Shown here: positions 1 to 35,452 of the stretch, piece by piece
How the letters are laid out: every line of letters starts with the position of its first letter
Position numbering within the stretch: the first letter of the stretch is position 1
Source: Candidatus Kapaibacterium sp.
Lineage (GTDB): Bacteria > Bacteroidota > Ignavibacteria > Kapaibacteriales > Kapaibacteriaceae
NCBI GenBank assembly: GCA_030830285.1
Contig: JAURNF010000037.1
Span: 1-35,452 of the forward strand
Direction: 5' to 3'
DNA length: 35,452 nucleotides
Notes under the pieces: generated by a model
What the model was told of the DNA's origin: nothing
Seen by the model: only the letters and a program-made list of their open reading frames with translations
Databases searched by the model: none
Program-made: the position numbers and the translations under genes

Positions 1-1101
1 CTTCTTTCCGCTCGGATTCCACGAGATGCCTGGTGTGAGGAAGTTCAGTTCCTCAAAGTCTGTTGAGCGTGCACTTGCGGCGAGCCGGCGAGGTTCCTTC
101 TTCTGCAAGTCCATCACCCACAGTCCGAACGTGTTATCACCACGATCGGAGAGAAACGCAACCGACTCACCGTCGGGTGAGATGGCCGGTGAGGTGTTGT
201 AGAAATTGTCTTGCTTCTGGTGATTCGTCAGGCGAGATGCAAAATCCTCGACGTAATCATAACGACTCACGTCAGGGAAATAGAACTTCTTCTCGTCCTT
301 CGCCCACTGTTCCGACATCTCCTCGTAGGTCATGCCGAATGCAGCACGGAATGTTCGATCCACATCGCCAATTGAGCGGAAGCGATTGAGCACTTCGCCG
401 ACCTTCCCCTTGCCGTACTTCGTTGCGATATACGACCAGAAGGCCTGACCACCACGATAGGCGAAATAGCCATTGAGCTGATTGATTCCACGCAGATACT
501 CACTCACGGCGACGTCACGCATGAACATGTCCGTCTTGACATCCAGACCCTGAGCACTTGAATACTCCGCGTATCCTTCGTTCATCCACAATGGGAGCAT
601 TGCAGCACCACTGTTGTTGATCAACGATTGCACAGACCCGCCGTAGAACATGTCATTGATGACTGCATGCACCAACTCGTGATGCACCACGTGCCGGAAC
701 TTCTGGTAATCACCTTCAAACGGAATCACAACACGATTCTTGAATAACTCTGTGACACCACCGATGCCCTCGGTCATAAACTCATCAATCACATTCGTTT
801 GCTGGAACTGATTATGTGAGTTGTAAATGATGAAGACAATGCGCTTCGTAAGCGAAAACGACAGTTCGTCTTGAATCTGTTTGAGAGCATCTTCAGCCTT
901 CAGTGCAGCATAGCGAGCGACGTACTCAGCGTCTCCGTGGAAGTAGACGTCGAAGTTGGCCGACTGGATATAGCGCCACTGAAATTTCTCGTACTGCTTC
1001 TTATTCTTCCCAAACGGCAGACTACCTGCGAGGAATTGCGCAGATGCTGGTTGAAGCGTGGCGAAGGCCACAAGCAATATGGTAAGTGCCACTGAGCGCA
1101 T
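1..1101 (-). CDS. Secreted peptidase-MA-like (HExxH) protein with start of a PD40/WD40-like beta-propeller; C-terminus runs off the window
   Basis: Open minus-strand frame from 1101 (alternative in-frame ATG at 1140) to the window edge. Translation MRSVALTILLVAFATLQPASAQFLAG (signal peptide), FRHVVHHELVHAVINDM (HExxH), LPLWMNEGYAEYSS (possible downstream Glu ligand), NTSPAISPDGESVAFLSDRGDNTFGLWVMDL (PD40-like blade). Missing from the ORF track because it has no stop inside the window. Confidence 0.85.
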   Translation of the reverse strand, partial: MRSVALTILLVAFATLQPASAQFLAGSLPFGKNKKQYEKFQWRYIQSANFDVYFHGDAEYVARYAALKAEDALKQIQDELSFSLTKRIVFIIYNSHNQFQQTNVIDEFMTEGIGGVTELFKNRVVIPFEGDYQKFRHVVHHELVHAVINDMFYGGSVQSLINNSGAAMLPLWMNEGYAEYSSAQGLDVKTDMFMRDVAVSEYLRGINQLNGYFAYRGGQAFWSYIATKYGKGKVGEVLNRFRSIGDVDRTFRAAFGMTYEEMSEQWAKDEKKFYFPDVSRYDYVEDFASRLTNHQKQDNFYNTSPAISPDGESVAFLSDRGDNTFGLWVMDLQKKEPRRLAASARSTDFEELNFLTPGISWNPSGKK

Positions 1102-1147
1102 GAGCTGCAAGACGCTGTTCGTGATGATGACGTATGTCATCGAAAAG

Positions 1148-1978
1148 TTACGTGGCAGATGGTCGTCGCTGCTGCGAACGCTTCGCAAGGAACTCAAGTC
1201 CGGCCTCAGCCGCAGCTTGTTCAGCATCCTTCTTATTCCGACCGGAACCACTGCCGATAACAGCATCGTCGACGATCACGTCAACCGTAAAGTGTTTCTC
1301 ATGGTCGGGTCCCTCCTCACGAGTAACGACATACCGCGGCGCAAGCTGTCCCTTGGCCTGCACGGTTTCGAGAAGAAGGCTCTTATAGTTGGTGTCGTGC
1401 ACCAGTGACTCCTGAACCATGATCGGCAGGAGTTTCTCGACAATAAACCGTCGCACGTCATCGAAACCTCGATCAAGGTAGATGGCTGCAATGATTGCCT
1501 CCAATGCATCAGCGAGCATGGAGTCGTTTCCACGCTGGAGCGATTGCGAAGCTGAGTAGCTCAGGAACAAGTAGTCGTCGAGTTTAATAGCGCGCGCGCA
1601 AATCGCGAGGCTCTTCTTATTGACAATCCACGAGCGCATCTTGGTGAGCTCGCCTTCCAACACCTCACGGTTGTTGTAGAACAAGTACTCAGCCGTTACC
1701 ATGCCGAGAATGGCATCGCCAAGGAACTCGAGACGTTCGTTCGAACGATGGTCTGGACTGTTGACGACTTGCAAGTACGAGCGATGCGTAAGCGCTTGCT
1801 CGTAAAGTGATGGCATGTGGATGTCAACGCCGAGAAGTTGCTCCAGCTCCGCAACCCGTTCGTCTGTAAGCACACCGACCGGTGGGAACAGCTCACGAAA
1901 CATCGCGTTGTTTGCCGAGCCACGAGTGGCGGCAAACTTCAGAAGATTCGCATAGAGCTGGCGGACGATGTCCTTCAC
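1148..1978 (-). CDS. rnc: Ribonuclease III
   Basis: RNase III signature NERLEFLGDAILGMV and a C-terminal dsRBD-like region (GSGSGRNKKDAEQAAAEAGLEFL); adjacent to fabF/acpP as is common. Confidence 0.96.
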   Translation of the reverse strand: MKDIVRQLYANLLKFAATRGSANNAMFRELFPPVGVLTDERVAELEQLLGVDIHMPSLYEQALTHRSYLQVVNSPDHRSNERLEFLGDAILGMVTAEYLFYNNREVLEGELTKMRSWIVNKKSLAICARAIKLDDYLFLSYSASQSLQRGNDSMLADALEAIIAAIYLDRGFDDVRRFIVEKLLPIMVQESLVHDTNYKSLLLETVQAKGQLAPRYVVTREEGPDHEKHFTVDVIVDDAVIGSGSGRNKKDAEQAAAEAGLEFLAKRSQQRRPSAT

Positions 1979-1981
1979 GAC

Positions 1982-3244
1982 TTAATCGACGTATGCTTTG
2001 AAACAGAGCGTTGCGTTGTGACCACCGAATCCGAACGTGTTGCTCAGAGCCGCACGAATCTTCATTGGTTGTGGGACATTCGCCACATAGTTCAGCGTAC
2101 ACTCTGGGTCAGGCGTAAACTGGTTGATCGTCGGAGGCGCAATACCGTTGACAATTGCCATCGTTGTAGCGATTGCCTCAACCGCACCCGCCGCACCGAG
2201 GAGGTGACCAGTCATGGACTTGGTTGAGCTAACAAGCAGGTTCGCCGCATGATCACCAAACACACTCATGATTGCCGCTGATTCAGACTTATCGTTGAAT
2301 GCAGTCGACGTTCCGTGTGCGTTGATGTAGTCGATATCCGTTGGCTCAAGTCCTGCATCTTGAATGGCAAGCTTCATGGAGCGGACGGCTCCCTCGCCCC
2401 CTGCCGCAGGTTGCGTGATGTGGTAGGCGTCATCTGTGAGGCCGATACCAGCAAGTTCTGCGAGAATTGTCGCGCCACGGTTCTGTGCGTGCTCGAGCGT
2501 CTCGAGTACGAGAATACCACCGCCTTCACCCATCACAAATCCATCGCGATCCTTATCGAACGGACGGCTAGCTGTGGATGGATCATCGTTGCGTGTTGAA
2601 AGTGCCTTCATGGCATTGAAACCACCAATACCCATTGGGCAAACGACGGCTTCTGAACCACCGGCAAGCATGACATCGGCCATGCCGCGCTGCATCAACA
2701 TCAGCGCATCAGCGATAGAGTGCGACGACGTAGCACATGCTGATACTGTTCCGTAGTTCGGGCCCTTCAGGCCGTAGCGAATAGCAATGTGACCAGCAGC
2801 GATATCCGAAATGAGCATCGGAACAAAGAACGGCGAAATGCGGTCAGGCTTTCCACCGCGCTCGTAGAGGTTTTGCTGCTGGTGATGGTACGTCCACATA
2901 CCACCGATGCCCGATCCGAAGACGACACCAACGCGCTCGCGGTTCGTCTTCTCGAAATCGATTCCTGCATGCTCCACAGCCATGATCGCTGCAGACATAG
3001 CAAACTGAGTAAAGAGGTCCATACGCTGGACCTCTTTTCTCGTGATGTGAATCGTTGGATCGTAGTTCTTTACCTCTGCGGCAAAGCGCGTATCGAAGTC
3101 AGTTGCATCAAAGCGTGTAATGGGAGCCGCACCGCTGCGTCCCTCCATCATACCGTTCCAGAATTCAGCAGCCGTGTTGCCGATTGGCGTGATGGCACCG
3201 ATTCCTGTAATGACTACTCGTTGAAGCTGTCTCGACATACGCAC
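1982..3244 (-). CDS. fabF: 3-oxoacyl-[acyl-carrier-protein] synthase II
   Basis: VVITGIGAITPIGNT, active-site VSACATSSHSIADAL, HGTSTAFND, GHLLGAAGAVEA, NTFGFGGHNATL. Confidence 0.97.
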   Translation of the reverse strand: MRMSRQLQRVVITGIGAITPIGNTAAEFWNGMMEGRSGAAPITRFDATDFDTRFAAEVKNYDPTIHITRKEVQRMDLFTQFAMSAAIMAVEHAGIDFEKTNRERVGVVFGSGIGGMWTYHHQQQNLYERGGKPDRISPFFVPMLISDIAAGHIAIRYGLKGPNYGTVSACATSSHSIADALMLMQRGMADVMLAGGSEAVVCPMGIGGFNAMKALSTRNDDPSTASRPFDKDRDGFVMGEGGGILVLETLEHAQNRGATILAELAGIGLTDDAYHITQPAAGGEGAVRSMKLAIQDAGLEPTDIDYINAHGTSTAFNDKSESAAIMSVFGDHAANLLVSSTKSMTGHLLGAAGAVEAIATTMAIVNGIAPPTINQFTPDPECTLNYVANVPQPMKIRAALSNTFGFGGHNATLCFKAYVD

Positions 3245-3272
3245 CTACAGTGTTGATCGCAGAGAAAAATGG

Positions 3273-3506
3273 TTAAGACTTCGACTCGATGTACGTGATC
3301 GCGTCGCCAACTGTTTGGATCTTCTCAGCATCGCTGTCTTCGATCGTCAGGTTGAATGCGCGCTCGAACTCCATGATGAGTTCAACAGTGTCAAGCGAGT
3401 CTGCACCAAGGTCGCTCGTGAACGAGGCTGTTGGTGTTACTTGTGATTCTTCAACACCGAGCTTCGAAACGATGATCTCGGTGACTTTTTGTGCCACTGC
3501 GGACAT
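3273..3506 (-). CDS. acpP: Acyl carrier protein
   Basis: [51 protein letters not shown] with the DSL phosphopantetheine site. Start trimmed to the ATG at 3506 from the longer track ORF. Confidence 0.97.
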
Positions 3507-3559
3507 ACTAAACCCTTGAAAAATGAGGTTGGAAATTGATTCGACGTTGTAGCCTTGTA

Positions 3560-4312
3560 TTACATCGCAAGCCCACCGCACACGTTCAGAACCTGACCAG
3601 TGACGTAGGACGACTCCTGAGCGAGAAAGAACGACACAACACTTGCAATCTCATCGGCTTGAGCTCCGCGCTTCAGTGGGATATTCCCAAAGAACGCCGC
3701 CTTCTGATCTTCCGTGAGTTTGTCCGTCATGTCGGTTTCTACGAAACCAGGAGCCACACAATTTACAGAAACGTTACGACTTGCCAGTTCCCGCGCGAGG
3801 CTCTTGGTAAGTCCGACCAGACCCGCCTTTGCACTGCTGTAATTCACCTGTCCAGCATTACCCTGGAGTCCGACGATGCTCCCGATGTTCACGATGCGTC
3901 CGCTGCGCTGCGACATCATCGGACGCGCAGCCGCTTTGCATGCGTAGAACACACCACTGAGGTTTGTTTCGATAACGTCGTGCCAATCCTTGGAACCCAT
4001 TCGCATAATGAGTCCATCCTTGGTGATGCCGGCATTATTAACAAGTCCATCAAGTCGTCCGCCCTGAGCAACCACAGCCTCAATAAACTCCTTGACGCTG
4101 TCTTCATTGCTGACATCTACCTGGAGGAATGTCACTGTTCCGCCGGCAGCACGTATCTCGGCAGCAATAGCATCTGCACGTGTCGAGCTAGCGTTGTACG
4201 TGGCAAACACGTGAGCGCCTTCGGCACAGAGTCTGCGCACGATTGCTTCACCAATTCCACGCGCACCGCCCGTTACTGCGATGACCTTCCCTGTATGTGC
4301 GAATGTTCCCAT
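3560..4312 (-). CDS. fabG: 3-oxoacyl-[acyl-carrier-protein] reductase
   Basis: SDR motifs [23 protein letters not shown]; located between acpP and fabD. Confidence 0.97.
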
Positions 4313-4330
4313 GCTTGCGTCTCCGATCGT

Positions 4331-5266
4331 TTATGCTACCTGTTCAGAAAATCGCTGGACATCTGCCCAGGTGTCAATTCCGTCAATTGAGGCTTCGGCA
4401 AGTGTCCGCTTTACAAGGCCTTGAAGCACCTTACCTGGACCAATTTCTACGAAGCTTGTGATGCCATCGTTCCACATCGCATGCATTGTTCCGGTCCACA
4501 GAACCGGCGCGGTAAGCTGCGCAATGGCCGCCTGCTGGAGCTCGGCAGCGGTTGTGACCGCCGAAGCCGATACGTTGACGTAGACAGCGACCGAGGCATC
4601 GGCAAATGGAGTTGCCAGGATGCTTTCTGCCAGACCATTCTGTGCTTCCGCGAGAAGGGGCGAGTGAAACGCACCACTTACTTGGAGTTCCTTCACGAGC
4701 TTCGCCCCGCGTTCCTTGAAGATCGGCATGCATGAACGGACATATTCTGCGCTTCCGCTAATGACAACCTGACCGGGCGAGTTAAAGTTGGCTGGGACAA
4801 GTGTTGCGTCCCCTCCCTTGTTGAGTTCCGAGCATACCGCACGAACGGTATCGTCATCCATGCCAACAATCGCAGCCATGGTACCTGGCAGACGATTGCC
4901 TGCCTCGAACATCAGGGTAGCGCGGCGCTGAACGAGTCGCAGCGCGTCGTCGAAGCTGAGAACCCCAGCGGCATACAATGCAGAATACTCACCCAGTGAG
5001 TGCCCTGCGACGGCCTTCATTCGTGCTTGCGCACCTGTTGTTTCAAGGAGAATGGCCTCGTGGAGGAACAACGCAGGCTGCGTATACCGTGTCTGGCGCA
5101 GTTCATCGTCAGGTCCATTGGACATGATTCCAAGAAGGTCATATCCCAGAACATCGTTAGCACGCTGTGCGAGCGCGCGTGCGCGGTCGTCAGCGGCAAT
5201 AATGTCCGCTGCCATGCCGACGTATTGCGAACCTTGTCCAGAAAACACTAGAGCGGTTGAAGACAT
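4331..5266 (-). CDS. fabD: Malonyl-CoA:ACP transacylase
   Basis: VFSGQGSQYVGM, GHSLGEYSALYAAG, GAFHSPLL. Confidence 0.97.
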   Translation of the reverse strand: MSSTALVFSGQGSQYVGMAADIIAADDRARALAQRANDVLGYDLLGIMSNGPDDELRQTRYTQPALFLHEAILLETTGAQARMKAVAGHSLGEYSALYAAGVLSFDDALRLVQRRATLMFEAGNRLPGTMAAIVGMDDDTVRAVCSELNKGGDATLVPANFNSPGQVVISGSAEYVRSCMPIFKERGAKLVKELQVSGAFHSPLLAEAQNGLAESILATPFADASVAVYVNVSASAVTTAAELQQAAIAQLTAPVLWTGTMHAMWNDGITSFVEIGPGKVLQGLVKRTLAEASIDGIDTWADVQRFSEQVA

Positions 5267-5281
5267 AGATCGTGCCTTTGG

Positions 5282-6271
5282 TTAGGTATCAATCGACCAG
5301 CGAACAAGAACGCTACCCCAGGTGTATCCTGCGCCAAACGACGACAATACAAGGTAGTCACCCTTCGAAACCTTCTTGTTCATGTGGAGTTCCGACAAAC
5401 AGATCGGAATCGTTCCGGCAGTTGTGTTGCCATATCGATCGATGTTGATCATGACCTTATCGCGGGAGAGTCCCATGCGGTCGGCTGTCGCATCGATGAT
5501 GCGGAGGTTCGCCTGATGTGGAACGAGCCACGAAACATTATCTGCTGTAAGGTTGTTGCGCTGCATGATTTCAAACGACACATCAGCCATACCCTTCACA
5601 GCGCTCTTGAACACAGCCTGTCCTTCTTGATAGACAAAGTGTTCACGATTGGTAACGGTCTCGATCGATGGTGGACGGAGACTACCACCTGCCTTCTGAT
5701 GAAGGAAGTCTTCTCCTCGACCATCCATGCGGAGGATGTGGTCGACAACACCGAAGGAGTCATCCTCGGTTGCCTCGAGCAACACTGCTCCACCGCCGTC
5801 ACCGAACAACACACACGTTGTACGGTCTTCGAAATTCAAGATCGAACTCATTTTGTCGCCACCGAGAACCAACGCACGCTTCACAGCGCCAGATTCCACC
5901 ATCTTGGCACCCGTGACGAGTGCATACAGGAAGCCAGAGCATGCACCTGCAAGGTCGAAGCCCCACGCATTTGTCGCGCCGAGCTTCCGTTGGAGAATGG
6001 CTGCCGACGATGGGAACACACGATCTGGCGTGATCGTAGCGAGGATGATCAGATCGATATCCTCTGGTGTTAACCCGCGTTGCTCAAGCACACTCTTTGC
6101 TGCAGGCAACAGAATGTCGGTTACACCACCTTCGAAGGCGAAGTGGCGTTCGGTGATGCCCGTACGAGTCTTGATCCACTCGTCGTTCGTGTCAATCTTG
6201 CTCTCGAACCAAACGTTGTCATACACGTCGGGTGGAACATTATGCGCTACTGCTGTGATTGCGGCCTTCAT
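5282..6271 (-). CDS. fabH: 3-oxoacyl-[acyl-carrier-protein] synthase III
   Basis: DLAGACSGFLYAL (Cys), VPHQANLRI (His), GNTTAGTIP (Asn). Confidence 0.97.
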   Translation of the reverse strand: MKAAITAVAHNVPPDVYDNVWFESKIDTNDEWIKTRTGITERHFAFEGGVTDILLPAAKSVLEQRGLTPEDIDLIILATITPDRVFPSSAAILQRKLGATNAWGFDLAGACSGFLYALVTGAKMVESGAVKRALVLGGDKMSSILNFEDRTTCVLFGDGGGAVLLEATEDDSFGVVDHILRMDGRGEDFLHQKAGGSLRPPSIETVTNREHFVYQEGQAVFKSAVKGMADVSFEIMQRNNLTADNVSWLVPHQANLRIIDATADRMGLSRDKVMINIDRYGNTTAGTIPICLSELHMNKKVSKGDYLVLSSFGAGYTWGSVLVRWSIDT

Positions 6272-7326
6272 ATCTGTTCCTTCGCTGCTGTTGCTGCATG
6301 TGCAAGTGCACGTTCAATTGTACCGTTGACATCCTTTCGAACTACTTCTTCAGCCCGAAGGATCATGTTTGCTAGCGCCTTTGGTGAACTGCTGCCGTGG
6401 CCAATGATCGTCACACCATTCACGCCGAGCAGTGGCACACCACCATACTCTTGATAGTCCATACCACTGAGCGCCTTCCGAAGCACAGGAGTGAACGCTG
6501 CCATGGCCAGCTTCTGAAGAATGCCGCGATTGGCATAGGCGCGGAAACGTTCTTTCAAGAAGCTGAGAATACTCTCGGCAAACTTGAGAACGATGTTGCC
6601 CTCGAAACCATCGCATACAACAACGTCAACTGTGCCGGCGAGAATATCACGCCCTTCCACGTTACCAGCGAAATTGACGCCGTTCGTGCGAAGCAACTCG
6701 TATGATTGTTGTGCTACCTCGGTGCCCTTGCCAGGTTCTTCTCCAACATTGAGCAAACCCACAGTGGGTGAGGTAACGCCATTCATGAGCTGCGTGTACA
6801 CGCTTCCCATGACAGCGTAATCAGAGAGGAACTTCGGCTTACTGTCGACATTGGCACCAACGTCGAGAAGCAGCGTTGGGCGACCTGTCTTGGTCGGAAG
6901 AAATGTGCCAATAGTTGGACGGCTCACGCCGGGGATACGACCACACAACATCGTCGACGTTGCCATCACTCCACCGGTGTTGCCTGCACTGACAAATGCG
7001 TCAGCCTTGCCTTGACGGACAAGGTCGAGACCCATGTACAAGGATGAGGTCTTTCGCTGCTTTACGATCGATGAGGGCTCGTCGCCCATTGCGATCACAT
7101 CGTCGGCATGCACGATCGAAACACGAGGATGCGCTGCATTGGAGCCGAGGGCTGCAACAAGTTCAGGCTCACGTCCTACCAAGATGAGTTCGATCAACGA
7201 CGATCGGTCAAGAGCTTGGATCACTCCCTGAACTTCATTTCCGGGCGCAAAATCACCGCCCATCGCGTCTACAACAATGCGGACGGGACGAACAGATTCG
7301 CTACCAGTGTGTGCGACGTCAGTCAC
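6268..7326 (-). CDS. plsX: Phosphate acyltransferase PlsX
   Basis: RIVVDAMGGDFAPGNEVQGV, SAGNTGGVMATS, CDGFEGNIVLKFAE, GGVPLLGVNGVTIIGHGSS. GTG start at 7326; overlaps the fabH start. Confidence 0.96.
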   Translation of the reverse strand: MTDVAHTGSESVRPVRIVVDAMGGDFAPGNEVQGVIQALDRSSLIELILVGREPELVAALGSNAAHPRVSIVHADDVIAMGDEPSSIVKQRKTSSLYMGLDLVRQGKADAFVSAGNTGGVMATSTMLCGRIPGVSRPTIGTFLPTKTGRPTLLLDVGANVDSKPKFLSDYAVMGSVYTQLMNGVTSPTVGLLNVGEEPGKGTEVAQQSYELLRTNGVNFAGNVEGRDILAGTVDVVVCDGFEGNIVLKFAESILSFLKERFRAYANRGILQKLAMAAFTPVLRKALSGMDYQEYGGVPLLGVNGVTIIGHGSSSPKALANMILRAEEVVRKDVNGTIERALAHAATAAKEQI

Positions 7327-7362
7327 GGATGATCCCCAGAGGGGTCTCCTCCACGTGAATGC

Positions 7363-7539
7363 TTAGTCAACCGTGATGATCTTGCGGCCGTTGTAGTAGC
7401 CACATGATGGACACACGATGTGTGGTTGCTTTGCAGCGCTACAGTTTGGGCATGACATCACCGTTGGTGCTGTTGCCTTGTAGTGTGTACGGCGCTTGGC
7501 ACCGCGGGATTTCGAGTGGCGTCGCTTTGGATTCGGCAT
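7363..7539 (-). CDS. rpmF: 50S ribosomal protein L32, Cys4 zinc type
   Basis: 58-aa translation MPNPKRRHSKSRGAKRRTHYKATAPTVMSCPNCSAAKQPHIVCPSCGYYNGRKIITVD; below the ORF-track length cutoff. Conserved position upstream of plsX. Confidence 0.96.
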   Translation of the reverse strand: MPNPKRRHSKSRGAKRRTHYKATAPTVMSCPNCSAAKQPHIVCPSCGYYNGRKIITVD

Positions 7540-7555
7540 GACTGTACCTCAAGGT

Positions 7556-8083
7556 TTACGTTCGATGGATGTTTTTCAGAGCTTCCCACCGATCATCGAC
7601 GTCATTCGACGGCTGTTCGGCGTCACGCCCCTTTATGCTTGGAAAGATCTCGTCAAGGTTCTTGTCTCGATAGGCCGGTGCCACACGCCGAGCGGGTATC
7701 GCAAGTGTAAGCACTTGCCGTACGTCTTCGGTGATGTCAATGGCCTTGTCGTCATCGCGAAGCCCCCGAACTTCTTCATCATCAAGCTCTGCGATGCGTC
7801 CACGTTGTTCAGCCGCTAATGCGGTGTCTACGCGATACTCGAGTTCAAACGACGCTTCGAGGGGTTCGTCGTATTCTTCGAGTGAACGATCACATATCAA
7901 CCGAGCTGTTGCTGCTGCCGTAGCAAACACCGTATAGCGTCCACCAACATGCTTCTGCATTAGCCCTTCGACGACAACGTCTTGCGTAAACTCCGAGCTT
8001 AGGCCGGGAATGTCTGACGCGTGAACCGTCATCGCGAATGGATGATTACCGTCCCGAATTCCCACGATGGAGATGTCTATCAT
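7556..8083 (-). CDS. DUF177 (YceD-like) protein
   Basis: Directly upstream of rpmF; acidic C-terminal DUF177-like pattern (ELEYRVD...DDDKAIDITEDVRQVLTLAIPARRVAPAYRDKN). ATG at 8083 (MIDISIVGIRD) preferred over GTG at 8131. Confidence 0.8.
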   Translation of the reverse strand: MIDISIVGIRDGNHPFAMTVHASDIPGLSSEFTQDVVVEGLMQKHVGGRYTVFATAAATARLICDRSLEEYDEPLEASFELEYRVDTALAAEQRGRIAELDDEEVRGLRDDDKAIDITEDVRQVLTLAIPARRVAPAYRDKNLDEIFPSIKGRDAEQPSNDVDDRWEALKNIHRT

Positions 8084-8166
8084 GGTCGTCCGGTTAGGTC
8101 CAATGTTGACAAGACTACGAAAATACGGCACTTAGCTGTTTTTCCAAAACAGCACTGGGGTGAGGA

Positions 8167-9894
8167 TCACCCACCAAGAGCCTTGAGGTTCTTCTTGGCG
8201 GCCTCATTATTCGGGTTGAGCTTCAGAACCTCTCGGTAGGCGCGCTTGGCGTTTTCAGCGTCTTGGAGACCCTGATAGCCAATTGCGAGGTACAACCACG
8301 CCGTTACTGACTTTGGATCAAGCTCCGTAGCGACCTTGCTACGAGAAACGATCGTAGACCACTGTTTTTCTTGAAGGGCGCGATCATTGAGTCGGGCGAT
8401 AGCGCCGATAGCCAGTTTTCGCTCGTCTGGGCTTGTCGACGTCTTGGCTGCTTCGATGATTTCATCGAGGAGGTCCTCGCCACGGTCAACCTCGCCCTTT
8501 GCGATGTATGTCTCGCCAAGTCGGGTCTTTGCATACGGATATCCTGGCTTCAGCGCGAGAGCCTTCTCGTACGAAACAATTGCGCTGTCGAGCAAGCTGT
8601 CAGCAAAGAAGTTGTTTCCAATGAAGACATGGATCTTTGGGTCGAGCGTGTCGTTACAGTTCTCGAGACGCTTACGGTAGATTTCCGTCGATCGTGCATA
8701 CATCGCGCGGTCCTGCAGCAGAATTCCATACTGGAACATGAACCGGCACTGCTTGGGGTCACGATCAGCTGCCTCTGCCATCACGTTGATGGCATTAGCT
8801 GTGTCGCCACTGACGACGAGCGCCACTCCATAGAACCAATAGTCCATGTTGTCCCAGCGACTCTTCACAGGGGTTGCATCTGTGTATCCCTTGACGCATT
8901 CCTTCCACTGACGCGACGTGAAGCTACACTTGGCAAGCATCAGCGCTACGTGTGGTCGCAACGAATCGACGCGAGATGCCACATCATCAAGGTGGATCTT
9001 TGCCGAATCGCACTTGTTCTGCTTGAAGTACGACTCACCAAGATACCACGAAGCAAGGTTCTCCCCTGTGCCCAGTGGACGAAGTTCACGGTAGCGAAGC
9101 AACGCCTGTGAAGCCTGTGCATACCGGCCAACAAGGTTGAGGATCTTCCCCTGCTCGTACCATGCACGTGCGTTCTTTGGATCAAGGTCGGTTACGTTAT
9201 CCCATGCTTCGAACGAACGCTTGACGTACTCAGCCTTGAGATCCTTATCGGACTCACGGTTTGCCATCTTCCAGTAACAGATGGCAAGATTGAAGTATGC
9301 CATGACATAGGACTTGTCGAGTTTAATCGCCTCTTCGTAGTTCTGAACTGCAAGTTCGAACACAGGGAACGGCTTGCTGCTGAAGTAGATGTTGCCGAGA
9401 GCAATGTATGCCGATGCACTCGATGAGTGCTTGTCACGAGCAGTCGTTGCAACAAGCTCCGCCGAACGCAGACTGTCAGCAGCTACCAGCGCATTGACGA
9501 GCTCAAGACTTACATCTACATCATCGCGCTTTTTTAGGGCCTTGCGAAGCATCGTCGAAGCTTCAGCTGGCTGCCCTGCCTCGCGAAGTGCCTCACCGTA
9601 CAGAAGGATACGCTCTTCTTCCTCGTTATCGTCTTCGTACACGCGACGTGCATACGTCAGCGCTGTATCACGAATGTCGAGTTCAAGGTAGACGCGCGCA
9701 GCAACAACAAGGACGTCCATATCCTGAGGCGAGCTCGCTACCGCCTTGCGGATGTGTCCCAGCGCAGCTACCCACTCACGCTCCTTGATGGCTTCCTTGG
9801 CTTTGGAGAAGTCATCAGCTACCATCGTCACCGTGGTCAGGATAGCAGTCAGCGCTATCAGAACTGTGGTACGAGCAGATATCATCGCAAGCAT
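8167..9894 (-). CDS. Exported tetratricopeptide-repeat protein
   Basis: Signal-like MLAMISARTTVLIALTAILTTVTMVADDF, then many TPR-like repeats (AYIALGNIYFSS, AYFNLAICYWKMA, AWYEQGKILNLVGRYAQASQAL, AWLYLAIGYQGLQDAENAKRAYREVLKLNPNN). An alternative ATG at 9984 extends it by 30 codons. Confidence 0.85.
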   Translation of the reverse strand: MLAMISARTTVLIALTAILTTVTMVADDFSKAKEAIKEREWVAALGHIRKAVASSPQDMDVLVVAARVYLELDIRDTALTYARRVYEDDNEEEERILLYGEALREAGQPAEASTMLRKALKKRDDVDVSLELVNALVAADSLRSAELVATTARDKHSSSASAYIALGNIYFSSKPFPVFELAVQNYEEAIKLDKSYVMAYFNLAICYWKMANRESDKDLKAEYVKRSFEAWDNVTDLDPKNARAWYEQGKILNLVGRYAQASQALLRYRELRPLGTGENLASWYLGESYFKQNKCDSAKIHLDDVASRVDSLRPHVALMLAKCSFTSRQWKECVKGYTDATPVKSRWDNMDYWFYGVALVVSGDTANAINVMAEAADRDPKQCRFMFQYGILLQDRAMYARSTEIYRKRLENCNDTLDPKIHVFIGNNFFADSLLDSAIVSYEKALALKPGYPYAKTRLGETYIAKGEVDRGEDLLDEIIEAAKTSTSPDERKLAIGAIARLNDRALQEKQWSTIVSRSKVATELDPKSVTAWLYLAIGYQGLQDAENAKRAYREVLKLNPNNEAAKKNLKALGG

Positions 9895-10052
9895 AGGATG
9901 CCTCAAAGGGTGGAGCAGTCGATTCTGTGGCGGTATATCACGACGAGAAGCCGGAAACCGAGCGGCAAAAATAGAAAGAGACATTATCGCCTCCGCATGA
10001 TGTTGTCACAATTTCTTGTGACGTACCGGGGGTACCCTCGAGTGTGTGCGAG

Positions 10053-10979
10053 TTATTCGGGCAGCGTCAAGCTAAACTTCGCATACCCTGGCTCGATTCC
10101 AGCTGCAAGAATCGCCTTCTGAGCTTCCCCATTCCGCGTCAGGTACTGCATAAATCCCGACGGGAGATTGAACTGATTCGGCTTATCCTTGAGATACACG
10201 TACACAGGAACAGTAAATGGATACTTACCCATAATGAGATAGCTAACGTGAACTGGCTTGGGATACTCGTGATCGCCAAACTCGTTGGTATAACTTAGTC
10301 GAATTGCTTTCACTGAGCGGTCGCGCGACACCTGCGAAAGGTAGCCCAGACCCAGCATCGAGGTTTCCTTTCGAACAGCAAGCGAAACACTGTCATACGA
10401 TCCAACCGAAGTCAGCGTTGCACGGCTTGGCGCAACGCCCTTGGTGATGATCCTCTGGACGTTAGCATACATCGATCCAGTAGCACCACGTCCTAAGACA
10501 AACACGGGAATACGCTTCAGCTTTGGGTACTGCGAAAGGGGTGCTGCGTCCCCTACAAGGAACTTCGCGACATGTTCCGCATGCATCGTGTCGTATGGGA
10601 ACGAGCTGTCTGCAATCACAACAATCGCATCACGTGCTAGCAACGAGCGTTGCAGTGTATCACCAGGATCTTGCTGCCGGAGCAGGAGCTCTTGCTCGGT
10701 ATAGTCGCGGGCGACGATAGCGATGCGCTGCTCGTGATTCAGCATCGACAACATGGCAGAATCAACGTCCATCGGTTGCAGCGTAATGAAGGCCTTCGGG
10801 TGTACGCTATCGTACAAGCGTTTCGGCGCTTCGAGCATGGACATCATGTCTGGATCGCAGAGAACCGTAATGGTTCCAGAGAGCGCCGTTTCCTGCTCCA
10901 CGGTGCTAGCACGCTCTGTTTGCGTACATGCTGCTAAGAGTGAGAGACAGCAAAGTGCGATGAGCACTCGAGACTTCAT
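10053..10979 (-). CDS. PstS-family-like periplasmic substrate-binding lipoprotein
   Basis: MKSRVLIALCCLSLLAACTQTE lipobox; PstS-like layout (GTITVLCDPD..., HVAKFLVGD, IPVFVLGRGATGSMYANVQRII, SVSLAVRKETSMLGLGYLS, YPFTVPVYVYLKDKP). Confidence 0.72.
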   Translation of the reverse strand: MKSRVLIALCCLSLLAACTQTERASTVEQETALSGTITVLCDPDMMSMLEAPKRLYDSVHPKAFITLQPMDVDSAMLSMLNHEQRIAIVARDYTEQELLLRQQDPGDTLQRSLLARDAIVVIADSSFPYDTMHAEHVAKFLVGDAAPLSQYPKLKRIPVFVLGRGATGSMYANVQRIITKGVAPSRATLTSVGSYDSVSLAVRKETSMLGLGYLSQVSRDRSVKAIRLSYTNEFGDHEYPKPVHVSYLIMGKYPFTVPVYVYLKDKPNQFNLPSGFMQYLTRNGEAQKAILAAGIEPGYAKFSLTLPE

Positions 10980-11173
10980 GCGTCGCCTTCTGAGTCTTGG
11001 CGTCGTCTGCTCGAAACGTAGAGCACCAGTCGCAACACACCGAAGAGAACCACGACTGCGCCGAAAACTTCTTGGAGTGGTGAAGAAAGTCCAGCAAACG
11101 GTGGGACCGACAACAGGAGCAACACACCAACAACCACTACAAGTGATCGCGTGATAATGTTGACGAGGTGCAT
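10976..11173 (-). CDS. Small two-helix membrane protein
   Basis: MHLVNIITRSLVVVVGVLLLLSVPPFAGLSSPLQEVFGAVVVLFGVLRLVLYVSSRRRQDSEGDA; two hydrophobic stretches and a basic tail. Stop overlaps the start of the PstS-like gene. Confidence 0.6.
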   Translation of the reverse strand: MHLVNIITRSLVVVVGVLLLLSVPPFAGLSSPLQEVFGAVVVLFGVLRLVLYVSSRRRQDSEGDA

Positions 11174-11181
11174 CGTTGACC

Positions 11182-11955
11182 TTAGCGAAGCGTGAAACGA
11201 ATAGGCACACGTGCCCATACGCGCACGGCCTGTCCGTTCTGCTTGGCCGGCGTGAACGTCGTTTCTTGAACTGCCTTCACGGCAGCAGAATTGAGCACTT
11301 CGTTATCTGACTCGATAACCTGGATCTTCTCGATACGTCCGTCCTTGCCAATGAGTGCGCCAACGAGAACGATACCCTCGATACCGTTACGACGTGCCAT
11401 TTCCGGATACTTCACGCGACGCGCAAGTGCACCCTCGTCATACGCAGGCTCAACTTCGACCGAGACGAATTCTTCGATATCTGGCGTTTCTTCTCGCACG
11501 ACTGCTGGTCCGCTAGGAATTTCAGACCACTGCTCGTTCTGATCTACCTTGCGGTCGCTCGAAAGCGATTCGCCAAGATCCTTGAGGTCGGCGAAGTCCT
11601 TCGCGTCTGGAGCAATTTCTGCATCAGGAACGGCAACAGGAGTACCCGCACGCGTGACCGTGGCTGGTGGTAGGTTCTCAGGCGGAGGTGGAGGCATCTC
11701 CTCCTGATTCTCGGATGGAGGCGGAGGAAGGCTTTCAAGACTTGCGCGTGTAACACGCACCTTCACAATATTCGGAGGCGGGAACAGCCACGCTTCAACA
11801 AACGGACGTGCAATTGCGTATGTCGAAATCAGAAGCAACAGAATCGCTGTGATGCGAAACGCACGGTAGGTGTTGCGATTGATAACCTGCTTGAGTTCAA
11901 CTGCACCGTAGTGAAGCGACTCGAGCTGCTTTCCAAGTTCTACTGTCGCGCTCAT
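11182..11955 (-). CDS. tonB: Energy transducer TonB
   Basis: N-terminal TM, Pro-rich linker (PPPPSENQEEMPPPPPENLPP), C-terminal TonB domain (VKYPEMARRNGIEGIVLVGALIGKDGRIEKIQVIESDNEVLNSAAVKAVQETTFTPAKQNGQAV). Confidence 0.93.
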   Translation of the reverse strand: MSATVELGKQLESLHYGAVELKQVINRNTYRAFRITAILLLLISTYAIARPFVEAWLFPPPNIVKVRVTRASLESLPPPPSENQEEMPPPPPENLPPATVTRAGTPVAVPDAEIAPDAKDFADLKDLGESLSSDRKVDQNEQWSEIPSGPAVVREETPDIEEFVSVEVEPAYDEGALARRVKYPEMARRNGIEGIVLVGALIGKDGRIEKIQVIESDNEVLNSAAVKAVQETTFTPAKQNGQAVRVWARVPIRFTLR

Positions 11956-12548
11956 AGTCCCATCAACTCCTCGGCATCCTTTGCCACATATGGTGATACC
12001 GTGAACTTCCGCTTTCGCTCGTTGATGCCGTGCTCGCGCTTGAGACGGTCGATGATTTCCGCTTCAGCTGAGTTGAGCTCATCAAGCACCTGGACGACGA
12101 GACCATACGGTGCTTCGCCATCGGCCTTGAGCACAACGATACACCGGTTCTTAAGCGCTACGTTCTGATCGACAACGACTTTCTTGATTTCGGCAAGTGT
12201 CTTCTTGTAGTCAGCAGAGCCACTCTTGGAACGACTCGGCGCAGCGAAGCGCTGCGGAGCATCGACGCCAGTGTTGTAGAACACCATGCCGTCCTGACGA
12301 ATGCGAATCGTCAAGAGCTCGGATTGCTTCACTTCGATCGGAGTGTCAATCTCGGGCGGAACACTCATTTCCATCGTCTGCGGCGTAATCATCGACGTCG
12401 TCAGCATGAAGAACGTCAAGAGAAGAAAGGTGATGTCCACCAATGGCGTCATGTCGAGTCGGAACCCGAGACGCTTCTTCGCTTTGCGCTTTCCTGCTTT
12501 ACCGCGCCGCTGTTTTTGTCCGCCGCCTAATTCACCACCGCCTGCCAT
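11952..12548 (-). CDS. exbD: ExbD/TolR-family biopolymer transporter
   Basis: KKRLGFRLDMTPLVDITFLLLTFFMLTTSM; overlaps the tonB start. Confidence 0.92.
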   Translation of the reverse strand: MAGGGELGGGQKQRRGKAGKRKAKKRLGFRLDMTPLVDITFLLLTFFMLTTSMITPQTMEMSVPPEIDTPIEVKQSELLTIRIRQDGMVFYNTGVDAPQRFAAPSRSKSGSADYKKTLAEIKKVVVDQNVALKNRCIVVLKADGEAPYGLVVQVLDELNSAEAEIIDRLKREHGINERKRKFTVSPYVAKDAEELMGL

Positions 12549-12610
12549 GTGTCCACCTGTTGTTCGGTTTCAGGATTCTCAATTGGTTGACAGAGCGACT
12601 GGACCGTGTG

Positions 12611-13138
12611 TTACAGTCCGCCGTTCTTCTTTTCTGTCACAAAGTTGAACGTCGTGGCCTTCTTCTTGCGAAGCTCATTCATGGCCTGCTCAACCCAACG
12701 ATACTTCAGACGACGGTCCGCGTCGATTGCGAAGACCGCATTGCGGTTGGCGTCACGGCAATAGAAAATTGCCTTGCCAAGCCAGACCGTGTCCTTGATC
12801 TTATAGACAATCGACTTTTCGTCGACTTCGGGGAAGCCCCCTTCCTTCATCCGACTGCGGAGTTCGGCGATATCCTGCTCTGCAACCATCGAAAGGTAGA
12901 ATGCTGTGTCCTTAGCCACGGTATCAACGGCGATCTTGATCATGACAAGATCCTTTTCAGGAATCTTGGCGGTATCAGATTGCGTTTGCGGACGCTTGAT
13001 TTCGAACTTCTGTTGGTTCTCAGCGTCGCTCTTAAACTTCGCCGTGAACATGAAGAACGTCAACAGGAGGAACGTGATGTCCACCAGCGGCGTCATGTCC
13101 AAGACAAAGCCCAATCGCTTCTTTTTGATTTTCGACAT
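12611..13138 (-). CDS. exbD: ExbD/TolR-family biopolymer transporter, second copy
   Basis: KKKRLGFVLDMTPLVDITFLLLTFFMFTAKF; divergent periplasmic part. Confidence 0.92.
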   Translation of the reverse strand: MSKIKKKRLGFVLDMTPLVDITFLLLTFFMFTAKFKSDAENQQKFEIKRPQTQSDTAKIPEKDLVMIKIAVDTVAKDTAFYLSMVAEQDIAELRSRMKEGGFPEVDEKSIVYKIKDTVWLGKAIFYCRDANRNAVFAIDADRRLKYRWVEQAMNELRKKKATTFNFVTEKKNGGL

Positions 13139-13164
13139 GGGTTCTCCCTACCGCGTTGAGGTGA

Positions 13165-13959
13165 TCAGGCCTTTGTGCCCGTGCGAATCGCAAGCGTTTC
13201 CATCAGCTGCTGGATCGCTTCGTCCATCTGGTAGGTGAAGTTGTCAACCTTCGTTGTGAAGAAGTTGAAGAAGATGATCGACAGGATAGCAGCGATCAGA
13301 CCGCCAGCCGTGTTGTAGAGAGCTTCTGAGATACCGATCGAGAGCTGCTGAGCAGATACCGTTCCAGCAGCACCAAGTGCCTGGAACGCCTTGATCATAC
13401 CGATAGTCGTACCGAGAAGACCAATCATCGTCGACACCGAGGCTACCGTCGAGAGAATGTTCAGATTCTTCTCAAGGAGTGGCGTTTCAAGGTTCATGTT
13501 TTCGTCTACTACACGCTGCGTTTCCTGCAGCTTCTGATCAGCATTGAGGCTCGGATCGTTTTCAACGGTCTCGTAGCGCTCAACTGCAGCACGAAGAACA
13601 TTTGCGAGTGAACCACGCTGTGCATCACAAGCAGAGATTGCAGCAGCATAGTTGCCCTTTTGGACATTGGCTACAACGTCCTTTGAGAAGCTGTGCATGT
13701 CGCTCTTACCAGCAGCCTTGCCGATTGAAAGGAAGCGCTCAGCAACGAACGTGATTGCGATGAGGATCGATGCAATCAACAGACCTACGAGCCAACCACC
13801 AGTATAGATCATGCCCAACGCATTCTGTGGGTTGTGCATATCCACAGCGCCTGTTTTTGGATCTGTGAAGTTGCCTTCAGCACCCAGCACGAGATAGAAC
13901 ACCGCATAGGCTGCAACAAGACAGGCTACCATGATGATCGTGTTCGTCATGTTCTTCAT
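13165..13959 (-). CDS. exbB: MotA/TolQ/ExbB-family proton channel
   Basis: Three hydrophobic segments; LNILSTVASVSTMIGLLGTTIGMIKAFQALGAAGTVSAQQLSIGISEALYNTAGGLIAAI. Confidence 0.93.
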   Translation of the reverse strand: MKNMTNTIIMVACLVAAYAVFYLVLGAEGNFTDPKTGAVDMHNPQNALGMIYTGGWLVGLLIASILIAITFVAERFLSIGKAAGKSDMHSFSKDVVANVQKGNYAAAISACDAQRGSLANVLRAAVERYETVENDPSLNADQKLQETQRVVDENMNLETPLLEKNLNILSTVASVSTMIGLLGTTIGMIKAFQALGAAGTVSAQQLSIGISEALYNTAGGLIAAILSIIFFNFFTTKVDNFTYQMDEAIQQLMETLAIRTGTKA

Positions 13960-13995
13960 ACATCACCCTTCGTGGAAACAGAATGTTGTTAATGC

Positions 13996-14349
13996 TCAGA
14001 TTGAAAGTGACCGCTCCGCCTCACCGACAGAGAGATGCGATTGAAAGACGTTGTTAAGTCGCGTCACGGCAAAAATGCGCTGTAATGTTTCTGGGACCGC
14101 TGTCAGCACAAGACTGCCACCACGACGACTAAGATTGGACTGCGAAGCAAGAAGTGCACTCATGAATGACGAGTTGATGTAGGTCACATCAGCTAGATCA
14201 AGAATCACGTGTTTTGTTTCACCAGAACTGGGCGAGGTGATAATGCGCTGCATCGTATCAGTCTCTTCCCCGCCTGTGAACTGACCCCGCAGATACACAA
14301 CGATGTGCTTCGTATGGGTGTCAACACGTATTTGGTCATGGTCATTCAT
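13996..14349 (-). CDS. STAS-domain protein (anti-sigma factor antagonist-like)
   Basis: HIVVYLRGQF...HVILDLADVTYINSSFMSALLASQSNLSRRGGSLVLTAVPETLQRIFAVTRLNNVF; SpoIIAA-like pattern with the Ser in INSS. Confidence 0.88.
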   Translation of the reverse strand: MNDHDQIRVDTHTKHIVVYLRGQFTGGEETDTMQRIITSPSSGETKHVILDLADVTYINSSFMSALLASQSNLSRRGGSLVLTAVPETLQRIFAVTRLNNVFQSHLSVGEAERSLSI

Positions 14350-14439
14350 TAAGCCAACCGCACTGCTATTGTTCCAACCGGCGAACGCGACGAAGTTACG
14401 AAAAAAGGACGCGTAGTTCGGCTGTACGACCCGGCAACG

Positions 14440-15336
14440 TTACGTGGATGTAACGTGACCACGAAATACCTCGAGAACGCGCGGTATCCCAGCAAGATCA
14501 TCGATGACATGGCACGATAAGCCGCGACTGGTGAAAATGGTCGATATCCGCTCTGCTTGTCCGAAACCAATCTCCAGAAAGGCCCGGCCATCAGGCGTGA
14601 GGATCTCCGCTGCTACCTCGGCAAAGCGGATGAAGAAGGTCTCTCCATTGTGCTCGTCCGTGAGAGCCATGCGGGGCTCGTGGCCGCGAACCTCTACGTC
14701 TAGGGTGTCAATCTCCTCTGGAGCGATGTACGGCGGATTCATGGTTACTACGTCGAACACGCCAAGTGGAATGGCTTCGAGAAAATCCATTTGCTGCATT
14801 GTGCAGCGGTCGTCAACTCCATGGCGGATTGCGTTCGAATGAGCCACGTCAAGCACGTCGTGGCTTTTATCGACGCACATCCAGGTAGACGTACGGCAGT
14901 GATGTGCGATGGCAACTGGAATGCAGCCACTACCTGTGCCGATGTCGAGACCACGGGTTTCAACCTCGCCCCTTGACGTGATCCAGCGGATACATCGGTC
15001 AACAAGGATCTCGGTCTCGGGTCGAGGTATCAGAACCGCCGGAGTTACGGCGAACTGGAGTCCGAAGAAGTCTGCGTGCCCAAGAATGTACTGCAAGGGC
15101 TCTCGCTGGCTTCGTCGCGTGACAAATCCCCGCAGATGCTTGAGCTCGTCCTTTGTGAGCGGACGATCATGCTGCATGTAGAGATCAAGTCGCGAAATCC
15201 CAAGAACGGCGCACAGCAACAAGTCGATCGTCAGCCGCGGCGAATCAACTCCTTTGGACTCGAAATATTCCTGACCCCATGTGATGAGATCACGAACGGT
15301 CCAGACACGTTCGATTTCAGGCGTTGGACGCCGCAT
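14440..15336 (-). CDS. prmC: Peptide chain release factor N5-glutamine methyltransferase
   Basis: [29 protein letters not shown] (NPPY), [12 protein letters not shown]. Start set to [11 protein letters not shown] at 15336, a 20-nt overlap with carB. Confidence 0.93.
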
Positions 15337-18300
15337 AATGCTCCTGCAACGACACCGACGTGAAGGTTTCGTCACGCAATGCCTTGATACCATGAAGCGA
15401 TGCTTCAGCTGCGGCCAAGGTGGTAAAGAACGGAACCTTGTACTTCATCGCTGTACGCCCCATCACCGCCTCGTCGTAGCGTGCGTTTTCTCCAAGCGGC
15501 GTATTGATGACAAGCTGCACATCGCCGTTGGCAATTTGGTCGATGATACTCGGACGTCCTTCGTAGTGCTTACGCACAGCAGTCACAGGGATATCGTGTT
15601 CTTCGAGATAGGTCGCAGTTCCCCTAGTTGCAAGAATCACAAAGCCTAACTCATGATAGCCACGTGCCATATCAACAGCGCGCTGTGACTTATCATGGGA
15701 GCTCAGCGAGATAAACACACTTCCGCTAAGGGGCAAGGAGTTCCCCGCAGAGATGTGCGACTTGACGATGGAGCGGCCAAATGACGAGTCCATTCCCATG
15801 ACTTCACCGGTCGAGCGCATCTCCGGTCCAAGGAACACGCTCGCGTGTGGGAATTTCGAAAATGGAAACACCGACTCTTTGATTGCCGTGCGCTTCATGT
15901 CTGGGTCAAACGCCGGAATGCCCAACGTAGCGACCGGTTCGCCAAGCATGACGCGGGTGGCATACTGCGCCAACTGCACGCCCGTCGCCTTCGAAACAAA
16001 TGGCACGGTGCGCGAAGCACGTGGATTGACCTCGAGGACGTAGACGTTTCCATTTTGCACAGCAAACTGAATGTTGAGGAGTCCGACAACTTTCAATTCC
16101 GCTGCCATTGCTTCAGCATGCGAACGCATCGTGTTGAGCACCGACGGCGCAATGTTGTATGGAGGCAACACGCACGACGAATCACCAGAGTGCACGCCGG
16201 CTTCTTCAATGTGCTGCATCATTCCGCCGATCACCGTTGTAACGCCATCACTTACAGCATCAACATCAAACTCAATGGCATTCTCAAGGAAGTGATCGAT
16301 GAGTACTGGACGCTCAGGGTCTTGTGCGATCGCTGTCCGCATGTATGCTCGCAGTGCTTCCTCACGGTAGCAGATCTGCATTGCACGACCACCAAGCACA
16401 TATGATGGACGCACCAGCACCGGATAGCCAATGCGATCGGCAATGGTCACAGCGTCCTCTTCTGCTTTGCATGTTCCCCATGGCGGACATGCAATCGAGA
16501 GCCTATCGAGAAGTTCACCAAACCGCTGACGATCTTCTGCAAGGTCGATACCCTCAGGCGATGTACCGAACAACGGTACACCTGCATCGTACAGGGCCTG
16601 CGCCAACTTGAGAGGTGTTTGACCACCAAATGTGAGAATTACTCCGTCGGGCTGCTCAACGTCGATGACGTTCATGACGTCTTCAAACGTGAGTGGTTCG
16701 AAGTACAACCGACTCGTCGTGTCGTAATCCGTCGATACCGTTTCAGGATTGCAATTGATCATGATGGCTTCGTATCCATTCTTGCGGAGCGCAAACACGC
16801 CTTGCACGCAACAATAATCGAACTCGATACCTTGGCCAATGCGGTTAGGTCCACTTCCAAGAATGATCACCTTCTTCGACGTCGATGGTATCGCCTCGTT
16901 CTCTGTGTCGTAGCATGAGTAGTGATACGGTGTTTCCGATTCGAACTCTGCAGCACAGGTGTCCACGGTCTTGTACACAGGTCGGATGCCAAGCTCGAGT
17001 CGTCGAGCGCGAACAGCATATTCTGTTGATCCCGTGATAACGCCAAGCTGATAATCCGAAAAGCCATACCGCTTCAGACGGCGCATCTGAGCAGATGTGA
17101 TTGACGAAAGTCCGTTGCCATGTGATGACTGACGGACAAGTTCGAGTGCCTGCTGTACGATCTGATCGCACTGTTCAATGAACCACGGGTCGTACTTCGT
17201 AAGATCGTGGATCTCCAGCTTCGACAATCCGATACGCAACGCATCACAGAGATCAAAGATGGACGTCGACGTGCGCAAACGTAGGCGTGATCGAACATGA
17301 TCACGCACAGCGTCAGTTACTGGCGCGGTATCGAGATACGCCTGTGAATCGAACCCAAATCCGAACCGCTTCTGTTCAAGCGAACGCAATGCCTTTTGCA
17401 GTGCCTCTTTAAACGTGCGCCCGAAGGCCATCGCTTCACCGACAGACTTCATCTGAATGCCAAGCGAGTTGTCTGCTTCGTGAAACTTCTCAAAGTCCCA
17501 CCGCGGGATCTTCACAACCACGTAATCAATCGATGGCTCAAAGCACGCAGGCGTCTTCTTCGTGATGTCGTTTACAATCTCATCCAACGTGTATCCAACG
17601 GCCAGCTTTGCAGCAATCTTGGCGATCGGAAATCCCGTTGCCTTTGATGCAAGCGCAGAGCTGCGCGATACGCGTGGATTCATCTCGATAACAACCATCC
17701 GACCATCTGCCGGATTCACAGCAAACTGGATGTTCGAACCACCAGTCTCGACACCAATCTCACGGATGATCTTCAGCGCTGCATCACGCATGCGCTGATA
17801 CTCTCGATCGGTAAGTGTCTGTGCTGGTGCAACCGTAATCGAATCTCCTGTGTGCACACCCATTGGGTCAACGTTTTCAATCGAACAGATGATGACAACG
17901 TTGTCCTTTGTGTCACGCATCACTTCGAGCTCATATTCCTTCCAGCCGATGATACTCTCTTCGACCAGAACGCGACTGATTGGACTTGCAACAAGTCCAT
18001 TTCGGAGCATCTCACGAAACTCCTCCATGTTGTATGCAATTCCCCCTCCTGTGCCACCCATGGTGAACGATGGACGGATAATCGCCGGGAAACCAACCGA
18101 GTCGATCATCTGCATGCCTTCATCAAAGTCATGCACGAATCCCCCGCGTGGCATTTCCATGCCGATCTTCTTCATGGCATTCAGGAAGAGCTCACGATCC
18201 TCTGCCTTGTGAATCGATTCGATTTGCGAACCGATCAACTCAACGTTGTATTTCGCCAGAATGCCCTGCTCGTGAAGTGCGACGGCGGCATTCAGAGCAA

Positions 18301-18580
18301 CTTGACCACCCATTGTCGGAAGGATTGCTTCGGGGCGTTCCTTACGAATGACCTCTTCGATGAATTGAGGTGTAATTGGCTCCACATACGTTGCATCAGC
18401 AACGTGTGGATCGGTCATGATCGTCGCAGGATTCGAGTTGATCAACACAACGCGATAACCTTCTTCACGCAACACCTTACATGCCTGCGTGCCAGAATAG
18501 TCGAATTCACACGCCTGTCCAATAACAATTGGACCAGAGCCGATGACAAGAATTGTGCGAAGGTCAGTACGTTTTGGCAT
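15317..18580 (-). CDS. carB: Carbamoyl-phosphate synthase large subunit
   Basis: [42 protein letters not shown], two ATP-grasp halves, second-half [23 protein letters not shown]-terminal MGS-like domain. The track ORF uses a TTG at 18595. Confidence 0.98.
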
Positions 18581-18595
18581 AGTCCCCAGAAACAA

Positions 18596-19513
18596 TCACG
18601 AGTGAAGAAGTCGTTGTAGCACAGCCATACGCACGGCAACACCATGCGTAACCTGTCGGTGAATAAGACACATTGGATCGTCAAGAATCTCGCCGTCGAG
18701 CTCCATCCCGATGTTGACAGGACCAGGATGCAGAACAACAAGCTCTCGATGCGCTCGCGCGAGGTCAACCGTCATAGCATAGCGACTGCGATACTCTGCG
18801 TCGTTGATCGTCACATCAGCAGCAAGACGTTCGCGTTGAATGCGGAGTAGGTATACAGCGTCGGCCCATTCACAACAGTCGTGAATCGAATCAAGACGTT
18901 GCATCTCTGCGAATTGCGCATCTGTCGGGACAAGCTCATCAGGAGCACAGTAGCCAATCTGCGCACCACACTTCTGCAGCACATCGGCCGTTGAGCGAGC
19001 CACGCGTGAGTGTCGAAGGTCACCAACAATGGCAACCTTGCGTCCATCAATCGCGCCAAAGTGCTCTCGCAATGTCGACGCATCAAGCAGCGCCTGCGTT
19101 GGGTGCTGCACTGTTCCCTCTCCCGCATTGATCACGGACATGCTCGACCACTGAGCTACATCGCGATGAACACCGTTCTGACCGTGTCGAAGAACGAGAG
19201 CGTCGAAGCCCATTGCTTCAATCGTTCGGAGCGACTCACGGAGCGTCTCGCCTTTTTCAACGCTGCTACCTGTTGCATGAAACACGATTGTTGAAGCACC
19301 GAGGCGTTGCGCGGCTGTTTCAAACGACAAGCGTGTGCGCGTTGAGGGTTCGAGGAATGCGAGTACAATGTTCCGTCCAGCTAGGACTGGATCAATCTGA
19401 CGGAGCGATGCGTGCGATGGCAGAATGGCGGCGGCGTCATCGAGGATCGATGTGATGTCCTCACGACTGAGGTCATGTGTTGACAGGAGGTGTGACGATG
19501 CCATCGACTGCAA
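18596..19513 (-). CDS. pyrB: Aspartate carbamoyltransferase catalytic subunit
   Basis: FLEPSTRTRLSFETAAQRLGA, HPTQALLDASTLREHFG, KVAIVGDLRHSRVARS, HPGPVNIGMELD. Confidence 0.97.
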   Translation of the reverse strand: MQSMASSHLLSTHDLSREDITSILDDAAAILPSHASLRQIDPVLAGRNIVLAFLEPSTRTRLSFETAAQRLGASTIVFHATGSSVEKGETLRESLRTIEAMGFDALVLRHGQNGVHRDVAQWSSMSVINAGEGTVQHPTQALLDASTLREHFGAIDGRKVAIVGDLRHSRVARSTADVLQKCGAQIGYCAPDELVPTDAQFAEMQRLDSIHDCCEWADAVYLLRIQRERLAADVTINDAEYRSRYAMTVDLARAHRELVVLHPGPVNIGMELDGEILDDPMCLIHRQVTHGVAVRMAVLQRLLHS

Positions 19514-19522
19514 AAATAGGGC

Positions 19523-19548
19523 AAAAAAAAGCCCGCCGAATGGCGGGC
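19523..19548 (-). terminator. Intrinsic terminator downstream of the HU gene
   Basis: Minus-strand GCCCGCC-ATTC-GGCGGGC followed by TTTTTTTT. Confidence 0.9.
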
Positions 19549-19565
19549 TTCATAATTCTTCAGAA

Positions 19566-19655
19566 TTACTTCTTCTTCTTCGCTGCTGCCTTCTTCGGAG
19601 CTGCCTTCTTAGGAGCTGCCTTAGGAGCTGCCTTCTTCGCACCGGCCTTCTTCTC
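19566..19655 (-). repeat. Low-complexity repeat encoding the Lys/Ala/Pro tail of HU
   Basis: Imperfect tandem copies of GGAGCTGCCTTCTT-type units on the plus strand (AAPK/KKAAPK on the coding strand). Confidence 0.75.
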
Positions 19656-19940
19656 ACCGTTCACAACTGCCTTGAGATCAGCACCTGCGCTGAACTTAGC
19701 AACCTTGCGAGCAGCGATCTTGATCGTTGCGCCTGTGAATGGATTACGGCCTGTGCGAGCTGAGCGCTTGCTGACCGTGAATGAACCGAAGCCGATGAGC
19801 GACACGTTGCCGCCCTTACCGAGTTCTGCCTTGATCGCATTGATTGTTGCGTTCAACGCTGTGTCTGCTTGTGACTTGCTGAGACCAGCAGCACCGGCAA
19901 TGGCTTCAATAAGCTCTGCCTTGTTCATGATAAACCCCAC
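19566..19940 (-). CDS. HU-family DNA-binding protein with lysine/alanine-rich C-terminal extension
   Basis: MNKAELIEAIAGAAGLSKSQADTALNATINAIKAELGKGGNVSLIGFGSFTVSKRSARTGRNPFTGATIKIAARKVAKFSAGADLKAVVNG then KKAGAKKAAPKAAPKKAAPKKAAAKKKK. Confidence 0.96.
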   Translation of the reverse strand: MGFIMNKAELIEAIAGAAGLSKSQADTALNATINAIKAELGKGGNVSLIGFGSFTVSKRSARTGRNPFTGATIKIAARKVAKFSAGADLKAVVNGEKKAGAKKAAPKAAPKKAAPKKAAAKKKK

Positions 19941-19973
19941 AAAAAACTGTTGGTAAAAACCAGATGCAGAGCG

Positions 19974-20003
19974 AAAATATCAGCTGTTTATAGGGGTTTT
20001 CAA
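19974..20003 (-). promoter_or_regulatory. Candidate sigma70-like promoter for the HU gene
   Basis: Minus strand TTGAAA (20003-19998), 18-nt spacer, TATTTT (19979-19974), upstream of the ATG at 19940. Confidence 0.4.
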
Positions 20004-20094
20004 GGATGACTTATCCACATCTACCTATTTTACAGGGGTTTCAACGATTTGCCCCCTCAAATGACCTTGTTTTACGGTGTTTTTACGTCATCTA

Positions 20095-20631
20095 TCACAG
20101 CATACTCGGCAAGATGATGCCAAGTGCAAGGAGAGCACGTGAAACAAGTTGTACGGCAATGAATGTTGCGATGCCCGCCAGGATATCATCTCCGATCACC
20201 GCCCATGCCTCTGTCCGATCATTCACATAGCTCATGGGCCAGGGTTTTGCGACGTCGAACACGCGGAACAGAAACACCGCACACGCCCAAAGTGCAAGAC
20301 CATCGTGCGCAGCTGGAGCCAGGAAGACAAGGCTCATACCAGCAGCTTCGTCGACCACAACAACGCTCGGGTCGTGTCCCCACTTTGCTTGAATCTTGCC
20401 AACACTCCACCAACCGAGGGCGATGAATACGACCATCGCCACCGCATATCCAACCTGTAGCGACGTGGTTGAAATACCAAGCTGTGGGAAGAGTAAGGGC
20501 AATGCAGCAGGTATTGCAATGACAACACTACACCATGACCCAGGCATGATGGGAAGCAGGCCTATCCCGCCAACGGTTGCGATATAGTCTGCTGCACCTG
20601 ACAGGTTCGGACGAGGAATGCGTTCAGCCAC
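20095..20631 (-). CDS. pgpA: Phosphatidylglycerophosphatase A
   Basis: IATVGGIGLLPIMPGSWCS, VVVDEAAGMSL, FRVFDVAKPWP. GTG start at 20631 (VAERIPRPNLS) inferred; track ORF extends to 20700. Confidence 0.88.
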   Translation of the reverse strand: MAERIPRPNLSGAADYIATVGGIGLLPIMPGSWCSVVIAIPAALPLLFPQLGISTTSLQVGYAVAMVVFIALGWWSVGKIQAKWGHDPSVVVVDEAAGMSLVFLAPAAHDGLALWACAVFLFRVFDVAKPWPMSYVNDRTEAWAVIGDDILAGIATFIAVQLVSRALLALGIILPSML

Positions 20632-21199
20632 GGGAGAAGATCCTTCTGTTGACGATGATGTAGTGAATGGCGGTGTAGATCGTAAGAAGTGTGACAACAA
20701 GCATCGCTACGCCTGTTACTTCCGATGAGAGCAGATAGAGGTACTCTGTGGAGCTCGGTGACTGCTTGTGTAGCCAAAAGAGAATCAGGGCCCAGGCAAT
20801 GACGACCATCTGCGAGAATGTCTTGACCTTGGCTGCGTACGACGTTTGCATCGCCATGCCGCGATCATCGGCAATGCTTCGCATTGCCGTCACACCAAAA
20901 TCACGAACGATGATCACAACTACCATCCAGAGCGGGACGATGTCGTGGACAACCAACGCGATGAACGCTGAGGTCGTGAGTACCTTATCTGCAAGTGGAT
21001 CGAGAAACACACCATGCGATGTGACCTCGCCGAACTTACGCGCTAGGTAGCCATCAAGCCAGTCAGTAAGGGCGGCAACAAGGTAGATCACAACCGACCA
21101 CGTGACTGCTGTTGGCGAGTCGATGAGAATGCACACTAAGAACACCGGCGCAAGAAAGAGCCGTGAGATGGTCACGATATTGGCGAGTGTGAACGTCAT
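20624..21199 (-). CDS. pgsA: CDP-diacylglycerol-glycerol-3-phosphate 3-phosphatidyltransferase
   Basis: CDP-alcohol phosphatidyltransferase motif DGYLARKFGEVTSHGVFLDPLADKVLT. ATG at 21199 overlaps the tpiA stop. Confidence 0.93.
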   Translation of the reverse strand: MTFTLANIVTISRLFLAPVFLVCILIDSPTAVTWSVVIYLVAALTDWLDGYLARKFGEVTSHGVFLDPLADKVLTTSAFIALVVHDIVPLWMVVVIIVRDFGVTAMRSIADDRGMAMQTSYAAKVKTFSQMVVIAWALILFWLHKQSPSSTEYLYLLSSEVTGVAMLVVTLLTIYTAIHYIIVNRRIFSRG

Positions 21200-21993
21200 T
21201 CTGACCAAGCTGTGCACGCGGCGTTGATAATGGCAAGAAACGTCGTCGATGAAAGCGCCGCACCACCAACAAGGGCGCCGTCGATCTCAGAGCACGCAAA
21301 GTAGTCGGCTGCATTCGTCGCATTAACACTTCCTCCGTAGAGGATCGGTGTGTCTGGTGCCCCATGAGCCGTCAATCGTGATCGAATGAGTGCATGCACT
21401 TCTTGTGCCTGACCAGTGGTCGCGGCAACGCCTGTGCCAATTGCCCAAAGGGGCTCGTATGCAACAACACTCGCATTGAGTGCCTCAGCACCTGCGTACG
21501 TTATGAGTTCGTCGATCTGTTCGGACACGACCTCTGTCGTTCGGCCACGTGCACGTTCGTCTGACGACTCACCGATGCATACAATCGGCCGAAGTCCTGC
21601 ACGCAAAGCGGCAGTAATTTTTCGTGCAATGAGTTCGTTGGTTTCACCGTGAAACTGACGTCGTTCGGAGTGCCCAACGATGACGTCACGACATCCAACA
21701 TCGACGAGCATCGGTGCGCTAACGTCTCCTGTGAATGCCCCAAAAACCTCGTGATGACAGTCTTGCGCGCCACAGCGAATCACAGACGCCTTCTTTGAAC
21801 CATGTGTACCATGATTTCCACTGAGACGCACTGCCGTATCGCTGATCCACGGAAACGGTGGGCATACCACAATGTCGATGTGCGATGGTATGACGCGAGC
21901 ATCAACTTCCTGCTGAACTTCCTCGACGAGACGCGACGCTTCGTGCATCAGCGTATTCATCTTCCAATTCCCAGCCACAATCCGTTGCTTCAT
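21196..21993 (-). CDS. tpiA: Triosephosphate isomerase
   Basis: VAGNWKMN, VIVGHSERR, AYEPLWAIGTG, ILYGGSVNATNAADYF, GALVGGAAL. Confidence 0.98.
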   Translation of the reverse strand: MKQRIVAGNWKMNTLMHEASRLVEEVQQEVDARVIPSHIDIVVCPPFPWISDTAVRLSGNHGTHGSKKASVIRCGAQDCHHEVFGAFTGDVSAPMLVDVGCRDVIVGHSERRQFHGETNELIARKITAALRAGLRPIVCIGESSDERARGRTTEVVSEQIDELITYAGAEALNASVVAYEPLWAIGTGVAATTGQAQEVHALIRSRLTAHGAPDTPILYGGSVNATNAADYFACSEIDGALVGGAALSSTTFLAIINAACTAWSE

Positions 21994-22553
21994 TGCTGAT
22001 GCACTCCTCGTACACGAAAGATGCGGTAATCCGTAAGGTATTGATCCGACTCAAACCCGATGCCGTCGATGTGTTCCGCGGGGGTATCAATCTGAACAGG
22101 CTGATCAGAACGGACGCGCTGCGCAGCATGCGACCACGTGAGCTTCGATGTGCGTAGTGTCGTTTGGGATGAATCCGAGACCACCACAACCGACCCGAAT
22201 GCGGTCATGTCACGCGTGCGATCATCGATCACAACCGAGTCGCATGTGAGCCGTGCACCCACGATGGTGCTCCGTCGCTGGTAAAACACTACTCTGACGT
22301 TACCGACGAGCTCAGTTTGCTGGACATCCTCGCGGACGCGCCCAACATCGGCTTGTACACGCGCTCGTACATACGATGAATCCGCAAGCATAATGTCGAC
22401 GTCATACGACACGTGCGTTGGTGATCGCAGAAAGGGATCGTTCTTCACCTGCGTTGCTGCGGTGCGCTCTCGGCACGCCGACAACCCCACCATCAACGTA
22501 AGTGCAACGGCGACGCCAAGTATCGTTCGTACGTGGGACATGCTGACCGTCAT
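21990..22553 (-). CDS. lptC: LptC-like LPS export protein with lipobox-like N-terminus
   Basis: MTVSMSHVRTILGVAVALTLMVGLSACRERT; LptC-like body (VSYDVDIMLADSSYVRARVQADVGRV, RLTCDSVVIDDRTRDMTAFGSVVVVSDS); adjacent to kdsA. ATG at 22553 overlaps the kdsA stop. Confidence 0.8.
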   Translation of the reverse strand: MTVSMSHVRTILGVAVALTLMVGLSACRERTAATQVKNDPFLRSPTHVSYDVDIMLADSSYVRARVQADVGRVREDVQQTELVGNVRVVFYQRRSTIVGARLTCDSVVIDDRTRDMTAFGSVVVVSDSSQTTLRTSKLTWSHAAQRVRSDQPVQIDTPAEHIDGIGFESDQYLTDYRIFRVRGVHQQ

Positions 22554-23350
22554 GCGTGATGCCAATAGCGTAACACCATACGGATAAACGCATCGACCTC
22601 CTGCAGAGGTAGCTGTGTAGCAGCATCACTCTTAGCCTGCACTGGGTCAGGATGCGTCTCAAAAAACAACCCATCGATGCCTGCCGCTGCTGCTGCTCTT
22701 GCCAGCGCTGGGATGAACTCACGGTTACCACCCGATTGCGCCCCGGCAGATGGACGTTGCACGCTGTGCGTGGCATCGAAGATTACTGGGTGACCAGACT
22801 GTGCCATGATTGCCAGCGAACGGTAGTCAACCACGAGATCATGGTACCCGAATGTCGTCCCACGTTCTGTGAGCCAGACCGACGAGTTACCGGCCGCAGT
22901 AACCTTTGCCGCAGCTTTCGCCATATCGTCGGGCGCCATGAACTGCGCCTTCTTGATGTTCACGGTCTTCCCTGTTGCGGCAGCTGCCTCGAGCAGCGAA
23001 GTTTGGCGGCTCAAGAAGGCCGGGATTTGCAGTACATCGACATAGTTGGCTGCAAGCGCTGCTTCATGATCTGCATGGATATCGGTGATGACGCGAACAC
23101 CAATACTATCGCCAGCTTCACGCAGGTACGACAACGCCAATTCGTCGCCAATTCCCTGAAATGATCCAGCGCTTGTGCGGTTCGCTTTGCGATAGGATCC
23201 CTTGAGTACCAACTCCACGGGAAGGTCGCTGCACACGCGTGCTAGATGTTCTGCGACCTGCATGATGAGGTCGCGAGATTCAACCAGGCATGGACCGGCA
23301 ATGATGATCGGTCGTTTCGATGTTGTCTCCATAGCGTCGAAATTATCCAT
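22550..23350 (-). CDS. kdsA: 3-deoxy-8-phosphooctulonate synthase (KDO8P synthase)
   Basis: IIIAGPCLVESRDLIMQVAEHL, FKGSYRKANRTS-type motif (LKGSYRKANRTSAGSFQGIG), VITDIHADHEAALAANYVDVLQIPAFLSRQTSLLEAAAATGKTVNIKKAQFMAP. Confidence 0.97.
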   Translation of the reverse strand: MDNFDAMETTSKRPIIIAGPCLVESRDLIMQVAEHLARVCSDLPVELVLKGSYRKANRTSAGSFQGIGDELALSYLREAGDSIGVRVITDIHADHEAALAANYVDVLQIPAFLSRQTSLLEAAAATGKTVNIKKAQFMAPDDMAKAAAKVTAAGNSSVWLTERGTTFGYHDLVVDYRSLAIMAQSGHPVIFDATHSVQRPSAGAQSGGNREFIPALARAAAAAGIDGLFFETHPDPVQAKSDAATQLPLQEVDAFIRMVLRYWHHA

Positions 23351-23377
23351 TAAATTGGGGCCAGCTGCAAAGAGATC

Positions 23378-26242
23378 ATGACCGCACGCCCCGACAATAT
23401 CCCCCTTCGCCGTCGATCAGGCGGCGACACCCGTCCCCCAAGTGACGAGGAATCGCCCCGTCCACAGCAACGAACCTTGAATGATGAGCATCAACGGCTC
23501 CGTCGTTTCAAGATCATCGCAGTACTCCTGGGAATCACAGGAGTCTTAATGTTCATCGCCCTCGTCTCCTACACAGCGAAGGACGAGGCGAACGCACAGC
23601 TCACGCTCAAGGATATGGTCGGCGTGATTCGTGGCGATGAAGCTTTGCGACTCAAATTCGATACCACGTATAACTGGCTCGGACTTCTGGGTGCGGTTGT
23701 CGCGCACTGGATGTACACATCAACGATCGGTGTGTGGTCTATTGCACTCCCCGTGCTGATGATGTTCTGGGCATATGACGTGTTTCGGTTCCAGCGCATC
23801 ACCCCGCTTATCGCCAGACGGTCAATCGTGGCATTAGCATGCGCCGTTTCCGTGTCGGCCGTTCTTGGAACGCTACAGCCACTTGAGTTCTTTCAGTGGC
23901 TTCCACGCGAGAGTTGTGGAGCAATCGGACAGTTTCTCGGCGGGGTTACATCGCAGTTCATTGGTCGGATCGGCAGCACGATTATCTGGCTCGCCGTGCT
24001 TGGATTCGTAAGCATCATGGGATTCGAGCTCGACGTCACTGCGGTGAGTTCCAAGCTCAAGGCAGCCTTTGCGGGATTTGGGAATCTGGATCTGCGCACT
24101 GCCTTCCGCAAGGATGCGGATGAGTCAGACGACGAAGATGAAGAAGATGCTGACGACGGCGATGACACTATCGATGAAGACGACGTTGAACAGACTGAAG
24201 TTCCAGCTGTGCAACGCCGCACCACGCTTGGTGAACGTATTCAACGTCCAGTGCTTGACGCATCCACTATCGACGAGGATGAACCTGCGGCTGCACTTCC
24301 ACGCGTTCCGCTTGTCCCGACGCCTTCTCCCGATGCAATCCCTGCAGAGGGTCGCCAACTTTCGAGCTCAGTAAAGATTCTACGTCCAACCAAGACCGAT
24401 ACTCCACGAGCTGAACCACCGATCGCTGCGAGTTCTCTTGTGCAGCCGTCTGTGATCAACGAACCACCATCGGTGGACATCAGCGATATCCAGAAGAAGC
24501 TGCAGGAGCTTCATCCAAAGCGCGACATCACGCTTCAGGATGTGGATGAAGATGCGAGCATTGCTCCCCCGGCTTCACGGGTCTCGAATACCCTTGCCTC
24601 TCACGCAGTACACACGGATGACGATGATGACGAGGAGCTCACCGACGATGTCCTGCCAGCCCAGCCATCACCAGTAAGTATTCAGAAGCCCCTTACCGTA
24701 ACGGTGCAGGATACGCTGTTCCCTGTTGAGCCTGAGATACAGTTGTCGAACCGCACGCTGTATGACGAAGAGATCGTCTACAAGCCGCCGCCCGGCACGT
24801 TGCTGGTTGATTTGAAGGATGAGGCAGCGGTTGACGATGGAGAGCTTGAAGCGAATGCACGAACACTTCAGGAGAAGCTCGAGACATTCCGTGTGCGGAT
24901 TGAGAATCTGACGGTCACTCCGGGACCAGTTGTTACGCAGTATGAGTTCGTTCCTGCGTCTGGTATCAAGGTTTCGCAGATCGCCTCATTGTCTGATGAC
25001 ATCGCGCTTGCCTTGAAGGCACAGGGCGTACGGATTATTGCGCCGATCCCTGGGAAGGGTACCGTTGGTATCGAGATTCCAAACAACAACCCGTCGATCA
25101 TTCGCTTTAGCTCGATCATTAAATCGCCAAAGTATCACAACCCAGAAATCAAGCTTCCGCTTGCAATGGGTAAGACAGTGATTGGTGAAGTGTTCTGTGC
25201 TGATCTTACCAAGATGCCACACCTACTGATCGCCGGTGCAACGGGTAAGGGTAAGTCGGTAGGTATCAACACGATCATCGCATCGCTGTTGTATCGCATG
25301 CATCCGCGCGATCTCAAGTTCGTGATTGTCGACCCAAAGCGTGTCGAGATGACGCTCTACGCTGCGCTGCGTGATCACTATCTCGCTGTATCACCAGACA
25401 TCAATGAGTCGATCGTCACATCACCACATAACGCGGTGATCGTTCTTAAAGCGCTTGTTGAAGAGATGCAGCAGCGATTCAGCATTCTTGCAGCCGCTGG
25501 ACAGCGCAACATTTCTGACTACAATCAGAAGGTGCGCGATGGCAAGATCAAGGACAAGGGTGGCATCATCCACCGTCCTATGCCATTCATCGTAGTCATT
25601 ATCGACGAGCTTGCCGACTTGATGATGACGGCGTCGAAAGAAGTAGAAGAACCAATCTGTCGTCTTGCCCAGTTGGCACGTGCTGTTGGCATTCACTGTA
25701 TCGTAGCTACACAACGTCCGAGTGTCGACGTTGTCACTGGTTTGATCAAGGCCAACTTCCCTGCCCGGATCGCCTATCAGGTTTCGTCACGCATCGATTC
25801 GCGGACGATCCTTGACGGAACTGGTGCCGAGCATTTGATCGGTAACGGCGACATGCTTTTTGCCCCGGGCAACACCCCGATGCCGATCCGGATGCAAAAC
25901 GCGTTTATCTCGACGGAAGAAGTTGAAGCCATCTGCGAGTGGATTGGTGGTCAAGAGGGATACTCTACGCCATACATGCTGCCGTCGATTAACAAGCGTG
26001 GTGGCGGTGCAGGTGCCAGCGATGGTGACCACGACGTGCTATTCGAAGATGCGGCACGGATCTTCATTCAGCTCCAGCAAGCAAGCACGTCGACACTGCA
26101 ACGGCGTTTGAAAATCGGCTATGCACGCGCTGCACGCATCGTGGACGAGCTCGAAATGGCCGGAATCGTGGGTCCACCGGACGGATCGCGTGGTCGCCCA
26201 GTCTTACTCCAGAGCGAGTCAGAATTAGAAGCATATCTGTAA
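23378..26242 (+). CDS. ftsK: DNA translocase FtsK/SpoIIIE
   Basis: N-terminal TM segments, acidic linker, FtsK motor (HLLIAGATGKGKSVGINTIIASLLY, FVIVDPKRVEM, VVIIDELADLMM, VATQRPSVDVVTGLIKANFPARIAYQV), C-terminal gamma-like wHTH. Confidence 0.97.
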   Translation: MTARPDNIPLRRRSGGDTRPPSDEESPRPQQRTLNDEHQRLRRFKIIAVLLGITGVLMFIALVSYTAKDEANAQLTLKDMVGVIRGDEALRLKFDTTYNWLGLLGAVVAHWMYTSTIGVWSIALPVLMMFWAYDVFRFQRITPLIARRSIVALACAVSVSAVLGTLQPLEFFQWLPRESCGAIGQFLGGVTSQFIGRIGSTIIWLAVLGFVSIMGFELDVTAVSSKLKAAFAGFGNLDLRTAFRKDADESDDEDEEDADDGDDTIDEDDVEQTEVPAVQRRTTLGERIQRPVLDASTIDEDEPAAALPRVPLVPTPSPDAIPAEGRQLSSSVKILRPTKTDTPRAEPPIAASSLVQPSVINEPPSVDISDIQKKLQELHPKRDITLQDVDEDASIAPPASRVSNTLASHAVHTDDDDDEELTDDVLPAQPSPVSIQKPLTVTVQDTLFPVEPEIQLSNRTLYDEEIVYKPPPGTLLVDLKDEAAVDDGELEANARTLQEKLETFRVRIENLTVTPGPVVTQYEFVPASGIKVSQIASLSDDIALALKAQGVRIIAPIPGKGTVGIEIPNNNPSIIRFSSIIKSPKYHNPEIKLPLAMGKTVIGEVFCADLTKMPHLLIAGATGKGKSVGINTIIASLLYRMHPRDLKFVIVDPKRVEMTLYAALRDHYLAVSPDINESIVTSPHNAVIVLKALVEEMQQRFSILAAAGQRNISDYNQKVRDGKIKDKGGIIHRPMPFIVVIIDELADLMMTASKEVEEPICRLAQLARAVGIHCIVATQRPSVDVVTGLIKANFPARIAYQVSSRIDSRTILDGTGAEHLIGNGDMLFAPGNTPMPIRMQNAFISTEEVEAICEWIGGQEGYSTPYMLPSINKRGGGAGASDGDHDVLFEDAARIFIQLQQASTSTLQRRLKIGYARAARIVDELEMAGIVGPPDGSRGRPVLLQSESELEAYL

Positions 26243-26287
26243 GCCTGGTTCGTAGCTTTGTGGGTTTCCCCCACGGTCGCCACACGT

Positions 26288-29203
26288 ATGTCGCAGGAAT
26301 TGCCACAACTCGACGAGACGATTCACGAACACACGCAGATACGCGTGGTTGGTGCGCGCGAGCACAACCTCAAGGATGTGCGTGTTGACATTCCGCGCGA
26401 TCAGCTCACGGTGATTACCGGACTCAGCGGATCAGGTAAGTCATCATTGGCCTTTGACACAGTCTACGCCGAAGGTCAGCGCCGCTATGTCGAATGCATG
26501 TCGTCGTATGCTCGACAGTTTCTCGGCGTGATGAAGAAGCCCGATGTTGATCTGATCGAAGGTCTATCACCCGCAATTTCGATCGAGCAGAAGAGCGTCG
26601 GTATGAGTCCGCGCTCAACGGTGGGAACCGTAACCGAGATCTACGACTACATCCGACTTCTCTTCGCGAAGGTCGGAACCCAGTATTGCGTATCGTGTGA
26701 GATCCCAGTAAAGCAGCAGACGATTGATCAGATCCTTGATACGATCCTTGCCCAACCAGCGGGAACACGACTCCAGATTTTGAGTCCAGTCGTGAAGGGA
26801 CGTAAGGGTCACTATCGCGAAGTCTTCGATCAGTTTCGTCGTCAGGGATTCACACGTGTGCGCGTCGATGGTGAACTTCAAGAGATTACCGAAGGCATGC
26901 AGCTTGCGCGCTACAAGGTGCATACGATTGAACTTGTGATCGACCGTCTAACCGTCGACCCAGAGTCGCCCCGACGATTGCGCGAGAGCATCGAGACGGC
27001 ACTACAACTTGGCGAGGGCGGACTGACTGTGTTGATTGAAGAGGCACCTGAGACATGGTCAGATCGCTTCTTCAGTACACAGTATGCATGTCCACAATGC
27101 GGCACGTCCTACGAAACTCCTGCGCCGAACATGTTCTCATTCAACTCCCCGTTTGGTGCATGTGGAACGTGCGAGGGGTTGGGAGAATCGTTCGACTTTG
27201 ATCCTGCACTCGTCATTCCGGATCTATCGCTAACGATCGAAGCTGGTGGTATTGCCCCGCTTGGAAAGCGACGTGAAACGTGGCTCTGGAAACAGGTTAT
27301 CTCCTGGTGTGATCATGCGAGCATTTCGCTCACTGCACCAATTGCCGATCTCGCTCCTGAAGCACTAGCATCTGTGCTCTATGGCTTGGAGGACGCAACA
27401 GTGCAGGTGGCATACGGTGGATCGAATGTCAAGCATTCGTATATCGGTGTGTTGCCATCGTTGCGTCATCAATACGAACAGACAACCACTGCCACGGTAC
27501 GTAGATCAATCGAACGGTACTTTGCAACAATTACCTGTCGCGAATGCAACGGCGCACGTCTCAAAAGGAGCCACCTCCACATTCGTGTTGCAGATGCTAA
27601 CATCCATCGCGTTTGTCAGTCCGACATCGATACGTCGGAGTCTTGGTTCTCGGACCTCTCTGACCAACTGCAACAGCGGCAACGCCTAATTGCAGCGCCT
27701 ATTCTCAAGGAAATCACAGCGCGACTGAGTTTCCTCCGCGAAGTAGGTCTTGGCTATCTCACGCTCGAACGCAGTGCTAAGTCGCTCTCTGGTGGAGAGT
27801 CGCAGCGAATACGCCTTGCATCGCAAATCGGCTCGCAACTTGTTGGCGTAACCTATGTGCTCGATGAGCCAAGTATCGGACTTCATCAACACGACAATCA
27901 AAAGCTCATTGCATCACTCAAGCGTCTGCGTGATCTCGGCAACACCATCGTTGTGGTCGAGCATGATCGTGAGATGATTGAAGAAGCAGACCATGTCATA
28001 GACATTGGACCAGGTGCTGGTGTGCATGGCGGTGAGGTGATCTCATCATTCGCCGGTGGTGTATCTCGATCCTCATCAAAGGACATTCGAGCGCTTCAAG
28101 GATACGATCGATCCCTGACCCTGCAGTATCTGTCGGGCTCACGCTCTATCGACATCCTCCGCGAACGTCGCATCGGAAATGGCAAACACCTGCGCCTCGT
28201 CGGAGCACGAGGACATAATCTCCACAACGTAACACTCGAGATACCGCTCGGCACCCTTACGTGCGTGACAGGTATGAGTGGATCTGGAAAGAGCACGCTC
28301 ATTAATGACACGCTCTATCCCATCCTCTCTCGACACTTCTACCGATCAGAGGCGGTCCCGATGCCGCATGATCGCATCGAAGGACTTGAGCACATCGACA
28401 AGGTGATCGAGATCGATCAGACGCCTATCGGGCGCACACCACGATCGAACCCAGCGACGTATACCGGACTCTTCACACAGATTCGCGACTTCTTCACGAT
28501 GCTTCCTGAGTCGAAGATTCGGGGATACCAAGCAGGACGTTTCAGCTTTAATGTTACGGGCGGACGTTGTGAAGAGTGCGAGGGTGTTGGCATTCGGAAG
28601 ATCGAAATGAACTTCTTGCCGGATGTCTACGTGCCATGCGATACATGCGGTGGAAAGCGATACAACGCCGAGACGCTCTCGGTGCGCTTCAAGGGTAAAT
28701 CGATATCGGATGTCCTGGAGATGACCGTCGAAGAGGCGTTTGCGTTCTTCACCGACATACCTCGCATTAAAGCCAAATTGAGCGCATTGATGGACGTAGG
28801 CCTGACCTATATTAAACTCGGTCAGCAAGCACCGACACTCTCTGGTGGAGAAGCCCAGCGTGTCAAGCTTGCAACCGAGCTCTCGAAGGTTGGCACCGGC
28901 AAGACAATGTACCTATTGGATGAACCCACAACCGGGTTGCATTTTGAGGATACAGCCGTACTTCTGCGTCTACTCAACCGCCTGGTCGATAAGGGGAACA
29001 CCGTTGTTGTGATTGAGCACAACCTCGACGTGATTGCCTTTGCTGATCATATTGTTGACCTTGGTCCAGGGGGAGGTCGAGACGGTGGACGAATTGTTGC
29101 CAGTGGGACACCCGAACACTTGGCCACCGCGGGCGAGAGTATCACTGGACGGTATGTCGGGCTCGAACTTGAACAAGCACGCAAGTCATCACACAACACG
29201 TAG
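26288..29203 (+). CDS. uvrA: Excinuclease ABC subunit A
   Basis: RVVGAREHNLKDVRVDIPRDQLTVITGLSGSGKSSLAFDTVYAEGQRRYVE, two LSGGE(S/A)QR signatures, RCEECEGVGIRKIEMNFLPDVYVPCDTCGGKRYN zinc region. Confidence 0.98.
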   Translation: MSQELPQLDETIHEHTQIRVVGAREHNLKDVRVDIPRDQLTVITGLSGSGKSSLAFDTVYAEGQRRYVECMSSYARQFLGVMKKPDVDLIEGLSPAISIEQKSVGMSPRSTVGTVTEIYDYIRLLFAKVGTQYCVSCEIPVKQQTIDQILDTILAQPAGTRLQILSPVVKGRKGHYREVFDQFRRQGFTRVRVDGELQEITEGMQLARYKVHTIELVIDRLTVDPESPRRLRESIETALQLGEGGLTVLIEEAPETWSDRFFSTQYACPQCGTSYETPAPNMFSFNSPFGACGTCEGLGESFDFDPALVIPDLSLTIEAGGIAPLGKRRETWLWKQVISWCDHASISLTAPIADLAPEALASVLYGLEDATVQVAYGGSNVKHSYIGVLPSLRHQYEQTTTATVRRSIERYFATITCRECNGARLKRSHLHIRVADANIHRVCQSDIDTSESWFSDLSDQLQQRQRLIAAPILKEITARLSFLREVGLGYLTLERSAKSLSGGESQRIRLASQIGSQLVGVTYVLDEPSIGLHQHDNQKLIASLKRLRDLGNTIVVVEHDREMIEEADHVIDIGPGAGVHGGEVISSFAGGVSRSSSKDIRALQGYDRSLTLQYLSGSRSIDILRERRIGNGKHLRLVGARGHNLHNVTLEIPLGTLTCVTGMSGSGKSTLINDTLYPILSRHFYRSEAVPMPHDRIEGLEHIDKVIEIDQTPIGRTPRSNPATYTGLFTQIRDFFTMLPESKIRGYQAGRFSFNVTGGRCEECEGVGIRKIEMNFLPDVYVPCDTCGGKRYNAETLSVRFKGKSISDVLEMTVEEAFAFFTDIPRIKAKLSALMDVGLTYIKLGQQAPTLSGGEAQRVKLATELSKVGTGKTMYLLDEPTTGLHFEDTAVLLRLLNRLVDKGNTVVVIEHNLDVIAFADHIVDLGPGGGRDGGRIVASGTPEHLATAGESITGRYVGLELEQARKSSHNT

Positions 29204-29261
29204 CGGGAACGATCGTCGTACCGTCGCCGTTGTATAATCTTCATCATCTGTTTTTCATTCT

Positions 29262-31457
29262 ATGACCGACGACATTTTGAAATGGCAGCAGCAAGCTCTT
29301 GATGCTGTCATCGACATCGCCGGCCTTTCATCTCGTCCATCAGCCATTGTGCGCGCTCGTGCGCGCGTCATGGAGATCACCGACACAAGTGCTGCGTCAC
29401 TTGAGGTCATTGCGTCGACGCTTCGTGAAATCGGCATCTCTGCACAGTGTCAGCGGGTGACCGTTTCTACGCCCTTGCCTGTGGCTGCTACGCGTGTTTT
29501 GACGCTCGATAGGGACGGGTGGATCATTCAGACGACGATTTCTGCTTCCAACCCATGGTCTGCGGTTATCGGTGAGCGTTCTGACATTCAAGTGATCTTG
29601 ATCAACGGTCGCTACCACTCTGTGTTCACAGGCGATTCCTCGATGCCTGATCACCGCGGACATCCGCTCTACGACTCAAAGCATCATGGCCTTGACAAGG
29701 ATGCGAAGGAACTCCCGTACCGATTCCGTGACGTATGGCCGTCGATCAAGCGCATGCTTCGACTTGAGCGACGTGACATCTGGATTGTGATGATTTACTC
29801 AATCGTTACAAGTCTTCTCGGGTTGGTAGTACCGCTGAGTTCACAGTCAATCGTCAACGCCGTTGCATTGGGTGTATTTAGTCAACAGCTGATCGTCCTG
29901 TGTGTTGTCGTGTTTCTTGCACTCACGGCAATGGCGTTTCTCGACGTCCTCGAACGGCATGTGATCGATATGATCCAGCGTCGCATGTTTGTGTCAACGG
30001 CCTTTGATATTGTCTACCGACTTCCCCACCTGACAAATGCCGTCATGCGACGCTCGTACGGTCCAGAGCTGGTGAACAGATTCTTTGACGTAATCACCGT
30101 TCAGAAGTCAGTCGCAAAGTTTCTGCTCGAGGGTACGAATGCCTTGCTTGTGGTTCTCACCGGACTGATCGTTCTTGGCATTTATCATCCGTTCTTTCTT
30201 GTCTACGACGTTGTGTTCATTCTGTTCATCCCGTTCCTCATTTTCATTCTTGGTCGGGGTGCTGTAACGACAGCTGTCAAAACATCAAAGATGAAGTACA
30301 TGGCCGCCGCTTGGCTTGAGGACGTTGCACGTAATCAGCTGGGATTCAAGCTTACACGCACGAGCCCGTTCATCTTCACACGAGTCGATGACATCAGCAC
30401 TGGATATGTCGAGGCACGCCAGAAGCACTTCCTCATCATGGCGCGCCAAATATTTGGCTCGTACATTTTCCGGGGATTTGCCACTGTTGGCGTTCTGGCC
30501 CTTGGCGGTATCCTCGTGATCGAACAGGCTATCTCACTTGGCCAACTGGTCGCAGCTGAGATCATCATCATCCTTGTGTTTGGCGCCATGGATAAGTTGA
30601 TAACCCAGTTCGATTCGTACTACGACATGGTAGCTGCATTGAACAAGATCAGCGGTCTTGTTGATCAAGAACTTGAGGACGTCGGTGGCTTGCATGTGCC
30701 GCATTACGACGACGGTGCTGAATTGGCTGCGCATAACTTGTCATTTACATACGACGATCAGCAGATTCTCAGTGACGTAAACTTCAAGATATCTCGTGGT
30801 GAACGCGTTAGTCTTATCGGCGCAAGTGGTTCTGGCAAGTCTACCCTTGCAGCGATCATTTTGGGACTTGAAGCTCCCAACCGTGGCACAGTTGAAGTGA
30901 ACGGTATCGATACCCGAACCGCTGATCTGCGCTCCTTGCGAAAGCACGTCGGGTACATCTTCTCAGAAAATCAGATTATTCCAGGGACCGTGCTTGAGAA
31001 CATCACTCTCGGTCGCGAAGTCTCGTATGATGATCTCACCTGGGCACTTGAGATGGCATGCTTGCCTGACGTCGTGCGTGGGCTTCCTAACGGTTTGCAC
31101 ACAATGCTATCGGCGACAGGCGACAACGTCGCACTTGGTGTTCGCCGGATGATTCTCTTTGCTCGTATGATTCTCGATCGCCCAGAGCTACTTGTTATCG
31201 ACGAAGGCTTTGAAGGGATTGATGATGGCACAAAGCTCAGAATGTTCGGCAACATTGTTGCGTGGAAACACTGGACTGTGATGAACATCACGCACGATCC
31301 TGAATTGCTTCAGCGTACGCGTCGGGCGATTATCCTACAACAAGGGCGCATTGTCGAACAAGGTGCCGTGCCAGATATGCTCATAGGTAGTTCGACACTA
31401 GCGAAGCTCTTCCCAGAGCTGTGTACAGCAGCATCGAAGGGAGGCAGCAATGGCTGA
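29262..31457 (+). CDS. Type I-secretion-like ABC transporter with atypical NBD
   Basis: TM domain, Walker A GASGSGKST, Walker B LLVIDE, H-loop NITHD; the signature region reads NVALGVRRM rather than LSGGQRQR. Followed by HlyD and TolC family genes. Confidence 0.88.
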   Translation: MTDDILKWQQQALDAVIDIAGLSSRPSAIVRARARVMEITDTSAASLEVIASTLREIGISAQCQRVTVSTPLPVAATRVLTLDRDGWIIQTTISASNPWSAVIGERSDIQVILINGRYHSVFTGDSSMPDHRGHPLYDSKHHGLDKDAKELPYRFRDVWPSIKRMLRLERRDIWIVMIYSIVTSLLGLVVPLSSQSIVNAVALGVFSQQLIVLCVVVFLALTAMAFLDVLERHVIDMIQRRMFVSTAFDIVYRLPHLTNAVMRRSYGPELVNRFFDVITVQKSVAKFLLEGTNALLVVLTGLIVLGIYHPFFLVYDVVFILFIPFLIFILGRGAVTTAVKTSKMKYMAAAWLEDVARNQLGFKLTRTSPFIFTRVDDISTGYVEARQKHFLIMARQIFGSYIFRGFATVGVLALGGILVIEQAISLGQLVAAEIIIILVFGAMDKLITQFDSYYDMVAALNKISGLVDQELEDVGGLHVPHYDDGAELAAHNLSFTYDDQQILSDVNFKISRGERVSLIGASGSGKSTLAAIILGLEAPNRGTVEVNGIDTRTADLRSLRKHVGYIFSENQIIPGTVLENITLGREVSYDDLTWALEMACLPDVVRGLPNGLHTMLSATGDNVALGVRRMILFARMILDRPELLVIDEGFEGIDDGTKLRMFGNIVAWKHWTVMNITHDPELLQRTRRAIILQQGRIVEQGAVPDMLIGSSTLAKLFPELCTAASKGGSNG

Positions 31458-32724
31458 TTCACAACGTCGTCCTGACACATCGACAGATGTGTTTGCGGCC
31501 GAACGAGCTCACCGAAGCGTGTTTCGTCTGGTTACCACGAACAAGGGACATCGCAATCTCGTTATTGTACTCGCCGCCATGGTCGCAGTCATCATTGCGT
31601 TTCTCGTCCTCGTGCCATGGCAGCAGACGGTACGTGGTTCGGGGAAGGTCACATCGTTTGCTCCTGAAGCACGTCCTCAAACTGTTGAAAGCCGAATCAA
31701 CGGACGCATTGTGCGTTGGTATGTGCGTGAAGGTGCACGGGTTCGTAAGGGCGACACGATTGCAATTCTTGCCGACATCAACGTCAACTTCCTCGACTCG
31801 AATCTGCTTGGTCGACTTCAGTCACTGAGAGACAACGTCGAGAGTGCGCAAGATCGGTCAATTGCAGTTGCAACTGAACGACGCAAGCAAGCACTGCAGC
31901 GATATGATGCATCGCGCGCACGTCTTGATAACGCACGAATTGAGTGTGCAACGGCGCGCATTCGCTATGTGCGAGCAGACACCTTGTTCCGTCAAGATGT
32001 CGTGTCGAGACGTGAGTTCGAAACTGCCCAACTCAATCTCCAGAAGGCCGTAGCAGACTCGGTGAATGCCGTAGCATCAGTGAATGTTGCGCAGCAGGAT
32101 GTCACAGCAGCACTTGCCGAGGAAGAGCGCGTTGTCAACCAAGCTATTGTGAGTGTGCAGGAAGCTGATGTTCGGTTGAGCAATACGGAAAACCGACTCG
32201 GCTTTGGTGTCATCTTAGCGCCGCTTGACGGAACCGTTGTGCGCATCGCAAAGGCTGGTGCCGGACAAACCGTGAGGGAGGGTGATGAACTTGCCCTCAT
32301 CGTGCCAACGACAACTGATCAGGCTGTTGAGATCTATGTCAGCAGTATGGATGCCGCACTGATCTCGCCTGGTCGTATGGTATCGCTGCACTTTAGTGGT
32401 TTCCCAGCGTTTCAGTTCAGCGGATGGCGAAACATCAATGTCGGCATCTTCCACGGCACAGTAAAGGTGGTTGATGCCGTTGATGAAGGCACAGGCCGCT
32501 TCCGAGTGCTTGTAGTGCCGTTCGAAGAGCCTGGTTACACGCAATGGCCAGACGAACAATTCCTACGTCAGGGTACGGACGCCTCAGCTTGGGTGCTTCT
32601 TGATGAAGTCTCAATCGGATATGAACTCTGGCGTCAGCTCATGGGCTTCCCGCCTCAGTTCCCAGTGCCAGTAAAGGATGAACGCGTGAAACAGCAGGAA
32701 TCTCAGGCGAAGGCAAAGAAATGA
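31450..32724 (+). CDS. HlyD-family periplasmic adaptor / membrane fusion protein
   Basis: N-terminal TM; barrel-sandwich halves VESRINGRIVRWYVREGARVRKGDTIAIL and ILAPLDGTVVRIAKAGAGQTVREGDELALIV around a coiled coil. Overlaps the ABC gene end by 8 nt. Confidence 0.93.
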   Translation: MADSQRRPDTSTDVFAAERAHRSVFRLVTTNKGHRNLVIVLAAMVAVIIAFLVLVPWQQTVRGSGKVTSFAPEARPQTVESRINGRIVRWYVREGARVRKGDTIAILADINVNFLDSNLLGRLQSLRDNVESAQDRSIAVATERRKQALQRYDASRARLDNARIECATARIRYVRADTLFRQDVVSRREFETAQLNLQKAVADSVNAVASVNVAQQDVTAALAEEERVVNQAIVSVQEADVRLSNTENRLGFGVILAPLDGTVVRIAKAGAGQTVREGDELALIVPTTTDQAVEIYVSSMDAALISPGRMVSLHFSGFPAFQFSGWRNINVGIFHGTVKVVDAVDEGTGRFRVLVVPFEEPGYTQWPDEQFLRQGTDASAWVLLDEVSIGYELWRQLMGFPPQFPVPVKDERVKQQESQAKAKK

Positions 32725-34091
32725 TCCTGCGTGTGCTTCCAATCATCGTGGCTGTGTGCATGGCGACATCAGTTGCTGCGCAGCAGATCGTCACACTCGA
32801 GTCCTACCTCCAACTCGTAGAACGTCAGCATCCTTCCCTACGCTCAGCCACATTTGAGCCAGAGCTTGCGGAAGCAGAGATTCGTTCTGCACTCGGCAGC
32901 TTCGACCCTCTCGTGAGTATGTCGTACGAGTATAAGGACAAGTCAGGCGCTGACAAGTTGAATCTGTTCGAGGGCTCACTTGAGCTGCCACTCGACATGA
33001 TGTTTGGTCCGAAGCTCAAGGCATCATACACACGCGGTCTCGGCACCAATGTGAATCCGGAGCAACTCACGACATTACCTGGTGAAGGCTCCGTAGGAAT
33101 ATCGTTGCCGGTGCTTCAAGGCATTTTCACCGACGCTCGCCGTAACACGCTTCGCAAAGCGATGCTGCGTCCGGATCTTGCACGCGCACAGTATCAACTC
33201 GAGCGCAACACATTGTTGCGTTCGGCAGCGCTTCGCTACTGGGATTGGAGCGAGGCCTTATCTGCTCTCGATGTAGCTGATTCGCTTCTCAGGCTTGCAC
33301 AGACCCGTGCGACCTTCATCAAGCGGCGCGTACTCGCGGGCGAGTCAGCAGGAATCGATACAGTTGAAATCCAACAAGAAGTGCAACGCCGTATCGGTGA
33401 ACGACTCCGAGCACTGCGCATCGTTGAGCAGTTCGCCATTGACGTTTCAGTATTCGTCTGGAATCCCGACGGCTCACAGCCGAATATGGCACTCCTTCGT
33501 CCGTTCCCGTTGCCACTCGATGAAGGCGCTGCGGTACGTCTTGAGGACCAAGTCGTACAGGCTCGCGCACTTCGTCCAGAACTTCAACGGATCGGCGTGC
33601 TACAAGAAACCTCCCGTCTCGATTCAGCACTGGCATCTGAGTTTCTCCGACCATACGTCGAGTTGGAGGCCGGTTTGATGTCATACGACGTCTCGGCTAT
33701 CAGTAAGCTCGACTACAAGGTTGGCGTGCGGGTACATCAACCATTGTTGTTTCGCCAAGCAAGCGCACAGGTTCAGACGGCAGGCATCGGCGTACAACGC
33801 GCCGACCTGTCGCGCTCTCTACTCGAGCGAATGGTCGATGCCGATGTCGCAAATGCTATTGTTAGTGTGGATCGCACCCGAGAACGCCTCCAAGCTGCCG
33901 AACAGGAACAAGACCTGGCACGGCGCATGGTAGACGCCGAGCAACAGCGCTTCCTTTCTGGTGATTCGTCACTCCTGGCAGTTAATCTCCGTGAGAGGTT
34001 TTACGCCGAGGCGCTCCTCCGCGTAATCTCTGCTCGCGCTGACCTTGCCCGCGCATTTATCAACCTGCGGTGGGCTACGGGAACCATCTGA
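32721..34091 (+). CDS. TolC-family outer membrane efflux protein
   Basis: Signal peptide ILRVLPIIVAVCMATSVAAQQ, VTLESYLQLVERQHPSLRSA, coiled-coil repeat structure, VNLRERFYAEALLRVISARADLARAFINLRWATG. ATGA overlap with the HlyD gene. Confidence 0.9.
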   Translation: MILRVLPIIVAVCMATSVAAQQIVTLESYLQLVERQHPSLRSATFEPELAEAEIRSALGSFDPLVSMSYEYKDKSGADKLNLFEGSLELPLDMMFGPKLKASYTRGLGTNVNPEQLTTLPGEGSVGISLPVLQGIFTDARRNTLRKAMLRPDLARAQYQLERNTLLRSAALRYWDWSEALSALDVADSLLRLAQTRATFIKRRVLAGESAGIDTVEIQQEVQRRIGERLRALRIVEQFAIDVSVFVWNPDGSQPNMALLRPFPLPLDEGAAVRLEDQVVQARALRPELQRIGVLQETSRLDSALASEFLRPYVELEAGLMSYDVSAISKLDYKVGVRVHQPLLFRQASAQVQTAGIGVQRADLSRSLLERMVDADVANAIVSVDRTRERLQAAEQEQDLARRMVDAEQQRFLSGDSSLLAVNLRERFYAEALLRVISARADLARAFINLRWATGTI

Positions 34092-34099
34092 TTCCCGTA
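34076..34099 (+). terminator. Stem-loop at the end of the exporter operon, terminator-like but without a strong U-tract
   Basis: TACGGGAA-CCATCTGA-TTCCCGTA, 8-bp perfect stem; the TGA stop of the TolC gene is in the loop. Confidence 0.45.
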
Positions 34100-34139
34100 T
34101 CTTTGAAGCCCTCTTCTCTTGTTTCAATTCGAGAGTACC

Positions 34140-34886
34140 ATGAATATCCTCGTTTGCATTAGCCAGGTGCCTGATACAACAACACGTGTTGCGGTCGGTC
34201 CCGATGGCAAAAGCATTAATCCTGCCGGTGTCAAATTCATCCTCAATCCATACGATGAGTTTGCAATCGAAGAAGGTCTTCGACTGAAAGAACAACACGG
34301 CGGAAGTGTAACAACAGTGACGGTTGGTCCAGATTCGGCGAAGGAGGTGCTCCGCACGGCGCTGGCGATGGGTTCCGACGCAGCTGTTGTCGTTAAGGAT
34401 GACGCACGAGGAGACTCGTTTGTCGTGGCTTCGGCAATTGCCGAGCTTGCAAAGGAATCGTCGCCTGATGTCATCATCTTTGGTCGTCAGTCGATCGATT
34501 TCGATTCGTTCGTGCTTCCGTCAATGGTCGCTGAACTCTTGAACTGGCCTAGCATTTCGATGGTATCCTCGCTCTCGATTACTGGCACAAACGTTACTGC
34601 AGAGCGCGACATCGAAGGTGGTCGTGAGCAAGTAACATCGTCGCTTCCATGCGTCATCAGCGCACAGAAAGGTCTGAATGAGCCACGCTATCCAAAGCTT
34701 CCAGACATCATGAAGGCGAAGTCGAAGCCGATCACAGAGCGCGCTGCCTCGTCGGTATCTCCACGCGTTGAAACGCTCGAAATGCAACTACCTGACAACA
34801 AGCGTCTGAACCGCGTCTTTGGTGATACGGATGCTGATCTCGATCAGGTCGTACGTCTCCTCCACGAAGAAGCAAAGGTCATCTAA
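34140..34886 (+). CDS. etfB: Electron transfer flavoprotein beta subunit
   Basis: MNILVCISQVPDTTTRVAVGPDGKSINPAGVKFILNPYDEFAIEEGLRLKE..., DVIIFGRQSIDFDSFVLPSMVAELLNWPSIS. Confidence 0.96.
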   Translation: MNILVCISQVPDTTTRVAVGPDGKSINPAGVKFILNPYDEFAIEEGLRLKEQHGGSVTTVTVGPDSAKEVLRTALAMGSDAAVVVKDDARGDSFVVASAIAELAKESSPDVIIFGRQSIDFDSFVLPSMVAELLNWPSISMVSSLSITGTNVTAERDIEGGREQVTSSLPCVISAQKGLNEPRYPKLPDIMKAKSKPITERAASSVSPRVETLEMQLPDNKRLNRVFGDTDADLDQVVRLLHEEAKVI

Positions 34887-34888
34887 CA

Positions 34889-35452
34889 ATGAGCATTCTT
34901 GTCGTACTCGAACCTCAAGGCGATGGGCTCAAGCGCTCATCGTACGAAGCACTCACAGCCGCTCGTGGCCTTGCCAATGGAGCAGCTATTCATGGTATCG
35001 CGTTTAATGCAAGCGAACAACAACTTGCCCCAGCTGGTGCCTATGGGTTGTCTTCATGCATGGTAGTAGCCGGTGCTGACGTTGCGTCGAAGCCAAGTCA
35101 TGTTGCAGCTGCAATCGCAGAAGCGGCATCATCATGCGGTGCAACCACTGTAATCCTCACGGCAAACGCGTTCGGTAAGGAAATCGCCCCTCGCGTTGCA
35201 GTACGCATGCAGGCTGGTCTGTTGCCTGACTGTGTGGAGCTGAGTGGAACATCTGCTGCTCCTGTCGCCGTGCGTCCAGTCTATGCCGGTAAGGCGAAGA
35301 TTGGTGTGAAGTCAACAACATCTGCAACGGTGTGCACGCTGCGTCCAAACGTATTCACAGCGAAGGCTGACGCAGGCGCTACGGTCTCAACACAGGCGTT
35401 CAGTCCAGCAATTGATGGGTCGCTCCGTTCAACAGTAGTAACAGGTGTTACA
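34889..35452 (+). CDS. etfA: Electron transfer flavoprotein alpha subunit, truncated by window end
   Basis: MSILVVLEPQGDGLKRSSYEALTAARGLANGAAIHGIAF...TVILTANAFGKEIAPRVAVRMQAGLLPDCVEL; open to the end of the window, immediately after etfB. Confidence 0.93.
   Translation, partial: MSILVVLEPQGDGLKRSSYEALTAARGLANGAAIHGIAFNASEQQLAPAGAYGLSSCMVVAGADVASKPSHVAAAIAEAASSCGATTVILTANAFGKEIAPRVAVRMQAGLLPDCVELSGTSAAPVAVRPVYAGKAKIGVKSTTSATVCTLRPNVFTAKADAGATVSTQAFSPAIDGSLRSTVVTGVT

Follow-up and report, generated by a model that had tools for sequence, protein, structure and literature searches.

The window, a stretch of 35,452 nucleotides from Candidatus Kapaibacterium sp., contains an ABC-HlyD-TolC operon which we take, with reasonable but far from complete confidence, to encode a tripartite exporter of an uncurated ABC-derived family, with the transmembrane domain (TMD) as the working part and the ATPase domain (NBD) being given up. 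The family of the window protein is widespread in Bacteroidota and present in Sphingomonadales as well, and the TMD is the part of it that is kept by selection. Judged from the sequences, the ATPase domain is dispensable, having decayed clade by clade and having been deleted in one clade that retains the HlyD-TolC operon; by the same evidence an ATPase cannot be general to the family, which suggests that its pumps run without ATP hydrolysis.

Organization of the operon and its ABC-exporter-like protein

The relevant features of the window are:
29262..31457, + strand: ABC-exporter-like inner-membrane protein, 731 aa (PF00005, E=8.6e-25; ABC_membrane weak, E=0.0077)
29262..29726, + strand: N-terminal extension, residues 1-155, fast-evolving, no Pfam hit
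29727..30701, + strand: transmembrane domain, residues 156-480, the most conserved portion of the locus by identity and pN/pS
30066..30107, + strand: ELVNRFFDVITVQK, ICL1 / first coupling-helix region (N272, R273 and K282 invariant, 92/92)
30540..30560, + strand: GQLVAAE, start of the TM6 region, with E433 (90/92)
30819..30845, + strand: Walker A GASGSGKST (K526), residues 520-528
30951..30974, + strand: Q-loop region GYIFSENQ, S568 replacing Gln by alignment
31119..31148, + strand: signature region GDNVALGVRR, V623-A-L-G-V627 replacing LSGGQ by alignment
31188..31223, + strand: Walker B LLVIDE (D647, E648) and D-loop GFEGID
31284..31298, + strand: H-loop NITHD (H678)
31450..32724, + strand: HlyD-family periplasmic adaptor (PF13437, 2.4e-11), 8-base overlap with the ABC gene
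32721..34091, + strand: TolC-family outer-membrane factor (PF02321, 1.4e-26), 4-base overlap with the HlyD gene

The operon is flanked by ftsK-uvrA upstream and etfB-etfA downstream, and this gene neighbourhood is found again in same-family genomes. Neither in the window nor in the neighbourhoods of relatives that were inspected does the operon contain a second ABC gene; canonical ABC exporters are encoded elsewhere in the genome. The TMD matches ComA and BmrA by profile and is followed by a PF00005 NBD (about residues 486-710), the arrangement of the ABC exporter (type IV) fold; SbmA does not appear in the list of PDB entries matched by the TMD profile. By homology the window protein is an ABC exporter, but one in which S568 and VALGV stand in for the Q-loop Gln and the LSGGQ signature. 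No curated model names its family. The top NCBIfam match, TIGR03375, scores 222 bits against a cutoff of 693, and two further type I secretion models, TIGR01842 and TIGR01846, yield 185 and 155 bits against cutoffs of 510 and 726.

The N-terminal extension (~155 aa) occupies the position of the peptidase-like domain of HlyB/LssB. It is missing from many relatives and is as variable as the NBD, with 75% identity to the protein of G007, an independent genome of the same genus, and 15-32% to most of the other same-family proteins in which it is present. AlphaFold2 prediction of residues 151-731 from a two-sequence alignment gave a pLDDT of 36 and a pTM of 0.23, and we draw no structural argument from it.

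ATP-site motifs of the window protein

The first-pass annotation had described an exporter ATPase with intact Walker A, Walker B Glu and H-loop His but without the Q-loop Gln and LSGGQ. Its ORF and motif coordinates proved exact (Walker A at 30819-30845, EGFEGID ending at 31223), and K526, D647/E648 and H678 are all present. Aligned without gaps to P-gp, to canonical exporters encoded in the same genome and to the ABC model of Pfam, the protein has S568 in the Gln column and VALGV in the LSGGQ column, so that the misalignment which that annotation had itself considered did not occur. The description of LSGGQ as missing went somewhat too far: Gly626, the fourth signature residue, is retained, and the signature is therefore degenerate and not wholly absent. 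Similarly, the altered EGFEGID is found at the D-loop as reported, but the D-loop Asp (D654) is still there. Nor are these changes due to sequencing error, since G007 (locus L027; also record CAJAIA010000001.1, L056, an Ignavibacteria MAG) reads LALGI at the signature and FSEN in the Q-loop region.

A widespread family with graded loss of motifs

Homologs were detected in 48 of 119 relatives and full-family matches (E below 1e-95) in about 100 of 396 phylum-sampled genomes; a scan of viral contigs found no relatives. The first-pass annotation had asked whether homologs next to HlyD and TolC genes share the degenerate signature, and they do: LSGGQ occurs in none of the 82 NBD-bearing members sampled, and Gly at signature position 3 in a single one. 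Gln is found in the Q-loop column in 3/82 and one column downstream in 11/82, and the Walker A Lys is present in 79/82. A tally over 92 members showed Walker A, Walker B and the H-loop all retained in 32, two of these three motifs in 8, one in 39 and none in 3, the NBD being entirely absent from the remaining 10.

On the TMD tree the loss of motifs is ordered, from the Q-loop Gln to the signature, then Walker B together with the H-loop, and finally Walker A; this tree is unrooted, and the direction, decay, is taken from the ancestral state of ABC exporters, in which the motifs are canonical, and from no outgroup. One clade has LSTGQ or LSTGE and retains all other motifs except the Q-loop Gln. 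These near-canonical NBDs with Walker A/B and His (L063-L069, L049-L055, L059 and L061), whose main defect is the missing Gln, constitute a natural test of the necessity of this residue. The clade of the window retains Walker A, Walker B and the H-loop His with LSFGM, ISFGM or VALGV as signatures, and a clade of 45 rows has lost Walker B and the His. In the genus of the window, the Walker B Glu is lost together with the H-loop His in G001, G005, G008 and G009, and every motif including Walker A in G006. The G006 gene (L048 1471-3288) is an open frame of 606 aa in which Walker A (GPNPQELTY), Walker B (INN) and the H-loop are gone, with a TMD 57% identical to that of the window protein. Plasmid copies in Novosphingobium and Sphingobium have lost all NBD motifs and retain NRFF...QK and GQLVAAE.

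At L057 (JABMNI010000021.1; the same gene in L040, G011) an in-frame TAG at 7051-7053, shortly before Walker A, splits an intact TMD ORF from a 200-aa NBD ORF, with HlyD and TolC intact downstream. The stop may mark a natural truncation under way, or it may be an error of the MAG.

A TetR-family regulator gene adjoins the operon at L138, L146, L151, L169, L171, L174, L176, L067 and L070, a set that includes one locus without an NBD (L138); it is absent from the window's own operon. Because TetR genes are found next to the operons of many relatives, we suggest that the family effluxes small molecules rather than secreting large RTX-type proteins.

Members without an NBD

Six hits in the phylum align to the TMD alone. 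Their genes encode 332-339 aa and are directly followed by HlyD and then TolC in 6/6 neighbourhoods, with no NBD gene between. Two families were searched for such loci, counted by ORF length (at most 430 aa): about 16 of 46 hits in the first and about 50 loci in the second, where the family is present in 140 of 151 genomes, give a total of about 65, all approximate because a few loci lie near contig ends. Several of them stem from genomes of one to four contigs. The NBD-less members form one nested clade on the TMD tree, and the simplest reading of this topology would be a single old loss of the NBD followed by diversification. Pairs within the clade are under purifying selection (pN/pS 0.18-0.24).

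The choice offered by the first-pass annotation, a non-canonical cycle or a half that needs an unlinked partner NBD, overlooks that the NBD is dispensable in the family. Two observations argue against need of a partner as a general answer. At E<=1e-60 the majority of genomes with an NBD-less member contain no other member of the family, and hence no NBD-bearing paralog. In the four NBD-less genomes checked, no detached NBD of the family type was found; the remaining matches were canonical exporters of full length and stand-alone ATPases, the latter scoring 67 bits or less. With single family members and no detached NBD, a heterodimer or an NBD acting in trans was rejected as a general solution. 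Of the six NBD-less neighbourhoods only that of L138 has an ABC ATPase gene, two genes downstream from TolC. At L141 a second adaptor gene of the HlyD_D23 type (7766-8890) lies just upstream of the NBD-less TMD-HlyD-TolC operon.

Selection on the TMD and the NBD

Between the window and G007 the TMD is 97% and the NBD 73% identical, and the corresponding values for G002 are 73% and 57%. Four canonical exporters of the same genomes do not show this gap, their TMD/NBD identities being 92/92, 94/87, 87/82 and 91/91 in the G007 comparison and 77/79, 76/72, 68/67 and 81/79 in the G002 comparison. Since synonymous sites are near saturation we used pN/pS, which is comparative only: it amounts to 0.037 for the TMD and 0.25 for the NBD (window versus G007), with HlyD at 0.10, TolC at 0.13, EtfB at 0.06, UvrA at 0.12 and FtsK at 0.11. 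Within the NBD, the core (residues 551-683) has a pN/pS of about 0.11 and the edges 0.35-0.54. We rejected simple drift of the window NBD, as its core is under constraint and relaxation is confined to the edges. Given this constraint, nucleotide binding or clamping of the dimer is probably still a function of the NBD in the window's clade, and for the window protein itself there is room for a weak or altered ATPase cycle. With the operon conserved in relatives, near-identical motifs in G007 and purifying selection, the earlier argument that an intact operon speaks against a pseudogene holds.

Near-invariant residues of the TMD are N272-R273-F-F-D276, Q281-K282, S342, K345, H389, G427, A431, E433 and K462, and they are shared by the NBD-less members; a second acidic position of TM6, D/E444, is kept in 89/92. 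The ELVNRFFDVITVQK motif is likewise retained in NBD-less and Sphingomonadales members. As the profile alignment places E433 opposite Ile in BmrA and Asn in ComA, we do not claim that it is the positional equivalent of LmrA E314.

A model for the exporter and its alternatives

In the model that we favour, a TMD homodimer would alternate access and hand the substrate to HlyD-TolC without ATP hydrolysis. The energy would come from a proton (or ion) gradient, most likely via the acidic residues E433 and D/E444 of TM6; proton coupling is possible in view of their conservation and of the precedents discussed below. In members of the window type, the NBD would still bind ATP, perhaps hydrolysing it at a residual rate, and serve as a clamp or regulator. 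The main point that this model leaves unexplained is the ICL1 coupling-helix motif, which, unlike in SbmA, is retained by members without an NBD, so that a cytoplasmic partner could still dock there. Counting against the model are also the constrained NBD core of the window protein and the retention of its signature variant in a sister species, which together indicate that the NBD has some role. We regard it as an even chance that this phylum-wide family of tripartite exporters has exchanged ATP for an ion gradient (or has come to work with no ATPase of any kind), each intermediate stage having survived.

It is conceivable, if rather unlikely, that the NBD of the window's clade is a working ATPase with a changed cycle, hydrolysing slowly at two equivalent sites, and that loss occurred elsewhere only. 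LSxG-type signatures (LSFGM, VALGV) together with an S/P Q-loop would support slow hydrolysis, Walker A, D647/E648, H678 and Gly626 are intact, and both the constraint on the NBD core and the recurrence of LSFGM/ISFGM within the clade fit such an enzyme. However, the same-genus members in which the Walker B Glu and the H-loop His are gone, and even G006 (L048) without any motif, have kept the operon and a TMD still 57-62% identical; moreover, the signature Ser is gone from the window protein itself, and its NBD is less conserved than its TMD. We consider it improbable that the protein is a half powered in trans by a canonical ABC half-transporter or by a stand-alone NBD encoded elsewhere. The coupling-helix region retained even where the NBD is gone, and the canonical exporters of the genome, would suit this idea, but it has to contend with the solitary family members of most NBD-less genomes, with the four genomes in which stand-alone ATPases reach at most 67 bits and no family-type NBD is detached, and with the lack of a recurrent ABC gene in the operons. 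Besides, an NBD-less half joined to one canonical half would possess one NBD only.

Very doubtful, too, is a TMD without energy coupling of its own that serves the adaptor-TolC channel as a scaffold or gated passive conduit. The domain that would supply energy is wholly dispensable and the source proposed above is inferred, both of which would agree with a conduit; on the other hand, near-invariance of the acidic residues of TM6 and of the basic residues of the cytoplasmic loops would not be expected of it, nor would a TetR-linked operon as in efflux pumps. A sequencing error or decaying pseudogene is hardly credible: the deviations are located at the catalytic motifs, but near-identical motifs in an independent genome, purifying selection and an operon conserved across a phylum refute it.

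Comparison with known transport systems

The type I secretion ABC transporters (LssB/LapB-type TIGR03375, PrtD TIGR01842, HlyB TIGR01846) have the same domain order as the window family and share the HlyD and TolC operon with it. The window family differs in that LSGGQ is absent and the Q-loop Gln almost so, in that many members are without catalytic residues or NBD, in its link to TetR genes and in scores far below the curated cutoffs. The second-best profile match is NHLM bacteriocin export ABC2 (TIGR03797), at 216 bits also far below its cutoff of 709; no bacteriocin maturation genes were seen in the window neighbourhood. In heterodimeric exporters (TM287/288, TAP, CydDC type) one composite ATP site is degenerate and the other canonical. 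A degenerate composite site is common to both, but in the window family both sites of a homodimer would be degenerate and NBDs are lost, and no adjacent partner with complementary canonical motifs is encoded in the operons of the window or its relatives.

SbmA/BacA (SLiPT; ABC relatives YddA/BclA) resemble the family as natural NBD-less relatives of type IV exporter TMDs. SbmA/SLiPT proteins are proton-driven and carry conserved glutamates (PMC13316013), with which the two near-invariant acidic positions E433 and D/E444 would be compatible. A SLiPT imports on its own, possesses an extra TM0 and lacks coupling helices, whereas the window family is linked to HlyD/TolC, retains the ICL1 motif and abounds in intermediates with degenerate NBDs; the window protein has an NBD, only one clade of its relatives being without it, and the 332-339 aa of that clade leave no room for a TM0. 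By analogy the family would work like a SLiPT, but it is not a member of that group. LmrA-MD and MsbA-MD, engineered without an NBD, show proton-coupled transport, and a Glu in TM6 of LmrA is required for its delta-pH dependence (PMC2704374, PMC4979069). These are laboratory truncations, whereas that of the window family is natural and old.

Support for an ABC exporter TMD as a secondary transporter has so far come mainly from the engineered LmrA/MsbA truncations and from SbmA. The window family supplies natural, old and TolC-linked cases with and without an NBD and, if our reading is true, would join SbmA/BacA as the second branch of ABC exporters to be naturally NBD-less. To our knowledge it would be the first such branch in a HlyD-TolC machine. 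We found no description of such a family in the open-access literature, which is weak evidence of novelty. Public annotation names even members without ATP-site motifs 'ABC transporter ATP-binding protein', and for this reason many Bacteroidota pumps are taken to depend on ATP, perhaps wrongly. The question is directly testable in cultured hosts such as Novosphingobium aromaticivorans (pNL2, SARO_RS19820), Aureibacter and Persicobacter. Two Sphingomonadales operon copies, L178 4953-6671 (N. aromaticivorans pNL2, WP_049759575.1) and L179 3929-5635, have no recognisable ATP-site motif in the NBD and are annotated as 'ABC transporter transmembrane domain-containing protein' or 'ATP-binding protein'.
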